A stretch of 64,000 nt of DNA. Source: Halocatena salina (GTDB lineage Archaea; Halobacteriota; Halobacteria; Halobacteriales; Haloarculaceae). Below the pieces are notes generated by a model that ran no database searches, had not been told where the DNA came from, and saw only the letters and a list, made by a program, of their open reading frames with translations. The stretch is taken from the NCBI RefSeq assembly GCF_023115355.1, contig NZ_CP096019.1, positions 1,984,001 to 2,048,000 on the forward strand, in the 5' to 3' direction. Positions 1 to 64,000 of this stretch are shown piece by piece. Every line of letters starts with the position of its first letter. Within the stretch, counting starts at the first letter, position 1. The translations under genes were made by a program, and so were the position numbers.

Positions 1-1
1 C

Positions 2-892
2 GGTTATCTCGGTATGCGCGGTCTCGAAACGTGGCTGTTCGAGCTGACGGGCTACGCCGGATCGGGCATTGAGGGTGCTGCTATTGCGACGGTGTTCTCC
101 CGTGTCCTCGCGTTCGTGGTCGGTCTGTGGATCATGTTCCGTGGAACGCGTGGTGTGCAGATCCGGCTCTCCCAGATGACGCCAAACCTTTCGTTCGCCC
201 GTCGGGTGTTCGACATCGGCGTCCCGGCCTCGATCGAGGGAACTACCCGTTCGCTTTCGATCAATCTGCTGATGTTCATCATCGCTGCGTTTCCCGAGAC
301 CGTCGTTGCCGCCTATGGTATCGGCACGCGGGTGTTCTCGGTGATCTTCTTACCGGCACTCGCCCTCTCACAGGGCATCGAGACGATGACCGGCCAGAAC
401 ATCGGCGCGAAGAAACAGGACAGAGCGGCCGAAACCAACCATTTCGGTTCGCGGATCATGCTGATCGGTCTCACTGCGTTCGGCGTCATCGTGTGGCTGG
501 CTGCCGCCCCGGTCGCCGCCGTCTTCACGAACGATCCCGCTGTCGTCGATGCGACCGCGACCTTCCTTCGGTATGCGGCACCGACGTTCGGGTTCATCGG
601 CGTCATGCGGGCGTACACCGGCGGGCTCCGCGGGGCTGGTAAGACGTTGATTGCTGCGGTCATCTCGCTCATAGCGCTCGGGATCGTTCGGCTGCCGGTC
701 GCGTGGATCGGAACCAACGTACTCGCACTCGACGCCACCGGGCTCTGGATCGCCTTCCCTGTCTCCAACATCGCGGGCGGCGTCATCGCGTATCTCTGGT
801 TCAAGCGGGGCACGTGGCGCGAGGCGGACCTCACCGACTCGGAGTTCGGGAGCGATGTCCCGAGCACTGAACACGCATCGACGGACGACTGA
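2..892 (+). CDS. MATE family multidrug exporter, 5' end outside window
   Basis: This is the C-terminal part of a multidrug and toxic compound extrusion antiporter, a membrane protein that exports compounds in exchange for cations. The frame is open to the left edge, so the start lies upstream; the ATG at 14 is internal. The visible part aligns closely with the complete MATE protein at 13700-15187: both carry GSGIEGAAIATVFSR, an FRG loop and GIETMTGQNIGA. Several hydrophobic helices are visible, and the protein ends in a short polar acidic tail. Family call is firm; substrate is unknown. Confidence 0.9.
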   Translation, partial: GYLGMRGLETWLFELTGYAGSGIEGAAIATVFSRVLAFVVGLWIMFRGTRGVQIRLSQMTPNLSFARRVFDIGVPASIEGTTRSLSINLLMFIIAAFPETVVAAYGIGTRVFSVIFLPALALSQGIETMTGQNIGAKKQDRAAETNHFGSRIMLIGLTAFGVIVWLAAAPVAAVFTNDPAVVDATATFLRYAAPTFGFIGVMRAYTGGLRGAGKTLIAAVISLIALGIVRLPVAWIGTNVLALDATGLWIAFPVSNIAGGVIAYLWFKRGTWREADLTDSEFGSDVPSTEHASTDD

Positions 893-912
893 TTTGAGTG
901 ATCGTTTCCTCG

Positions 913-1659
913 CTATCCGATACCGGTGAGCGACACGTACAGGGTGCCGAACAGGATTGCGTTGTACACACCGTGCGCGAGCGCCGGGACGAGGAGATTG
1001 TCCGTATGCTCGTACAACCCTCCGAGTACCACCCCGAGAACGAAAGTGGTGAGGACGTAGCTCCCGACACCAACGGGACTGCTTGCGACCACTGCCGGAA
1101 CGTGCACGAGTCCGAACAGCGCGCTTGCCAGCCCGATCGCCGGAAGCGCCGAAAACGACCGGCGAAGCCGTCCCTGAACCGCTCCACGAAACAGCAGTTC
1201 CTCTCCCGGTCCGATCAGCACGATCGCAAGCGGTATCAGATACAGCAACAGTTGTGGACGTACACGAGCGAACCGTTCGATCTGGTTGGTTCCCCCCATG
1301 ATGCCGCCGTAGTGGAACAATATGCTAACGAGCTGTGCGATACCTAACAGCAACCCCACACCCACGACGACCCAGCCGATACTCCAACCCGTTGGCCGTC
1401 GAACAGCGATGAGATCTGGATCGGTGTAGATCGCATACACCACGGTCACGAGGGCGAACACGAACTGCTGTTCGACGAGCAGGACGACGTAGCCGACGAC
1501 GCTGTTCGAAGCGATTCCGACTGCCGACAGTGCGAATAACAACGGTACCACGGCCACTCCCGCAAGCAGCAGGGCGCTGATAACGAGGAGCACCACCACA
1601 CCAATGGATCGGAGTCGGTCGTACGTACCGACCCAATGATAAATGTTGTTTGGTACCAT
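913..1659 (-). CDS. CPBP family intramembrane metalloprotease
   Basis: A 248-residue multi-spanning membrane protein of the CPBP (CAAX protease / bacteriocin-processing, Abi) family. The family's metal-binding and catalytic motifs are present: EELLFRG at about residues 153-159 (EExxxR), a histidine in FGLVHV near 186, and HGVYN near 229-233. Most of the rest is hydrophobic helix. The gene is convergent with the preceding MATE gene, with about 20 bases between the stops. In archaea the substrates are generally unknown, so only the fold and probable protease activity are supported. Confidence 0.87.
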   Translation of the reverse strand: MVPNNIYHWVGTYDRLRSIGVVVLLVISALLLAGVAVVPLLFALSAVGIASNSVVGYVVLLVEQQFVFALVTVVYAIYTDPDLIAVRRPTGWSIGWVVVGVGLLLGIAQLVSILFHYGGIMGGTNQIERFARVRPQLLLYLIPLAIVLIGPGEELLFRGAVQGRLRRSFSALPAIGLASALFGLVHVPAVVASSPVGVGSYVLTTFVLGVVLGGLYEHTDNLLVPALAHGVYNAILFGTLYVSLTGIG

Positions 1660-1808
1660 TGTTCACTATTAGCTTCGAGAGCGGATCGAATACGTCCATC
1701 GATACGTGCTCCTATCCGCTTCGAAACTCCCCGTGGAGGACGGAATGTATATAGGTATTAATTATTATGAAAACGAGTATACTTACCGATCGGAAACGAA
1801 GCTACGGT

Positions 1809-2438
1809 ATGAGCTTTGCCGATCGAACGGAGGCAGGCCGCCGACTCGGCACAGAGCTGATCGAACGGGGTGTTGCGGGCGATATCGTGCTTGCGATTCC
1901 GAGGGGCGGGCTACCGTTGGGTCGTGCAGTGGCTGACACGCTTGATCGTCCCCTTGATGTCGTCGTCGCCAAGAAGATCGGTGCGCCGCACAACCCGGAG
2001 TACGCGATCGGAGCCGTAGCCAGCGACGGCAGCGTGTGGCTCAACGAGGACGCGATCGGGACGCTTGATATCGATACCGCGTATCTCGAAGCTGAACGGA
2101 CGGAGATGGCGAGCGCCGCGCGCGAGAAGGCACAGCGGTACCGCGGTGATCGAGAACTGCCGACGATCGAGGGGAAAGCGGTGGTCATCGTCGACGACGG
2201 GGTCGCCACGGGGGCAACCGTCCGTGCTTGTATCGAACGCGTCACCAACGTCGGGGCCGATCGGATCGTGCTAGCGGTGCCCGTCGGCTCCCCCCAAACG
2301 ATCGACGAACTGCGTTCGATGGTTGACGAAGTCGTCTGTCTCGAAACGCCGAGGAACTTTCGAGCCGTCGGACAGTTCTACGACCGATTCGATCAGGTTC
2401 AGGACGAACAAGCGATGACGTATCTGGACAAGTCGTGA
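1809..2438 (+). CDS. Phosphoribosyltransferase family protein
   Basis: A 209-residue type I phosphoribosyltransferase-like protein. The PRPP-binding loop VVIVDDGVATGAT lies at about residues 125-137, and an early AIPRGGLPLG segment is also typical of this group. It resembles stand-alone haloarchaeal PRTases of unknown substrate rather than a named purine or pyrimidine enzyme. I chose the ATG at 1809 (MSFADRTEAG) because family members begin there. An in-frame ATG at 1767 would add 14 basic residues and lies directly after an AT-rich stretch (1746-1766) that looks like promoter. Confidence 0.85.
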   Translation: MSFADRTEAGRRLGTELIERGVAGDIVLAIPRGGLPLGRAVADTLDRPLDVVVAKKIGAPHNPEYAIGAVASDGSVWLNEDAIGTLDIDTAYLEAERTEMASAAREKAQRYRGDRELPTIEGKAVVIVDDGVATGATVRACIERVTNVGADRIVLAVPVGSPQTIDELRSMVDEVVCLETPRNFRAVGQFYDRFDQVQDEQAMTYLDKS

Positions 2439-2533
2439 TCGGGGTTCTGTATCGATGGTGTTGCTGGAATCCGCCCGGGCTTGAATATACCACCCATAGC
2501 CGTTTGCCCACGGATCACATACGATGTCCTCCC

Positions 2534-2767
2534 ATGAGTAAGTACTTGCTCGACCGGCAGACGGTTCTCGACGTTACCGTGAATATAATCCCGTTGCTCA
2601 TGCTCGTTTTCTTTTTCATCCTGTTCGCTCTGTACGATCCGTATCTCAAAAACACGTTTATGCTCGGTATGTCCCTCTTCCTGCTCATCATTCCTTTCGT
2701 ATTTCTATTACTTCTTACCTACGCTGCCGGGCGAACGATCGAGCGCGAAGAGGAGCAAACCGACTGA
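2534..2767 (+). CDS. Small two-helix membrane protein (DUF6684-like)
   Basis: A 77-residue protein with two hydrophobic helices (about 18-37 and 43-66), a short loop with YDPY between them, and a charged C-terminus (EREEEQ). The pattern 'DRQTVLDVTVNIIPL' followed by two helices resembles small haloarchaeal proteins usually grouped as DUF6684, often found near respiratory genes; the assignment is from memory. It stops five bases before nuoCD begins, so the two are probably co-transcribed. An upstream in-frame start at 2435 would add an unlikely Cys/Trp-rich leader. Confidence 0.65.
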   Translation: MSKYLLDRQTVLDVTVNIIPLLMLVFFFILFALYDPYLKNTFMLGMSLFLLIIPFVFLLLLTYAAGRTIEREEEQTD

Positions 2768-2772
2768 CTACC

Positions 2773-4497
2773 ATGAGTTCTGATACCGTTCCCACTACCG
2801 ACGACACACCAACCACCGATTACGACGCGATCGTGGAGCTGTTGGGCGAGCACGTGATCGAGCGCGAGGAACACCACAACACCGAGGCGGTCGTCATCCG
2901 TCCGGACGAGGTGCAGGATGTGCTGTTCACCCTCCGGGATGAGGCGGGGTTCGACCACTGTTCGTGTCTGACCGCCCAAGAGTACGACGACCGTTTCGAG
3001 TCGATCTATCACCTTCGAAGCTTCGATGAGGCGACGCGAGAACTGAGCGTTGTCGTCCCGACGCCGAAGGACAAGCCGGTGAGCCAGACGGCGACTCCAG
3101 TGTATCAAACTGCGAACTGGCACGAACGAGAGGCGTACGATCTGGTCGGCATCGAGTACGGAGAGCATCCGAATCTGCGTCGGATCCTGTTGCCCGAAAC
3201 GTGGCAAGGACACCCCCTGAGACTCGATTACGACCAAGAGCGCCACCAGATCGTTACGCTGAGTGAACACGTCAATCCTCTCGAGGCCGACCGTCGAGCG
3301 GTCGAAAGCGATCAGGTCGCCGAAACAGGCCCGGTCGACGCGACGGTGGACGACACACCGACGGCCGGTGAAACCGAAACGATGCTCCTCAACATCGGTC
3401 CCCATCATCCGGCGACTCACGGCGTGCTCCACCTCGAAACGACGCTCGACGGCGAACAAGTCGCCGACGTCAATCCCGATATCGGCTATCTTCACCGGTG
3501 TGAAGAACAGATGTGCCAGCAAGGGACCTACCGACACAAGATCATTCCCTACTCCAATCGGTGGGATTATACGGCCAATCTTCCCAATGAGTGGGCCGTT
3601 GCGCGACCGATCGAGGAGATCGCTGATCTCGACGTGCCCGAGTACGCTCAGGTGTTACGCACTATGGCGACCGAGTTCGGGCGCATGTTGGGTCACTTTC
3701 TCGCTGTCGGTACGTTCGCGCTCGACGTGTACGGGGATTTCACGGCGATCTTTCAGTACGCGTTCCGAGATCGTGAACTCGTTCAGAACATCCTCGAGGA
3801 TCTCACTGGCCAGCGGATGATGTTCTATTACTTCCGACTCGGTGGCGTGGCATGGGATTTGCCTGAACCCCGCGAGGAGTTTTTCAGGAAAATCAGAGAT
3901 TTCCTCGATCAACTACCGGCGACCTTAGAGGAGTATCACAACCTCCTGCCGCGCAACGAGGTGTTTCAGATCCGGTGTGTGGACACGGGGATCCTCGAAC
4001 CGGAGATGGCCAAACAGTACGGCTGTACCGGCCCGGTCGCACGAGGATCGGGTGTCGACTACGATCTCCGGCGTGACGATCCGTACGGTTACTACGACCG
4101 CCTCGATTGGAACGTCGTCACCGAGGATGGGTGTGACAACTACGCGCGCGTGTTGGTTCGCCTCCGCGAGGTCGAAGAGAGCGCCAACATTATTCGTCAG
4201 TGTGTCGATCTCCTCGAAGAGTGGCCCGAAGACGACCGCCAAATCCAGAGCAACGTTCCCCGGACGCTCAAGCCCGACCCGGACACCGAAATCTACCGCG
4301 CCGTCGAATCCGCCAAAGGCGAACTCGGCATCTACATCCGCAGCGACGGTACCGACACCCCCGCGCGGTTCAAAATCCGCAGTCCGTGCTTTCACAACCT
4401 GTCTGCGCTTCCCGAGATGGCCGAAGGCGAGTACGTCCCTGATCTGATCGCTTCCCTCGGGAGCCTCGACCTCGTGCTCGGAAGCGTTGACAGGTGA
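2773..4497 (+). CDS. nuoCD: NADH dehydrogenase-like complex subunit C/D fusion
   Basis: A 574-residue fusion of the 30 kDa (NuoC) and 49 kDa (NuoD) subunits of complex I, the usual haloarchaeal arrangement. The NuoC signature HEREAYDLVGIEY is at about 117-129. After an acidic linker, the NuoD part begins near 204, with HHPATHG at 211-217 and NRWDY at 262-266. These supply the His and Tyr that line the quinone site in characterised 49 kDa subunits. The C-terminus (FKIRSPCFHN, then LGSVDR) is complete. The gene stands alone: no nuoA, B, H or I flanks it, which is unusual. It is therefore probably an extra copy or a relocated subunit gene, with no sign of decay. Confidence 0.93.
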   Translation: MSSDTVPTTDDTPTTDYDAIVELLGEHVIEREEHHNTEAVVIRPDEVQDVLFTLRDEAGFDHCSCLTAQEYDDRFESIYHLRSFDEATRELSVVVPTPKDKPVSQTATPVYQTANWHEREAYDLVGIEYGEHPNLRRILLPETWQGHPLRLDYDQERHQIVTLSEHVNPLEADRRAVESDQVAETGPVDATVDDTPTAGETETMLLNIGPHHPATHGVLHLETTLDGEQVADVNPDIGYLHRCEEQMCQQGTYRHKIIPYSNRWDYTANLPNEWAVARPIEEIADLDVPEYAQVLRTMATEFGRMLGHFLAVGTFALDVYGDFTAIFQYAFRDRELVQNILEDLTGQRMMFYYFRLGGVAWDLPEPREEFFRKIRDFLDQLPATLEEYHNLLPRNEVFQIRCVDTGILEPEMAKQYGCTGPVARGSGVDYDLRRDDPYGYYDRLDWNVVTEDGCDNYARVLVRLREVEESANIIRQCVDLLEEWPEDDRQIQSNVPRTLKPDPDTEIYRAVESAKGELGIYIRSDGTDTPARFKIRSPCFHNLSALPEMAEGEYVPDLIASLGSLDLVLGSVDR

Positions 4498-4567
4498 TAG
4501 TATAAATCATTATTATTTAACATATATCCACAACACTCTTCATCTCTCGTGCGGTTCGGCCATCCAA

Positions 4568-5305
4568 ATGTTATCGCGTCTCAGGGATTCCGTCGTCGGG
4601 ATGAACCGATCCATCGAGACGGTTATCGGGCCGGAGCAACGGAACTGTCACCGTGTGTATGATCAACTACTTTCCTCACTTTCCCCGTCTCGGGCCTTAC
4701 ACCTCGGTTCCGGCCGTGATAGGGAGAGTAAACGATCCAACCTCCCCGATGAGAGTGAGCTTATCGCGTTCGATGTCGATCGCCAAGGATTATCACGCAA
4801 CGACACCGAGTCGAAGATCCAAGGCGATGCGGCTACGATCCCGTTCGAAGAGGAGAGCTTCGATCTCGTGTTCACGGAGATGGTGTTCGAACACCTCGCT
4901 CAGCCGTGGGACGTCTTGACCGAGATCGATCGGATCCTCAAACCGGGAGGGTCAGTCCTCATTCTCGTTCCTAATCCACTCCATTACTACGCACAGGTTT
5001 CGGATCTGACTCCGTTTTGGTTTCACGAGCTGTGGTTGCGGATGAACGGACACGATTCGACCGACATCGATGCGTTTCCCACCGAATACGAATGGGGGCG
5101 ACTTTCACAGTTGTTGACCACTGCGAGCACGTTCGACTGGTCGATCACCGCGTTCCACAGCTTCCCGGGACCGACCAGCTACACCCGACGGCTGCCGCTT
5201 CATGCGGCGTTCGTACTCCTCGATCGGGTTCTCGCTCGTTTCAAACAGTTTCATGTGCTGTACATCGTTCAGTATAAGAAACAGGCGTTGTCCACTACCC
5301 CTTGA
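4568..5305 (+). CDS. Class I SAM-dependent methyltransferase
   Basis: A roughly 245-residue protein with a Methyltransf_11 type core. Motif I is degenerate (ALHLGSGRDRES), followed by an acidic strand end (LIAFDVD). FDLVFTEMVFEHL and RILKPGGSVLILVPN match motifs IV-VI. The C-terminal region is aromatic-rich and ends with a hydrophobic stretch. An ATG at 4487 is possible but would overlap nuoCD and the AT-rich region at 4499-4530, which looks like a promoter, so I prefer 4568 (or the internal ATG at 4601). It is convergent with rtcB, the two 3' ends overlapping by 11 bases. Substrate unknown. Confidence 0.8.
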   Translation: MLSRLRDSVVGMNRSIETVIGPEQRNCHRVYDQLLSSLSPSRALHLGSGRDRESKRSNLPDESELIAFDVDRQGLSRNDTESKIQGDAATIPFEEESFDLVFTEMVFEHLAQPWDVLTEIDRILKPGGSVLILVPNPLHYYAQVSDLTPFWFHELWLRMNGHDSTDIDAFPTEYEWGRLSQLLTTASTFDWSITAFHSFPGPTSYTRRLPLHAAFVLLDRVLARFKQFHVLYIVQYKKQALSTTP

Positions 5306-6755
5306 TGTTACAGACAGGAAACGTCCGTGCGATGGGATCACCGATTCCCAGCGCCTCGGAGACTGCGACCACCTCGTCTACATCTTTGTACACGTCAGGG
5401 GCCTCTTCCGCGACCGTGGCACCGCTATCGGCTTTCACGTAGACGTGTTGTTGGTCTTGTAGCTCCTGTTGTACGTCACCGCCCCAGAACTCCTGTTTCG
5501 CTTGCGTTCGGCTCATCACCCGCCCGGCACCGTGTGCGGTCGATCCGAACGTCTCGGTCATCGCGGCTTCACCGCCACACAGGACGTAGCTCCCAGCTCC
5601 CATGCTCCCGGGAATGAGCACGGGTTGGCCGACTGACCGGTACGTCTCGGGGACCTCTTCACGGCCCGCCGGAAACGCCCGCGTCGATCCCTTGCGGTGG
5701 ACGTACAGCTCGCGTTTTTCACCGTCGATATCGTGGGATTCGAGCTTCGCGCTGTTGTGGGCAACGTCGTACAGCAGTTCCATTTCCATGTTCTCCCACG
5801 ACCGACCGAACACCTCCTCGAACACCTCTCGGGTTCGGTGCATCACCACCTGTCGGTTGACCCACGCGAAGTTGATCGCCGCACACATCGCGGCGTAGTA
5901 CGATGCCGCGAGTTCGCTGCCCGCCGGCGCGGCCGCCAGCTCGGTGTCCGGGAGTGATTCGAGTAACTCGGAGTGACTCTGTTCGATCGCGTCGAGGTAG
6001 TCGGTGCACACTTGATGGCCCAATCCACGGCTTCCGGTGTGGATGAGCACGACGATCTGCTCCGGTTTCAATCCGTACGTATCGCCGATCTCCGAATCGA
6101 ACACGTCGGTCACGCGCTGTACTTCGAGGAAGTGGTTTCCGCTGCCGAGGCTTCCGATCTGGGATTTCCCCCGGTCTTTGGCCTCCTGTGAGACCGCGTC
6201 CGGATCCGCGTCGGTCCGTCTCCCCTCGTCCTCACACCGTCGGAGGTCCTCCTCAACCGCGTAGCCGGCATTGAGCGCCCACTCCACGCCGTCGGCGAGA
6301 ATCTCCTCTACGGTCTCACGGTCTTTTTCGAGCACGCCGCCACCACCGAGGCCACAGGGGACCGACTCGAAAAGCGTCTCGACCAGTTCCGGCTCTGATC
6401 CCTTGAGATCCTCGTAGGTGAGGTTCGTCCGCATCATTCTCACACCGCAATTTATATCATACCCCACAGCTCCGGGCGAGAGACAGCCGGTTTCCGCGTC
6501 GATGCCCGCGACGCCACCGACCGGAAAGCCGTACCCCTGATGGCCGTCAGGCATACAGACGGCGTATTTGGCGATCCCCGGCAGCTCTGTCGTGTTTTTC
6601 AGTTGTTGGAGTGTTCTGTCGCCGCTGATCTCCTCTAGCAGCGACTCGCTGGCCAGTACCCGTGCGGGTGTGTTCATGTCGCCGGTTCGTGGAATTTCCC
6701 ACACGTTGTCCCGCACCTCTTCGAGCGTGATGCTGTTGGTCTCGTAGGTGCGCAT
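5295..6755 (-). CDS. rtcB: tRNA-splicing ligase RtcB
   Basis: A 486-residue RNA ligase that joins 2',3'-cyclic phosphate and 5'-hydroxyl ends in tRNA splicing and RNA repair, using GTP and Mn2+. Visible motifs are the metal-binding GYDINCG (Asp about 100, Cys about 103), GSGNHFLEVQ, HTGSRGLGH, and HGAGRVMSR, whose His is the guanylylated residue in characterised RtcB. No intein interrupts the sequence. The frame stays open upstream to 6941, but family members start at MRTYETNSITLEEVRDNVWE, giving 6755. It lies 160 bases downstream of otsB on the same strand. Confidence 0.96.
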   Translation of the reverse strand: MRTYETNSITLEEVRDNVWEIPRTGDMNTPARVLASESLLEEISGDRTLQQLKNTTELPGIAKYAVCMPDGHQGYGFPVGGVAGIDAETGCLSPGAVGYDINCGVRMMRTNLTYEDLKGSEPELVETLFESVPCGLGGGGVLEKDRETVEEILADGVEWALNAGYAVEEDLRRCEDEGRRTDADPDAVSQEAKDRGKSQIGSLGSGNHFLEVQRVTDVFDSEIGDTYGLKPEQIVVLIHTGSRGLGHQVCTDYLDAIEQSHSELLESLPDTELAAAPAGSELAASYYAAMCAAINFAWVNRQVVMHRTREVFEEVFGRSWENMEMELLYDVAHNSAKLESHDIDGEKRELYVHRKGSTRAFPAGREEVPETYRSVGQPVLIPGSMGAGSYVLCGGEAAMTETFGSTAHGAGRVMSRTQAKQEFWGGDVQQELQDQQHVYVKADSGATVAEEAPDVYKDVDEVVAVSEALGIGDPIARTFPVCNIKG

Positions 6756-6915
6756 GATGTGATCCGTGATAGCTAGGGCCGTGGCATAGAATAGCGTTGT
6801 GATCGAAGTTTCTTGTAGGTGGTGTAACTCATTGGGCGGGTACTCGTGAACGAATCGCCCGGATTGCTGGTCTCGTTCAGGCACTTTACCCAGATCAGAA
6901 ATTTTGTCGGGTCTC

Positions 6916-7758
6916 TCAGGGACTCGAGTCGCCCTTTCCAACCAACTCGTCCATACCGGTGTCCGCGAGCCACTGTAGCACCGTCGTCACCTCCCCGACG
7001 CCGTCTACTCGGTAGGTGGCTGCCGTCTCGTCGGTGCCGACGTGAACGCCGATTCCCTCGGGTGCGATGGCGCGAAACACGTCCTCATCAGTCGTATCGT
7101 CGCCGATGTACATCGGGAGGCACTCCTCGGAATAGCGTTGGAGGAACCACCGAACAGCTTCGCCTTTGTCCCAGTCGATCGCTGGCCGTATCTCCACGAT
7201 GTTTGCCCCCCGCGTACACCGGAGACCGCCGCCGTCTTCGACGACGGTATCGACGATGGATCGGATCCGGGCTGTGGTCCTCTCGTCGTCGACCCGCCGG
7301 TAGTGAACCGTGGCTGTGATTTCTTTGTTCTCGATCTCACAGCCCTCGTGATCGATCTCCGTTTCGAGGCGGTTACAGACAGTCTGGATCTTCGATCGGA
7401 TCGCGTCGGGATCCGACAGGGGGGATACGCCGTCGAGTTCGAGTCCGTGGTTGCCGGCGTACTCGACGCCGGCAACCCCTACGCGATCGCGCACGTCGTC
7501 TAACGCGCGCCCGCTGATCACCGCGATGTCGATCCGTTCCAGTCGGCTGAGTGCTTGTACCACCTGTTGATTTTCGGCCGTCGGTTGGGCGGCCGATGGA
7601 TCGTCAACGTGGGGCGCGAGCGTCCCGTCGAAATCGAGGCCGAGAAACAGCCGTTGTGCCTCGGCGGTTGCGAACCGCTGGCCCAGCCGGTCGACCTCGT
7701 CGAGTAGTCGGGGAACCGACGGGGCTGTGTCGTGGTGTCCGTCCGTAGAATCCTCCAT
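6916..7758 (-). CDS. otsB: Trehalose-6-phosphate phosphatase
   Basis: A 280-residue HAD-superfamily phosphatase that converts trehalose 6-phosphate to trehalose. The nucleophile motif LDFDGTLAP is at about 41-49. AVISGR gives motif II, and GDDTTDEDVF gives the late acidic motif with metal-binding aspartates. GNHGLE is a typical trehalose-phosphatase cap signature. It begins six bases after the stop of otsA, so the two form an operon. Trehalose serves as a compatible solute in some haloarchaea that also accumulate salt. Confidence 0.94.
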   Translation of the reverse strand: MEDSTDGHHDTAPSVPRLLDEVDRLGQRFATAEAQRLFLGLDFDGTLAPHVDDPSAAQPTAENQQVVQALSRLERIDIAVISGRALDDVRDRVGVAGVEYAGNHGLELDGVSPLSDPDAIRSKIQTVCNRLETEIDHEGCEIENKEITATVHYRRVDDERTTARIRSIVDTVVEDGGGLRCTRGANIVEIRPAIDWDKGEAVRWFLQRYSEECLPMYIGDDTTDEDVFRAIAPEGIGVHVGTDETAATYRVDGVGEVTTVLQWLADTGMDELVGKGDSSP

Positions 7759-7764
7759 CCGTCG

Positions 7765-9315
7765 TTACGACCCCGTATTTCCTCGGAGCTGATCGACAGT
7801 GTCGAACATGTCGTGTAGCCACGCATTGATGTCGTTGTTGTGTACTTTTCGTCGGAGGCGACGCGATCTGTGTCGTCGTTCGGCTTCGGGCATCGTGATC
7901 GCCTGTTCGATCGCGTCGGCGTGAGCTTCGGTGTCGTAGGGATTGACCGAGATCACCGCGTCACCCAGTCGTTCGTGAGACCCGGCGAGTTCGCTCAACA
8001 CGAGGACGCCGTCGTCGTCGATCTGTGAGGCGACGTACTCTTGGGCAACGAGATTCATGCCGTCCCGAAGCGGACTCACGAGGGCAACGTCGCTGTAGCG
8101 GTACAAACCACACAACGTGTCTCTCGGGAGTTTCTCTCCGATCATGATCACCGGTTGCCAGTCGTCCGAGCCAAAGCGAGCGTTGATCCGATCGATAATG
8201 GTGCTGACGCGGTCTTGAAGCTGCTGATACGCCGGGATTTCGGACCGGCTTTCCGATCCCTTTTGAACGTAGGTGAAGTCACCCCGCCACTCGGGCCGTT
8301 CTGCCCAGAGATGTTCGAGCGCTTGGAGCCGTTCGGGAATGCCCTTTGTGTAATCCAATCGGTCTACACCGAGGACGACCCGGAGATCCGATGCCAACCC
8401 GAACTCGTTTTTGAACTCCTGCCACATCGATTCTGGGACGTTCGTGCTCTGTCGTTTGATCGTGTCTGCGTCGACGCCCATCGGGAACGCTTTCACGACC
8501 GTCTCACGTCCTCCGTGACAAATCCGTCCGCTGTCGTAGTCGACGTCGGCGTGTTCGACCAGCGTCTCGACGCACTCTAAGAAATTCTGACAGTACTGAG
8601 AGACGTGAAATCCGATGAGATCGTTTCCGAGTAACCCTTCGAGCAGCTCCTGGTGTTGTGGACACGCCCGAAACGCGTCGACTGGTGGCCATGGAATGTG
8701 CCAGAAATGGAGAATGAACTGGTCAGACGAACACTGTGAACGGACGAGCTGGGGGGCACACGCAAGATGATAGTCCTGAAACCATATTACCGAATCGTCG
8801 GTCGTGTGTTCGAGCACCTGGTCCGCGAACTTTCGGTTTACCGCACGATACTGTCGCCACTGCTCGCTATCGAACTCCGTGTTTCCCATTGCGAGGTGGC
8901 ACAACGGCCACAGAGCACGATTGCTGTATCCATAGTAGTAGCCATTTACGTCCGAGTCGCTAAGCCACAGTCGCTGTAGCGTGTATTGAGGGTCTTCCGG
9001 CGGAACCGAAAGCTTCCCATCCTCGTCTGTCGTGTCTCGGTCTGCCCCGCCGTCTCCCCACGCGATCCACGTGCCGTTGAGACGCTGCATGACCGGATCC
9101 AATCCAGCAGTGAGTCCACCCGTGGGACGATCGACCGTGATCGTCGATTCGCCTTCCCCGTTTTGCTGATACCGGTGGCGGTATGGCTGGCGATTCGAAA
9201 CGACGATCACCGTGTCGTTCGAGAGGGATGTAGCGATCTCTGACCCCTCTTTTCCTTTCGTTTGTGAGATCTGGTGTGATGATATGCCTGTCGCCGACCG
9301 CCAGTCGTTGGACAT
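7765..9315 (-). CDS. otsA: Alpha,alpha-trehalose-phosphate synthase (UDP/GDP-forming)
   Basis: A 516-residue GT20 glycosyltransferase that joins an activated glucose to glucose 6-phosphate. Conserved features are SNRQPY near the N-terminus, the GGLTAGL loop, [29 protein letters not shown] (the Arg and Lys that bind donor phosphates) and [14 protein letters not shown]. The first 30 residues before [10 protein letters not shown] are polar and unlike the family, so the true start could be later, but no better ATG exists. First gene of an otsA-otsB operon. The donor nucleotide cannot be decided from sequence. Confidence 0.94.
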
Positions 9316-9809
9316 GATTGTGCTATTGATCCTACACTATGAGCCAAGGTAGGCCCTTCGCCTGCGTATGCGACCACAACACGAACGACCGTTTCTACCG
9401 GTCTTTGAACGTCTTTTTCGTGTACCGTTCGGGCGGGCCGTTTGCTCGTGAATCGATATCGACCGATCTCTCACAGTTCAATGTGCCTATAGATTCTGTT
9501 GCACATACCCTGTGTTATCTCCGGTATCGGTCGATATCGGTGAAACTGGTGTTACTCACCATCCGAATGATAGACGCCGATACCCGCTTACCGTAGCGCA
9601 TCCGAACGAGCGACAATACGTGTTGCAATACTGTTTATTTTCTACAACATACCGATAGCTTGTACTATCATGCCATCTCTTTATTAGTTTCATTCTCTGC
9701 ACGGATCACTGGTCTCTTGGCTGCTCCCGGTAGTAGCCCACGAACTGATCCGGTGGTTGACGAGACCACACTGCTGTGGAGACGAGAAGTAGTGCTGATC
9801 GGGACCGAA
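9316..9809. other. Intergenic region upstream of otsA
   Basis: About 490 bases between the divergent otsA start and the end of the hypothetical gene at 9810. Short open frames exist (9339-9596 and 9660-9917 forward), but their products are Cys- or Trp-rich and match nothing I recognise, so I do not call them genes. The region is locally AT-rich around 9625-9690 and should include the otsA promoter near its left end. No repeat or RNA gene was seen. Confidence 0.5.
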
Positions 9810-10226
9810 CTACAGTTGGTCTGGTGGTGGGAACCGACGGTCATCGTTCTGTCGGTACTCCTCGGCACCAGTAATCATCGGCGTCGACCGGGATGGGGCA
9901 AGCGTATCGAGCCGTGATTTCACGTCGAGGGCATCAAGACGGCCGCGCTCAGCCCGAGCTGATCGAATGGCAGAGAGGTATGAGCGGACCGCCGATACCG
10001 CATCGTCGTACGTCGATGCGTATCCTACCGTCTCCGTCCGAGCCATCCCGTCCAGTTCGAGCGTGTACGCGACTTTCCACCGTGATCCGACATCGATCGC
10101 GAGCGATGGGGTGGCCGTCTTGCTCACTCGGATCGTGATTCGACCGCTCTCACAGGGAATCGGAATCGTTTCCTCCCGTGCTTGTCCGTTGAGAGGACCG
10201 TCTACCCTGTCTGGGGGTGGCCACAT
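9810..10226 (-). CDS. Hypothetical protein
   Basis: A 138-residue protein I do not recognise. The central part (WKVAYTLELDGMARTETVGY, about 50-69, then a helical YDDAVSAVRSYL segment) reads as ordinary folded protein. The N-terminal half suggests beta strands; the C-terminus is polar and probably disordered. Codon use is similar to neighbours. Upstream (10227-10368) is a small intergenic gap with a TGTACA sequence. It may be lineage-specific; existence is likely but not certain. Confidence 0.5.
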   Translation of the reverse strand: MWPPPDRVDGPLNGQAREETIPIPCESGRITIRVSKTATPSLAIDVGSRWKVAYTLELDGMARTETVGYASTYDDAVSAVRSYLSAIRSARAERGRLDALDVKSRLDTLAPSRSTPMITGAEEYRQNDDRRFPPPDQL

Positions 10227-10368
10227 ATCATATGAAACTCATTGTACACTAATAGGATCTATGCCTGCGTGTGCCTGTTATGACATACCAGTAGACATCG
10301 GAAGACGAACAATCGCGGCGTAACTGGCTACACGGAAGGGCTTTATCGCGGGAACGTGTGGGAGCAGT

Positions 10369-11112
10369 GTGCAAGTCGTCGGGTATCGCTCGGATGCCGG
10401 GACGCTTCAGGTGGCGAGTGCCGGGTCGGTCAAGTCGCTTGTACTCGATTCAGGCGTCGAACTCGACTACACGCTGGGTGAGCGCCATTGTGCCGGAACG
10501 GTCACGGCTACGGGCCACACGGCGTGTGAGGCGTCATCGGCACCGTACTGTGAGATCCACGAACGGACGTGGGTTTGTGCGCGCTGTACCGGTACGTGCC
10601 TGAAAGCGGAGATGGACTGCTATGACACGCACGCGGTGTATCTTGCCGCATTCGCGCCGTCAACGTTCAAGGTCGGTGTGACCAAGCGCGACCGACTCCG
10701 GACTCGACTCCACGAGCAAGGCGCAGACCGGGCTGCTCACGTTCGAACCGTTTCGAACGGACGTATCGCCCGCGAGATCGAACAGGAAATCGCTGCCGAT
10801 CTCCCCGATCGGGTCCGTGTGCCCGAGAAGATCGCCGGTCTCGGTCGCTCGGTTTCGGATTCGGCGTGGACCGAACTACTCGCGGCGTACGATCCCATCG
10901 AGACGTTCGAGTTCGAATATGGGCTTGCCCTCCGATCGCAGCCGGTACCGGAAACGCTTCTTCGAGGGGTGGTACGCGGAACGAAAGGACGGATCCTCGT
11001 GCTCGATCGAGACGAGGGAACGTACGCGGTCGATCTTCGGGATCTCGTGGGGTACGAACTCACTGAACGTACGAACAATCGGCATCTCCAGAGCGCGCTG
11101 TCGGCGTTTTGA
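10369..11112 (+). CDS. DUF2797 family protein
   Basis: A 247-residue protein of the DUF2797 family, conserved in haloarchaea and some bacteria and of unknown function. Zinc-ligand-like cysteines cluster in the first 90 residues (CAGTV, ACEAS, YCEIHERTWVCARCTGTCLK). A middle region, AVYLAAFAPSTFKVGVTK, resembles a GIY-YIG-like core: two strands, then a conserved Lys and Arg-rich helix. The start is GTG at 10369; no upstream ATG fits. It is convergent with the Gly/Met-rich gene, with six bases between the stops. Confidence 0.8.
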   Translation: MQVVGYRSDAGTLQVASAGSVKSLVLDSGVELDYTLGERHCAGTVTATGHTACEASSAPYCEIHERTWVCARCTGTCLKAEMDCYDTHAVYLAAFAPSTFKVGVTKRDRLRTRLHEQGADRAAHVRTVSNGRIAREIEQEIAADLPDRVRVPEKIAGLGRSVSDSAWTELLAAYDPIETFEFEYGLALRSQPVPETLLRGVVRGTKGRILVLDRDEGTYAVDLRDLVGYELTERTNNRHLQSALSAF

Positions 11113-11118
11113 CGGCTT

Positions 11119-11568
11119 TTACTGGTCTTCTAAGGCGTCCGCGATGCGTTCGAGTTCGCGGCGCGCATCGTGGAGTTCGTCGCGGACCTTGCGGACCTCA
11201 CGGACGAGCTCCTCGTTGCCTTCGGAACCGGGTCCCTGAGCGCCTGGTCCACCGCTGGGACCACCGCCCATACCGCCCATGCCGCCGGGACCGCCACCGC
11301 CCATCATACCGCCCATCATCTGTGCAAACGGGTTCCCGCCGCCACCCATGCCGCCGGGACCGCCGCCCCCGAACGGCTCTTGGGGTCGCTCGTCGCCTTC
11401 CTCGCCTTCTTCCTCGCGGCGCTGTCTGATCTCCTCGACGCGCTCACGGAACGTTTTTTCCTCCTCGTCTCCCTCTTCACTTTCGGGGGCGTTCTCACTC
11501 TCAGCGGCGGGGTCCTCGGTCGGTTCCTCACTCCTGGATTCGTCCGGTTGTTCTTCGTTATCGGCCAT
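11119..11568 (-). CDS. Acidic, Gly/Met-rich low-complexity protein
   Basis: About 149 residues in three parts. First is a very acidic N-terminus (Glu/Asp/Pro-rich, about 1-45). Next comes a charged helix (RERVEEIRQRREEE) leading into a Gly/Met/Pro block of about 50 residues with repeated GGMGG and MMGGMMGG units. The C-terminal amphipathic helix (EELVREVRKVRDELHDARRE) is likely coiled coil. I do not recognise a named family. The Gly-Met block recalls thermosome and GroEL tails only in composition. The start is ATG 11568 (MADNEEQ); an upstream in-frame ATG at 11592 gives an unlikely leader. Confidence 0.75.
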   Translation of the reverse strand: MADNEEQPDESRSEEPTEDPAAESENAPESEEGDEEEKTFRERVEEIRQRREEEGEEGDERPQEPFGGGGPGGMGGGGNPFAQMMGGMMGGGGPGGMGGMGGGPSGGPGAQGPGSEGNEELVREVRKVRDELHDARRELERIADALEDQ

Positions 11569-11705
11569 GACACAGTTTCTGTCCCGGTTCACAAAAGGAT
11601 GGTGTCTCGGTATCGATCCGATCAGCCGTGGATCGGACAGCTGATCGTGATCACGGCTAGTGACGAATCGCGGGAATTTTATTTACCCGGCACCCTCGGA
11701 TGGGT

Positions 11706-11921
11706 ATGGCGAAGACAGCGACCGTCGACACTGACATGCGTACTGGGGTGGCGATGCTGTTCGGTGTGCTCGGTCTCATCGGGGCGCTCGTGATGCTCAC
11801 AATGGGTCTTACAGAGCAACAACTGCTTGCAGGCTGGGGATTTGCGGGAGCGATGCTTTCGGGTACCGTTCTCATCGTCGTCCTTCACGTGTATGGATCG
11901 TCCGAAATCATTAATCCGTAG
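11706..11921 (+). CDS. Small two-helix membrane protein
   Basis: A 71-residue protein with a short polar N-terminus and two transmembrane helices (about 14-35 and 42-63). It belongs to a type of small conserved haloarchaeal membrane protein without known role. An AT-rich box (about 11676-11687) lies 25 bases upstream, consistent with a leaderless transcript. The ATG at 11700 is also in frame and would add two residues. Confidence 0.65.
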   Translation: MAKTATVDTDMRTGVAMLFGVLGLIGALVMLTMGLTEQQLLAGWGFAGAMLSGTVLIVVLHVYGSSEIINP

Positions 11922-11939
11922 AGCGTCTATTTACCGTGT

Positions 11940-12164
11940 ATGGGAACACTGAATGATGAAGATCAGCGCATTCTCGATTACCTCCACGAGAGTGTCGAGT
12001 CGGGTAAGCGATATTTCCGCGCCAAGCGTATTGCTGATCAGCTCGGCTTGTCTTCTAAACAGGTCGGTGCGCGCCTGCCACGGCTCGCTGATACCGCTGA
12101 GGACGTCGAGATCGAGAAATGGGGGCGCGCACGATCGACCACATGGCGGGTTACGCCGGAGTAG
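11940..12164 (+). CDS. Small winged-helix protein (DUF7123-like)
   Basis: A 74-residue protein with a predicted winged helix-turn-helix: ILDYLHESV, then AKRIADQLGLSSKQVGARLPRL as the recognition region, and a basic wing (KWGRARSTTWRV). It probably binds DNA or acts in a protein complex. The small haloarchaeal family I associate with it is DUF7123, from memory. It begins 18 bases after the preceding membrane-protein gene and could share its transcript. Confidence 0.7.
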   Translation: MGTLNDEDQRILDYLHESVESGKRYFRAKRIADQLGLSSKQVGARLPRLADTAEDVEIEKWGRARSTTWRVTPE

Positions 12165-12197
12165 TGGACTTTTTATCCCGACTGGCGAAACAGAGAT

Positions 12198-12626
12198 ATG
12201 ACCGTCCGGGTAGAGCAGACGTTTGACGTGAGCGCATCCCCCGAGACTGTATGGAATTTCATCGCCGACCCGGAAAAGCGCGCCCGGGCTATCAGCGTGG
12301 TCGACGGGTTCGAAGAAACCGGCGATAGGACTGCGGTTTGGCAGATCGAACTTCCGCTGCCGCTTCTCAATCGCACCATCTCGGTCGAAACCGAAGAAAC
12401 GGACCGTGATCCTCCTACCTACGTCCGATTCGTCGGCCGTTCCTCCGCTGTCCACGTCGTGGGTGAGCATCGTCTCGAAGCCACTGAGGACGGCTCACAA
12501 CTTACCAACCGGTTCATCGTCGACGGCAAGCTCCCCGGCGTCGAACGCTTTTTCAAAGGTAATCTCGAGGACGAGCTACGCAACCTCCGAGACGCGCTGT
12601 ACGCTGATCTGAATCACTCTGGGTAA
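12198..12626 (+). CDS. SRPBCC (CoxG-like) family protein
   Basis: A 142-residue START/Bet v1-like protein with a hydrophobic ligand cavity. The order of elements is typical: an initial strand VEQTFDVSASPETVWNFIADPEK, a central sheet, and a long C-terminal helix (LEDELRNLRDALYADL). It is nearest to the CoxG/polyketide-cyclase-like branch. A TATA-like box (about 12169-12176, TTTTTATC) precedes the ATG by 25 bases, so it probably has its own promoter. Ligand unknown. Confidence 0.85.
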   Translation: MTVRVEQTFDVSASPETVWNFIADPEKRARAISVVDGFEETGDRTAVWQIELPLPLLNRTISVETEETDRDPPTYVRFVGRSSAVHVVGEHRLEATEDGSQLTNRFIVDGKLPGVERFFKGNLEDELRNLRDALYADLNHSG

Positions 12627-12649
12627 CGCTCGATCTGCCACGGACGGCA

Positions 12650-12835
12650 CTACTGCCCGTCTCGCTCGGCCAGTTTGTAGCCGACGAACAGCCCGATGGC
12701 GTTGCCGATGGCACCGTAGATCTGGGCCTTAACCTTCTTTTCGCCTCCATCGCGCCTAGAGAGCCAGTATGCGACCATCACCGACGCGAGGAAGCCGCCC
12801 ACGAACTGTACCCCTTTGCTCTGGTGACTCGGCAT
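12650..12835 (-). CDS. Small membrane protein
   Basis: A 61-residue protein starting MPSHQSKGVQF, with one clear hydrophobic helix (about 10-24), a basic loop (RRDGGEKKVK) and a second Gly-rich helix ending in the charged AERDGQ. No function is known to me. The frame stays open upstream to 13021, but that extension overlaps the start of the divergent nitrilase gene and is Ala/Ser-rich shadow sequence. Convergent with the SRPBCC gene. Confidence 0.65.
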   Translation of the reverse strand: MPSHQSKGVQFVGGFLASVMVAYWLSRRDGGEKKVKAQIYGAIGNAIGLFVGYKLAERDGQ

Positions 12836-12890
12836 ATCCCGGTGTTCCCCACCGGTTGGTATATGTCTTCGGGCAAATGATTTCCCGTAG

Positions 12891-13688
12891 ATGAAGATCG
12901 CACTCGCACAGCTACGGATCGAGCCGGGCGATGTTGCGGGCAACGTCGACCGGGCCGAGGCTGCTATCGCCGATGCCGCTGCTCTCGGCGTCGATCTCGT
13001 CTGCCTTCCGGAGGCGTTCAACGTCGGTTACTTCTCCTTTTCCGCCTACACCGAGCACGCCGAGGGACTGTCGGGACCGACGCTCTCTCGGCTATCTGCG
13101 GCGGCTCGAGAGAACAACATCGCGGTGGTAGCTGGTACCATTATCGAGGATCTCACCGAAACGGATGGGGGACCAGCCGCAGAGGGGTTGGCAAACACGG
13201 CCGTCTTCTTCGACCGGGATGGAACACGGAAAGCGGTGTATCGGAAACGCCATCTGTTTGGGTACGACTCCCGAGAGTCAGAGCTTCTCGTTCCCGGTGA
13301 ACAGCTTCCGACCGTCTCCTTCGAGGGCTTTACCGTTGGACTCACCACCTGCTATGACCTTCGGTTTCCCGAGCTGTACCGGTCGCTTCTGGACGCTGGC
13401 GTGACCCTCGTGCTCGTCCCGAGCGCGTGGCCCTATCCCCGAGTCGAACACTGGGAACTGCTCGCGCGGGCACGGGCGGTCGAAAACCTCTGTTATGTAG
13501 CCGCCACAAACGGCACTGGAGAGTTCGAGGATGCCACACTGCTCGGCCGCTCGACCGTCTATGACCCGTGGGGCACCGTGCTTGCCAGCTCGGGCGACGA
13601 TCCGACGCTCGTTACCGCCGCCGTCGATTCCGACCGCATCGACTCGGTTCGAGCAGAGTTCCCCGCGCTCGATGACCGGCGGCTGTGA
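12891..13688 (+). CDS. Carbon-nitrogen hydrolase (nitrilase superfamily)
   Basis: A 265-residue amidase of the nitrilase superfamily. The catalytic triad is visible: Glu in CLPEAFNVGY, Lys in YRKRHLFGYDS and Cys in TTCYDLRFPELYR. The size and the cysteine motif place it near Nit2/omega-amidase type enzymes, which hydrolyse short amide bonds, but the substrate cannot be set from sequence. It is divergent from the small membrane protein and convergent with the MATE gene, whose 3' end is 11 bases away. Confidence 0.9.
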   Translation: MKIALAQLRIEPGDVAGNVDRAEAAIADAAALGVDLVCLPEAFNVGYFSFSAYTEHAEGLSGPTLSRLSAAARENNIAVVAGTIIEDLTETDGGPAAEGLANTAVFFDRDGTRKAVYRKRHLFGYDSRESELLVPGEQLPTVSFEGFTVGLTTCYDLRFPELYRSLLDAGVTLVLVPSAWPYPRVEHWELLARARAVENLCYVAATNGTGEFEDATLLGRSTVYDPWGTVLASSGDDPTLVTAAVDSDRIDSVRAEFPALDDRRL

Positions 13689-13699
13689 TGAAGGACCGT

Positions 13700-15187
13700 T
13701 CAATCGTCCGTGGCCGGTTCGGTGACAGTCGTTTTCTCGTACTGTTCGCTCAGACTGTCGCTGCGCGTGGTGTGCTGGAACCAGACGAAGGCGAGGAGGG
13801 CCCCGAAAACGTTTGCAACAGCAAACGAGAGCCAGATCCCGTGTGTGCCGAGGATGATCGAACCGAGCCACGCCAGCGGGAGCTGTATCCCGACCACGGC
13901 TACAGTGATCACCGCGGCAGTGAGGGTTTTGCCAGCCCCCCGGAAGCCACCCAGATACGCTCGTCGTACGCCAGTCCCCCCGAACGTGAGCGCTGTTAGC
14001 TGCATGAACGTCGCCGTCGCGTCGATCACGGTGGTATCCGTAGTGAATACGGCGGCGATCGAGCGCGCCCTGAAAAAGGCGACCACACCCAACACGGTGA
14101 GCACGACCGCCATCACGCGCGCACCGTAATGGTTCGTGCGCTCGGCGCGGTCGTGTTTTCCAGCGCCGATGTTCTGTCCGGTCATCGTCTCGATTCCCTG
14201 AGAAAAAGCGATCGCTGGCAAGAAGACCACCGAAAACACCCGCGTTCCGATGCCGTAGGCGGCCACAACCGATTCGGGATACGCTGCGAGGATGAACAAC
14301 AACACGTTGGTCGACAGCGCGACCCCCGTTCCTTCGACTGACGCCGGAACGCCGAGATCGACGAACTGACGACCGTAGCCCAGATCCGGTATCATCTGCC
14401 GGAGATGGATCTCGACACCGCGTTCTCCCCGGAACATGATCGCCAACCCAACCACGAACGCGAGCAGCCGCGAGAACACCGTCGCGATCGCCGCACCCTC
14501 GATCCCCGATCCCGTGAAGCCGGTCAGGGAACGCGCCACGGACTCGACGCCGTTCAGCCCAAGATGACCGAACAGCGGGTTATCGGCGAAACCGAAGATG
14601 AGGATCGGATCGAGTACGATGTTGAGTACGACCGATCCGAACATCACGAGCATCGGCGTCACGGTGTCGCCGTACCCACGCATCAGCGAGATGAACACCG
14701 CGAAACCGAACATGGCGAACAAGCCAAGCGAGATGGTTTTCATGTACGCCGTCGCCGGGGGAATCACGCTGTCTGTCGCTCCTAACACCACGAGATACTC
14801 GTCCACGAAGACGTAACCGATGCCACCCAACAGCACCGACGCGATCAGCGAGAACGTTACTGTCTGGGAGGCGGCGTATTCGGCGTTGTCCTCCTGGTCG
14901 GCACCGATGTGTTGGGCGACGAGCACGCTCCCGGCGACGGATACGCCGAGTGCGAGTGAGAACAACAGAAACACCATCGGGAACGCGAAGCTGATCGCCG
15001 CGAGCGCGGTCGTGCTGTACTGCCCGAGCCAAAAGGTGTCCGCGAGATTGTACGCCGTCTGCAACAGGTTCGTGACGATGATCGGTGCGGAGAGATACAA
15101 CAACGGCTTACCGACCGGCCCTGCGGTCAGATCGAGGTCGTCTGTCGGGTCGACGAACAGACGACGAAGTTCATCGAGTGTGCTCAC
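13700..15187 (-). CDS. MATE family multidrug exporter
   Basis: A complete 495-residue MATE antiporter with about 12 transmembrane helices in two related halves. It has typical signatures such as YNLADTFWLGQ in the first half and GIGTRVFSVVFLPAIAFSQG in the second. The N-terminus begins with a polar helix (DELRRLFVDPTDD) common in haloarchaeal MATE proteins. It is a close paralogue of the partial gene at the left edge, differing mostly in the tail. A long upstream region (15188-15644) carries a perfect palindrome that might be an operator. Confidence 0.95.
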   Translation of the reverse strand: MSTLDELRRLFVDPTDDLDLTAGPVGKPLLYLSAPIIVTNLLQTAYNLADTFWLGQYSTTALAAISFAFPMVFLLFSLALGVSVAGSVLVAQHIGADQEDNAEYAASQTVTFSLIASVLLGGIGYVFVDEYLVVLGATDSVIPPATAYMKTISLGLFAMFGFAVFISLMRGYGDTVTPMLVMFGSVVLNIVLDPILIFGFADNPLFGHLGLNGVESVARSLTGFTGSGIEGAAIATVFSRLLAFVVGLAIMFRGERGVEIHLRQMIPDLGYGRQFVDLGVPASVEGTGVALSTNVLLFILAAYPESVVAAYGIGTRVFSVVFLPAIAFSQGIETMTGQNIGAGKHDRAERTNHYGARVMAVVLTVLGVVAFFRARSIAAVFTTDTTVIDATATFMQLTALTFGGTGVRRAYLGGFRGAGKTLTAAVITVAVVGIQLPLAWLGSIILGTHGIWLSFAVANVFGALLAFVWFQHTTRSDSLSEQYEKTTVTEPATDD

Positions 15188-15644
15188 GTGCCTACGATCT
15201 CCCGACCGCGCCTCGTCTCGGACCGTCTCGATGGATAGTGAAATTGATACGATGGTGGCGACGGCAGTCGTGTCGCTGCGCTCGTCGTGTCTGTGGGTTT
15301 CCCTGTCGTTGAAATGCCTTCGATAAGTATCATACTTCTACTCCGACTGGCCTCCCAGCCAGCATGGTTTTCACCGACTGCTCGGGCGGACAAATACGTT
15401 CCGTGGGTGTGTCACACCAACACAGTATCGGCGGTGAACCACCGATTGATATGTCCCAGTGAGAATGCTTATTATCGTTCGAAAGAAGATTCGAATGCCG
15501 GGACGGCGCTTTTCTCGTCAGACCGGCAATGGACAACTCACCTCCCTCATCGCCCGGTACCGCTGTGATGCCGGCCTCATCTCAGCGGTTTCCTCGTCTC
15601 GGTCGTTCCGTCTTCATCGCTCGCGGTAGATCGCTCGATGGCGT
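15188..15644. other. Intergenic region upstream of MATE gene
   Basis: About 457 bases between the MATE start and the end of the aldehyde dehydrogenase gene. It holds a perfect palindrome at 15325-15337 and two TTCGAA hexamers 12 bases apart (15478-15483 and 15490-15495). A 32-codon frame starting at 15364 exists but is too short and unfamiliar to call. No RNA gene recognised. Confidence 0.5.
15325..15337. promoter_or_regulatory. Perfect 13-base palindrome, possible operator
   Basis: AAGTAT-C-ATACTT: two six-base arms around one central base, 138 bases upstream of the MATE start. Such a symmetric AT-rich site could bind a dimeric repressor, and multidrug exporters are often regulated this way. 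No regulator gene sits beside it, so the role is inference only. Confidence 0.3.
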
Positions 15645-17177
15645 TTACTCGTCTGTCGTGATGTCCGCCGAGAGTCCCTGTGCCATCTCGATGTCCGTGG
15701 AGTTGTTGAGCGTCCATGCGGTTCGTTCGGTGACCGCCTCGATGACTTCGCGCGCACTCGGGTAGCCGTTGCCCGATTTTTTCACGCCGCCGAAGGGAAG
15801 GTGCACTTCCGCGCCGATACACGGGAGATTGCCGTACGCCAGTCCGAGTTCGGCGTGATCTCGGTAGTAGTTGATTTGTCGGTAGTCCTCAGAGATGATC
15901 GATCCGGCTAATCCGTAGGGCGTGTCGTTTTGGATCTCGACGCCGCGCTCGATGTCACCGGAGTATTTCATGAGTGCGACGTGAGGTGCAAACACCTCTT
16001 CACGGATACACCGCGTCTCACCCGCGTCGTCGTAGTCGATCTCGTAGACGAACGGACCGACCCAGTTTCCACTCTCGTGTCCGTCGGGGACCTCCTCGTC
16101 GTCGAGCTCTGCCCGATCGACGAGCACGTTCGCACCCTCCTCGCGTGCGAGGGCGTTGTACTCGTGGAACCGTTCGACCTGTCGCTGTTCGATGAGCGGT
16201 CCCATGAACGTGTTCGGATCGAGCGGATCGCCGACGGCGACGCGTTCGGCCAGTTCTACGAACCGGTCTTTGAACTCGTCGTACACGTCCTCGTGGACGA
16301 TGAGTCGCTCGCTCGACACACACCGCTGGCCCGTCGTTTTGAACGAGGACATCACGGCCGAGTGGACGGCCACGTCGAGATCAGCTTCGTCAGTGATGAG
16401 CACCGCGTTTTTCCCGCCCATTTCACACGCACACGTCGTTCCCGGCCGGGAGGCGACCGTGCCGGCGATCTCGTGGCCCACCTCTGCGCTACCGGTGAAC
16501 AACACCGTATCCACGGTCGGAGAGTCGACGATCTCCGCACCGGCGTCGCCGTACCCTTGCACCATGTTGAACACGCCGTCGGGAATCCCCGTCGATTCGA
16601 ACAGCTCCGCGATGACCTGTCCACACAGCGGTGTCTGCTCGGCGGGCTTCCAGACGACGGTGTTGCCCTCCACGAGTGCGACGGCCATGTGCCAAAAGGG
16701 AATGGCCACCGGGAAGTTCCACGGCGTGATACAGCCGACGACGCCCACCGGCTTGCGACGCATGTAGGCATCCTTGCTCGGAATCTCGCTCGGAACCACG
16801 TCGCCGTGTGGGTGACGCGCGTCTCCAGCCGCCCATTCGACCATGTGAGCGGCCTCAACCACGTCGGCTTTCCCTTCCGAGATCTCCTTGCCACACTCCT
16901 CGGTCACGATCTCGCCGAGCTCTTCCGTCCGCTCTTTGAGTTCGTGGTAGATCTCCCAGAGATACTCCGCGCGGTCGATGTGGGAGAGATCACGCCACTC
17001 CTCGAACGCCTCTTCTGCCGCCGCGACGGCGCGCTCGACGTCAGTTTCCGTTCCCCGCTGGAACGTTCCGAGCGTCTCACCGCTCGCTGGGTTCGACGAT
17101 TCGAACGTCTCCTCACCCGCTCCCTCGACGAACTCGCCGTTGATGTAGTGTTCGTGTACTTCTACCTGTTGGCTCAT
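15645..17177 (-). CDS. NAD(P)-dependent aldehyde dehydrogenase
   Basis: A 510-residue aldehyde dehydrogenase oxidising an aldehyde to a carboxylic acid. The oxyanion and cofactor motif TPWNFPVAIPFW, the general base Glu in CACEMGGKNAV and the catalytic Cys in TTGQRCVSSERL are all present. The C-terminal LPFGGVKKSGNG is typical. Similarity is to the haloarchaeal group related to semialdehyde dehydrogenases; the substrate cannot be fixed. The frame is open upstream to 17357, but family members start at MSQQVEVHEHYINGEF, giving 17177. Confidence 0.93.
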   Translation of the reverse strand: MSQQVEVHEHYINGEFVEGAGEETFESSNPASGETLGTFQRGTETDVERAVAAAEEAFEEWRDLSHIDRAEYLWEIYHELKERTEELGEIVTEECGKEISEGKADVVEAAHMVEWAAGDARHPHGDVVPSEIPSKDAYMRRKPVGVVGCITPWNFPVAIPFWHMAVALVEGNTVVWKPAEQTPLCGQVIAELFESTGIPDGVFNMVQGYGDAGAEIVDSPTVDTVLFTGSAEVGHEIAGTVASRPGTTCACEMGGKNAVLITDEADLDVAVHSAVMSSFKTTGQRCVSSERLIVHEDVYDEFKDRFVELAERVAVGDPLDPNTFMGPLIEQRQVERFHEYNALAREEGANVLVDRAELDDEEVPDGHESGNWVGPFVYEIDYDDAGETRCIREEVFAPHVALMKYSGDIERGVEIQNDTPYGLAGSIISEDYRQINYYRDHAELGLAYGNLPCIGAEVHLPFGGVKKSGNGYPSAREVIEAVTERTAWTLNNSTDIEMAQGLSADITTDE

Positions 17178-17533
17178 GTGGCAATACTTGCACCACCCGG
17201 GTAAAAACTCCCCGGATGAAATTCGGGCGACGTCGTTTTCTCTCGTGTGATTCGTTCCCCGAAATACCCAAGTATCTCGGCTGGCGGGTGAGCGATCGCT
17301 GCTGGATCTGGCTGGTATCCTCACGGATGAAGAGGCTGCGAAAATGTGTGGGGCCATCGAAGAACAGGAATACCGAACACATGAGCGCCTCGATAACCGT
17401 GCCCGGTTGGTCTCGTAATCGACGATACAAACGTTTCCCTCACTATATTATGAAATAAATTGATGATATATTATTATCAAATCTGATGAAAAACCGGGAG
17501 GCTTAAAACACAGACATATCTATCGGGTCATGA
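17178..17533. other. Intergenic region with toxin-antitoxin remnant
   Basis: Between the divergent aldehyde dehydrogenase and the membrane glycosyltransferase. It contains the decayed antitoxin, followed directly by a short frame reading IDDTNVSLTIL before a stop at about 17451. That resembles the first strand of a VapC PIN-domain toxin, including its DTN motif. From 17440 to 17520 the DNA is strongly AT-rich and probably includes the promoter of the next gene. Confidence 0.4.
17216..17418 (+). pseudogene. Decayed VapB-type antitoxin (COG1753/DUF217-like), frameshifted
   Basis: The frame ending with TAA at 17416-17418 reads RLAGERSLLDLAGILTDEE and continues through a charged helix (AIEEQEYRTHERLDN). 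This is typical of the C-terminal half of small archaeal VapB antitoxins. Its N-terminal half is missing from that frame, which is stopped at 17248. In another frame just upstream, DSFPEIPKY (17249-17275) fits the segment that should come immediately before. Together they look like one antitoxin gene broken by a frameshift near 17272-17278. The family assignment is by pattern memory. Confidence 0.5.
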
Positions 17534-18928
17534 ATGGTTTGTGATTGGGAGATAATTCACGATCGAGCGACGAGTTCCGCTCGGATCGGTCGGTTCGTTC
17601 TTCGTCATCGGTACGTGATTCTCACGCTCGTCTATGTTGCCGTGCATCTATGGCTGTTCGTCACAGCACTCCCGATCACCGGCCGTCCCTCAGGGGCACC
17701 GGATCCGATCACGTTCGAACTCGGCGGCCAGTTCCTTGCTACTGGACGGATACCGTACGTCGATCTATTCGACATCAAGCCGCCACTCGTCCATCTTATT
17801 CCCGGTATTTTAGCGACGGGTATTCACTTCCTAGGCAGTCCTGGGTTCGGATATCTCGATGCGTTGGTCCTCCATACCGCGAGTGTACTCCTCACGTTAG
17901 GTATGACGCTAGTTGCGCTGTTTCTCATCACCGATCTCGTTGACGATATCACGGACGATCGGCTGGCTGCACTGGCCGCGGGATTCGTTCCACTGACGTG
18001 TCCTATTTTCTATATGGCTGGAATCGGTGGATTTCGTCCGAAAACCATGGCTCTGGTTGCTGGCTTGTTGTCCGTTCGCTGGCTCTCCCGCCAGCGGTGG
18101 CTGTGGGCAGGGCTTGCTGCTGCTTGTGCCCCTGCGTTGTGGCAGTTCGGTCTCGTTTTCCCTCTCTTTGCGGTCGGGATCGCTCACCGGAGTGGTCGTA
18201 CAGCCCTTAAACGCGTGCTCGCAGGGGGTGCCATCATCACGACCGTCACACTCGCTCCGTTTGCCCTCAATGGGATTCCAGCACTCCGTGCGATCCTCGT
18301 GGAAGTCGTGTTACTTCCGTTCGTGGTTCGACCGGTTCGAGAACCGACTGGGACTTTCTCACACGTCACTCGGTTGATCTCTTATCTCGGCTGGGAGGGT
18401 TTTTGTGTGCTGCTCGTCGGGACGGTTGGTGCGCTGCTGTATCCGATCCAGCGCCGGTTTCGAGCGAGCACCACGGAAGTGTCGGAACTGAGTGTTCCCG
18501 ACGTCGACGTTTGGGTCGCCATCGTAGTGGGCGTGTTTTCGATCCAAGCCATGGTCGTGGACGGTCGCGGCTTGACCGATTCCACGATGTGGGTCGGATT
18601 CGCTTCTGTCGGCGTCGGTTTGCTCATCGCGCAACTGAACAACCGTCGCTTCCGGCAGCTCTTCGTGGTGGGAATCGTCGTCATCGGAATCGTCGCGTTT
18701 TTGACTGACGCGGTTACTGCGTTCTACGGGTGGCGATGGGTGACACAACCGGAGGCGTCCTATAAACGCGTGGCAACGGTTTACTGGCACACCAGTTCTA
18801 TCGACACGTGCCATATCCGACGCGCCGGTGATGAACGGACGTTCGTCCGTTTGATGGGAGGTTCGTTGTCCGATCAGGTGTGTGGACAGTATTCGATCGA
18901 CAGCATGATTCGTTCACTCATCCCGTGA
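17534..18928 (+). CDS. GT39-like integral membrane glycosyltransferase
   Basis: A 464-residue polytopic membrane protein with about 10-12 helices. The first external loop (TFELGGQFLATGRIPYVDLF, then DIKPPL) matches the dolichyl-phosphate-sugar glycosyltransferase pattern of GT39/ArnT-like enzymes, in which a polyprenyl-linked sugar is transferred outside the cell. The C-terminal domain after the last helix is short, with three cysteines, and probably extracellular. Acceptor and sugar are unknown. It stands alone behind an AT-rich promoter region and is convergent with pcm. The start at 17534 seems late relative to the AT-rich box but is the only reasonable one. Confidence 0.75.
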   Translation: MVCDWEIIHDRATSSARIGRFVLRHRYVILTLVYVAVHLWLFVTALPITGRPSGAPDPITFELGGQFLATGRIPYVDLFDIKPPLVHLIPGILATGIHFLGSPGFGYLDALVLHTASVLLTLGMTLVALFLITDLVDDITDDRLAALAAGFVPLTCPIFYMAGIGGFRPKTMALVAGLLSVRWLSRQRWLWAGLAAACAPALWQFGLVFPLFAVGIAHRSGRTALKRVLAGGAIITTVTLAPFALNGIPALRAILVEVVLLPFVVRPVREPTGTFSHVTRLISYLGWEGFCVLLVGTVGALLYPIQRRFRASTTEVSELSVPDVDVWVAIVVGVFSIQAMVVDGRGLTDSTMWVGFASVGVGLLIAQLNNRRFRQLFVVGIVVIGIVAFLTDAVTAFYGWRWVTQPEASYKRVATVYWHTSSIDTCHIRRAGDERTFVRLMGGSLSDQVCGQYSIDSMIRSLIP

Positions 18929-18958
18929 GATTCGGGTTAGGTGGACAGCACTCACCCC

Positions 18959-19582
18959 TCATCCCCGCATCGGGACGAACTGGACGTAGCCGTCAGTCCT
19001 GCGAGTCAGCGATCCGTCCGATTCTTTCTCGGCGATGAGAAGCTGCTGTCGTCCCGTTCCAACCGGTGCGACGATACGCCCACCAGTAGCGATCTGTTCG
19101 ACGATCGGGTCTGGGAGTTCCGGGGTGGCGCACGTCAGATACGCAGCGTCGTAGGGCGCGTGTTCCGGCCAGCCGTCGTGTCCGTCGCCAGCTGTAACAG
19201 TGACGTCGTAGCCCAAGCGATCGAGCTGTCGTTGGGCCGACTCAGCGAGTTCAGGCTGAAACTCGACACTGTAGACGGTGGTATCGACGATCTCGGCGAC
19301 GACGGCGGCGTGATACCCACACCCCGTACCGATTTCGAGCACTCGGTCTTCCGGCGAGAGCGCCAATCGATCGGTCATGATGGCGACCATGTGTGGTGCA
19401 CTGATCGTCTGACCGTGGCCGATCGGGAGTGGCCGGTCGTGGTAGGCCTGCTGTGTGTGGCTGTCGGGAACGAACTCGTGGCGTGGCACAGCCCCAATAG
19501 CTTCGAGCACTGACTCTCGATGGATGCGTTCGCTTCGGGAGAGAACCTCCACGAGCCGTTCACGATCGTTTTCACGGGTCAT
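18959..19582 (-). CDS. pcm: Protein-L-isoaspartate O-methyltransferase
   Basis: A 207-residue enzyme that methylates isoaspartyl residues to start repair of damaged proteins. The family signature is complete: IGHGQTISAPHMVAIM (about 53-68), then motif I VLEIGTGCGYHAAVVAE, then a late VAPVGTGRQQLL. It begins nine bases after the zinc-finger gene ends, so the two share an operon. Length is normal for archaeal enzymes. Confidence 0.95.
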   Translation of the reverse strand: MTRENDRERLVEVLSRSERIHRESVLEAIGAVPRHEFVPDSHTQQAYHDRPLPIGHGQTISAPHMVAIMTDRLALSPEDRVLEIGTGCGYHAAVVAEIVDTTVYSVEFQPELAESAQRQLDRLGYDVTVTAGDGHDGWPEHAPYDAAYLTCATPELPDPIVEQIATGGRIVAPVGTGRQQLLIAEKESDGSLTRRTDGYVQFVPMRG

Positions 19583-19591
19583 CGTTCCGTT

Positions 19592-20242
19592 TTACCACCC
19601 TGACCACGCGGCACTCGATTCGTCGTCGGCGTACACGCGCTGAATGTCCTTCGCGGTCGCAGTGTCGGCCGCAAAATCGAGTTGCTGGTGGTCGTAACCG
19701 GCCGCATCGTCCCGGAGCTTGATCGACTTGATCGTGAACTCCTCATCGCCCAACTCTTCGGTCGCTCCGACGGTAAACTCCTCATCGCCGGGCACAAGTG
19801 CATCGATGCTACGCGTCTGGTCGTGGCTGCCGTCGGTTGGATTCAGCGTGATGGATACGGATACGTTGTCGACCGCCCGCGTCCAAATCGTCTGCACCGC
19901 CTCCACGGACGTGCGTTCGACCCGTTTGTCTGGCAGTTCGAGCGCCGTGATCCGGACCGTCATGAGCATCTCCTCGGTGTCGACGATGAACTCTTCACCG
20001 ACAGCGATCTCTTCGGACGCTGGGGCGTCCACGTGGGTGTGAAACGATTCCCCTCCTTGGGAGACGATCACGTCCCGCTCGACGGTGTCGTCCTCCTCGA
20101 TCCGCGTCTTGTGAACGTGATCGCATTCAGTGCATCTGACGGTCGCCTGACTGCCCGGTGAGAGCAGCTCGTGGGCCGTCGCCACGTCCGGAGAGCAGGC
20201 TGGACACGGCGTCGGCACGTGGGTTGGCGTCGAATCGCTCAT
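19592..20242 (-). CDS. HVO_0476 family zinc-finger protein
   Basis: A 216-residue protein with an N-terminal zinc ribbon of two CxxC knuckles (CPAC at about 14-17 and CTEC near 40), followed by a beta-rich region holding two regulatory-looking blocks (GEEFIVDTEEML and GDEEFTVGATEELGDEEFTI). This matches the conserved haloarchaeal HVO_0476 group. Function is unknown; co-transcription with pcm hints at protein quality control, which is inference. Start set at MSDSTPTHVP (20242); an upstream in-frame start at 20284 adds an unlikely leader. Confidence 0.85.
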   Translation of the reverse strand: MSDSTPTHVPTPCPACSPDVATAHELLSPGSQATVRCTECDHVHKTRIEEDDTVERDVIVSQGGESFHTHVDAPASEEIAVGEEFIVDTEEMLMTVRITALELPDKRVERTSVEAVQTIWTRAVDNVSVSITLNPTDGSHDQTRSIDALVPGDEEFTVGATEELGDEEFTIKSIKLRDDAAGYDHQQLDFAADTATAKDIQRVYADDESSAAWSGW

Positions 20243-20375
20243 ATCGTCGGTACTCGCTACAGAGATAAAGGACGTTCGTCCCACCCGATCCGTGGGGAAG
20301 CGTAGCGCAGATCGCTGTGTGTCTCGTGGGCTGGTCGGCGCTGGCTCGGCTCGTCACCAGAGACGTGACGAGCAG

Positions 20376-21362
20376 TCACTCGCTCGACCGCGGAGCGGGC
20401 AGTTCCACCAGCTCCCCGTCGGCGTGCACCGTCGGCTTGCGAATGATGCCGTCGAGATGCAACGGGGCGTCGGTGTCCCCACCGATACCGGCATCGTCGC
20501 CGATGGCGATGTGGACGGTGCCGGCGGCCTTTTCATCGAGCAACACCGAGCCGATCAGCTCAGTGACGGCGACGTTCGTACCGATCCCCAACTCCGCGAG
20601 GTTGTACGCGTCCTGTCCGACCTCCTCGGCAGCCGTTTCGACCTGCTCGCGGATCCGATCGTCGCTGATCGAGGTGACATAGCCGTCCTCAACCTCGAAC
20701 GTGAGTGTTCGATCGGATTCGAGCAGCCCGTACGGTCGCATCGTCCCATCGACGACGAACGTTCCGTTTGCCGATTCGGGACTGATGAACGTCTCTCCGG
20801 CCGGTAAGTTCGACATCTCGCCCGGTTGGTGGACGATGCCAGTGTCCTGTCGCCACTCACGACCTGCCACTGCGAACGTGATGTCAGTGCCGGCGGGAGC
20901 CGTCACGCGGATCTCCGAGGCATCGCCTACCTGTTCGAACACCGCGTGACTGTGGTGCTCGATCGCCTCGTAATCGGCGTCTAGTCCGGTCGTAAACACC
21001 TCTTCAGTGATCCCGGGCAGGGTGGCAACCCGCCCACCAGCGTCGGTTGCATCCGTGCGCGCCCGTGTGTGGCTTAGACTTTTGGTGGTCGGTGCGAGCA
21101 CTACGTCGCCGTCACGCATGGCCGCTGCCACTGGTTCGGGAGGCTCTTCACCGTGTTGGTCACCCGGTGGGTATCGGAGGATCGTCGCGTTCTCCGTTCT
21201 CTCCCGGGCGGCCCGGTACAACGCCTCTCCGATCGGCTCGCGTTTCGCGTCAGTCACGATCACACAGCTCTCGCTACGTTCCAGTCCCATGCACTGGTCG
21301 ACCGCTGTTTCAGCTGGAACGGCTAACTCGGATGACTCGCTATCGATGGTTGACTCGGCCAT
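20376..21362 (-). CDS. M29 aminopeptidase-like protein, atypical active site
   Basis: A 328-residue protein of the M29 (AmpS/thermophilic aminopeptidase) fold. Metal-ligand positions can be read: Glu in NLPAGETF, Glu and His in LDEKAAGTVHIAIG, and His/Asp in PLHLDGI. The tyrosine that follows the first His by seven residues in M29 peptidases is Ala here, so peptidase activity is doubtful. The Fe-dependent ring-cleavage dioxygenase NicX shares this fold and uses two His and one Asp, so an alternative activity is possible. It precedes the zinc-finger and pcm genes on the same strand, 133 bases away. Confidence 0.75.
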   Translation of the reverse strand: MAESTIDSESSELAVPAETAVDQCMGLERSESCVIVTDAKREPIGEALYRAARERTENATILRYPPGDQHGEEPPEPVAAAMRDGDVVLAPTTKSLSHTRARTDATDAGGRVATLPGITEEVFTTGLDADYEAIEHHSHAVFEQVGDASEIRVTAPAGTDITFAVAGREWRQDTGIVHQPGEMSNLPAGETFISPESANGTFVVDGTMRPYGLLESDRTLTFEVEDGYVTSISDDRIREQVETAAEEVGQDAYNLAELGIGTNVAVTELIGSVLLDEKAAGTVHIAIGDDAGIGGDTDAPLHLDGIIRKPTVHADGELVELPAPRSSE

Positions 21363-21514
21363 ATTCGTTTCCTGGCGGGAGTACGGATTAGGTGTTGCCT
21401 TCGAAGGATCCCTTTGTCATCGACCGTGAGAGATCACTCAGATGCGAGTAAATCGCCCCAAGAGCCCCCGATGACCTCGAAACGTTTACCGTCGTCGGTG
21501 GTGCACCAACACGT

Positions 21515-22528
21515 ATGATCACGGTCGGAGTCAACGGGTATGGAACGATCGGGAAACGCGTCGCGGACGCAGTGACACAGCAGCCGGATATGGAACTCGC
21601 TGGGGTGGCTAAAACCCGTCCCAACTTCGAAGCCCAAGCCGCCGTTCGGAAGGAGTACCCGCTGTACGCCGCCGTCGAGGAGCGGATCGAACTGTTCGAG
21701 GAGGCTGGCATCGATCTCGCCGGTTCGGTCACCGATCTGGTCGCGGAAAGCGACGTCGTTGTCGACGCCTGTCCCTCCGGGATCGGTGCGGACAACAAGT
21801 CGATGTATGAATCGTTCGACACGCCGGCGCTGTACCAAGGTGGCGAAGACGCCGATCTCGTGGACGTGAGTTTCAACGCCCGTGGAAACTACAGCGCCGC
21901 TGCGGGCGCGTCCCACGTTCGCGTCGTCTCCTGTAACACGACCGGGCTCTCCCGGCTGCTTGCCCCCCTGCAAGAGCGGTACGGCGTCGAGAAAGCCCGC
22001 GTTACGCTCGTCCGGCGCGGTGGCGATCCCGGTCAAACCTCTCGTGGGCCCATCAACGACATCCTTCCGAACCCAATCACGATTCCCTCCCATCACGGCC
22101 CGGACGTGAACACCGTGTTTCCTGATCTCGACATCGATACGCTAGGGATGAAAGTTCCCGCGACGCTCATGCACGTCCACAGCGTCAACGTCACACTCGA
22201 ATCCTCTCCGACGGCGGCCGACGTGCGCGACCTTCTGCGCGAGGAATCCCGACTGTTTCTCGTCCCCGAATCGATGGCCATCGACGGCGCAGGCAAACTC
22301 AAGGAGTTCGCTCACGACGCCGGACGACCGCGGGGAGACGTCTGGGAAAACTGCATTTGGGAGGAATCGATCAGCATGGAAGGCGACGATCTCTACCTCT
22401 TTGAAGCCATTCACCAGGAGAGCGATGTCGTCCCGGAGAACATCGACGCCATCCGTGCTGTCACCGAAACCGCAGACGCTAGCGAAAGCATTGCGACGAC
22501 GAACGAAACGCTCGGCATCGGCTTGTGA
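21515..22528 (+). CDS. gap: Glyceraldehyde-3-phosphate dehydrogenase, archaeal type II
   Basis: A 337-residue phosphorylating GAPDH of the archaeal type, acting between glyceraldehyde 3-phosphate and 1,3-bisphosphoglycerate. It starts with the nucleotide-binding [17 protein letters not shown], and the active-site cysteine is in [13 protein letters not shown]. In haloarchaea that have both types, the type II enzyme is generally the gluconeogenic one. A TATA-like box (about 21483-21488) lies 30 bases before the ATG, suggesting a leaderless transcript. Single gene, divergent from the M29-like gene. Confidence 0.96.
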
Positions 22529-22692
22529 CGCGCTCAGCCGTCGGCTGACGTTTGGCACGCACACATGAATCTTATCTGATTGTATATTCTATCATCAGCC
22601 GAAGGAGATGGACATCGACAGAATTTTATTATGATAGGATCAAAGTGGCGCGTTCAGAAGGCTTTTGATCACACAGAGCTTGAGCTTTATTC

Positions 22693-23079
22693 ATGGGATC
22701 GCGCGACCGGGACCCGTTCGATGACATCTTCAACGAGCTTAGTCGTATGATGGACGAGATGATGGGCAACAACTTCGAGATGCGCGTCCAGAGCGGTGAG
22801 TCCGGCTTTGGAAACGATGTTCACGTCACTACCCAAACGGACGATGACAACGTGTATGTCGTTGCTGACCTTCCGGGAATCGAGAAGGACGCTATCGACA
22901 TCAAATGTGACGGGAAAACTCTCACGATCAACGCTGTGACCGACCACCGCGAGTACGAAGATCAGCTTCGACTGCCGGTGACCGTCGACGAACACTCCGC
23001 GAAAGCCACCTTCAACAACAGTATCCTCGAAATCACGTTCGAACGCAACGATTCATCGGCCGACATCGACTTGAATTGA
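22693..23079 (+). CDS. Hsp20/alpha-crystallin small heat-shock protein
   Basis: A 128-residue protein. The N-terminal helix FDDIFNELSRMMDEMM is followed by an alpha-crystallin-type beta sandwich (VYVVADLPGIEKDAIDIKCD is typical) and an acidic tail. Members bind unfolding proteins without ATP. The upstream region is AT-rich, with a box at about 22624-22634, and the transcript may have a leader of some length. Members of this group also occur in gas-vesicle clusters (GvpH), but none is nearby. Confidence 0.88.
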   Translation: MGSRDRDPFDDIFNELSRMMDEMMGNNFEMRVQSGESGFGNDVHVTTQTDDDNVYVVADLPGIEKDAIDIKCDGKTLTINAVTDHREYEDQLRLPVTVDEHSAKATFNNSILEITFERNDSSADIDLN

Positions 23080-23204
23080 TTTCCCTCCAGAGTAAACGAA
23101 CAGAAGTCCTGCGGGCCTTGCAACCGTCCGTTTTCGACTGACGAACACCTACTGTGACCCGTCCGACGGTAGTCCGATAGCAGTAGTGTTCGAACCCACG
23201 CAGG

Positions 23205-24308
23205 TCACGTCTCGAAGCCGTCTTCCCACTGGAACGTTCCGTTTCGTTGGATGACCTCGCCGTCGATTTCGATAGTGGCATCGGTGCTCATGTCGGCGAT
23301 CATATCCACGTGGACGGCGCTTTGGTTGCCTGATCGGCCATCGGGCAGACACGCATCGTACGCTCGACCGAGCGCCATGTGGACAGTGTCGCCCATCTTC
23401 TCGTCGAACAGTATGTTGTTCGTAAACCGATCGATGCCGCGGTTCATTCCGATGCCGAGCTCACCGAGTCGTTTTGCGCCGTCGTCCGTCGTGAGGATCT
23501 CTTCTAACACGTCCTCGTTGTCTCCCGCGTAGTCCACGACACGCCCGTCTTCGAACGTGAGCGTCACACGTTCGAGTCGCTCGCCGTAGTAGGTGAGCGG
23601 AAGATCAAACACCACCGTTCCGTCCGTGTCGGTCGGCGCGGTGAACACCTCTCCGGAGGGAAGGTTGTGCGAATCATACCGGACGGAGGCAGCGCTGTTC
23701 ACCGCGAGCCGATCCTCGATCGACATGGTGACGTCGGTCCCCGCAGCCGTCCGGATTGACAGCTCGCTCCCGGCGTCGAGGCGTCGTTTCAGACGGTCCA
23801 TCTCCGCTGCGAGGCGTTCCCAATCACGAATGATCGCGTCGTACACGAAGTCTTGGTAGGTCTCGTAGGCCATTCCGGCCTGTTGGGCGAGTGCCCGCGT
23901 CGGATGTATCGTTTTTACCCAATCCGTATCGAGCCGGGCTTCCCGAACGTCTTGGGTGGCCGTGTCGTAAGCCTGCTTGGTGTCGTGTGGGACGTCTGTC
24001 AGCGTGTTCGCGTTGTGGCCGGCATTCAGCGCCAGTACGACGTCCGCGTTCTCATACAGTGACTTCGCGTGTGCTGGATCGGCGTCGAACTCCTCGCTGT
24101 GTGCCCGCAGATACGCGCGATCGATCTCCCCGGAAGCGTACGTCGTCAACAGGTTTGCGTTCCGCTTGCCCACCTGCTCGGCAACCGCGACCGCCAGCTC
24201 GTGGGCACCGTCCTCGACGCTCATCACGACGTTGTCTCCGGACCCGATGTCGGCGCTCCAATCGCTGAGTATTCGGGCGTGTTCGTGGATGCGTTCGTCC
24301 ATGCTCAC
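23205..24308 (-). CDS. M29 family aminopeptidase
   Basis: A 367-residue metallo-aminopeptidase of the AmpS/AmpT type. The metal and catalytic residues can be placed: Glu in NLPSGEVF, Glu and His in FDEKMGDTVHMALGRAY, the Tyr seven residues after that His, and His-x-Asp in AVHVDMI. Full length for the family. It differs from the related protein at 20376-21362 by keeping the tyrosine. It stands alone between Hsp20 (convergent) and ubaA (divergent). Confidence 0.9.
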   Translation of the reverse strand: MSMDERIHEHARILSDWSADIGSGDNVVMSVEDGAHELAVAVAEQVGKRNANLLTTYASGEIDRAYLRAHSEEFDADPAHAKSLYENADVVLALNAGHNANTLTDVPHDTKQAYDTATQDVREARLDTDWVKTIHPTRALAQQAGMAYETYQDFVYDAIIRDWERLAAEMDRLKRRLDAGSELSIRTAAGTDVTMSIEDRLAVNSAASVRYDSHNLPSGEVFTAPTDTDGTVVFDLPLTYYGERLERVTLTFEDGRVVDYAGDNEDVLEEILTTDDGAKRLGELGIGMNRGIDRFTNNILFDEKMGDTVHMALGRAYDACLPDGRSGNQSAVHVDMIADMSTDATIEIDGEVIQRNGTFQWEDGFET

Positions 24309-24427
24309 TCGTGGCTTGCACCGATCCTAAACGCTGTGGGATCTAGCTAATCATCTAGCCGTTCGTGAGTATCGAGATACACGGTTCTCATCCGGGTGTT
24401 TATCGCCCAGCACACCAACACTGATCT

Positions 24428-25240
24428 ATGGCTGCCCTCGAACTCGATGCCACGCAACTCGATCGCTACTCCCGGCACATCATCATGGACGATGTCGGCC
24501 CGGCGGGACAGCAACAGCTGCTCGAAACGCGCGTGTTGTGTATCGGGGCGGGGGGTCTCGGCTCGCCGGTCATCGAATATCTCGCTGCGGCCGGAATCGG
24601 CACACTCGGCATCGCTGACGACGACGTGGTCGAACGATCGAATCTCCAACGCCAAGTCATCCATGGCGTGGACGACATCGGCCGTCCGAAAGTCGACAGC
24701 GCTGCGGCGTTCGTCGACCGCCACGCTCCCGACGTGACCGTCGAAACACACGAAACGCGAGTTACGAAGGACAACGTCCGGTCGCTCATCGATGGCTACG
24801 ACATCGTCGTCGACGGCTCGGACAACTTCCAAACCCGGTATCTCCTCAATGACGCCTGCGTGCTCGCAGGGATTCCGCTCACTCACGGGGCGATCCTCCG
24901 CTTTGAGGGACAAGCCACGACGATCCGTCCTACTGGACCGTGTTACCGGTGTCTGTTTCCCGAAGCCCCGCCAGCTGGCGCGGTCCCTGACTGTGCGACC
25001 GCTGGCGTACTCGGCGTGCTTCCCGGAACGGTCGGCTGTATTCAGGCTACTGAGGCGATCAAACTCGCGCTCGATCACGGCGAGACGCTCACGGGACGGC
25101 TTCTGACCTACGACGCCTCGTCGCTGTCGTTCGAAACGGTCCCCTTCGAACGAAACCCTGACTGTCCGGTCTGTGGTGCGGACGGCATCGATTCCATCGA
25201 GAACGTGGCATACACCGAAACGTGCTCGGTGTCAGAGTGA
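24428..25240 (+). CDS. ubaA: SAMP-activating enzyme E1 (UbaA/MoeB/ThiF family)
   Basis: A 270-residue E1-like adenylyltransferase. In haloarchaea the single E1 activates small ubiquitin-like SAMP proteins for protein conjugation and for sulfur transfer to tRNA and molybdopterin. Visible are the Rossmann GAGGLGSP, RSNLQRQ, the zinc pairs CYRC and CPVC, and the candidate catalytic Cys in PDCATAGVLG. Length and motifs are as expected. It is convergent with the fused ABC ATPase, with seven bases between the stops. Confidence 0.93.
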   Translation: MAALELDATQLDRYSRHIIMDDVGPAGQQQLLETRVLCIGAGGLGSPVIEYLAAAGIGTLGIADDDVVERSNLQRQVIHGVDDIGRPKVDSAAAFVDRHAPDVTVETHETRVTKDNVRSLIDGYDIVVDGSDNFQTRYLLNDACVLAGIPLTHGAILRFEGQATTIRPTGPCYRCLFPEAPPAGAVPDCATAGVLGVLPGTVGCIQATEAIKLALDHGETLTGRLLTYDASSLSFETVPFERNPDCPVCGADGIDSIENVAYTETCSVSE

Positions 25241-25247
25241 GCGCAAT

Positions 25248-27337
<2,090 letters not shown>

Positions 27338-27341
<4 letters not shown>

Positions 27342-28246
27342 TGGTTTTGTATCTCCGGATTGATCATTTCTTCGTACGCTCGGCCGATGAAGAAGACCGA
27401 GGTGGTCACAGCAGCGATGCCGATTGCCGGGGGCAACACCCACCACCACGCGATTCGGATCGTTCCCGATTCGAACACCATTCGAAGCATTCGCCCCCAA
27501 CTGGTCGTGGTTGGATCTCCGAATCCCAAGAACGCGAGGCTCGCCTGAGCAGCGATCGCCCACGCTACGCCGTAGGCTGTGTACAGAAAGCCGATCGGCA
27601 ACACGTTCGGCGCGATGTGGAGGAACATGGTCCGGAGGTGGCTGGCTCCACTCGCCCGGGCCGATTTCACGAACGTCCGCTCGCGCGTCGACAGCACCTC
27701 CGATCGGACGACGCGAGCGGGCATTTTCCAGAGAAATGAGACGATGATGGCAGTGATGAGCCACACGTTCGGGGTGATAAACGTGAGCAACAACAGCGCC
27801 ATCGGCATGAACGGAAGTGAGAACGTGAGGTCGGTCAGTCGCATGAGTAGCTCATCCACCCACCCGCCGAAGTAGCCGCTCACGAGTCCGACGAGAAACC
27901 CGAGGGCACCGGTTCCGACACCACCTAGCAGGCCGACGATGAGCGTCGGCTGTGCACCAGCCAGAAACTGACTGAGCACGTCTTTTCCGTACTCGGTCGT
28001 TCCGAGGGGGGTATCAGTGCTTGGGGGGGCCAACCGCACGATGTCGCCCTGAGTGGTTCGAACGTAGTCCTCGATCGGGTGGTAGGGTGCGATCGTTGGC
28101 CCGGTCACGCCGAGAAAGACGAACACACCGAGGGTAATGAGTCCGGCACAGGCCAGTCGATCCTCTGCGAGAAATCGGAGGTGGGACCACACGCTTTCGG
28201 TACGACTGATGATCCGTTCTCCGATCGAAATCGATCCGGTGCTCAT
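27338..28246 (-). CDS. Peptide-type ABC transporter permease (DppC-like)
   Basis: About 302 residues with an N-terminal helix, a periplasm-side loop and the BPD_transp_1 domain; the EAA-like loop lies around VRSEVLSTRERTFVKSARASGASHLR. The start at MSTGSISIGER shares one base with the stop of the preceding permease (TGATG). The longer frame to 28294 is a shadow extension into that gene. It forms the heterodimeric channel with the upstream permease. Confidence 0.92.
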
Positions 28247-29238
28247 CAGACGGCACCTCCGTTTGCATTCACCGTCGGATCGAGATACGCACACAGTACG
28301 TCTGCCAAGAGGTTCATGATGATGACTGCCAATGCCATGATGAACACCGCTGCCTGAACGAGCGGATAATCCTGCTGTTCGATGGCCAATACGAGCGCTC
28401 GACCGATGCCGTCCCAGCCGAACACGACTTCGAGGAGGATCAGCCCTTGGAAGATCATTCCGAGCCGGAGTGCGAAGTACGTCACCACCGGCAACAACGA
28501 GTTGCGACCGGCCCGAACGAGCTGCTCGTTTTCGGTCAGTCCTTTCGCTCGGTGGAGTTTGAGAAATTCCGATCCCTTCTTTTCGACGACGCCGTTGCGG
28601 GCCAACAGGAGGAAATCACCGCTGTAATACAGCACTGTCACTGTAAACGGGAGGAGATAATGATGGAGGAAATCGATCGAGAGATACGTATCCAAAAGCC
28701 CGTTCGGTGTCGCTGTCACGCGCCGCATTCCGAACGCTGGCACCATCCCGAGCGTGTAGGAGAACGCGATCAGAAAGAAGATCGCGGTGATGAACACGGG
28801 CGTCGATCGCAGAAACGTCGTTACTGCGATGCTCGCCGTTTCGGCGGTCGATCCTCGATTCCATCCGGCGTACATCCCGACAGCCGTGCTCACGATGGCT
28901 GTCGTCACGAGCGCGGGAACGAGCAGGACGAGCGTGTTCGCCAGCTTCGGACCGAGGATCGCCCACACCGGTCGGCTCTGGAGTATCGAATATCCGAACT
29001 GAAACGTCAGGAGGTTTTTGAGATACACTAGATACTGCTGCCAGAGCGGTTTGTCGAGTCCATAGAGGGCGAACACCTCCTCGGCTTGTTCGGGGCTGAG
29101 GTTGCCAGTCGTGATGAGCGTCTCGAACGGACTCCCCGGTAGCAGCCGTAGCACGAAGAAAATGATCGTGACCGAAATGAGCGTCAACAGTGCCGATACG
29201 GCGAGACGTTTCGCAAGGAATCGTCTGAAATCGCTCAT
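28246..29238 (-). CDS. Peptide-type ABC transporter permease (DppB-like)
   Basis: About 330 residues, starting MSDFRRFLAKRLAVSALLTL, as is typical of DppB-type permeases, followed by the loop with LPGSPFETL and six transmembrane helices. The coupling loop KLHRAKGLTENEQLVRAG is near the C-terminal third. Its ATG overlaps the stop of the binding-protein gene by four bases, so translation of the whole operon is likely coupled. The frame's upstream extension to 29466 is Arg-rich shadow. Confidence 0.92.
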   Translation of the reverse strand: MSDFRRFLAKRLAVSALLTLISVTIIFFVLRLLPGSPFETLITTGNLSPEQAEEVFALYGLDKPLWQQYLVYLKNLLTFQFGYSILQSRPVWAILGPKLANTLVLLVPALVTTAIVSTAVGMYAGWNRGSTAETASIAVTTFLRSTPVFITAIFFLIAFSYTLGMVPAFGMRRVTATPNGLLDTYLSIDFLHHYLLPFTVTVLYYSGDFLLLARNGVVEKKGSEFLKLHRAKGLTENEQLVRAGRNSLLPVVTYFALRLGMIFQGLILLEVVFGWDGIGRALVLAIEQQDYPLVQAAVFIMALAVIIMNLLADVLCAYLDPTVNANGGAV

Positions 29239-31181
29239 GATTGGCCCTCCGTGGTCTGTGCTCGCTTCGAGAAATCCGGCTGCCTGAGTTCTTCGCGTCG
29301 TTTGTGCGTGTTCCCGTTTCGAATTCGTTCGAGGAACGCTGCCCACCCATCTTCGTTCGGGAAATGAAGCGTGTCGTCGTCTCCCCACAGGTAGCCAGCT
29401 CGTTCGAGGATCCGTCGAGCTTCCGTCGGGTCGTGGCGGTAGTGGTGCGTCTCGGGCGTGTACCACGGCGATACCAGTTCTGAGATGTAGTTTTCTCCCT
29501 CTGGAAGCGTGGCTTCACTGCGAAGGACGTCCTCGATGAACGAACGGTTGTCTACAGCCATCGAAAGTGCGATCCGGAACTCCTTGTCACGAATCAACGG
29601 ACACGAGTGCATGAGCTTGACAGCGACGGGTGCGAAGCTCTCCGTCGAGAGCTTTTCAATGGCGTCGCTGGCTGCCACACGGTCAGCTTGTGCGTTCGAG
29701 AGTGTCGACCCCACAGCGTCGAGTTGACCCTGTGTGAGTGCCCCGAGTATCGCATCGACGTTGCCGACGTTGATCCAGATGATGCGCTCGATCCCCCGTC
29801 CCCGGGTCGCGTGCTCTCCGAGCGCGGTGGCACGCCAGTCGTCGTCGAACATCCAATGTTCATCGTTGCGTTCGAGTTCGAAACGCGTCCCTTGATTCCA
29901 CCGCACGAATTTGAACGGTCCCGTTCCGATCGGCTCGGTTGGATTGTGCTGTGCGGGCGAGTCGATGGCTTCCCACCGATGTTTCGGGATGATCGCACTC
30001 CGAACCAGTCGTTGGGTGGTAAACGACGCGTCGGGCCACTTCAGATTGAACCGCACTCGATGAGACGACAGCACGTCGACGCTCTCGATCGGTTTGTAGA
30101 ACGTCGCTTGGCTCGTCGAATTCTCTTCGATGTAAAATTCCGTCGAGAATTTCACATCCTCCGCCGTAAACGGTGTTCCGTCGTGCCAGGTGACTCCCTC
30201 TCGGAGTTTCACCTCGACTGTTTCGTCACCCGTGACTTCGGCATCAGTTCCGAGTGCCGGGATGATATCGAGATTCGGTGACGCATCGAACAAGCTGTCA
30301 TAAATGAACTTCAGTCGCAACTCTTCGTCTCCCCCCGCCGCCCACGGGAGGTTGAGTGAGTTCATTGACGTCGTTACCCCCTTTACGTAGGCGGTGTCGT
30401 CCGTTTTGGGCTGAAGATTTACCTCCGTCCATTGGAACGCGTCACCGGTGTACCCGTTGCCCGGCGTCGGGACGTAGCCGTTCCATTTTTCGGTGTTTGC
30501 CGCGGTGATTACGTTCGGAAAGAGAGTGATGATATCACCGACATCCGCGGCAAAAAGCCGTTGAATGCGACCGACCAGCTTCTCGCGGCGTTTCGGTTCG
30601 CCGGTGAGCTGGCGCTGGGTGTCTAACAGTTCGTTTATCGTCGGGTGCCAGTAGTTGGTGTAGTTCGAGGGGTTGGCCTTGTGGAGTCGCATCAAAAACG
30701 GATTCGGATCGAGTCCGCGCTGGGGGTCCGGTCCCTGTGAACTCATCGAAATCACGTTTTCGAGTCCTGCTGTATCCCAACTTTGGGCGTACAGCTGGTT
30801 CAACGGGCGATCGATCAGCTTCGATGGGACACCAAGACTGTCGAGCGCTCGCTCGAACAACAAGGCGTGTTCGCGCATCCATGGATCGTCTTCGCTCGAA
30901 TACTCCACCGTCACCGGATCCAACGGTGCACCCACGCGAGCGGTGTACTCGAGCGGTGGTGTGCCGGCGTCGATCGTTGGCCAGTCGTGCCAGTACTTCG
31001 TTGGGACGCTTTCGGAAACGTTCCCCGGTGCGTGCGGCTGTATATTGCTCGTGGCGCGGTTACAGCCAGCGATCGCGCTCACCCCTGCAAGAAGTGAAGC
31101 ACGAAGGTACTGTCGCCGAGAGAGGCGACGTATCGACTCCTGAGACGTCGACACGTCGCTTGATGTGTCCTTGATTGTCAT
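29235..31181 (-). CDS. Peptide-type ABC substrate-binding lipoprotein with permuted domain order
   Basis: A 648-residue extracellular binding protein, first gene of the four-gene operon. The N-terminus has a Tat motif (SRRQYLR, 21-27) and a lipobox ending at Cys40 (SAIAGC). Unusually, residues about 91-250 match the C-terminal lobe end of the family (DPNPFLMRLHKANPSNYTNY, then INELLDTQRQ). The usual N-terminal lobe start only follows from about 263 (FIYDSLFDASP, LREGVTWHDGTPFTAEDVKF). The order then runs on through GTGPFKFVRW and DPTEARRILERAGY and stops where the C-terminal lobe would normally come. All expected parts are present, but the order is circularly permuted. Confidence 0.88.
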   Translation of the reverse strand: MTIKDTSSDVSTSQESIRRLSRRQYLRASLLAGVSAIAGCNRATSNIQPHAPGNVSESVPTKYWHDWPTIDAGTPPLEYTARVGAPLDPVTVEYSSEDDPWMREHALLFERALDSLGVPSKLIDRPLNQLYAQSWDTAGLENVISMSSQGPDPQRGLDPNPFLMRLHKANPSNYTNYWHPTINELLDTQRQLTGEPKRREKLVGRIQRLFAADVGDIITLFPNVITAANTEKWNGYVPTPGNGYTGDAFQWTEVNLQPKTDDTAYVKGVTTSMNSLNLPWAAGGDEELRLKFIYDSLFDASPNLDIIPALGTDAEVTGDETVEVKLREGVTWHDGTPFTAEDVKFSTEFYIEENSTSQATFYKPIESVDVLSSHRVRFNLKWPDASFTTQRLVRSAIIPKHRWEAIDSPAQHNPTEPIGTGPFKFVRWNQGTRFELERNDEHWMFDDDWRATALGEHATRGRGIERIIWINVGNVDAILGALTQGQLDAVGSTLSNAQADRVAASDAIEKLSTESFAPVAVKLMHSCPLIRDKEFRIALSMAVDNRSFIEDVLRSEATLPEGENYISELVSPWYTPETHHYRHDPTEARRILERAGYLWGDDDTLHFPNEDGWAAFLERIRNGNTHKRREELRQPDFSKRAQTTEGQS

Positions 31182-31247
31182 GGGACATGCCCTCTATCGG
31201 GGATGACACAAAGCATGTTATCCCGAAAGAGCGTGATGATCATCGTT

Positions 31248-31256
31248 CTTTATAAG
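31248..31256 (-). promoter_or_regulatory. TATA box of the permuted-SBP ABC operon
   Basis: On the minus strand this reads CTTATAAAG, a near-ideal archaeal TATA element in an otherwise GC-rich stretch. It lies about 67 bases before the ATG of the binding-protein gene, predicting a leader of roughly 40 bases. It is inside the 89-base gap after the regulator gene, so the ABC operon can be transcribed separately from the regulator. Confidence 0.6.
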
Positions 31257-31270
31257 GGATTACCGTCTCG

Positions 31271-31990
31271 TCACTCGGTGAATTCCGAGTGATACGCGTT
31301 AGTACCAAAAAGCAGTTCGAGAAGATGGTTCTCGGCTGTTCGAAGCCGTTCGCTGAAATTCGACTGGCTGATGCCCAATCGATCAGCGACTTCCGTTCCA
31401 TCTGCTCGTCGAGGCACTTCGAAATACCCCGTATTGTAGGCCGTTTCGAGGATTTCGATCTGCTCTGTGGTCAGTTTCGTCACCACCGTTTCCGAAAGAC
31501 GACCGCTGTCGAGTGGTTCACCGACGTTTTTTATCTCTGTTACTTGCTGGAGTTCGAACTTTCCTAGTTTGTGGTCGATATCGTCTGCCATGGATCGAAA
31601 CTGCTCCCAATCGCGGACCGTCGCAACGACTCGAAACTCTTTGTCCCGGTACGTGATCCGGTTCGGAATGGCTTCTTGTCGTAACACTAGCCCTAAAATA
31701 AATGGATATGATTCATTAGCGATAATCGTAACACGCTCTATACCTGCTGCTGTCGGTCCTGTCGGGACGACCCTGTGGTGAAAGAGCCGAACTCCCGAGA
31801 GGCGTTCGACGACGGCTTCGATGTCGAACTGTGATTCCGAACCGATCGTTAGCGATTCGATCCAGGTGCCGTCTTCCACGTAAAACGCGTTGTCGAGTTC
31901 GATACTGCGAACGTCATCGATCGTCTCACCGACCCCCTCAATGATCCCCGTCGGCCGTGTCCGAAATGCAATCCGTAAAATAGTCCTCAC
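31271..31990 (-). CDS. Bacterio-opsin activator-type HTH-10 regulator
   Basis: About 240 residues. The N-terminal part is a mixed alpha/beta sensor-like region. The C-terminal HTH_10 domain is clear: LTTEQIEILETAYNTGYFEV, then RADGTEVADRLGISQSNFSE and RLRTAENHLLELLF. I prefer the GTG at 31990 (VRTILRIAFRTRP), because the 21 residues encoded upstream, from the ATG at 32053, look unrelated and basic. It lies directly upstream of the peptide-type ABC operon on the same strand and may regulate it; that is inference from position. Confidence 0.85.
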   Translation of the reverse strand: MRTILRIAFRTRPTGIIEGVGETIDDVRSIELDNAFYVEDGTWIESLTIGSESQFDIEAVVERLSGVRLFHHRVVPTGPTAAGIERVTIIANESYPFILGLVLRQEAIPNRITYRDKEFRVVATVRDWEQFRSMADDIDHKLGKFELQQVTEIKNVGEPLDSGRLSETVVTKLTTEQIEILETAYNTGYFEVPRRADGTEVADRLGISQSNFSERLRTAENHLLELLFGTNAYHSEFTE

Positions 31991-32059
31991 CCTGTCGAGC
32001 CGTGTTATCGACGCATACCTATGAAATAGGCGATTCGAACGACCGACACACACTGTCGA

Positions 32060-32968
32060 TCACTGCTCGATGAGCCGATCGAACGATCGTGCGGCTTCCT
32101 TCGATGGCGGGCCGATCCGTTGGGGATGGATCACGCCGGCGAGCTGTTCGAGTGATTCGGCGATGCGGACCCCCGGACGGTTCATGTGCTCGTGGCCGTC
32201 GATGGCGTACACCCGACCAGCAGCGACGGCGGTCAGTTCCGACCAGCCTTCGCGTTCGGTGAGATCAGTGCTGTTTTCGGCTGTCTGTTCGAGGTCGAAT
32301 CCACACGGGGCGACGACGAGTACGTCGGGATCGACCGCACGGATCTCGTCCCACTCCCGGGGGATCGACGCCTCGGCATCGAAGGGCGTCCGGCCGCCAG
32401 CGATCGACACCATCTCGGGCACCCAGTGGCCAGCGGTCATGAGGGGATCCAACCAGTCGAGCACCACAACTTGGGGTCGCTCGTCGATCTCCGTGACAGC
32501 GTCCCGAACCGACTCGATGCGGCTGTCGAACGCTTCGATTACCTCGACCGCCCGCTCGGACCGTCCCACTGCCCCGCCGATGCGCTCGATGTCCGATCGA
32601 ATGTCCCCGAGGCTGTGTGGGTCCGTGGTGAGGATCTCACAGTCCAGATCCAACTCACTGACGGCCTCTTCCACGAGCACCTGATCGACGGCACACACGT
32701 CACACAAACCCTGTGTGACGATAAGATCCGGATCGGCTGCTGCGAGCACGTCGAGATCGATCTCGTAGACGCCCCCGTTGCGCTCGGCCTGTAGCACCTG
32801 TTGATCGATCACGGCGCTACTCGCCGTCGCATCGATCCGGGCGTGATTGACGACCGGTTTCGATCGCGCCGCAGGCGGATGATCACACTCGTGTGACACC
32901 GCGACCGGTGAAATCCCGAGCGCGTAAACGATCTCCGTCGCAGAGGGAAGCAGCGTCACGACACGCAT
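32060..32968 (-). CDS. Cobalamin-binding protein, BtuF-like, without signal peptide
   Basis: A 302-residue protein of the periplasmic-binding-protein class III fold (BtuF/FecB type), beginning directly with the fold's first strand (MRVVTLLPSATEIVYALG). It has the vitamin B12-binding group features GLCDVCAVDQV and DWLDPLMTAGHWVPEMV. No signal peptide or lipobox is present, so it appears cytoplasmic unless a signal has been lost. The upstream in-frame start at 33010 adds no hydrophobic segment. No BtuC or BtuD partners are adjacent. Confidence 0.82.
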   Translation of the reverse strand: MRVVTLLPSATEIVYALGISPVAVSHECDHPPAARSKPVVNHARIDATASSAVIDQQVLQAERNGGVYEIDLDVLAAADPDLIVTQGLCDVCAVDQVLVEEAVSELDLDCEILTTDPHSLGDIRSDIERIGGAVGRSERAVEVIEAFDSRIESVRDAVTEIDERPQVVVLDWLDPLMTAGHWVPEMVSIAGGRTPFDAEASIPREWDEIRAVDPDVLVVAPCGFDLEQTAENSTDLTEREGWSELTAVAAGRVYAIDGHEHMNRPGVRIAESLEQLAGVIHPQRIGPPSKEAARSFDRLIEQ

Positions 32969-33293
32969 GCTACTGATTCGTCCTCCGAGACGGTAAACGT
33001 CTGCTCCCACTGACCGATCCTACCGCTCGCTGGCTAGGTGCCGATCGTCGGAACGAGTTGCCACGTCGAACTAGTCACGGCTGACATCAATAGTACAAAG
33101 ACTTGTCGGTACGCTACTGACGACCTAGTGGTGATTCGTCGGTCTGTCCGTATCGATAACAATTTACTCGGCGAGTGATACCCATTTGAGTGATGAGATC
33201 GAGTCCACCGTTCACATATCGTGATGTGATACGGGCCGATCAAAACCGATTGTACAGGAAATCGAGCGTGAGCGTCCAGCTTGTGGGTGAACG
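32969..33293. other. Intergenic region between divergent genes
   Basis: About 325 bases shared by the promoters of the BtuF-like gene and the sugar transporter. It includes an inverted repeat CACAT-N6-ATGTG at 33213-33228, about 65 bases before the transporter start, and AT-rich patches around 33155-33180. I see no gene or RNA in it. Confidence 0.5.
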
Positions 33294-34736
33294 ATGAGCG
33301 TAGCGAGTACGCTGTTCAACGCTGATAAGGACCACAGTAACTTCGTCTACGTCATCGCTGCTATCGCCGCGCTCAACGGGTTGCTGTTCGGGTTCGACGT
33401 CGGCGTCATCTCGGGGGCGCTGTTGTACATCAACCAGTCGTTCGCGCTGTCGCCGTTCCTCGAAGGTGTAGTCACCAGCAGTGTGCTCGTGGGAGCGATG
33501 ATCGGTGCGGCAACCGGTGGTCAATTGGCTGACCGGTTCGGCCGACGGCGACTAACGCTCGCGGGCGCGGCTGTGTTTTTCATCGGCTCGTTCGGGATGG
33601 CCTTCTCACCGACCGTCGAGTGGCTGATCGCTTGGCGGATCATTGAGGGCGTTGCCGTCGGCGTTGCATCGGTCGTCGGACCGCTGGTGATCTCCGAGAC
33701 GGCCCCACCGGACATCCGAGGTTCGCTCGGGTTTCTCCAGCAGTTGATGATCACGATCGGCATCCTGATGGCGTACCTCGTCAACTACGCCTTTGCCCCC
33801 GAATTTCTCGGCGTGATCGGGTGGCGCTGGATGTTCGCCTTCGGCGCGATTCCGGCAGCCGTTCTCGGGCTTGGGGTGTACTACATCCCCGAGAGCCCGC
33901 GCTGGCTCGTCGAACACGGAGAGATCGATACCGCTCGGTCCGTCCTCACTCGCATCCGTGCGAAAGACGAGGTTGATGAGGAGATCGAGCGGATCAGTGA
34001 GGTCAGCGAGATTGAGGAGCAAGGCGATCTCTCGGATCTACTGGAGCCGTGGGTTCGCCCAGCGCTCGTCGTCGGCGTCGGTTTGGCGGTTATCCAGCAG
34101 TTCAGTGGTATCAACACGATCATCTACTACGCGCCGACGATCCTCAACAACATCGGATTCGGTGATATCGCCTCGATCTCCGGAACCATCGGTGTCGGCG
34201 TCGTCAACGTGGCAATGACGGTCGTCGCCATCATGCTGGTCGATCGCGTCGGCCGACGACCGTTGTTGCTCGTGGGTACTGGCGGGATGACCGTCATGCT
34301 CGCCATACTGGGGCTTGGTTTCTTCCTCCCGGGACTGTCGGGCATCGTCGGCTACGTGACGCTCGGGAGTATGCTTCTCTACGTCGCCTTTTACGCGATC
34401 AGCCTCGGACCAGTGTTCTGGCTGCTGATCTCGGAGATCTACCCGCTTCGGATCCGTGGCACCGCCGAGGGCGTCGCCAGCGTCTTCAACTGGGGAGCAA
34501 ACTTCCTCGTTGGATTGACCTTCCTCTCGTTGATGGAGCAGATCGGAGAGAGCTGGTCGTTCTGGATTCTCGGTGCGTTCTGTGTTCTGGCATTCGTGTT
34601 CATCTACCTCAAGGTGCCCGAGACGATGGGGCGTTCCCTTGAGGAGATCGAAGCGGACCTCCACGAAAGCACCACCGTCAGTAGCGACACGGATATCGAC
34701 GTTTCCGATCGGGAACCAGAGCAGTACTCCGAGTGA
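33294..34736 (+). CDS. MFS sugar transporter (sugar porter family)
   Basis: A 480-residue major facilitator with 12 helices. Sugar-porter signatures are clear: LLFGFDVGVISGALLYI in helix 1, DRFGRRRL between helices 2 and 3, PESPRWLVEHG after helix 6, QQFSGINTIIYYAPTI in helix 7, DRVGRRPLLL and PETMGRSLEEIE near the end. It probably imports a monosaccharide by cation symport. The C-terminal tail is acidic. No catabolic genes are adjacent, so the sugar is unknown. Confidence 0.95.
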   Translation: MSVASTLFNADKDHSNFVYVIAAIAALNGLLFGFDVGVISGALLYINQSFALSPFLEGVVTSSVLVGAMIGAATGGQLADRFGRRRLTLAGAAVFFIGSFGMAFSPTVEWLIAWRIIEGVAVGVASVVGPLVISETAPPDIRGSLGFLQQLMITIGILMAYLVNYAFAPEFLGVIGWRWMFAFGAIPAAVLGLGVYYIPESPRWLVEHGEIDTARSVLTRIRAKDEVDEEIERISEVSEIEEQGDLSDLLEPWVRPALVVGVGLAVIQQFSGINTIIYYAPTILNNIGFGDIASISGTIGVGVVNVAMTVVAIMLVDRVGRRPLLLVGTGGMTVMLAILGLGFFLPGLSGIVGYVTLGSMLLYVAFYAISLGPVFWLLISEIYPLRIRGTAEGVASVFNWGANFLVGLTFLSLMEQIGESWSFWILGAFCVLAFVFIYLKVPETMGRSLEEIEADLHESTTVSSDTDIDVSDREPEQYSE

Positions 34737-34828
34737 ACGGCCACGGCCGCTGATTTCGATCGCTCTGTCGTCGCAGCGGACCACAGTCTTCCGATCGTAT
34801 AAACACGCGGACACCCTACGACACCAGC

Positions 34829-35179
34829 ATGGCACGGCCCACAGTAACGGCGCTCACCGAGGCGTACACGCTGGTGCGTGTGGCCCTTGACCGACGAACG
34901 CCGAACCGAAAGCGTATACTTTTCGCTGTAGCACTCACGGCGGCGTACGTGCTGTCGCCGGTCGATCTGTTATCGGATCTCGTTCCCGTCGTGGGATGGA
35001 CCGACGACGTGGTGATCGGACTCCTCGGCCGCCACGCCGTCTACCAACTCGTCCCACGGGAAATCGTCGAAGAACACCGCCAAGCTGCCAGCTCACACCT
35101 CCTCGTTGCTGGTGGATTCACGTTTCTCCTCGTGGTGGTGCTCGTGGGTATCGTACTCGTTTCACTCGGCGTCGTCTGA
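34829..35179 (+). CDS. YkvA family (DUF1232) membrane protein
   Basis: A 116-residue protein. The DUF1232 core is AAYVLSPVDLLSDLVPVVGW followed by TDDVVIG (about 33-60), and a C-terminal transmembrane helix lies at about 92-115. The family is widespread, with no firm function. Separate from the sugar transporter by 92 bases with an AT-rich patch (34795-34805). Confidence 0.85.
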   Translation: MARPTVTALTEAYTLVRVALDRRTPNRKRILFAVALTAAYVLSPVDLLSDLVPVVGWTDDVVIGLLGRHAVYQLVPREIVEEHRQAASSHLLVAGGFTFLLVVVLVGIVLVSLGVV

Positions 35180-35224
35180 CGTTCAGTCGACAGACACTCG
35201 AACAGCCCCAGCGTACACGCGGTG

Positions 35225-35812
35225 ATGTCCGATGGGATCTACCGCGTGCTCTGCAGTCCTCGTTCCTCCGAGGAATTTCTGTTACTCGATACGACGACCG
35301 CGGACCCGGTGTACGTCAGCAAACGAGGCTATCCCGAGGAACGAGCCAGCACGATCGACACGATCGAACAAGGAAACACAGTCGCCGCGACGATCGATTG
35401 GTCGACTGATCGACCACGGTTTGCGTCGGTAACGATCGAAACCGAGACGACCGTTTCCTTCGCCAGCGATGCAACCAACATCTTCGAGGCCGCACGAGCG
35501 TGTTGGCACGAGACCGTTTCCGATGGCGATCCGATGCACTCCCGTCTCACTCGGGGGACCGATGGGGCCGTCAAGGGCGTTCTCTACACCTTCGCAGAAC
35601 AAGCTGGTGAGCGGGAGTTGTTCAGCGAGTTCCGCGATGGGATCAAACCGCTCGATCCCCTCCTCGAACCCATTACCGCGAGCGAACCACCGTACGCTGT
35701 CTTCTGCTTGGATCCCCGGGAACTACCCTGTGTCGTCGTTCACATCGTTCTCGAACCGGACGGTCTCCTCGCAGAGACCATGCGGGACACATACACGTTT
35801 GATTCGTGCTGA
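35225..35812 (+). CDS. Conserved haloarchaeal protein (DUF6663-like)
   Basis: A 195-residue soluble protein. It begins with a small beta domain (YRVLCSPRSSEEFLLLDTTT), has a middle segment with ACWHETVSDGDP, and ends with a CFCL-like region (AVFCLDPRELPCVVVHIVLE). It resembles the haloarchaeal DUF6663 group by pattern memory; function unknown. A GTG directly before the ATG (35222) is also possible. Confidence 0.75.
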   Translation: MSDGIYRVLCSPRSSEEFLLLDTTTADPVYVSKRGYPEERASTIDTIEQGNTVAATIDWSTDRPRFASVTIETETTVSFASDATNIFEAARACWHETVSDGDPMHSRLTRGTDGAVKGVLYTFAEQAGERELFSEFRDGIKPLDPLLEPITASEPPYAVFCLDPRELPCVVVHIVLEPDGLLAETMRDTYTFDSC

Positions 35813-35876
35813 CGCACGCCTCCGTCAACCGTCATCCAGCGTAAGAACTATACGCTCACCGAGCACTCCACGTTTT

Positions 35877-36245
35877 ATGGGGTTCATGGATAAACTGTTG
35901 AGCGAAGGAGGGGGTCATAGCCATCAGCACACGACGGACGATTACGTCGAGCTCGATTTCGACGATTTCGAAACGAAAGTACCGGACGCCGAGACGAATA
36001 TCCACGTCGCTAAGCTAAGTAGCAAACAGGACGTGATCGTCATCAAAGACGCAATCTACGACGGTGATATCGTCATCGCCGATCTCACGCGTCACTCCAC
36101 GAAGGACCGGGCGATGGAGCACATCACCGACGAACTCAAACAGGTCGCAAACGAAGTCGGCGGCGATATCGTTCAGAAAGACGACGACCAACTCATCATC
36201 GCCCCGAGCGGGGTCGGTATCAGTCGTAAAAAGCTAAGCCACTGA
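35877..36245 (+). CDS. sepF: Cell division protein SepF
   Basis: A 122-residue archaeal SepF, which anchors the FtsZ ring to the membrane at the division site. The first residues (MGFMDKLLS) form the short amphipathic membrane-binding helix. A His/Gly-rich acidic linker follows. The globular domain runs from about 45 to the end, with DAIYDGDIVIADLTRH and GGDIVQKDDDQLIIAPSGV. The ATG at 35877 is chosen because the longer in-frame sequence upstream overlaps the previous gene and would bury the helix. Confidence 0.93.
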   Translation: MGFMDKLLSEGGGHSHQHTTDDYVELDFDDFETKVPDAETNIHVAKLSSKQDVIVIKDAIYDGDIVIADLTRHSTKDRAMEHITDELKQVANEVGGDIVQKDDDQLIIAPSGVGISRKKLSH

Positions 36246-36338
36246 CTGCTTCCAGGAAGTCATCCCGTTCCCCCCTGTACTATCTCGATCCTATCGCGTG
36301 AACGAGTCAGATCGCGTCTCTTCGCTTTCGATTTGGTG

Positions 36339-36728
36339 TCAGGAAAGATCCGGCTCGTCGCTGTCTTCGACCGCCCGTTTCATCGAGTCGCGCCGGCTTT
36401 TGGCGTCTCGTCCCGTGGCTTCCAGTAGGAACTCGTTTTTCGTGGCGACAGCGTCTTGCGCCGCGTCGATGTTCCCTTCCTCGATGAGGTCCTCAGTCGG
36501 TCGCTCTTCGAACTCGACCACGAGCTTGTCCTTCTTACTGTTGAATTCGAGCCGTCCAGCAATGATACGGTCGAACACCGGATTGTCCGGCTCTCCGATC
36601 ACGTACAGCTCGCTATCCTTATACGTCTCGGTCCCCGTGATAGGGCCGAAATATTCCTCTACTGTGGCTTTCATATCCGGGATACGATCTTCAAGATGCT
36701 CTCCCCGGCGCATCTTATACTCGCGCAT
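36339..36728 (-). CDS. DUF5611 family protein
   Basis: A 129-residue conserved archaeal protein, starting MREYKMRRGEHLEDRIPDMK. It has an alternating alpha/beta pattern and a charged C-terminal helix with EATGRDAKSRRDSMKRAVED. The family is known only as a domain of unknown function. It is downstream of the double zinc-finger gene on the same strand, 37 bases away, and probably co-transcribed. Confidence 0.85.
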   Translation of the reverse strand: MREYKMRRGEHLEDRIPDMKATVEEYFGPITGTETYKDSELYVIGEPDNPVFDRIIAGRLEFNSKKDKLVVEFEERPTEDLIEEGNIDAAQDAVATKNEFLLEATGRDAKSRRDSMKRAVEDSDEPDLS

Positions 36729-36765
36729 GGATTGACGTTAACGAGAACGGGTTTAGGCGTTCCGT

Positions 36766-37584
36766 TCACTCCGTGGATCGGTGACAACTCGACGCACGAT
36801 CTGTTAGATACGCGTCGTGGCATTGCGGACAGATATCTCCGGATCGAAACGGTGAATTCGCTGCGATAACCGAAAACCCACACGTCGAACAGATTATCAT
36901 TTCTTCATTAAACTCTGATGAGTTCTGTTGCGTGTCTGTCGTGGATTCGTCTTCTATCGTCTCAGCCGACGTTCGACTGACGGTATCACTTTCTGTCGCA
37001 CCGGTAGATGCCGACGCGAGGATCTCTCCGTCGTCCGTCGCAGCGGTGATGGAATTCGAGGACTCTCCGTTTTCCTGTCGATGGACTGGCGTTTTCGTTG
37101 CGGGATGCCACGAATCTCCGAGACGATCATCCGATCGCGTCGACCAGTTCGATGATGATCGGGATGTCATATCATTTTCAGAGAGAATCACGCCGTCGTC
37201 GCGGCGTTCCTCCGAGGGCGCTCCGTTCGTTTCGGACGAGCCGTCGTTGACGATGTCGACACCGGCAAATCCGGATGCTTCCGAGTCCTCGTCGTCGATC
37301 CCTGTCGACTCTGCCGTTTGTTCTGGGTCTGGATCGTCGGCTTCTGGATCGGGATCATCGACCGTTTCGGACGGGTCGTCGATAGCATCACCCTCGTGTT
37401 CTCCCTCGTCAAACGTCTGTTTCGTTATCTCTTTTCGTTCTGCGAGCACCCGTCGCTCTCCGCAGATCGAGCAGACCATCACCCGCCGTTTGATATCGAT
37501 AACGTCGTCGCCCCGATGTTCACGCTCGTTAACGAGTCCGGGCTCCTCGAACTGATGACCAAGAAACGAACATTTGAGCCCCAT
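36766..37584 (-). CDS. Protein with two zinc fingers and acidic linker (DUF7093-like)
   Basis: A 272-residue protein. The N-terminal zinc ribbon starts MGLKCSFLGHQFEE and includes CSICGERR; a second CxxC pair near the C-terminus is IICSTCGFSV with CPQCHDAYLTD. About 170 residues between are extremely rich in Asp, Glu, Ser and Thr and are probably disordered. This matches the haloarchaeal DUF7093 layout by pattern memory. It may bind nucleic acid or protein; no function known. Confidence 0.8.
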   Translation of the reverse strand: MGLKCSFLGHQFEEPGLVNEREHRGDDVIDIKRRVMVCSICGERRVLAERKEITKQTFDEGEHEGDAIDDPSETVDDPDPEADDPDPEQTAESTGIDDEDSEASGFAGVDIVNDGSSETNGAPSEERRDDGVILSENDMTSRSSSNWSTRSDDRLGDSWHPATKTPVHRQENGESSNSITAATDDGEILASASTGATESDTVSRTSAETIEDESTTDTQQNSSEFNEEMIICSTCGFSVIAANSPFRSGDICPQCHDAYLTDRASSCHRSTE

Positions 37585-37760
37585 TGGTGGTTTTTGTCAC
37601 GCTTTATCCATAAAGGCTCCCCCTCGATATGAAGTTACCTACATAGAGGCGCTGATTCTTCTTCTTCTTCAGGATGTCGTTCGAGAATATGACTGGTAAG
37701 GAAGGGAGGAGATCGACCGCCTACACTACTGTTAATAGCAACCCGGTAATACGTGTACGC

Positions 37761-38075
37761 ATGCGAGCGAAGCGGGAGTTTCGTACCCGCAACGAAACCG
37801 AAGTCGCGGTCCTCGATGCCCTCGTTGAGCGATCGGACGACGGCATGACCGTCCTCGAACTTCGTTCCCGGGTCGACGTCGAGATCGACGTGCTCGAAGC
37901 GGCGCTTTCGTCCCTCAACGACGACGGACTGATCGATGCCGAACGCACTGACGATCAGCTTGTGATCACGCCCGTCGATCGCGTGATCCCAGACGAACAG
38001 GAAAACGACCACACTCAATCATTGTTCGATCACTTACGTGAACAGGTCCCAGACAGCCTCCGAAACTGGTTGTGA
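37761..38075 (+). CDS. Small winged-helix protein (DUF6432-like)
   Basis: A 104-residue protein. MRAKREFRTRNETEVAVLDAL leads into a MarR-like winged helix (MTVLELRSRVDVEIDVLEAA, then LNDDGLIDAER), followed by a linker and a C-terminal amphipathic segment. I set the start at 37761 because family members begin MRAKREFR. The frame extends upstream to 37674 with unrelated sequence. It may be a DNA-binding regulator; target unknown. Confidence 0.8.
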   Translation: MRAKREFRTRNETEVAVLDALVERSDDGMTVLELRSRVDVEIDVLEAALSSLNDDGLIDAERTDDQLVITPVDRVIPDEQENDHTQSLFDHLREQVPDSLRNWL

Positions 38076-38126
38076 GCCGCACGTTCGATCGGGCCGTTCA
38101 TTTGGGTTCGGAATCGATTTTTCAGC

Positions 38127-39218
38127 ATGACTGTTCTTGAGTCGATTCACGCCGATCACGGTGCGACGTTCACCGAACACAACGGTGCCCGCGTCGTCGC
38201 CGATTACGGACGTCCCGACCGGAGCCATCGCGCCGTTCGAAACGTCGTAGGTGTCATCGAACGCGGATATGGCATCGTCGAAATCATCGGTGACGACCGA
38301 ATCAGCTACGTCGACAACGTCGTCTCGAACAGCGTCCCCCGCGACGACGGAGCCGGTTGTTACGCCCTAGTGCTCGATCCACAAGGAGCGATCGAAACGG
38401 AACTGTACGTGTACAACGCGGACGATCGGCTGCTGTTGTTTCTCCCGTTGGATCGGGCACGTCCGCTCGTGGAAGAATGGCAATCGAAGGTGTTTATCGA
38501 CGACGTGGATATCCGTTTCGTCGAAGATCTCGTCGTGTTCGGCGTCCATGGACCGAAAGCGACCGAAAAAGTCGCGTCAGTGTTGACCGGTCCCAGTGTG
38601 CCCGAGCGGCCGCTCTCGTTCGTGCGAGGAACGATGGGTGATGTCGGCGTTACTGTCATCGCGGGCGACGGACTGGCAGGCGAGGAAGGGTACGAGATCA
38701 TCTGCGAGACGGCAGACGCAGATCGGGTATTCGACACGCTCGTCAACCACGGCCTGAACGCCGCTCCCTTCGGCTACACGACGTGGAACACGCTCACGCT
38801 CGAAGCCGGCACGCCGCTGTTCGACACGGAGCTTGCGGGTGTCATCCCGAACGTCGCTGGCGTCCACACTGCGATCGATCCCGAGAAGGGCTGTTACGTC
38901 GGACAGGAGGTCGTCGCTCGCGTCGAAAACCACGGGCAACCCTCACAGCGACTCGTCGGACTCGCTCTCGAGGAGGTTCCGAAGTCGAGCGCGGCGGTTC
39001 GTGCCGGAGATACCGTCGTCGGCGAGATAACGCGGGCGGCTCGAAGTCCGATGAAAGACGATCCGATCGCGCTCGCGTACATCGATTTTACTGTGGAAAC
39101 GACACACCTGACCGTCGACACTCCAGCCGACTGTGCCGCTTCGGTCGTCGACCTGCCGTTCGTAGCGGGGAGCAGCCGATCGCCGCGGCTCCCAAGCTAC
39201 GAGGGTGACGGACACTAG
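38127..39218 (+). CDS. YgfZ/GcvT-like folate-binding protein
   Basis: A 363-residue tetrahydrofolate-binding protein. The YgfZ signature KGCYVGQEVVAR is present near residue 256, which separates this group from the glycine-cleavage T protein even though haloarchaeal members are often labelled aminomethyltransferase. In bacteria and mitochondria YgfZ helps repair or assemble certain Fe-S enzymes. It follows the small winged-helix gene by 51 bases. Confidence 0.87.
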   Translation: MTVLESIHADHGATFTEHNGARVVADYGRPDRSHRAVRNVVGVIERGYGIVEIIGDDRISYVDNVVSNSVPRDDGAGCYALVLDPQGAIETELYVYNADDRLLLFLPLDRARPLVEEWQSKVFIDDVDIRFVEDLVVFGVHGPKATEKVASVLTGPSVPERPLSFVRGTMGDVGVTVIAGDGLAGEEGYEIICETADADRVFDTLVNHGLNAAPFGYTTWNTLTLEAGTPLFDTELAGVIPNVAGVHTAIDPEKGCYVGQEVVARVENHGQPSQRLVGLALEEVPKSSAAVRAGDTVVGEITRAARSPMKDDPIALAYIDFTVETTHLTVDTPADCAASVVDLPFVAGSSRSPRLPSYEGDGH

Positions 39219-39258
39219 ATGATGTCTTTTAAAACGAATGCGACGTGTGGAATCGGCG

Positions 39259-40149
39259 TTATAGCAGGCCCGATTTTTGGAGCTTCATCAGGTCCTCGGT
39301 GTCGAGGGTTTCGCCTTCCTTGAACTTCTGATAGATGTCTTCGGCTTCTGCGCGGGCTTCTTCGCGTTTCTGTGCGCGTTCGTCCCGACGCTCTTGTTCT
39401 TCTTCCTTGTCGAGTTCGCGCAGGCGTTTTTGCACCCGAACGAAATCCTCGTGGTGGCGGTCTGCTGACTCTTGGGCCTCCACGAACCGTTCGTGGGCCT
39501 CGTCGGCCTCATCACGGATGTCGTCGGCTTCCCGGTAGGCCGCGATCATCTGGTTGTGATGTTCTTGGGCTTTGTCAGCCAGTTCGGTCACCTTCTGGTG
39601 GTGGGTGCTCGCTTCTGAGCGGATCTCCTTTGCCTCTTCACGTAGTTCCTCGATGTCACCGCCCTGATCGAGTTTTTCCTTTCGTTCCTGGTACTGATCT
39701 CGTTTGGACTCGATCTTCTCGATGAGTTCCCGTTCGTCTTCCGAGGAGAGCACTTCCGTCTGTTGACGGAATTCGAGCTGTTCGATCTCCTCTTCGAGCT
39801 GTTCTAAGCTCTCTCCGTCGTCGAGATCAAGCTCGGATTTGGTCTGATCGACCTTCGAGAACAGCTCGTTCGCCTTCGCGTTCAGCTCGTTTCGTTTCTG
39901 TTTGTGCTCTTGCACCTCCGAGTTTAGTTCGTCGCGTTTTTCGCGGTGGTGTTGAGCCTCGTCGACCTTTTCGCGGGTTTTGGCGTTCAGTTCGTCTCGT
40001 TTGGACGCGCGCTCCGAGGCTTTCTGGTTAAGCTCGTTACGTCGATCTCGGAGTTGACCTGCACGCTTGATCAACTCTCCTTTGGACTTGTTTTCGAGTT
40101 CGTCGTCTGTGAGATCTACGTTCTTGGATTTATCGATTGACTGTGCCAT
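39259..40149 (-). CDS. Long coiled-coil protein (COG1340-like)
   Basis: A 296-residue, highly charged, almost entirely helical protein. A repeated pattern RDELNxK / RNELNAK appears five or more times between about 35 and 95, followed by long heptad regions. This is typical of the archaeal COG1340 coiled-coil family, sometimes mislabelled as phosphoserine phosphatase. It ends in a short region, LDTEDLMKLQKSGLL, that is conserved in this group. Role unknown; a structural or chromosome-associated function has been suggested for such proteins but cannot be shown here. Confidence 0.85.
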   Translation of the reverse strand: MAQSIDKSKNVDLTDDELENKSKGELIKRAGQLRDRRNELNQKASERASKRDELNAKTREKVDEAQHHREKRDELNSEVQEHKQKRNELNAKANELFSKVDQTKSELDLDDGESLEQLEEEIEQLEFRQQTEVLSSEDERELIEKIESKRDQYQERKEKLDQGGDIEELREEAKEIRSEASTHHQKVTELADKAQEHHNQMIAAYREADDIRDEADEAHERFVEAQESADRHHEDFVRVQKRLRELDKEEEQERRDERAQKREEARAEAEDIYQKFKEGETLDTEDLMKLQKSGLL

Positions 40150-40468
40150 GATTGGTTTGAGTACTGTCCATTACCGCCACTAGCGATAGCAGAGGCCGAG
40201 CGTGGGTAACAACCGTCGAATAAGCAGTGTTCCGTTTCATTCTAGTCGCCAAACGATGCCCCTCGAAACGCTAGCGGCGTTCTGGTACTAGCCAATACAA
40301 ATACGATCTACTTAAACCTTTCTCCAGCAAAAACCGGTAAAACCCCCGTACACAGGGGTTTCAAGCCCGGTAACGGCTAGCACGGTTGAGCGGTGACATA
40401 TAAATCATTCGAACGTCTTCTCAGTAGAAACGAACGGATGAAGGTGATCGGGATGTGCTGTGGTGTTG
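40150..40468. other. Intergenic region with hairpin
   Basis: About 320 bases between divergent genes. It includes AT-rich patches near 40295-40325 and 40395-40410 (ACATATAAATCATT, a likely TATA region for the DUF371 gene), and a strong imperfect inverted repeat at 40333-40371 described separately. No gene seen. Confidence 0.5.
40333..40371. other. Nested inverted repeat / hairpin
   Basis: An inner stem pairs AAACCCC (40340-40346) with GGGGTTT (40355-40361) around an eight-base loop. An outer stem pairs ACCGG (40333-40337) with CCGGT (40367-40371). It is not followed by a T-run, so it is unlikely to be a simple terminator. It lies about 100 bases before the DUF371 gene. It could be an operator, an RNA element or chance. 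Confidence 0.35.
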
Positions 40469-40918
40469 ATGAGCGATCGAGACACGACACACGACTCCGC
40501 TTCCGGTTCGGAGACCGTTCGTGGACGTGGTCACGAGCACGTGACGGCCGAACACGCGAGCACGCTGGAAGTGACGAGCGACGATTGGCTCACGCCAGCG
40601 GGTGACTGCATCGTAGCGGTTGAGGCGGATCGAGTGCCGGCCGACTTCAAAGACGCGTTCGTGACAGCGTGTCGAGAATCGACGGCGACGATCACCGCGA
40701 CGTTCGTCGCTGGCGACCACAAGCAGACGGTGACCGGTCACGGCCATCCCGATCTCACCTTCGAGAGCGATCGGAGTATGGTGCTCCGGACCAGCGAGTA
40801 CGTCGATGACCGCACCGTGATGGTCGGTGCGGATACGGCGGCGGAGGGGATCGACCGTGCGCTGGTCAGGGCGCTCGCGTCCGGAGCCGAGTTGCGCGTG
40901 ACGTTCGAGGTCGAATAG
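40469..40918 (+). CDS. DUF371 family protein
   Basis: A 149-residue protein of the archaeal DUF371 family, with a polar N-terminus and a beta-rich core (TLEVTSDDWLTPAGDCIVAV, then GHGHPDL and SMVLRTSEYVDDRTVMVGAD). The ATG at 40469 is preferred over two GTG codons just upstream in frame. It ends 29 bases before the endonuclease III gene on the same strand. Confidence 0.85.
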   Translation: MSDRDTTHDSASGSETVRGRGHEHVTAEHASTLEVTSDDWLTPAGDCIVAVEADRVPADFKDAFVTACRESTATITATFVAGDHKQTVTGHGHPDLTFESDRSMVLRTSEYVDDRTVMVGADTAAEGIDRALVRALASGAELRVTFEVE

Positions 40919-40947
40919 GGTTTGTGGCTGTCGTTCTGAGTGTGTGT

Positions 40948-41763
40948 ATGACCGACGAGCCTGCGACGAACATCAGCGGTGGCCAGTCGGGTGGGAGCCG
41001 ATCCCGGCTGTTCGAGTCCGGAGCGGATGCTCCAACGACGCCAGCCGAGATGGTCGTGGACCGACTCGGTGAACGCTACTGGCAGAAAACGTACGGCGGG
41101 CAAGACGCCTTCGAGTGTCTCATCCGGACGATCCTCAGCCAGAATACGAGCGACGCGGCGAGCCAACCCGCTCACGACGCACTCATGGATCGGTACGGCG
41201 ACGGCGGTCTCGCCACTGCGCTTGCGAATGCCGACCACTCGGTGCTGGCGGAGACGATTTCCTCTGCGGGACTACAGAATCAGAAGTCCAAAACGATCAT
41301 CCGGATCGCAACACGGGTGCGCGAAGAGTACGGCGACACCGAGGCGTTCGATTCATTCGTGCGGGATGGTTCCTACGACGACGTTCGGGACGCGTTGCTC
41401 GACATGAAGGGTGTGGGACCGAAAACAGCCGATTGTGTGCTGTTGTTCGCCAGCGGTCACGACGGCGTGTTTCCGGTCGACACCCATGTTCACCGCATCT
41501 ACCGGCGGCTCGGCATCGCGCCTCCAGATGGCGACCACGAAGCCGTCCGTGCCGTACTCGAAGAAACGATACCGGCGGCGAAATGCGGCTTCGGGCACAC
41601 CGCCAGCATTCAGTTCGGGCGGGAGTACTGCACGGCTCGAAAACCCGCCTGTCTGGACGGCCCCGAGGCGTGTCCACTCGGAGATATCTGCGACCGCGTG
41701 GGTGTGAATCCCGACTCCGGCGAGGTTGTCGATCCCGCCGACGCGCCGACCGATACGGAGTAA
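40948..41763 (+). CDS. nth: Endonuclease III (DNA glycosylase/AP lyase)
   Basis: A 271-residue HhH-GPD base-excision enzyme that removes oxidised pyrimidines. The helix-hairpin-helix with catalytic Lys is MKGVGPKTADCVLLF, and the catalytic Asp is in PVDTHVHRIYRR. The C-terminal cysteines of the Fe-S loop read C-x6-C-x6-C-x5-C, with a longer middle gap than the textbook C-x6-C-x2-C-x5-C. The start is set at MTDEPATN (40948). Convergent with the dehydroquinate synthase gene, six bases between stops. Confidence 0.93.
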   Translation: MTDEPATNISGGQSGGSRSRLFESGADAPTTPAEMVVDRLGERYWQKTYGGQDAFECLIRTILSQNTSDAASQPAHDALMDRYGDGGLATALANADHSVLAETISSAGLQNQKSKTIIRIATRVREEYGDTEAFDSFVRDGSYDDVRDALLDMKGVGPKTADCVLLFASGHDGVFPVDTHVHRIYRRLGIAPPDGDHEAVRAVLEETIPAAKCGFGHTASIQFGREYCTARKPACLDGPEACPLGDICDRVGVNPDSGEVVDPADAPTDTE

Positions 41764-41769
41764 CTGCTG

Positions 41770-42942
41770 TTACTTTTCGATGATGGTCTCCTCGACGGCT
41801 TCCCCGAAGTGGCGCGCGGTGTCCTCGTGGTACACGAGCACTTCGTCGCCGGCATCGAGATCGGTGACCGATTTCCGTCCATCCGGCGTGGCGACCTTGA
41901 TGGTTTCTGCGTTCTGAAGCAGCGTTTCGATCACGTCGCCCTCAACCTCGGCCTGGATGCGAAACATCGGTCGGCGCTCGATCTTCGCGCGACCGACCAC
42001 GGCCTCACGGGTGTTGCCCTCGGTGTCGACGATCTGCACCGTATCACCGCTGCCAAGCTCCGAGAGGTATTTTGTTGTGCCGTCGGGCGTCCGGGCATAC
42101 GCGTGAACCGCTCCCGCGTTCACTCGGAACGGACGAGATGCTACATAGGGTGAGTCGGCGGTTTCGGCGTGAACGAAGAACAGTCCTCGGCTCATGCTCC
42201 CGACGAGCAGCCCTTCCTCGTGTTCGAAGAGGCTTCCCGTGTCGACACACACCCGATCAGCCGAGCCAATCTGCTCGATATCGGTCACGCTCGCTGATTT
42301 GAGATCCAGCGTCTCGCGCCCGATAGCGTCCCGGACTTCGACCGTCTGCCGGATCTCGTCGGGATCGTCGGTGTCGAGCAACACGCCATCCGCACCCTGT
42401 TCGAGCGTCTCGAAGGCCGTTTGGGCCTCGTCCGCTGTCTGTACCCCCGCGATGAGCGTCGTCTCCTCGCCGATGCGGGCGATGAGATTTTCGAGCGGGA
42501 TGATCGTCCAGTCCTCTCCGATGACGAGCGTGTACTCGGCGTGTTCGGCCGCGGTTTCCGCGAACGATTCGTACTCCTCGCTGTGGATACGGACGAACGC
42601 CCCGTTCGTCGGGTCGTCCGCTCGCTGTAACAGGGAGATATCCGCCGATCCGGAGTGTTCCCCCGGCAGATCCAGCGTTCCATCGCCCTCGCTGTTCTTC
42701 CCAGCGATGAGCGCGTCGGGACGTTCGTCCTCGGTTGGTTCCACCTCGGAATCGGTCACGGGGGCGCTGTCTGTGCCAAGCGCCGCGACGTTCACCGTGC
42801 CCAGCTCTCGAACACGCTGTACGTCTTCTTTCTCGACGAGCACCCAGTCGACGCCGGCTTCTAATCCCGTCGTGATCCGTTTGCGTCGGGCCTCCCAATC
42901 TCCGACCTCATCGTCCGCTTTGAGCCAGACGGCACGTGTCAT
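41770..42942 (-). CDS. 3-dehydroquinate synthase II (AroB'-type)
   Basis: A 390-residue enzyme of the archaeal alternative start of the shikimate pathway. It oxidatively deaminates and cyclises 2-amino-3,7-dideoxy-D-threo-hept-6-ulosonate to 3-dehydroquinate. It begins MTRAVWLKADDEVGDWEARR, as in other haloarchaea, and includes the conserved LLVGSMSRGLFFVHAET and PFRVNAGAVHAY. Its partner, the first enzyme of the route, is encoded about 1 kb away at 43742-44536. Divergent from the HAD gene. Confidence 0.95.
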   Translation of the reverse strand: MTRAVWLKADDEVGDWEARRKRITTGLEAGVDWVLVEKEDVQRVRELGTVNVAALGTDSAPVTDSEVEPTEDERPDALIAGKNSEGDGTLDLPGEHSGSADISLLQRADDPTNGAFVRIHSEEYESFAETAAEHAEYTLVIGEDWTIIPLENLIARIGEETTLIAGVQTADEAQTAFETLEQGADGVLLDTDDPDEIRQTVEVRDAIGRETLDLKSASVTDIEQIGSADRVCVDTGSLFEHEEGLLVGSMSRGLFFVHAETADSPYVASRPFRVNAGAVHAYARTPDGTTKYLSELGSGDTVQIVDTEGNTREAVVGRAKIERRPMFRIQAEVEGDVIETLLQNAETIKVATPDGRKSVTDLDAGDEVLVYHEDTARHFGEAVEETIIEK

Positions 42943-43043
42943 GACCGGATGGTAGACATGAACCCTATTGAGCATGGTGAATCGTAACTGGTCGTGAAGC
43001 CCCCGACGATAGATTTTTACACAGAGAGGAGATAGAATTACAA

Positions 43044-43727
43044 ATGGCGATTACGACGGTGTTGTTCGATCTCGACGGGACGATCTGCGAGCAGCTACGA
43101 CCGACCGACGAGCGCTTGGCGAGTGCGTTCGAGCGCGCTGGGATCGAGCCGTTCTTCGGGGTGGGGGATATGCGTCGTTGGATGGGGGAAATCGACGCAG
43201 ACAGCGCCGACGAGTTTCGACGGCGGCTGTTTCGTTCGATCGCCCGGGAAAAAGAGAAGGCCATGAGCATCGCTGACGATCTCGTTGCTGCCTACGAGGA
43301 GCCAGATCCGACCAACGTGCGGTTTCGGTCGGGGGCACGGACGACGCTCGAAACGATCGCAGCGGAGTACCGGGTCGGTCTCGTGACCAACGGCGGACGG
43401 GCCACCCAACGGACGAAACTCGAAACGCTCGGGATCGACGATTCGTTCGACGTGACGGTGTTTTCAGAGCCGGGCCGGCCGGCAAAGCCAGCGACGGAGC
43501 CGTTCGAACGGGCGTTGTCTCCTCTCAACGTTCGCCCTCGGGATGCGGTGCACGTCGGTGATTCGATCGGGAGTGACGTTGCCGGTGCCCACGCTGCTGG
43601 ACTCGAATCGGTGTGGGTGCCACACGCCACGTCGCTCCGAACCGATGCGATCGCCGGGATCGATTCACCGACGATAACGCTCGATGGCGTCTCACAGCTT
43701 CCGGGCGCACTCGATCGATACCGGTGA
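43044..43727 (+). CDS. HAD family hydrolase
   Basis: A 227-residue haloacid dehalogenase-type phosphatase. The nucleophile motif is FDLDGTICE at residues 8-16. GLVTNGGRAT gives motif II, KPATEPF has the conserved Lys, and HVGDSIGSDVAGAHAAG gives the last acidic motif. The inserted helical cap (about 20-95) places it with phosphoglycolate-phosphatase-like members. Substrate unknown. A TATA-like TTTTTACA at 43013-43020 suggests a leaderless transcript. Located inside the aromatic cluster but on the opposite strand. Confidence 0.88.
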   Translation: MAITTVLFDLDGTICEQLRPTDERLASAFERAGIEPFFGVGDMRRWMGEIDADSADEFRRRLFRSIAREKEKAMSIADDLVAAYEEPDPTNVRFRSGARTTLETIAAEYRVGLVTNGGRATQRTKLETLGIDDSFDVTVFSEPGRPAKPATEPFERALSPLNVRPRDAVHVGDSIGSDVAGAHAAGLESVWVPHATSLRTDAIAGIDSPTITLDGVSQLPGALDRYR

Positions 43728-43741
43728 GCCGACAAGTGTCG

Positions 43742-44536
43742 TTACGCTTCGATCGTTAGCCCTGCTCGTTGTAGCGCTTTCTCTGCGGTGCGGTCCTCGT
43801 GAACGACGTCCACCACAGCGCGCGTGATGGCCTCGGGATCGTCGTGTTGGAAGACGGTACGTCCCATCGAGACGCCTGCTGCCCCGGCGTCCATCGCTCC
43901 ACGGACCGCTTGCAACGATTCGTAATCCGATTCGGGTTTGCCTCCGGCAATGACGACCGGCAACGAGGTGGCGTCGGTTACCTGTTCGAAGCTGTTTGGA
44001 TCACCGCTGTAGGCCGTTTTGACGAGATCGGCCCCGAGCTCCTCCCCGAGCCGAACCGCGTGAGCGAGCGCGTCGGCGTCGTGTTCGTCGACACCCGGCC
44101 CGCGGGCGTAGGTCATCGCCAGTACGGGTAGGCCGAATTCCGCTGCGCGCTCGGTGATTTCCGCGAGATCCTCGATCTGTTTTGGCTCGTGGTCGCTGCC
44201 CACGTTGATATGCATCGACACCGCATCAGCGCCGCGCCGTATCGCGGCTTTCACGGTCCCCGTGATGCGTTTGTCGTTCGTGTCGGGTCCGGAAACAGTC
44301 GACCCATTGAGGTGAACGATGTACCCCGCGCCGTTCGTGTTGCCGTGGACGCGCTCGGCGATCCCTTTTTGGGTGAGAACGCTGTCAGCACCCCCGCTGG
44401 TGACCGCATCGATCGTCCGTTCGATTCGTTCGAGACCAGTGATGGCCCCGAGTGTGATACCGTGATCCATCGGGACGATTACGTATCGTCCTCCTGTACC
44501 GATCCGTTCGAGACGTGCTCGTACTCCTGTAGTCAT
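43742..44536 (-). CDS. 2-amino-3,7-dideoxy-D-threo-hept-6-ulosonate synthase (AroA'-type)
   Basis: A 264-residue class I aldolase-like enzyme making the seven-carbon precursor of 3-dehydroquinate from aspartate semialdehyde and a deoxyketohexose phosphate. Key residues are visible: Asp in VPMDHGIT, Tyr in AMTYARGPG, and the Schiff-base Lys in LVKTAYSGD. It starts 28 bases after trpA ends and is the last gene of the trpC-trpB-trpA run. The start is MTTGVRARLERIG; an ATG two codons earlier (44542) is also possible. Confidence 0.94.
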   Translation of the reverse strand: MTTGVRARLERIGTGGRYVIVPMDHGITLGAITGLERIERTIDAVTSGGADSVLTQKGIAERVHGNTNGAGYIVHLNGSTVSGPDTNDKRITGTVKAAIRRGADAVSMHINVGSDHEPKQIEDLAEITERAAEFGLPVLAMTYARGPGVDEHDADALAHAVRLGEELGADLVKTAYSGDPNSFEQVTDATSLPVVIAGGKPESDYESLQAVRGAMDAGAAGVSMGRTVFQHDDPEAITRAVVDVVHEDRTAEKALQRAGLTIEA

Positions 44537-44564
44537 GATCATGTTACTGTCTACCAGGCCTCGT

Positions 44565-45398
44565 TCAAAGCCGTTCCGATCGTGGCCGTCCTTGTTCGAT
44601 GATTCCGGTGGTGAGTTCTCTCGCTTTCGCTTCGAGACGCTCGGCGGTTTCTTCGGTCGTCAGATCGTCCTCATACCCCTCCGCAACGATGTCAACAAGC
44701 GCGCTCCCGACGATGATGCCGTCGGCACCCGCAGCCACGATTTCGCCCGCCTGCTCGCCCGTCGAGATGCCAAAGCCGACCGCAGCGGGGAGATCCGATC
44801 CCTCCAGTCGATCGAGGCTGTAGCTCGTGCGATCACTCACGTCGCTTCGCGCTCCCGTCACGCCGAGGCGCGCCTGAACGTACACGTACCCCGAGCTGTG
44901 TTCGAGCAGGGGCGTGAGGCGTTCGTCGGTGGTCGTCGGTGCCACGATAAAGATGAGATCTACTCCGTGCGCATCACACGCCGTTCGCAGGGGTGTGGCT
45001 TCCTCGACCGGAAGATCCGGTACTATCAGGCCGTCGATCCCAGCCGCAGCCGCGCGCTCGACGAACGGCCGTGGACCCTCTGCATCTCCATACTGGTAGA
45101 TGAGGTTGTAGTACGTCATACAGACGAGCGGCACGTCCACGCCGAGCGTTTCGACGAACTCGAAAAAGCGTTCGGGCGTCATCCCGCTCTCCAGCGACCG
45201 AACGATCGCCTGTTGAATCGTCGGCCCCTCCGCGATCGGCTCACTGAACGGGAGACCGAGCTCAATAACGTCTGCCCCGCCGCGTGCCAGCGCCTCGACG
45301 TATTCGATCGACGATTCGAACGTCGGATCGCCCGCCGTGAGATACGGGACGAACGCCGGTCTGTCCTCGAACGCTGCGGTGATATCGCTTTCACTCAT
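44565..45398 (-). CDS. trpA: Tryptophan synthase alpha chain
   Basis: A 277-residue TIM-barrel subunit that cleaves indole-3-glycerol phosphate to indole. The catalytic Glu is in DVIELGLPF. The segment that supplies the second catalytic acid reads [11 protein letters not shown], so the canonical Asp is replaced by Glu. The phosphate-binding GFGIST is present. The start at [11 protein letters not shown] overlaps the end of trpB by eight bases; the upstream in-frame extension to 45500 is shadow. Confidence 0.95.
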
Positions 45399-46641
45399 TC
45401 CGATCACCTCCCGTGGTCGAAAACACGTCCATTTCGGGGGCTGCCGGAACGTCGTGTGTGGCGGTCTCTTCGAGAACCGTTTCGAGATCCTTGTCGCCAC
45501 GGCCCGACACCGTGAGCACCACCTGCTCTCCCAACTGTTCCGGCGTCGCCTCTTCGAGCCACCCGACGGCGTGGGCGGTTTCGAGAGCAGGGATGATCCC
45601 CTCTGCTTGAGAGAGCCGGTGGAAGCCTGCCAGTGCGGTTCGGTCGTCTACGGACTCGGGTGTGACCCGTCCCGTTTCGACGAGATGCGCGAGTTCGGGA
45701 CCGACGCCAGCGTAGTCCAATCCGGCCGATACGCTGTGGCTTTCCATGATCTGTCCGTCGCTGTCCTGAAGCACGCGGGTACGCGCACCGTGAAGCACGC
45801 CCTCGGTGCCGGTCGTGAGCGACGCGGAGTTGGGAGCCACGCCGCGTTCCTCATCGACATCGAGCGAGGAGCCACCCGCCTCGATCGCGTACAGGTCGAC
45901 CGATTCTTCGTCCACGAAGTGATGGAACGTTCCCATGGCGTTGGAGCCACCACCCGCACACGCGACGACGCTGTTGGGAAGCGTTCCCGTCTGTTCGTGG
46001 AGCTGCTCTCGAATCTCCGCGGAGATCACCGCTTGGAATTCGTCTACCAACTGCGGGAACGGGTGGGGTCCCACGACCGAACCGATCACGTAGTGGGTGG
46101 TTTCGACGCTGTGTGCCCAATCCCGCAGCGCTTGGCTGATCGCTTCTTTAAGCGTGCCCCGACCGACATCGACGGGCGTCACCTCGGCGTCGTTGAGTCG
46201 CATTCTGAAGACGTTTGGGCGTTGACGGTTCGTGTCCGTCCGTCCCATGTATATCTCACACGGCATGTCGAGATGGGCGGCCGCCATCGCCGTCGCGGTG
46301 CCGTGTTGGCCCGCGCCCGTCTCCGCGATGATCCGCTCTTTGCCCATGTATTTGGCTAGTAACACCTGTCCGAGCGCGTTGTTGAGTTTGTGGGCACCGC
46401 CGTGGACGAGGTCCTCCCGTTTGAGATACACCGACGTTCCGTACCGCTCGGAAAGCTTTTCGGCGTGTTGGAGTGGGGTCGGTCGCCCGCCGAACGTGCG
46501 CAATCGCTCGCGAAACTCGTCCATGAACCCGTCTTCGTTGTCCAACACGTACCGCCGGTAGGCGTCGGTCAACTCTTCGAGTGCCGGCATCAACGCCTCT
46601 GGAACGTACTGCCCGCCGTATCGTCCGAACGTTTCGCTCAT
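45391..46641 (-). CDS. trpB: Tryptophan synthase beta chain
   Basis: A 416-residue PLP enzyme that condenses indole with serine. PLP-binding Lys is in [19 protein letters not shown], the GGGSNAMG phosphate loop and [11 protein letters not shown] are all present. The sequence is the TrpB1 type that pairs with TrpA. It overlaps trpC by four bases (ATGA) and trpA by eight, so expression is coupled. Confidence 0.97.
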
Positions 46642-47405
46642 GCTCGTGTCGTCAACCGCTGTGTGTTCGTCTCCACGTCGCCGTCCATGATGGCGCTGCC
46701 GATCAACAGCCCGTCTGCGCCCGCCCGGCGCATCCGTGCGGCGTCTGCCGGTGTCGTGATGCCGCTTTCGGCGATCAGCGTCACACTGTCGGGCACACTG
46801 GGGGACAACCGTTCGAACGTCTCCAACGCAACTTCGAGACGAGCCAGATCTCGGTTGTTGATCCCGATGATCCTCGCCCCCGCGTCGATCGCCCGATCCA
46901 GTTCGGACTCGGTGTGTACCTCGACGAGTACCTGAAACCCACGGTCACGGGCAGCTGCGAGCAGTTTCGGGAGATTATCCACGAACCGAGCGATCAGCAA
47001 CACTACATCGGCTTCGACGGCGTCTAACTGTGCTTCCCGCACGATGAAATCCTTCCGAAGCACCGGCACATCGACCGCAGACCGAATCCGCGCGAGCGTC
47101 TCGGTCGAGCCACCGAAATGATCCGGCTCGGTCAGCACCGATAGGGCCGCCGCCCCACCGGATACCATTCGCTGGGCGAGTGCGACGGGATCGTCCGTGC
47201 GTGTGCCGTCCGTCGTCGGACTCGTCGGCTTCACCTCGGCGATGACCGGAACACGATCGTTTCCGACCGCATCGAGCCGATCGGGAAGTGATCGAGGACG
47301 AACGGAGACCCGCTCGCCCGACACCGATCGTTCGCGTGCATCAGCCAGAATAGACGCCACCGCAGGGGCGAGATCACTGCTTTCTACTGCCGTTCCATCA
47401 TCCAT
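46638..47405 (-). CDS. trpC: Indole-3-glycerol phosphate synthase
   Basis: A 255-residue TIM-barrel enzyme. Conserved segments are [45 protein letters not shown] and LIAESGI. It is the first gene of the operon trpC-trpB-trpA-AroA'. The start at 47405 lies next to a promoter region with two TGTAC-type motifs. The genes for the anthranilate steps are not in the window. Confidence 0.95.
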
Positions 47406-47408
47406 TAT

Positions 47409-47437
47409 TGTACGCTAATGCACTTATCTGTACATAA
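47409..47437 (-). promoter_or_regulatory. trp operon promoter with TGTACA-type boxes
   Basis: TGTACG at 47409-47414 and TGTACA at 47429-47434 are 20 bases apart, just upstream of trpC. The second overlaps the best TATA-like element on the minus strand (CTTATGTA). In Methanothermobacter the repressor TrpY binds TGTACA boxes over the trp promoter; a similar arrangement here is inference only. Confidence 0.4.
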
Positions 47438-47498
47438 GGCTTGCGTCCTCGATTCGCTTGATCGAATCGTTCAAGCCACTGTTCGGTGTACAGTCGGT

Positions 47499-47996
47499 AT
47501 GGACGAGGAGGGAGCAGGGATTTATGTCCGCGAATCGGCTCATCTCGATCGGTACGTTCAGATCGGCGTGGTCGGTGGTCGAGTGATCTCCGTGGAGTTT
47601 CCCGAGTCATCGGATCAGATCCGGTTACCGGAGAACGGTGATTCCTCCGAGTCACCGGCGTCTCAGCCACCGGACGAGCACCCGCTGCTCGATCGAATCT
47701 TCGCGTATCTGAACGGTCGGGAGGACTCCTTCGAAGACATCGACACGGGATTGACGGTGCCGACGGAACATCGAGCGGTACTCGAATCGACCCGGAAGAT
47801 ACCGTACGGACAGTCCGTCGATGTCGAGCAACTCGCTCGAACCAGCGGACTCGATGCGGATGACCACGAAACCGTCCGGAACGCGCTGCGAGCCAATCCC
47901 GTGCCGCTAGTGATTCCCGATCACCGCGTCCGTGACACGCCAAGCGGCGCTCCGACAGCGATCCAACGCCGACTACGGGCGATAGAAGGGCTGTAG
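47499..47996 (+). CDS. Alkyltransferase-like protein lacking acceptor cysteine
   Basis: A 165-residue relative of O6-alkylguanine-DNA alkyltransferase. The C-terminal DNA-binding domain is recognisable (RKIPYGQSVDVEQLARTSGL, then RNALRANPVPLVI). The acceptor motif PCHRV reads PDHRV here, so the methyl-accepting Cys is replaced by Asp and direct repair is not possible. Bacterial and yeast ATL proteins have Trp or other residues there and act by flagging lesions for excision repair. The start MDEEGAGIYVRES is chosen over 47418 because it matches haloarchaeal relatives. Divergent from trpC. Confidence 0.8.
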   Translation: MDEEGAGIYVRESAHLDRYVQIGVVGGRVISVEFPESSDQIRLPENGDSSESPASQPPDEHPLLDRIFAYLNGREDSFEDIDTGLTVPTEHRAVLESTRKIPYGQSVDVEQLARTSGLDADDHETVRNALRANPVPLVIPDHRVRDTPSGAPTAIQRRLRAIEGL

Positions 47997-48091
47997 CCGT
48001 CACTATTTCGATAGACACGCATCGAAACCGGCTCCCGATAGAGAGGGTGAGAAATCTGCGCTGGCGATACGACAGTGGGGCCTCCTACACC

Positions 48092-48313
48092 TTACAGGAC
48101 ATCCAAGCCGAGGTCCAGGAAGTCGTTGTCTTCGCCGTTGTCGATGATGACGTTGCCGGAGTCATCGATGTCGATGCCGTCGTTGTCTTCGCCACAGTTG
48201 TCGTCGTCGTAGGTGACGTCTGTACTGCTCGCCATCGCGGGCGTCGCGCCGGCTCCCACGATCGTGCCCAACAGCACGAACGCGACCAGCGCAACACGGA
48301 ATGCTCGTTTCAT
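48092..48313 (-). CDS. Small secreted acidic protein
   Basis: A 73-residue precursor. A signal peptide (MKRAFRVALVAFVLLGTIVG, ending near AMASS at about 31) is followed by about 42 residues very rich in Asp, Asn and Gly with a single Cys (DDDNCGEDNDGIDIDD). It is not lipoprotein-like, because the Cys is far from the cleavage site. I know no family. The composition suggests a cation-binding or surface peptide, which is speculation. Confidence 0.6.
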   Translation of the reverse strand: MKRAFRVALVAFVLLGTIVGAGATPAMASSTDVTYDDDNCGEDNDGIDIDDSGNVIIDNGEDNDFLDLGLDVL

Positions 48314-48761
48314 GGGTATCGTCTGGGATCGCTGCCACGTTGGCGATCGGCCACCGCGATTGATCGCAAACGGAGCCGGACCATGGCTGTATCCCAGTAC
48401 GAAATACGTTCCAACACATATGTTATAAGCGTTACTATTGAGAGTAGGTATAGACGGATATGATACAGTTCTTGTTGATAATCCCACAATTACGCGATGG
48501 ATTACAGCGTTTATCGAAACCGAAAAAGATGATTGTTACCCAACTAATTCTACATTTCGTACAGTAACAAATTGGTTGGTGTTATATCATTATTGGCCGA
48601 GTGGGGCCGTTAGAACGTCACTGTTTTTCGACACACCGTCGTGTCTGCGTGCCAGTTACGATCGGATCCGTCCGCGTTGTGATCCTGAGCGTCGAAGGGA
48701 CGGGCCAACGGTACTGTCTTCATCCCAAACCCCTTTGTTGGCTGTCCCGTATCTCGGGGTA
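48314..48761. other. Intergenic region with low-GC island
   Basis: About 450 bases between the secreted-protein gene and the rhomboid gene. From about 48420 to 48600 the DNA is clearly poorer in GC than its surroundings. A frame through it (TTG at 48438) reads protein-like (TRWITAFIETEKDD, then STFRTVTNWLVLYHYWP) and is continuous with the rhomboid frame, but I recognise no domain. It may be a fragment of foreign DNA. Confidence 0.45.
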
Positions 48762-49649
48762 ATGCCGACGTGTGATAATTGTGGGAAGCAAGTAAGTATG
48801 CCCTATCGCTGTCGTCACTGCGGTGGGACGTACTGCGGAGATCACCGGCTTCCCGAGAGTCACAACTGTTCTGGATTGCAGGACTGGGACAGTCCGGGCG
48901 GTGTCTTCGACAGCGGGTTCGACGACAGCGTGAACGAGTCAGAATCGACGTTACGAACGCGGCTCGCGGGGACAGGCGAGCTGTTGAGCTACTTCCGGGG
49001 AAACATGACGTTCGTGTTTCTCGCGATCATGGCGGTGGTCTTTCTCATACAGGAGATTTCAGAAACGGTCCTCACTGCCCAACTGTGGTACGCGCTGTTC
49101 ACGCTGAACCCCGCCAATCCGTTGTACGTCTGGACGTGGATCACGTCGATCTTCTCTCACGGCGGCTTCTTTCACCTCCTGTTCAACGGCATCGTGTTGT
49201 TCTTCTTCGGGCCGATCGTCGAGCGGAAGATCGGATCGAAGAAGTTCGTCGTGCTGTTTCTCGGTAGCGGCATCGCTGCCGGGTTCGCCCAAATCGCTAT
49301 CGGCTATCTTGCCGGTCCTATTAGGCCGTTGCTGGGCGCGAGCGGTGCCATCATGGCCGTTATGGGCGTACTCACTGTTCTGAATCCGGAGCTTCAGGTG
49401 CGGCTGTACGGTATCATTCCGATGCCGCTGTGGGTGCTCACGATCGGGTACGCCGCACTGTCGACGCTCGGAATGATCGGTGGGGCGGCGGGTGGCATCG
49501 CACACGGTGCTCACCTCGCGGGGCTGCTCATCGGGGTGGCGTACGGCCAACGCGTGAAATCACAGGGAATGAGCGCTCCCGGGCAGCTCCAACTCGGTGG
49601 CGGCCGGGGTCCGGGTGGGCCGGGTCGTGGTCCACGTGGCCCGTTCTGA
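48762..49649 (+). CDS. Rhomboid family intramembrane serine protease with AN1 zinc finger
   Basis: A 295-residue protein. The N-terminal AN1-type finger has C-x2-C, CRHC, CGDHR and HNC ligands (about 4-36). The six-helix rhomboid domain has HGGFFHLLFNG, the catalytic Ser in LLGASGAIMAVMG and the His in HGAHLAGLLIG. The C-terminus is a Gly/Arg/Pro-rich tail. This AN1-rhomboid combination is common in haloarchaea. The start MPTCDNCGKQ is chosen; the upstream frame is a low-GC extension. The next gene starts two bases after its stop. Confidence 0.93.
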   Translation: MPTCDNCGKQVSMPYRCRHCGGTYCGDHRLPESHNCSGLQDWDSPGGVFDSGFDDSVNESESTLRTRLAGTGELLSYFRGNMTFVFLAIMAVVFLIQEISETVLTAQLWYALFTLNPANPLYVWTWITSIFSHGGFFHLLFNGIVLFFFGPIVERKIGSKKFVVLFLGSGIAAGFAQIAIGYLAGPIRPLLGASGAIMAVMGVLTVLNPELQVRLYGIIPMPLWVLTIGYAALSTLGMIGGAAGGIAHGAHLAGLLIGVAYGQRVKSQGMSAPGQLQLGGGRGPGGPGRGPRGPF

Positions 49650-49651
49650 CG

Positions 49652-50407
49652 ATGTCCGGGATTCGAGAGCGGTTCCGTCCCGATCCGTCGATGAACCGGA
49701 CACAGATGGAGGCGCTCCAGCGCGACATCGCGCGGACGGCCGTTTTCGAGGACGCGATCGACTTCGATCCCACGACTGTCACGGTCGACACACCGACGCC
49801 GGAGACGCCGATCGTTGCTGGCGTGGATCAGGCGTTTCTCGACGACCGGATCGTGAGCGCGATCGTCCTCACCCGCGGTGAGGAGGTCGTCGCCCGCACC
49901 TACACCACGTCCTCGATCGAATTTCCGTACGTTCCGGGATTGCTCTCGTTTCGGGAGGGCGGCTCGATCCTCGAAGCGTTCGAGACGCTGACCACGGAGC
50001 CGGACGTCATCGTGTTCGACGGCAGTGGACGGATCCATTTCCGGGAAGCGGGATTAGCCGTTCACATCGGTGTGGCGCTGGATCTACCGGCGATCGGAGT
50101 GGCCAAAACGCTGCTGTGTGGGCAACCGGTGGTCTCGACAGATGCGCTCGCTGCGGGCGAGCGTGTCGAGATCGTCGCCGACGACGAGATGAGTGCACCG
50201 GACGGCACCACGGTGGGCCACGCGCTCCAAACCCGTCAGTACCCCAACAGCCACCGCATCAATCCGGTGTACGTCAGCCCCGGCCACCGGCTGAGCGCTG
50301 ACACCGCCACGGCGATCATCGACCGGTGTCGAGGTGAGTATAAGCTTCCCGAACCGACTCGGCTGGCCGACGCCGCTGCCGACGAGGCCAAAGAAGTGAT
50401 CGAGTGA
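49652..50407 (+). CDS. nfi: Endonuclease V
   Basis: A 251-residue nuclease that nicks DNA (or RNA) one nucleotide past deoxyinosine/inosine. Motifs are GVDQAF, FPYVPGLLSFRE (the strand-separating PYIP-type wedge), VFDGSGRIHFREAGLAVHIG and IGVAKTLL. Metal-binding Asp residues are in the first and third. It is tightly coupled to the rhomboid gene. The start is MSGIRERFRPD; the longer frame from 49430 overlaps the rhomboid gene. Confidence 0.94.
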   Translation: MSGIRERFRPDPSMNRTQMEALQRDIARTAVFEDAIDFDPTTVTVDTPTPETPIVAGVDQAFLDDRIVSAIVLTRGEEVVARTYTTSSIEFPYVPGLLSFREGGSILEAFETLTTEPDVIVFDGSGRIHFREAGLAVHIGVALDLPAIGVAKTLLCGQPVVSTDALAAGERVEIVADDEMSAPDGTTVGHALQTRQYPNSHRINPVYVSPGHRLSADTATAIIDRCRGEYKLPEPTRLADAAADEAKEVIE

Positions 50408-50484
50408 CCGGTCGGCACGTTTTCGTTTTCTGATCGCCGAACCGAAAACGGCAGTTACGTAGGGCCGCACGGAGAGTACAGTAT

Positions 50485-51306
50485 ATGGACAAGACGGTAC
50501 TCATCACCGGCTGTTCGTCCGGTGTCGGCCGTGCGACCGCAACAGCGTTTCTCGAAGAGGAATGGACGGTGTACGCGACCGCGCGAAACACAGAAGACAT
50601 CGAATCGCTCGCGGACGTGGGGTGTGAAACCGCACCGCTCGACGTGACCGACGAGGATTCGATCACGGCCGTCGTCGATCGGATTCTCGACGAACAGGGG
50701 CAGATCGACTGTCTCGTGAACAACGCTGGCTACGGACAGTTCGGTCCGGTTGAGGACGTTCCAACGGAGTTGCTGGACGCCCAGTTCGACGTGAACGTGT
50801 ACGGCCCTCACCGGCTCGTCCGCGCTGTGCTTCCGTCGATGCGAGAGCACGGCACCGGAACGATCGTCAACGTTTCGAGCGTCGTCGGACGTGTTTCCGT
50901 CCCCGGTATGGGCGTGTACAGCGCTTCCAAGCACGCACTCGAGGCGCTGAGCGACGCGCTTCGGTCCGAAGTCGAGGACGACGGCGTTGCTGTCTCACTC
51001 GTCCAAGCCGGTCCCGTTTCGACCGAGTTCGCTGACCGGGCAGACTCCGAACTCTCGAAGCTCGATCAGTCCGACACCTACGACGCCGTCTACACGTTTT
51101 ATGAGGACACCGAGATGTTCGGTGGTCAATCTCCCGTTGCTGTTCCGCCCGAAACGGTTGCGGAGACGATCCTCGAAGCCGGCGTGTCGCCGAACCCTGA
51201 CGCGCGATATCCGGCTGGATCGTTTGGGACCCTAGCGCTCAAAACACGGTTCCTTCCGGACGGTGTCCGTGATTGGGTGTATCGGCAGCTCCTTCGGGTG
51301 CTGTAA
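50485..51306 (+). CDS. Short-chain dehydrogenase/reductase
   Basis: A 273-residue SDR. The NAD(P)-binding motif TGCSSGVGRATA is at about 8-19, NNAG follows near 85, and the catalytic Ser in VNVSSVVG precedes YSASKHALE. The C-terminal part, with FYEDTEMFGG and a membrane-proximal basic end, resembles the classical SDR group annotated as retinol dehydrogenase-like. Substrate unknown. A short gap of 77 bases follows the endonuclease V gene. Confidence 0.9.
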   Translation: MDKTVLITGCSSGVGRATATAFLEEEWTVYATARNTEDIESLADVGCETAPLDVTDEDSITAVVDRILDEQGQIDCLVNNAGYGQFGPVEDVPTELLDAQFDVNVYGPHRLVRAVLPSMREHGTGTIVNVSSVVGRVSVPGMGVYSASKHALEALSDALRSEVEDDGVAVSLVQAGPVSTEFADRADSELSKLDQSDTYDAVYTFYEDTEMFGGQSPVAVPPETVAETILEAGVSPNPDARYPAGSFGTLALKTRFLPDGVRDWVYRQLLRVL

Positions 51307-51420
51307 CCCGCCACCACTGATTCGACCGCCTCGAAACCGACATTGGGCCGCCGATCGTCGTCGTTGGGCGACGAAGTGATCGACCTCCGGGGATCGTTCG
51401 TCCGACGACCGATGCCACGA

Positions 51421-52524
51421 TCAATCTAGACACGCCGCGACCAGTCGAAGCATCGAAGGGCCACGAATTTCGGAAGCGAACAACGGAACGCGCTTGATCT
51501 CCCGGCCTCGAAACACCGACTGAGCACGCTGGAGCGCTTCCTGTTGGCTCTCCCATCGGTGTTGACAGAACGTACAGTCATCGACGTTCGGCGTCACGAC
51601 GTCACTGGTATCAATATCTGAGAGACGTTCGACGTTTTCTGTAACACGATTGACGACGACCGTTCCCGTGGCGATCCCGAACTCTTCAAGCCGATCGAGT
51701 AGCCGTTGGGATTCGATGACGCTCAGTTGTTGTGGGGTCATAACCACCCGGAACTCCGTGCGATCGGGATCCTGAAGAACGGATCGGAGGTGTTCGATCC
51801 GGTCGCTGAACGCTTCTAACTGATCCATGCCGTCGCTGGCGTTCGAATCACCGAACGGTCCTGGGAACGAGCCGAGTGCGCCCCGCATCCGTTCGCGCAG
51901 CGAGAGAAAACGACCAACCATCGAGTCCATGAGATCGGGGAGAGCCAGCAACCGAAGCGTATGACCGGTGGGTGCGGTGTCGACGACGACGCGATCGAAT
52001 CGAGGATCGTCAAAATATTCGAGCAACAGCTGCACAGCGGCCGTCTCATCCGCACCGGGGAACATCGGTCCTGAATCGACGGGCTCCCGGTCGATCGGCC
52101 CGGTGTCGTCGGGGGTCCCGTCCATTCCCATTCCCATTCCGAACCCGAATCCCTGTCCGTTCAGTCCATCGAACAGCCCATCGAGAGTTGCACCGTTCTG
52201 TCCGTCGTTCGCTTCGGGATCAATCTCGACGCCGTACAACGGATGTTCCTCGCTGATCCGTGCCGGTTCGTTTGGGATCGGGAGTTGGAGGATGTCCGAT
52301 AGCGAATGTGCTGGATCGGTCGAAACGATCAGCGTCGGTGTACCGCCGTTCGCGCTTGCGAGTGCCGTTGCGGCTGCACACGTCGTTTTCCCGACCCCAC
52401 CCTTACCCCCATACAGAACGTACTCCGGCGCGTCGACTCCCGATGGAACGGTGGTTCCGTCCACCGTCGCCTCCTCATCGATAGTTTCGATGGAGTCGAC
52501 TGCCTCAACCTCGATGTCGCTCAT
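51421..52524 (-). CDS. Get3/ArsA-type ATPase
   Basis: A 367-residue P-loop ATPase. Deviant Walker A GGKGGVGKT is at 39-47, switch II DTAPTGHTLR at about 182-191 and CTFCQHR at 317-323. The CxxC and the DTAPTGHTLR segment match Get3 (tail-anchored protein targeting) rather than dedicated arsenite ATPases, although it is a single domain and may dimerise. Residues 122-136 are a Gly/Phe/Met run (GQGFGFGMGMGMDG) in place of a client-binding helical insert. The N-terminal 30 residues are acidic. Confidence 0.85.
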   Translation of the reverse strand: MSDIEVEAVDSIETIDEEATVDGTTVPSGVDAPEYVLYGGKGGVGKTTCAAATALASANGGTPTLIVSTDPAHSLSDILQLPIPNEPARISEEHPLYGVEIDPEANDGQNGATLDGLFDGLNGQGFGFGMGMGMDGTPDDTGPIDREPVDSGPMFPGADETAAVQLLLEYFDDPRFDRVVVDTAPTGHTLRLLALPDLMDSMVGRFLSLRERMRGALGSFPGPFGDSNASDGMDQLEAFSDRIEHLRSVLQDPDRTEFRVVMTPQQLSVIESQRLLDRLEEFGIATGTVVVNRVTENVERLSDIDTSDVVTPNVDDCTFCQHRWESQQEALQRAQSVFRGREIKRVPLFASEIRGPSMLRLVAACLD

Positions 52525-52568
52525 ACTCGGATTATCCCGTCCCAACTTGTGTAGCCGTCGATCTTCTC

Positions 52569-53681
52569 TCACAGCTGTTTGTCGGAAACGAAGGCTTCGA
52601 GTCGGGTGGCCGCGTCGTCAACCCGTTGCGTGAGGAGCGCAAATCGGAACCAGTCCGCTCGCGTCCGTCCGAACGCCTCGCCGGGCATGCCAGCGACGCC
52701 CGCCTCGTCGATGAGCCGCTTCGTGTTTTCGAGCGTACCGGGAACGCTGTCGAACCGCGCGAGAACGTAAAAGCCACCGTCAGGACGGGCGTACTCCGCC
52801 CCGATCGCATCGAGTGCCTCGGTGAACGTTTCGATCCGGTCGCGCAGTCGCTCGCGGTTTCGTTCGTAGTACGAGCGGTCAGTGTCCCGGAGAGCCTGGT
52901 AGACGGCGCGCTGGGCGGGACGGCTGCCAGCGACGTTCGTGAGCATGTGGCGGGTTCGAACCGCCTCGACCAGCCGCTCTGGGAGGACAGCGTATCCGAC
53001 GCGGAGTCCGGTGACGCCTAGAGATTTCGAAAAGGAGTTCGTCACGACCCGGTGCTCGGAGTCGATCGACAGCGCGCTCTCGAACGTGCCCGTGTAGTCG
53101 AAATGGTCGTACACCTCGTCGCTCACCACCAGCGCGTCGTTCGCTTCTCCAATGGCGATGAGGTCGGTCATCACGTCCGGATCGTACACTGCTCCTGTCG
53201 GATTGTTCGGGGTGTTCACGACGATCAGCGCCGTCTCCTCGCTCGCCGCCTCGCGCACTCGGTCCGGATCGAGCTGTCCCGTCCGTTCCGCCGGGACGAA
53301 CGTCGGCGTTGCCCCCAGCAGCTGACTCCGACCGGCGTAGTAGGGGTAGACGGGATCGGCCAACAGCACTTCACTACCTGAATGGTGCTCCAGTCCGGTC
53401 GCCATCGAGAGGTGGTTGGCCTCGCCAGCGCCGTTAGTGACGATGACCCGTTCTTTCTCGACACCTCGACGGTCGGCGATCTCTTCGCGAAGCGGTGAGA
53501 GCCCTTCGCTCGGGGGATACTGGAACTGTCCGGGATCGCCGCTCGCGTACTCGATGAGGCCCTCCCGGAGCGCGTCCGGCGGACCCCAGTCCGGGTTGCC
53601 GCTCACCATGTCCACGGTGTCGCGCTCGGATGCCGCCGCGTACTCCATGACGTGGTAGAACAGCGGCCGATCGTACTCCAT
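52569..53681 (-). CDS. PLP-dependent aminotransferase, class I/II
   Basis: A 370-residue fold-type I aminotransferase. The cofactor lysine is in NSFSKSLGVTGLRVGYAV, the Asn in VNTPNNPTGAVYD and the C-terminal carboxylate-binding Arg in RADWFRFALLT. It starts MEYDRPLFYHVMEYAAAS; the upstream extension to 53783 is shadow. The product is probably an amino acid aminotransferase, specificity unknown. Forty-four bases separate its stop from the ATPase start on the same strand. Confidence 0.9.
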   Translation of the reverse strand: MEYDRPLFYHVMEYAAASERDTVDMVSGNPDWGPPDALREGLIEYASGDPGQFQYPPSEGLSPLREEIADRRGVEKERVIVTNGAGEANHLSMATGLEHHSGSEVLLADPVYPYYAGRSQLLGATPTFVPAERTGQLDPDRVREAASEETALIVVNTPNNPTGAVYDPDVMTDLIAIGEANDALVVSDEVYDHFDYTGTFESALSIDSEHRVVTNSFSKSLGVTGLRVGYAVLPERLVEAVRTRHMLTNVAGSRPAQRAVYQALRDTDRSYYERNRERLRDRIETFTEALDAIGAEYARPDGGFYVLARFDSVPGTLENTKRLIDEAGVAGMPGEAFGRTRADWFRFALLTQRVDDAATRLEAFVSDKQL

Positions 53682-53821
53682 ACCTCTCCTCGTGTATCGC
53701 CGTTTCTGTCCCTTTCGATGCGAACGAACGCAGTACACCGAACGTGTCACACGCCGTGAGTGGGTTCGTGGTCGAGTCGTCATCCGAGTGGTGCTGGTAG
53801 GCGTTGATGTCCTATCAATAC

Positions 53822-53830
53822 GTGTATATT
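53822..53830 (+). promoter_or_regulatory. TATA box of HTH-10 regulator gene
   Basis: GTGTATATT, about 26-34 bases before the ATG at 53856. This spacing is typical of leaderless haloarchaeal transcripts. Confidence 0.5.
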
Positions 53831-53855
53831 TCTGTCGTCGGTTACGTTCGGTGGG

Positions 53856-54548
53856 ATGGGTCTCATCGCCGAATACCAGATCACATACCAGCAGCTCCCG
53901 CTCACCGACGTTGCGACCGCTGTTCCCGGAATGACGATCGAGCTGACCGTGGGACAGCCGAATCAGGCCGGTCCCCCGCCCTTTGTCGTTCGGGCCACGG
54001 GCGGGGCGTTCGAGGAGCTAGAACGAGCGTTCGAGGCGTCGGCGTTCGTTCGTTCCTACTCCCTGATTGCTCGGGGGCAGACCACCCGAGCGTATCAGCT
54101 GCTGCCAGCGGCTTCCATGGAAGAACAGCTCGGAACCACCGTCTCCCAGCCAGCCCAGCTTCGGGCGCTGTCGGACAACGAATCGATCGTCGAGCGGATC
54201 GCCGTCACTCCGGAGGGATGGGTCCAACAGCGGTGGTTCGCCGACCGGACGGCATTCCGCGAATACTGTGCGTTCTGGCGCGAAAACGCCGCCGCGTTCT
54301 CCGTCCACCGCCTCACGGAGTCCACGCTGGAGGAAGATCGAAACGAACCGCCGAGGATGACCGACCGCCAGCGCGAGGCCCTGCACACCGCCTACGAGAT
54401 GGGTTATTTCGAGATCCCCCGGACTGCGACGCTCACCGAGGTCGCCACCGCGCTGGGGATCTCCGCGTCGTCGCTGTCGGAACGCTTGCGGCGAGCACAG
54501 ACGCGGCTCATCGAACACTCCCCTGTCGAGGATAAAAGCCCTCACTGA
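53856..54548 (+). CDS. Bacterio-opsin activator-type HTH-10 regulator
   Basis: A 230-residue regulator. The first 150 residues form the Bat-type sensor-like region (MGLIAEYQITYQQLPLTD at the N-terminus). The HTH_10 domain is at about 168-225, with LHTAYEMGYFEIPRTATLTE, then VATALGISASSLSERLRRAQ. It ends with an acid/basic tail. Targets unknown; the downstream alpha/beta hydrolase starts 45 bases later on the same strand and may be co-regulated. A paralogue is at 31271-31990. Confidence 0.92.
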   Translation: MGLIAEYQITYQQLPLTDVATAVPGMTIELTVGQPNQAGPPPFVVRATGGAFEELERAFEASAFVRSYSLIARGQTTRAYQLLPAASMEEQLGTTVSQPAQLRALSDNESIVERIAVTPEGWVQQRWFADRTAFREYCAFWRENAAAFSVHRLTESTLEEDRNEPPRMTDRQREALHTAYEMGYFEIPRTATLTEVATALGISASSLSERLRRAQTRLIEHSPVEDKSPH

Positions 54549-54593
54549 TGAGAGGACGACTTACTCCGACAGGACTCCGACCATTGTCCACCG

Positions 54594-55349
54594 ATGCAGA
54601 CAGTCACCTCAGTTGATGGCACGGAGATCACCTACCGAGAAGCCGGCACGGGACCGCCGCTCGTGCTCGTCCACGGCGGTGGACTCGGGGAGAGCCTCTG
54701 GACCCATCTCCGCCCGCAGCTGGTCACAGACACCACCGTCGTCGCACCGTACCGACGCGGGCACGGACCGAGTGGCGATACAGCGGCGTACAGTCTCGGT
54801 CGAGAGAGCGACGACATCAGCGCGGTCGTGGAGACGATCGACGGCGCTGCGACCCTGTTCGGCCACTCCTTTGGCGGACTCTGTGCGCTGGAGGCGGCAC
54901 GAACGACGCCAGTCGAGCGGCTCGTCCTGTACGAGCCGGCGCTGCTCGTCGGGAACCACAGGGACGACGCGACGCTCGCGGCGGAGATGGAGACGCTGCT
55001 TGAGGCGGGAGAACGACGCCGAGCGATGGCGCTGTATCTCCGGAAAGCCACGGGATTGGAGCGCGTCGATCATTTACTCACCCCCGAAATGCTGGACCAC
55101 GCCGAGATCGCCGTTCGGCAGAACCGGGCGATCGAACGGTACCGGCTGGATGATACGCTCGATCTCTCCGTCCCGACGCTGTTGTTGCTGAGCGAGGACG
55201 GTCCCGCGCATCTCCGGGACGGCGTCCGAACGCTCCACGAGCGACTCCCGAACAGCCGACTGGTCGAACTGGAGGGCATGGGCCATCAGGGGATCGTGAC
55301 CGATCCCGAACGAGTGGCGGCGACGATCACGGCGTTCGTGGAGAAATAA
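54594..55349 (+). CDS. Alpha/beta hydrolase
   Basis: A 251-residue enzyme of the alpha/beta hydrolase fold. The oxyanion region is VLVHGGGLG, the nucleophile elbow is GHSFGGL (Ser at about 91), an acidic residue is in LLLSEDGPAH and the His in MEGMGHQG-like context near 228. The cap is small. No close functional match is visible; it could be an esterase or epoxide hydrolase-like enzyme. Confidence 0.9.
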   Translation: MQTVTSVDGTEITYREAGTGPPLVLVHGGGLGESLWTHLRPQLVTDTTVVAPYRRGHGPSGDTAAYSLGRESDDISAVVETIDGAATLFGHSFGGLCALEAARTTPVERLVLYEPALLVGNHRDDATLAAEMETLLEAGERRRAMALYLRKATGLERVDHLLTPEMLDHAEIAVRQNRAIERYRLDDTLDLSVPTLLLLSEDGPAHLRDGVRTLHERLPNSRLVELEGMGHQGIVTDPERVAATITAFVEK

Positions 55350-55434
55350 CGGCATCCCGGAGTAGCTAACCGTCGAACAGCGATCCGTTTTGGCGGTGCT
55401 ACATCTGTATGTATAGCTATCATATTACAAATGT

Positions 55435-55719
55435 ATGTCAAACGCATCGGCCACTGATAGCAGTGACACCCTCGTACAGATCAACGTTCGTGTGACCGAA
55501 CAGTTTTCTCGAACAAATAGATGACACGTGGCAGGGACGAGGATTCAATTCTCGGTCGGAGTACATCCGACTGTCCTCCACGACGCAACGGAGCACTCGA
55601 CCTTTGATCGAGACGAACTGTTCGCGCTTGCTCTCGCGGAGCGCGAGATCCGTAACGAAGAAACGATCTCCCGCGCTGATATCCTCGATCGATTCGATCT
55701 TGAAATCCCTGAGGGATGA
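55435..55719 (+). pseudogene. Ribbon-helix-helix antitoxin with two compensating frameshifts
   Basis: The frame from ATG 55435 starts normally (DTLVQINVRVTEQ) but stops at 55522-55524. The expected RHH continuation, DDTWQGRGFNSRSEYIR, is found in the next frame at 55520-55570. The C-terminal part (VLHDATEHS, then DELFALALAEREI) is back in the first frame and runs to the stop at 55719. An extra T in the run at 55504-55507 and one missing base near 55570 explain both shifts. Together the pieces give a full-length CopG/RHH antitoxin of about 94 residues. It overlaps the toxin start by four bases. Either a broken gene, sequence error or recoding. Confidence 0.75.
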
Positions 55720-56150
55720 CTGACAGGGACGATACCGACGAGTGGTCGTGGCGGTTTACCTCGACGGCGGAGGGGGATCTCGCCGCTCTTGAACGTACGG
55801 ACCGACAGCAGATCGTCACCAAACTGGAGAACATCTGTAACCCTCCGTGGCGCGATCTTCCTGATTACGGTGAGCGATTGAAAAACAGTCCATACAGAAA
55901 GGTACGAGTTGGAGGATTCCGGTTCTCGATCACGTTTGACCGTGAGTGCAAGGAAACGGTCATTGCGCGTATCAAACGCCGTGATGGCGCGTACACTGTG
56001 ACGATTGAAACGGACATTTGCAGGGAACCGAGTGTCGGTGACAGCTACGGTACTGGGACGACTGTATCGACATCGACGACGGTAACGGCGTCGGGTGCGT
56101 GGTCGTGGATCCCGCTGTCGATCGTGACGAGCGACCAGAGCGAGCAGTGA
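55716..56150 (+). CDS. RelE/ParE-family toxin
   Basis: A 144-residue protein. The first ~95 residues match the RelE/ParE toxin fold: WRFTSTAEGDLAALERTDRQ, then LPDYGERLKNSPYRKVRVGG and VIARIKRRDGAYT. Such toxins cleave mRNA at the ribosome or poison gyrase. The last 45 residues are Ser/Thr-rich and not typical of the family, which normally ends soon after DGAYT; a lost stop may have added them. The ATG overlaps the antitoxin stop (ATGA), the usual layout of a toxin-antitoxin pair. Confidence 0.85.
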   Translation: MTDRDDTDEWSWRFTSTAEGDLAALERTDRQQIVTKLENICNPPWRDLPDYGERLKNSPYRKVRVGGFRFSITFDRECKETVIARIKRRDGAYTVTIETDICREPSVGDSYGTGTTVSTSTTVTASGAWSWIPLSIVTSDQSEQ

Positions 56151-56185
56151 GTGGATACATTGGCGTGCACCGTCTGCATAGCGGT

Positions 56186-56716
56186 ATGTCCCTGGACAAC
56201 GACACCGAAAACCCGATCGAACGCCGCGTGGGGACCGCGCTCCGAGAGGCGGACGCCACGGTGGCGGTGGCCGAATCTTGCACTGGCGGATTGGTCGGCT
56301 CGCTGCTCACGGATGTCCCCGGATCGAGCGACTATTTCGACCGTACGGTCGTGACGTACTCCTACGAAGCCAAACGGGAACTACTCGCCGTTTCGCGCGA
56401 ATCGCTCGACGCAGACGGTGCAGTGAGCGAATCGGTTGCCCGCCAGATGGCTCAAGCCATCCGTGACACCGCCGGCACGACGTGGGGACTCGCAACCACC
56501 GGTATCGCGGGACCGGAGGGCGGTACTGATGACAAGCCCGTCGGTACCGTCTACGTGGCCGTCGCCAACGCCGCACCGTGGGGTTCGAACGCCTCGAAAA
56601 CCACCGTCGAACGACATCTGATCGACGATGTCGACGCACGAACCGAGCGCAAAGAACGGTTCGCACGGCAAACGCTGACCGATCTGTGTGATCGGATCAC
56701 GAGCGAGAACGGATAG
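56186..56716 (+). CDS. CinA-type nicotinamide-nucleotide amidohydrolase domain protein
   Basis: A 176-residue single-domain CinA C-terminal protein (PncC activity in bacteria: deamidation of NMN to NaMN). The signature [20 protein letters not shown] is at about 28-47, and [21 protein letters not shown] follows in the middle. The N-terminal CinA domain is absent, as in other short archaeal members. The start MSLDNDTEN is preferred over the GTG at 56099, which overlaps the toxin gene. Confidence 0.92.
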
Positions 56717-56843
56717 CGAACGTTCACGAACACAACGGTGGAATGACCGTTGCGAACGCCATCGTTGCCACGTCTTCCGGCAGTTCGTGACACATCCACA
56801 ATTCCTAAACGATTTAACTGTCCTATACATACAGCTTCCAACT

Positions 56844-59687
56844 GTGCCCGATTTACTCTCTCTGTCAGGCGTTAAAACGCAGTTCGACACCGATCGTGGT
56901 GTGGTGAAAGCGGTTGACGGGATCGACCTCACGGTCCGTGAGGGGGAGACTGTCGGTCTCGTCGGGGAAAGCGGATCGGGAAAGTCCGTCACTGCCCTTT
57001 CGGCGATGGATCTGGTCGATTCGCCCGGGGAGATCGTTGACGGACAGATCGAATTTCACGATCCAGAGGTGGTTAGGCGCGTCGCACAGCAGTATTCCGA
57101 TCAGATCGTCACCGGGCGTCACGACGGGTTCATCTACATCAACGACGGCCACATCGACAGATCGGCTGTTCCACCCGACGTCACTATCCCGGACCGAGCC
57201 GATGCACTCGGGTCGCTCACGCGGTTGCATCCCGAGGCGATCGTTCGTGGAGACGACGACGACGGCTACCTCTACATCGAAGAGGGATACGTCGACCTCG
57301 TGGCCGCGCCCGAACCGGTGTTACGCGACGTTCGTGGGGGGGATATCGGAATGGTGTTTCAGGATCCGATGACCTCGCTCAACCCCGCCCTCACGGTGGG
57401 TGAACAGGTCGCAGAGAGTCTTATGCTCCACCGTTATGGCGGAAAAAAAGACGACACATGGCTCAACGCTATCGGTGAATCTCTCATTCCCGGGCGGATG
57501 AGCGAGGAACTCCGGGAGGAAACGATCGAGTTGCTCGCGGAGGTAGGGATCCCCGAACCCGCTCAGCGAATCGACGAATACCCACACGAGTTCTCCGGTG
57601 GAATGCGCCAGCGCGTGCTCGTTGCCATCGCGCTCGCCTGTCGTCCGAAGCTTCTCATCGCTGACGAGCCGACGACGGCGCTCGACGTCACCATCCAGGC
57701 CCAGATTCTCGACCTCATCAACGATCTCCAAGACGAGCTCGGGATGTCCGTACTGTTCATTACACACGATCTCGGGGTCGTCGCCGAAACGTGTGACCGT
57801 GTTGCGGTCATGTACGCTGGCGAGATCATCGAAGAGGGTCCCGTCGAGGAGATCTTCACCAACCCCTCTCACCCGTACACCTATACGCTCCTCGAATCGA
57901 TCCCTCACGAAGGGACGGATCGGCTCACGCCTATCGAGGGCAACGTCCCGGATCTCATCAATATGCCCAATGGGTGTTACTTCGCGTCCCGGTGTCCGTG
58001 GTCAAAGCCCGAATGTGAGGAGGGTGAGATTCCGTATCTCCAGCATGGACCAGAGTCGATCGATCATCGCGCGAAATGCATCCTCCCCGACTATGACACC
58101 AGTCGGTACCGTCCGGAAGGAGTCAGCGCCACGTCCAGCCACGAGGTCGATACCGACGAGGATCCGTTGGTGTCGGCTCGAGGACTGACGAAGCATTTCT
58201 CGCGGGCCGACGGGATTCTGGGCAAACTGTTCGGGGAAGGCACCGTCAAAGCCGTCGATGACGTCGATCTCGACGTGTACGAAGGCGAAACCTTGGGATT
58301 GGTCGGTGAATCTGGCTGTGGAAAGTCAACGACTGGCCGATCTATCTTGCAGCTGACCGAACCGACCGACGGAACAGTCCTGTTTACGGGCGACGTGCTC
58401 AATGATCTGAACCGATCGGAACTGCGAGAGAAACGCCAAGACATGCAGATGATCTTTCAGGATCCGCTGTCGAGCCTCGATCCTCGCCAGACCGTCGGGA
58501 GAACGATCGCCGAACCGCTCGAAATCCACGACCAACCCGAATTCGACGTTTCGGCCAACGTGTTCGGTGGCAAAGACGTCGAGCTGACCGGCACCGAGTC
58601 GCTGCTCGGAGAACTGGTCGAACGCGAGGAGAGCGACATCGCCGTGACGATCCGGGATCAAGCGGTCGGCTCGCTCGAACTCCGGACGGAGGTCCTCTCG
58701 AAAGAGGATATCGACATCCGTATCAGCGAACGAGACAGGGGATTAACGCTCTCGATCGAGATCGACCGATCGAAACGGGACCTCCGAGATGCCCGTATTA
58801 CCGAGCTACTGGGGGAAGTCGGTCTCGATCCGACCCAACGCGACCGATATCCCCACGAACTATCGGGCGGCCAGCGACAGCGTGTCGGCATCGCGCGAGC
58901 GCTCGCCGTCGATCCAGACTTCATCGTCTGTGACGAGCCGGTGAGCGCGCTCGATGTGAGCGTCCAGGCACAGATCATCAATCTCCTCGAAGATCTCCAA
59001 CAGGAATTCGGACTCACCTACTTGTTCATCGCACACGACCTGTCGGTAGTGCGCCATATTTGTGATCGCGTTGCGGTGATGTATCTCGGAGACATCGTGG
59101 AAATCGCCGGCACCGATGAGCTGTTTTCCGACCCGAAACATCCGTATACTGAGGCGTTGTTGTCAGCAATTCCCGTTCCAGACCCGACCCGAGAATCGGA
59201 GCGCATCCTTCTCGAAGGTGGCGTTCCGAGTCCTGTCGATCCCCCATCCGGCTGTTCGTTCCGAACGCGTTGCCCTTCCGTCATCCCTCCCGAGAGCATC
59301 GACATCAATCAGGATGCCTACCGAGAGGTAATGCACTTCCGACAGCGCGTCGAGGAGAAATCGATCGATCTCGAGTCCATCCAGGAGGAAGGATTCGTCA
59401 CCGATGGGGGTGCCAACATCGAAACGCCCGACAGTTCAACCGTGACGGACGACGCTTCGGCACAACAGCTCGTCGATCTCATATTTGACGAGAATCTGAC
59501 TGGTGAGAACAGAATGACCATCGCGTGGGCCATCGATCTCATCGACGATGGGAAATGGCGAGAAGCACAGGACGTCCTCAGACAACGCTTTGAGAGCGTC
59601 TGCGAACGCACCCCTCCCGTTCTCCAAAAAGAGCCCCATCCCGCAGCCTGCCACTTATATAATCAACCAGACATAGATCGACGTTAA
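56844..59687 (+). CDS. Peptide-type ABC transporter, fused double ATPase with large insertions
   Basis: A 947-residue DppD-DppF fusion starting at GTG 56844, the first gene of the second peptide-type ABC cluster. Walker A GESGSGKS is at 41-48 and again in the second half (GESGCGKST); signatures FSGGMRQRV and LSGGQRQRV are present. Three additions make it about 250 residues longer than the homologue at 25248-27341. One (~72-162) lies between Walker A and the Q-loop, with two similar units ([24 protein letters not shown]). A beta-rich one precedes the second signature. The third interrupts the Cys-containing C-terminus. Confidence 0.92.
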
Positions 59688-59740
59688 ATTCTATTGTCCA
59701 ATTCGGCAGACTTATATTTGGTCATTCACGCTGTGTGGGT

Positions 59741-61396
59741 ATGGAAGCGGATGGCACTCACAGTCGACGGACGTTTCTAAAAGCAGCTGGAGCCACAGTG
59801 GCGACCGTGTCAGTGGCTGGTTGCACCGGTTCTCCCAACGACACCGGTTCTAACAGCGGTGATGGGCCCTCGGGAACACTCACGTACAGTCGGGGTGCTG
59901 GAAACTCGACGCTCGATTTCCACATCACGACGAGCGGTGAAGATGTAAAGGTCACAAACCAGATCTACGACAAGCTCGTCGATTTCAAACCGGGACAGAA
60001 CCAGATTACGGGAAGTCTGGCTACGGAGTACAACCTCAACGGAACAACGGCCTCGCTCACGTTGCGTGAGGGCGTGAAATTCCACAACGGGGACGAGTTC
60101 ACCGCACAGGACTTCGAGGCAACCTACCGTCGGCTCGCCGATCCGGAGTACGACTATTACATCGGAGAGAAGAACGTATCATCATACGCAAACATCACGT
60201 TCGGACAAGTCGAATCGGTGTCGGTCGTGGGTGATTACGAACTCGAAATAGAGTCCACAAAGAAGTTCGCACCATTCTTCCGTAATTTAGCGATCTTCGC
60301 CGGCGGCGTCCTTCCGAAATCGGAGATCGAAAGCGGGACCGACTTCAGCACGACCGCGATCGGTACTGGGCCGTTCACGCTGGATCAATACGAGCAGAAC
60401 GGCCGACGCATCCGTTTAACGGCCAACGAAAACTACTGGAACGACGGGCCGGAAGTCAAACGCGTCATTTTCGATGCTACAGATGAGAACTCGACGCGGG
60501 TTTCTCAACTTCTCAACAACGAGGCCCACATCATCGATGGGATCGATCCGGAAGGCGTCGACCGGATCAAAAACAACGATGGTGTGTCCATACAGCAGAA
60601 AGTCGGTCTCAACGTCGGCTATCTCGCGCTCAACATGGAACGGATGGAACCGTTCCGCGAGAAAGCTGTCCGACAGGCGATGAACTACGCTGTCAACACG
60701 AAGGTCATCGTTGAGGAGATCTTCTCCGGGTTGGCAACCCAGTCCAGCCAGCCGATCCCGGAGTCGGTAATGGGCTACAACGAAAATATCGATCCGTATC
60801 CTCACGATCCACAGAAAGCAAAGACGTTGTTAGAAGAGGCTGGCTACGGCGGCGGGTTCGACCTAGAGCTTGCGGTGTTCAAAAACCCCCGACCGTACAT
60901 CCCCTCACCGGTACAGACCGCAGAGCAGGTCAGTTCGGATCTCACCACTATCGGGATCAACGCGGAGATCAACCAAATGTCGTGGGAGCCGTATCTGGAA
61001 TACACCCAAACGGGGAAACACGACGCCTGTTTCCTGGGTTGGAACACCGACAACGGTGATCCGGACAACTTCTACTATTCCCTGCTCCACCCCGCTGTGG
61101 AGAGTCCCGACGGTCAAGACTGGGTAAGCTTCGACACCGACGGATACCAAACCACTAACGCGAGTGGGTGGGCCAACGAGGAGTTCATGTCCTCGGTCGA
61201 AGAAGCCCGGACCATTACTGACAGCGTTCAGACACGAGAGGGACTGTACAAGGAAGTCGGCAAACTCGCACACGACGAAGCTCCGTGGGTGTTCCTCGAT
61301 CACACGAACGTGCTGCGTGGCGTTTCCGACAGCGTCTCCGGGTTCAACACGTCGGCCGTCGGCGGACCGTTCCTGCGAACCGTCTCTGTCGAGTAA
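59741..61396 (+). CDS. Peptide-type ABC substrate-binding lipoprotein
   Basis: A 551-residue SBP_bac_5 binding protein with conventional domain order. The Tat signal SRRTFLK is followed by the lipobox ending AGC (Cys at about 28) and a Gly/Ser linker. The N-lobe has QIYDKLVDF and LREGVKFHNGDEF; then come GTGPFTLDQY and PHDPQKAKTLLEEAGY. The C-lobe has ACFLGWNTDNGDPDNFYYSL. It is probably anchored outside the cell by a lipid. Substrate not decidable. The GTG at 59735 just upstream is a possible alternative start. Confidence 0.95.
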   Translation: MEADGTHSRRTFLKAAGATVATVSVAGCTGSPNDTGSNSGDGPSGTLTYSRGAGNSTLDFHITTSGEDVKVTNQIYDKLVDFKPGQNQITGSLATEYNLNGTTASLTLREGVKFHNGDEFTAQDFEATYRRLADPEYDYYIGEKNVSSYANITFGQVESVSVVGDYELEIESTKKFAPFFRNLAIFAGGVLPKSEIESGTDFSTTAIGTGPFTLDQYEQNGRRIRLTANENYWNDGPEVKRVIFDATDENSTRVSQLLNNEAHIIDGIDPEGVDRIKNNDGVSIQQKVGLNVGYLALNMERMEPFREKAVRQAMNYAVNTKVIVEEIFSGLATQSSQPIPESVMGYNENIDPYPHDPQKAKTLLEEAGYGGGFDLELAVFKNPRPYIPSPVQTAEQVSSDLTTIGINAEINQMSWEPYLEYTQTGKHDACFLGWNTDNGDPDNFYYSLLHPAVESPDGQDWVSFDTDGYQTTNASGWANEEFMSSVEEARTITDSVQTREGLYKEVGKLAHDEAPWVFLDHTNVLRGVSDSVSGFNTSAVGGPFLRTVSVE

Positions 61397-61627
61397 CGAT
61401 TCGGATCGGTGAACTCCCACTGTGTCGGGACTGTCGGATGCGTCTACTGATCGATCACACAACTGTTTGAGTGGCGTATCTCTGGCGGCTCCCGGCCGTC
61501 GAACGTGGGCGTAGCGGTCGATCCTACGGCTACAACCGTGGACTTTCTCCTCGGGTTCGTGTAATACTCCCGTCTGATTGGACGTAAATAGTGGGTTTTT
61601 TCAACACTCGCCCCCGCCTACAGGTAG

Positions 61628-62671
61628 ATGGCTTCGAAATGGTTCGTTGTAAAGCGGCTCCTGCTGTTGGTTCCAGTTCTTCTGGGAGTTGCAACGCTCG
61701 TTTTCGCCGTGCTCCACATCAGCCCTGGTGATCCGGCACGGGTAATGGCCGGACAGCGTGCTACCCAGGAGCAGGTGGAAATGATCAGGCAGGAGACAGG
61801 ACTCAACGATCCCATTTGGGTCCAATACGGTCGATTTTTGGTCGAGACAGCACAACTCAAACTCGGGGAGTCGTACGTACTCAAACCAAATCAGTCGGTG
61901 ATGTCGATTCTGAAAAACAGCATCCCGACCACGATCGAACTCGCGGTGTACGGTCAGCTGCTCGGAATCCTGCTCGGTCTCCCGCTCGGCGTTCTCAGCG
62001 CCATCAAACAGGATTCGATCACGGACCACATCACGAGAATCGGCGCATTGACCGGGATCAGCGTCCCGATCTTCTGGAGTGGACCGATCGTTATCATCCT
62101 GTTTTCAGTGACGCTCGGAATCTTCCCGACGAATGGCCGGATCTCTCAGGAGTTCTTCCTTAGTGATACGTGGCTTTTCTTCGGGCACGAACTTCCACGT
62201 ACGGGATTAATTACCATCGACACGCTGTTGCTCGCTCGGTACGACGCGTTCATGTCTGCTGTAAAACACCTCGTACTTCCAGCGTCAGTCATCGGATTTT
62301 ATTCGATGGCGCTGATCTCGCGGATGATGCGGTCGTCCATGCTCGAAATCATCCGGCAGGATTACATCCGGACGGCTCGCGCGAAAGGGCAGGGCGAACG
62401 GATAACGATCCTGAAACACGGGCTGAAAAACGCGTTCATCCCGGTTATCACGGTGATCGGAATCCAGTTCGGAACGTTGCTCGGTGGCGCGGTGTTGACC
62501 GAAACGGTGTTTGGCATCGAGGGGATCGGTATGGTACTCGTCGACGCGATCGACGTCGGCGATTATCCTGTTGTGCAGGGTACTGTGTTAGTGTTTGCCC
62601 TGCTGTTCACGCTCGTTAACCTCGGTGTCGACATCACGTACTCCTATCTCGATCCACGCATCCAACAGTAA
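61628..62671 (+). CDS. Peptide-type ABC transporter permease (DppB-like)
   Basis: A 347-residue permease with six helices, starting MASKWFVVKRLLLLVPVLLG. It has the ISPGDPARVMAG loop and the coupling segment RQDYIRTARAKGQGERI. A 231-base gap separates it from the binding protein. Within the gap, a TATA-like AAATAGT (about 61586-61592) and a T-run (61595-61600) may mark an internal promoter or terminator. It begins the permease pair. Confidence 0.95.
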   Translation: MASKWFVVKRLLLLVPVLLGVATLVFAVLHISPGDPARVMAGQRATQEQVEMIRQETGLNDPIWVQYGRFLVETAQLKLGESYVLKPNQSVMSILKNSIPTTIELAVYGQLLGILLGLPLGVLSAIKQDSITDHITRIGALTGISVPIFWSGPIVIILFSVTLGIFPTNGRISQEFFLSDTWLFFGHELPRTGLITIDTLLLARYDAFMSAVKHLVLPASVIGFYSMALISRMMRSSMLEIIRQDYIRTARAKGQGERITILKHGLKNAFIPVITVIGIQFGTLLGGAVLTETVFGIEGIGMVLVDAIDVGDYPVVQGTVLVFALLFTLVNLGVDITYSYLDPRIQQ

Positions 62672-62673
62672 CA

Positions 62674-63624
62674 ATGAGCACACACACACACACGAACAGA
62701 CGACAACGAGGGATTCGCGGTCTATTGGCCCGGCTTCGGGATTCACAGTTTCTCTCGGAGCTCGCATCGAATCGGCTGGCCATCGTGGGTCTGCTCATCA
62801 TCGCCACGATCACTGGCCTCGCAATCTACGCCCGGGTGTTTATCGGCGGCCTTCCGCCGTTGACCGATGGCCAGTACCAAGCGATCACTCTCTCGAACCT
62901 CAGTGGCAACTCGGGCATGGCTAAAGCACCGCCCAGCCTACGGTATCCGTTCGGGCTAGACGGACAGGCACGGAGCATCTTCCCGCGCGTGATGTATGGC
63001 GCGTGGCTCGCCCTGAAATGGGGAACCATCACGGTCGGCGCGTCGACGATCCTGGGTGTTGGTTTGGGGATTCTTGCCGCTTACTACGGCAACATCGTTG
63101 ACAACGTCATCATGCGGACGATGGACATACTGCTCGCATTCCCATCGTTGTTGCTGGCGCTCGCGTTGGTCGCTATCTTCGGTACCGGTCTCGAAAACGC
63201 CGTGATCGCACTGGTGCTCGTGTACACGCCACGGTTTTCCCGTGTCGTCCGCGGTGCTGCGCTCAAAGTGATGGAAGACGAGTACATCGACGCTACGGTC
63301 GCGCTCGGAGCGAAGGATTTCCGGGTACTCGTGCGCCACGTCGTGCCGAACTGTCTCGCACCGGTCACCGTCCAGAGCACGCTCAACTTCGGGTTGGCGA
63401 TCATCGATCTCGCGGCGCTGTCGTTTTTGGGCTTCGGAGCCGAGGCTGGCACGCCATCGTGGGGCTGGATGCTCTCGAACGGCGTCGACCACGGACTCCA
63501 CAGCGCGTGGTGGTGGGCATTTTTCCCCGGTCTGTTCCTCGCGCTGACCGTTCTCGGGTTCAACCTCTTGGGTGACGGCATGCGTGACGCGCTCGATCCC
63601 CGGATGCGCGACGCCATCGACTGA
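62674..63624 (+). CDS. Peptide-type ABC transporter permease (DppC-like)
   Basis: A 316-residue permease, starting two bases after the stop of the first permease. An early helix follows a His/Thr-rich N-terminus. The transmembrane domain includes FPRVMYGAWLALKWGTITVG and the coupling loop EDEYIDATVALGAKDFRVLV; it ends GDGMRDALDPRMRD, as is usual for DppC. Confidence 0.95.
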   Translation: MSTHTHTNRRQRGIRGLLARLRDSQFLSELASNRLAIVGLLIIATITGLAIYARVFIGGLPPLTDGQYQAITLSNLSGNSGMAKAPPSLRYPFGLDGQARSIFPRVMYGAWLALKWGTITVGASTILGVGLGILAAYYGNIVDNVIMRTMDILLAFPSLLLALALVAIFGTGLENAVIALVLVYTPRFSRVVRGAALKVMEDEYIDATVALGAKDFRVLVRHVVPNCLAPVTVQSTLNFGLAIIDLAALSFLGFGAEAGTPSWGWMLSNGVDHGLHSAWWWAFFPGLFLALTVLGFNLLGDGMRDALDPRMRDAID

Positions 63625-63630
63625 GTATCG

Positions 63631-64000
63631 ATGGGTCGAATCCCTTGGTTACGCGCGAACCAGATGTTGTGGCCGTGGATACGCGCCCGCGTCCGTCTGA
63701 TCGGCTCGGCCGCCCTCGGGGGCGGTGTGCTCGCTGTTCTCGGAGTCATAGGCCTCTTGCTCGCCACCCCGTACGATCTGGCCTTCGTGAGTACGCAGGC
63801 GTTCTCGCTCGGAGCGCTCTGTTTCGGATTCGGACTACTGGGCTGGTCAGGTTCGGTACTCGCAGGCTCGAGCGTCGAAAACGCCCAACGGTATCTCGAC
63901 ACCGGAATGAACTGGTCTGAAGCCGATTCCCGACGAGCGATGGCCCGAATCGGTGGCTTCGGCTTCGGTGGAATGGTCGGCGTGATCGTAGTGTCCTCAC
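63631..64000 (+). CDS. Membrane protein, 3' end outside window
   Basis: A frame from ATG 63631 is open to the right edge (at least 123 residues). It begins MGRIPWLRANQMLWPWIRAR, with a transmembrane helix around 24-47 (GSAALGGGVLAVLGVIGLLL), a second around 55-75, a polar segment (ENAQRYLDTGMNWSEADSRR) and the start of a third helix. It looks like a conserved haloarchaeal membrane protein. It starts six bases after the permease but is probably not part of the transporter. Confidence 0.75.
   Translation, partial: MGRIPWLRANQMLWPWIRARVRLIGSAALGGGVLAVLGVIGLLLATPYDLAFVSTQAFSLGALCFGFGLLGWSGSVLAGSSVENAQRYLDTGMNWSEADSRRAMARIGGFGFGGMVGVIVVSS

Follow-up and report, generated by a model that had tools for sequence, protein, structure and literature searches.

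Introduction

VapBC is a type II toxin-antitoxin module in which the PIN-domain ribonuclease VapC is bound and inhibited by the antitoxin VapB, whose N-terminal DNA-binding part represses the operon. Orphan antitoxins, VapB included, are treated in sections of two papers (PMC7354431; PMC12654330) as what remains of degraded systems or as genes with a possible anti-addiction role. The stretch of DNA analyzed in this study, hereafter called the window, comprises 64,000 bases (contig C1, positions 1984001 to 2048000) of the 4.0-Mb genome of Halocatena salina (designated G000), and it contains what is very probably a dead vapBC locus. Literature searches on this locus returned general papers only.

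Organization of the locus

The features of the locus, in window coordinates, are as follows:

15645..17177, minus strand: aldehyde dehydrogenase gene, the left flank (PF00171, E = 1.8e-143; present in all 7 genomes compared from the genus)
17178..17226, minus strand: conserved block upstream of the aldehyde dehydrogenase gene, probably its promoter, aligned with G003, G004, and G005 and lying outside the relic
17249..17418, plus strand: VapB antitoxin remnant, frame-broken, N-terminal part absent, stop codon TAA at 17416 to 17418
17415..17453, plus strand: probable VapC start stub in the -4 register, start codon lost, ending in TGA
17440..17533, plus strand: AT-rich stretch, from its position probably the glycosyltransferase promoter (G+C 0.33 to 0.35 in 100-base windows)
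17534..18928, plus strand: glycosyltransferase ORF (Mannosyl_trans4; PF15971, E = 1.7e-25), absent from this site in the other six genomes of the genus compared
18959..19582, minus strand: ORF of the old right flank, which we take to be a protein-L-isoaspartate methyltransferase-like gene (pcm)

The remnant corresponds to the C-terminal two thirds of a VapB antitoxin. The three peptides read here by the initial annotation are all found at the places that it gave, i.e., DSFPEIPKY in one frame, RLAGERSLLDLAGILTDEE in a second, in which TAA ends the antitoxin at 17418, and IDDTNVSLTIL followed by TGA (17418 to 17453) in a third. The relic, drawn at that time from 17216 to 17460, is indeed VapB-like, but homology to VapB begins only at approximately 17249, and positions 17178 to 17226 belong to the conserved region upstream of the aldehyde dehydrogenase gene.

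Homologs of the antitoxin remnant and their partner genes

A stretch of 55 codons is open at 17251 to 17418, and a search of the genome contigs collection with the 55-residue fragment found at least 23 homologous loci. Among the matches listed, the best identity is 69% and the best E value, which is relative to candidate stretches, is 2e-10; these 23 matches come from haloarchaea (21), one member of Thermoplasmatota, and one proteobacterial MAG. In a search for the VapB family, 96 of 146 genomes gave a match at E values up to 1e-5, the relic being included with an E value of 1.2e-15. The likeness of the antitoxin part to VapB goes far beyond what chance would give, as judged from the fragment search and from the DNA identity with a congener at the same site, described below.

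The search against VapB and PIN profiles that had been suggested as a check speaks, if taken literally, against the relic: the fragment alone matches neither PF02697 nor a PIN profile, and a PF02697 search of the window's own genome found nothing at the relic site. The fragment is recognized because of its relatives and its synteny, not because of a profile score, and, lying below the Pfam cut-off, it is by this measure a remnant and not a member gene of the VapB family (PF02697). Two other profile matches of the fragment alone, to DUF892 (E = 0.049) and NF010251 (E = 0.14), were dismissed as weak and unrelated. PADLOC reported nothing for the fragment and nothing for the VapB of G005, described below.

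The genes following VapB in relatives were examined in 51 VapB frames, consisting of the 23 fragment matches and 28 of 29 loci from a second collection (L054 to L076 and L078 to L083; L077 is the window itself, and L083 was left out because its flank is cut). In 43 of these frames an ORF of 105 to 160 amino acids begins close to the stop codon of VapB; in the other 8 there is none. One of the 43, that at the G005 site (L054), is a thioesterase and not a VapC; its removal leaves a VapC-like ORF after VapB in 42 of the 51 relatives, or 37 distinct ones, as five loci occur in both collections. The offset of the putative VapC is +1 in 28, -4 in 11, and another value in 3. The window fragment is homologous to VapB genes whose partners are PIN toxins; one pair was tested by Pfam (VAPB_antitox, 59.6 bits; PIN, PF01850, 42.9 bits), and the remaining VapC assignments are based on the length, the position, and the start motif of the ORFs. 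In Halorubrum sp. SD626R (L020, 3905 to 4120), a VapB-like ORF lacks the middle of the protein (AYDRLAGERS) and no VapC-like ORF was found after it; this is possibly another decaying locus.

The same site in congeners

Seven genomes of the genus were compared, that of the window included. The C1 contigs of G002 and G003 have the same length (3,915,224 bases) and are identical over the 3624-base locus, so these two were counted once and the sample amounts to 6 distinct chromosomes. The pcm gene lies near the aldehyde dehydrogenase gene in all 7 genomes, at distances of 57 to 1781 bp. The largest gap is that of the window, which contains the relic and the glycosyltransferase ORF. The gap of G005 (986 bp) contains an open, full-length VapB ORF (PF02697, 55.1 bits against a cut-off of 27.9) and a 4HBT thioesterase ORF; this VapB, the only open copy at the site, is solitary, as it has no toxin. 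G003 has a gap of 427 bp with a broken VapB remnant that scores 27.0 bits, below the cut-off of 27.9, G004 has a gap of 154 bp with no VapB, and in G001 and G006 only 57 bp separate the two flanking genes. An intact vapBC pair, for which a comparison of synteny had been proposed, was found at this exact site in none of the 7 genomes; what the comparison did yield is the open VapB of G005. The reading of the locus as a vapBC relic is upheld by this copy, together with the VapC-like ORF after VapB in most of the relatives.

When the two flanking genes of the 6 chromosomes were placed in an unrooted tree, G000 grouped with G004 (support 99), and G000, G004, and G005 were split from G003, G001, and G006 (support 98). 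VapB sequence is present on either side of this split. Most simply, VapB would be old at the site and would have been lost in G004, whereas G001 and G006 would, according to where the root lies, either have lost VapB or have lacked it from the start.

How the antitoxin frame is broken

In a one-sequence comparison, the relic is 80% identical to the open vapB of G005 over 17249 to 17426 at the nucleotide level (E = 3e-42). Relative to G005, the window lacks the DNA for approximately the first 26 VapB residues and the stretch preceding them, and a net surplus of 5 bases close to where the alignment begins breaks the frame, which is why the DSF and RLAGERS peptides are in different frames. Over 46 codons the two sequences have 6, 4, and 12 differences at the first, second, and third codon positions, respectively. 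The NG86 method gives dN = 0.10 and dS = 0.45 for the relic, and for the flanks of the same genome pair it gives dS values of 0.52 (aldehyde dehydrogenase) and 0.74 (pcm). The relic dS, near that of the aldehyde dehydrogenase gene, fits descent in place with late decay, but 46 codons are few. The YN00 values (dN = 0.14, dS = 0.25) are a weaker sign of past selection and count against the explanation that we prefer.

That the fragment is a short protein still in use, or an element regulating its neighbors, is extremely improbable in spite of the 55-codon open stretch and of an 80-residue ORF in the DSFPEIPKY frame (ATG at 17216, to 17458), as the VapB frame contains no started ORF of at least 40 amino acids, the 80-residue ORF is for the most part out of the VapB frame and its stretch has a best family match of E = 0.091, the segment is absent from G004, and the frame is broken relative to G005.

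The toxin stub

What remains of a toxin is at most 12 codons in the 4-base-overlap register (VIDDTNVSLTIL, stop). The junction reads GTGATCGTCGAT in G005, which then diverges, and GTAATCGACGATACAAACGTT in the window, with a stop at 17453. In relatives with a 4-base VapB/VapC overlap, the junction is ATGA or GTGA; the GTGA of G005 corresponds to GTAA in the window, and thus the toxin start codon has been lost while the antitoxin stop persists as TAA. The order of antitoxin then toxin with a tight overlap, as first claimed, is found with the -4 register in relatives, but here it is represented by the 12-codon stub only.

The stub had been likened to the start of a VapC PIN domain. We scored 11 window residues against a VapC start profile made from 18 distinct starts (from the 42 VapC), and the score is 3.8 bits, with five residues (the 2nd, 5th, 7th, 9th, and 10th) fitting badly. 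A score as high is reached by 83 of the 127,934 33-mers of the window (0.065%; both strands, the stub included) and by 22 of 20,000 shuffles, i.e., the stub fits better than 99.9% of the window 33-mers. The register was taken from the relatives, and two or three others would have been acceptable; after correction for these, the chance of such a match is, as a rough estimate, some 0.2 to 0.3%. The evidence is moderate, and the stub is probably a VapC start; its modest score and its length of 12 codons count against the toxin part of the explanation. It is unlikely that the antitoxin fragment is real and IDDTNVSLTIL a chance match with no toxin sequence left, a reading that concerns the stub only and is compatible with a dead vapBC. 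The stub is short, its five ill-fitting residues count for such a coincidence, and the corresponding stretch of G005 scores -12.4, agreeing in its first residues only; against it, so few of the window 33-mers score as high, and the stub does so in the register known from relatives.

No PIN domain by which a VapC could be recognized is present at the site, where the stub has only 12 codons: PF01850 gave no match there at E values up to 1e-5 in the 7 genomes of the genus, that of the window included. Searching the gap sequences with VapC proteins by tblastn found no convincing remnant; the best 25 matches (E = 0.006 to 0.20) were rejected as chance or as pieces of other genes, and the best of all, in G005, runs into the thioesterase start. 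Should the stub be genuine, more of VapC survives in the window than in G005, and the deletions in the two genomes may have arisen independently.

This lack of a PIN match in any of the 7 genomes, and the fact that the only open copy (G005) stands alone, would also be expected if the site had never held a toxin and a solitary VapB-like regulator gene had decayed in the window. We consider this quite improbable: in G005, the stop/start overlap GTGATC (V/M-I-V-D) lies where relatives with the -4 register start VapC, and in the window the VIDDTNV stub stands at that same position.

Neighboring genes and AT-rich DNA

The initial annotation placed the locus between two housekeeping genes, as a former mobile or addictive insertion followed by very AT-rich DNA. 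Of its two neighbors, the glycosyltransferase gene is not an old flank, the conserved pair in the genus being pcm and the aldehyde dehydrogenase gene. The former insertion is half supported. The flanks 57 bp apart in 2 of the 6 distinct congeneric chromosomes would suit it, but no insertion-type flanking repeat brackets the relic within 17150 to 19000, where the repeats (3 direct families and 3 inverted pairs) are short and two-copy and several of them link the relic with the glycosyltransferase ORF. The low G+C is real (0.35 at 17400 to 17499 and 0.33 at 17450 to 17549), but since this DNA is directly upstream of the glycosyltransferase ORF, the simpler reading is that it is probably the promoter of that gene.

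The glycosyltransferase has matches in 3 of the 7 genomes; those in the two other genomes, which share one chromosome, are at 33% and are located elsewhere. G005 has the thioesterase ORF in its place, for which G000 has no match at E values up to 1e-10. This gap, bounded by pcm and the aldehyde dehydrogenase gene, seems to be a place of gene gain and loss.

Other damaged vapBC loci in the genus

A second damaged vapBC was observed in the window's genome (L084; C1, 1532000 to 1534200, approximately 720 to 1128, near 1532720 to 1533130). Its VapB frame (52.2 bits) has a stop just before the conserved part and is followed by an AT-rich run and then by a VapC of which the final 27 residues alone are left (E = 2.6e-7). 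In G005, another VapB ORF (L085; C1, 2367600 to 2369800, approximately 776 to 1000; 51.2 bits) is followed by nothing that matches VapC at E = 1e-3. As far as such matches tell, VapB with its toxin lost or shortened recurs in the genus.

Discussion

The finding is real but ordinary: the window carries the homologous, frame-broken end of an antitoxin gene at a conserved position, with its toxin missing and a probable toxin stub. In an ancestor of part of the genus, a vapBC pair, reading rightward, would once have stood in the gap flanked by pcm and the aldehyde dehydrogenase gene, where, when intact, it would have worked as an ordinary VapBC module with an active toxin. VapC would then have been deleted and VapB freed from selection; after this loss, an open vapB would have stayed in G005, deletion and frameshift would have led to decay in G003 and the window, and in G004, grouped with the window's lineage, vapB would have disappeared. 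The second wreck of the same gene, in G003, counts for this explanation. In the window, no product is expected because the promoter side, the N-terminus, the frame, and the toxin start codon have been lost, and the relic most likely has no function.

A single syntenic site thus displays side by side an open orphan, two different wrecks, a VapB-free state, and near-empty states. As a small and well-situated case, it shows how the death of a toxin-antitoxin locus may proceed, with the toxin going first and the antitoxin next, in what is otherwise ordinary genome decay, and how short remnants below a profile cut-off can be recognized through relatives and synteny. A more speculative and rather unlikely reading is that VapC has repeatedly been lost first in the genus and VapB long kept solitary, in which case the G005 orphan may protect against related incoming toxins or regulate.

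Compared with VapBC of the haloarchaeal type (type II; PF02697 and PF01850), the window shares the C-terminal sequence of VapB and, probably, the gene order and the 4-base overlap register, whereas it lacks the N-terminus, the frame, the start codon of the toxin, and nearly all of the toxin itself. With the orphan antitoxins as described in section 4.2 of PMC7354431 and section 2.3 of PMC12654330, the locus has in common a VapB without VapC, and the G005 copy is such an open orphan; unlike the orphans of those sections, the one in the window is itself dead.

Follow-up and report, generated by a model that had tools for sequence, protein, structure and literature searches.

The window, that is, the whole 64,000-nucleotide stretch of Halocatena salina DNA analysed here, contains a locus that, judged from sequence comparisons, is most probably (probability about 0.86) a recently acquired and subsequently pseudogenised RelE/ribbon-helix-helix (RHH) type II toxin-antitoxin module, of a family that is widespread in haloarchaea (Table 1). 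The antitoxin-toxin gene order and the overlap between the two genes are kept, but both genes are broken, which is not the make-up of a functional type II operon.

Table 1. Features of the decayed toxin-antitoxin locus (positions are those of the window).
Feature	Position	Strand	Evidence
Diverged remnant of promoter/operator before the antitoxin; putative regulatory role	55374..55434	+	Upstream comparison
Segment absent at the same site of sister species G004 (35 bp instead); insert carrying the toxin-antitoxin pair	55392..56145	.	blastn blocks
First antitoxin piece (frame A): start and opening part of ribbon-helix-helix	55435..55503	+	Translation, alignment to intact relatives
Frame break 1: four-T run, +1 versus family	55504..55507	+	Translation, pairwise alignment
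Second antitoxin piece (frame B): FLEQIDDTWQGRGFNSRSEYIR, RHH domain core	55505..55570	+	Translation, genome search, residue match
Frame break 2: -1 versus family; two bases in place of the relatives' codon	55571..55572	+	Comparison with relatives
Third antitoxin piece (frame A): C-terminal, presumably toxin-binding part; stop overlaps toxin start	55573..55719	+	Translation, alignment
RelE/ParE-superfamily toxin core, residues 1-94; invariant residues kept, P48L, P54R and L70F changed	55716..55997	+	Profiles, alignments, structure model
Frame break 3: -1 versus family, directly after GAYT; C-terminal xDD(D) and family stop lost	55998..56000	+	Alignments
Out-of-frame toxin tail; last codons fall in sequence lying between genes at the empty site	55998..56150	+	Synteny; predicted disordered, pLDDT <50

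Three-frame translation bears out the original prediction that the antitoxin is spread over frames A, B and A. The ATG at 55435 opens the gene in frame A with MSNASATDSSDTLVQINVRVTEQ, the VTEQ of which ends at 55503, and this frame then continues as FSRTNR up to the TGA at 55522-55524. Frame B carries FLEQIDDTWQGRGFNSRSEYIR from 55505 to 55570, a segment that includes the peptides FLEQIDDTWQGR and GFNSR, and from 55573 the gene is back in frame A with VLHDATEHSTFDRDELFALALAEREIRNEETISRADILDRFDLEIPEG (VLHDATEHSTF...), down to the stop codon at 55717-55719. The first shift had been predicted at the T-run 55504-55507, where both the translation and the alignment to the nearest copy of the pair (locus L014) put it; the second, predicted near 55570, is placed at 55571-55572; and the frame-A stop at 55522 and the GTG at 55528, named as the only possible restart, are both present in the translation. 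Runs of T are a typical place for sequencing error and for mutation alike.

As many as 21 of 22 residues of the frame-B piece agree with intact antitoxins of the family, and the search of the genome recovered this piece as a match of its own (25 residues at 72% identity, E 2.8e-7); it therefore is not a chance reading. The residues of the RHH domain are present, spread across two frames instead of lying in one open reading frame. When joined, the antitoxin pieces resemble RHH families at scores under the curated cut-offs (17.2 bits against RHH_1, for which the cut-off is 20.5), and they depart from conserved sites three times, compared to 5-6 departures in the intact clade of this antitoxin. 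The genome search yielded no intact antitoxin of this family elsewhere in the genome. In the relatives, elements of the GTAAKAC-N4-GTATTAC type lie immediately 5′ of the antitoxin ATG.

The toxin had been described as apparently intact, which is wrong: its open reading frame (55716-56150) holds a third single-base break near 55998 that the original prediction missed, and three near-invariant residues are changed. The window toxin tracks the family through the conserved GAYT (codon end 55997) and loses the frame directly thereafter; pairwise alignment to L014 (contig 4 of genome G005) opens a one-base gap right after GAYT, as it does at both antitoxin breaks. With few exceptions, the intact toxins among 71 loci from named haloarchaea end in GAY[T/K]xDD(D)-stop at ~95 residues, and intact toxins of the same genus consist of 95 residues ending in RRSGAYTADD-stop or RHSGAYTADD-stop. 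This conserved C-terminus of the subfamily is absent from the window toxin. Because the frame breaks after GAYT and the reading runs on past the family stop, the 45-residue tail, previously noted only as odd, is an out-of-frame reading. The near-invariant family sites P48, P54 and L70 are all substituted and the C-terminal D is missing; among 24 intact representatives, only one distant outlier shows more departures from conserved sites. The fully invariant toxin residues are all retained (11/11).

The original prediction offered three explanations, namely two assembly errors, an inactive toxin, or an antitoxin made by frameshifting. The first is unlikely and the last is unsupported (see below). 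The second is supported more strongly than had been stated, given that the tail is a frame break replacing the conserved C-terminus and that three near-invariant residues are altered, and we infer that the window toxin would no longer be toxic. Since the toxin is broken too, the paradox of a toxin without an antitoxin is removed. Where the two genes differ from the intact copy, third codon positions are still favoured (17/16/59 in the antitoxin and 26/23/57 in the toxin), which points to a recent decay; with breaks that look recent, the codon-position test for selection has little power.

By sequence profile and predicted fold, the toxin core is assigned to the RelE/ParE superfamily. The profile of the relatives finds RelE structures, namely that of Thermus (2khe, E 7.6e-10) as well as those of the E. 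coli and M. tuberculosis proteins. The window toxin itself scores 18.5 bits against Pfam ParE_toxin, under the 23-bit cut-off, and the search with this family across the source genome gave no matches. In the AlphaFold2 model, the core (pLDDT ~80 for residues 11-90) adopts a compact beta-alpha-alpha-beta-beta-beta fold, for which Foldseek returned RelE, YoeB, ParE and HigB, with E 5e-6 to 9g12. Profile and predicted fold agree with RelE proteins of known structure (2khe from Thermus, 4v7k and 4fxe from E. coli, 3g5o and 9g12 from M. tuberculosis, and 1wmi from Pyrococcus); however, identity to these is low (14-25%), the partner antitoxins vary between systems, and the window protein adds a disordered out-of-frame tail.

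The intact relatives are annotated as a ribbon-helix-helix protein next to a RelE/ParE toxin (in the haloarchaeal pairs, ‘ribbon-helix-helix domain-containing protein’ and ‘type II toxin-antitoxin system RelE/ParE family toxin’), and the closest named ones come from Actinarchaeum halophilum YIM 93972 and the isolates YIM A00010 and A00013. With the RelE/RHH pairs of A. halophilum (plasmid CP071310) and Halalkalicoccus jeotgali (plasmid NC_014299), the window locus has in common the gene order, the stop/start overlap and the antitoxin motif GFNSRSE[YF]IR. The toxin is 58% identical to those of the closest intact copies; the window copy is set apart by its three frame breaks, its extended toxin and its altered conserved residues. 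Compared to decayed toxin-antitoxin loci in general, in which both frames of a former operon are broken too, there is nothing distinctive beyond the particular copy.

The pair makes up a ~0.75-kb insert that is flanked by a hydrolase gene and by cinA. Homology to the sister species G004 (~84-89% DNA identity over the window) halts at 55391 and restarts at 56146 in blastn comparison, and the distance between the hydrolase gene and cinA is 126 bp in this species and 67 bp in G005, so that the site is empty in both. The simplest reading of these comparisons is that the pair would have been gained on the source lineage, with loss in G004 and G005 as the alternative. A search of the insert edges for transposon-like ends or a target-site duplication revealed only short, imperfect repeats, and neither a clear target duplication nor clear terminal repeats.

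The behaviour of the family among relatives is consistent with decay that starts from the toxin. The window toxin alone, when used as a query, found no match in named genomes, the query patterns having drawn on the non-homologous tail; the 71 haloarchaeal loci were found with an alignment of the relatives. Both genes passed the automatic tests in 53 of them, and three more loci with an intact toxin have an intact antitoxin by eye; thus, an intact toxin is accompanied by a one-frame antitoxin in 56/56 cases (three judged by eye). The antitoxin is kept beside a broken or truncated toxin in 11 of the 71 loci, neither gene is intact by the test criteria in four (some of these at contig ends), and an intact toxin next to a broken antitoxin occurs in none of the 71. 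Given 11 loci of the one kind and none of the reverse, decay appears to proceed toxin first. In L088, L096, L111, L126 and L147, the toxins stop in frame near the N-terminus and the antitoxins are intact, and such copies are common in the family. In Natronorubrum thiooxidans (L117; NZ_FTNR01000007, ~3001), the toxin overruns the usual stop (162 residues) and the antitoxin is without its N-terminus.

Several copies in the same genus are intact and continuous in frame, and others are relics. The only other family copy in the source genome (contig 1 of G000, ~1,097,974-1,098,442; loci L009 and L150) has lost the reading frame in both of its genes, and its toxin gene also contains a nonsense codon; the counterpart of this copy on contig 39 of G004 (L005), seemingly at the same site, is ~91% identical and frame-broken with nonsense codons. 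In L014, the nearest copy to the window pair (G005 contig 4, ~257167-257657; 71% DNA identity), both genes are broken independently, at positions other than those in the window. In L012 (G006 contig 3, ~150683-151244), the antitoxin is intact and the toxin is broken near residue 49; by its sequence, this locus is a putative intermediate stage of decay. Little specific literature was found on degraded toxin-antitoxin loci in archaea. A survey of type II systems lists RelE-RHH among the commonest pairings and describes many solo, possibly inactivated members, with the remark that pseudogenes are hard to spot in such small genes (PMC2701414). The window locus fits this picture.

It could be argued that the breaks are assembly or sequencing errors and that the real organism has an intact pair, as would suit breaks of a single base, one of them inside a homopolymer, in a family of which several close copies are intact. 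The neighbouring genes provide a strong, if indirect, error control that makes this unlikely. The control used the syntenic 48 kb; the alignment of the window to 100 kb of the G004 contig covers ~46 kb, and the non-multiple-of-three indels are almost all intergenic or locally compensated pairs. Some 39 genes (~39 kb) correspond one-to-one, at full length and in a single frame; the one doubtful case is an N-terminal difference near 33.0 kb. There, in the minus-strand gene at 32063-33239, the G004 orthologue has an N-terminal extension that matches in a different frame within a divergent stretch, possibly reflecting a frame difference or a different start. Under a Poisson estimate that assumes independence and a uniform error rate, three breaks in 0.586 kb have p ~6e-7 at one break per 39 kb and ~1.5e-5 when the rate is raised to its upper bound, 3 per 39 kb. 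Moreover, the toxin is also substituted at conserved sites, and family copies in other assemblies are independently broken.

Alternatively, the locus might be partly active, with a working tailed toxin neutralised by a C-terminal antitoxin fragment that restarts at GTG 55528 and does not bind DNA. The toxin-binding C-terminal half of the antitoxin stays open, in frame, as far as the toxin start, the invariant toxin residues are retained, and the differences are biased to third positions. However, of the 63 amino acids of this putative product, which enters the native frame only at 55573, the first 15 are out of frame, the toxin lacks the conserved C-terminus and is altered at three conserved residues, and the arrangement is seen in no relative, all of which renders partial activity very unlikely. 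It is likewise very unlikely that the tailed toxin, kept under control by such a fragment without the DNA-binding domain, would constitute a type II module lately freed from its own repression. Programmed frameshifting, which in principle could yield a full antitoxin because the two antitoxin breaks compensate and the first is at a T-run, is extremely improbable and was rejected: the intact relatives are all single-frame and have no need of it, three unrelated shifts would be required (+1 and -1 within one short gene and another -1 in the toxin), the second break shows no slippery heptamer by inspection, and the other broken copies, several of them in the same genus and broken independently, break elsewhere. 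Decay into a relic is the simplest reading, an ordinary fate of such genes that calls for no special translation mechanism.

Under the preferred reading of a decayed module, the ancestral intact pair, by analogy with its family, would have comprised an RHH antitoxin that keeps the operon repressed and the toxin blocked, and a toxin that acts as a RelE-type ribosome-dependent mRNA endonuclease. The intact pair would have been acquired on the source lineage, and the toxin, as the family pattern and the conserved-site changes suggest, would have been disarmed first, through loss of the C-terminus and/or the changes at conserved sites. This order is to be expected if the toxin must be disarmed before the antitoxin can go; once the toxin was dead, the antitoxin would no longer be needed and its frame could be lost. 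No functional product is expected from the locus now.

The locus implies no new mechanism; it represents a small but well-documented case of toxin-antitoxin turnover, with gain at a defined intergenic site that is empty in sister species, later decay, and several relics within one haloarchaeal genus. It also carries a caution, namely that a slightly overlong toxin open reading frame may conceal a frame break.
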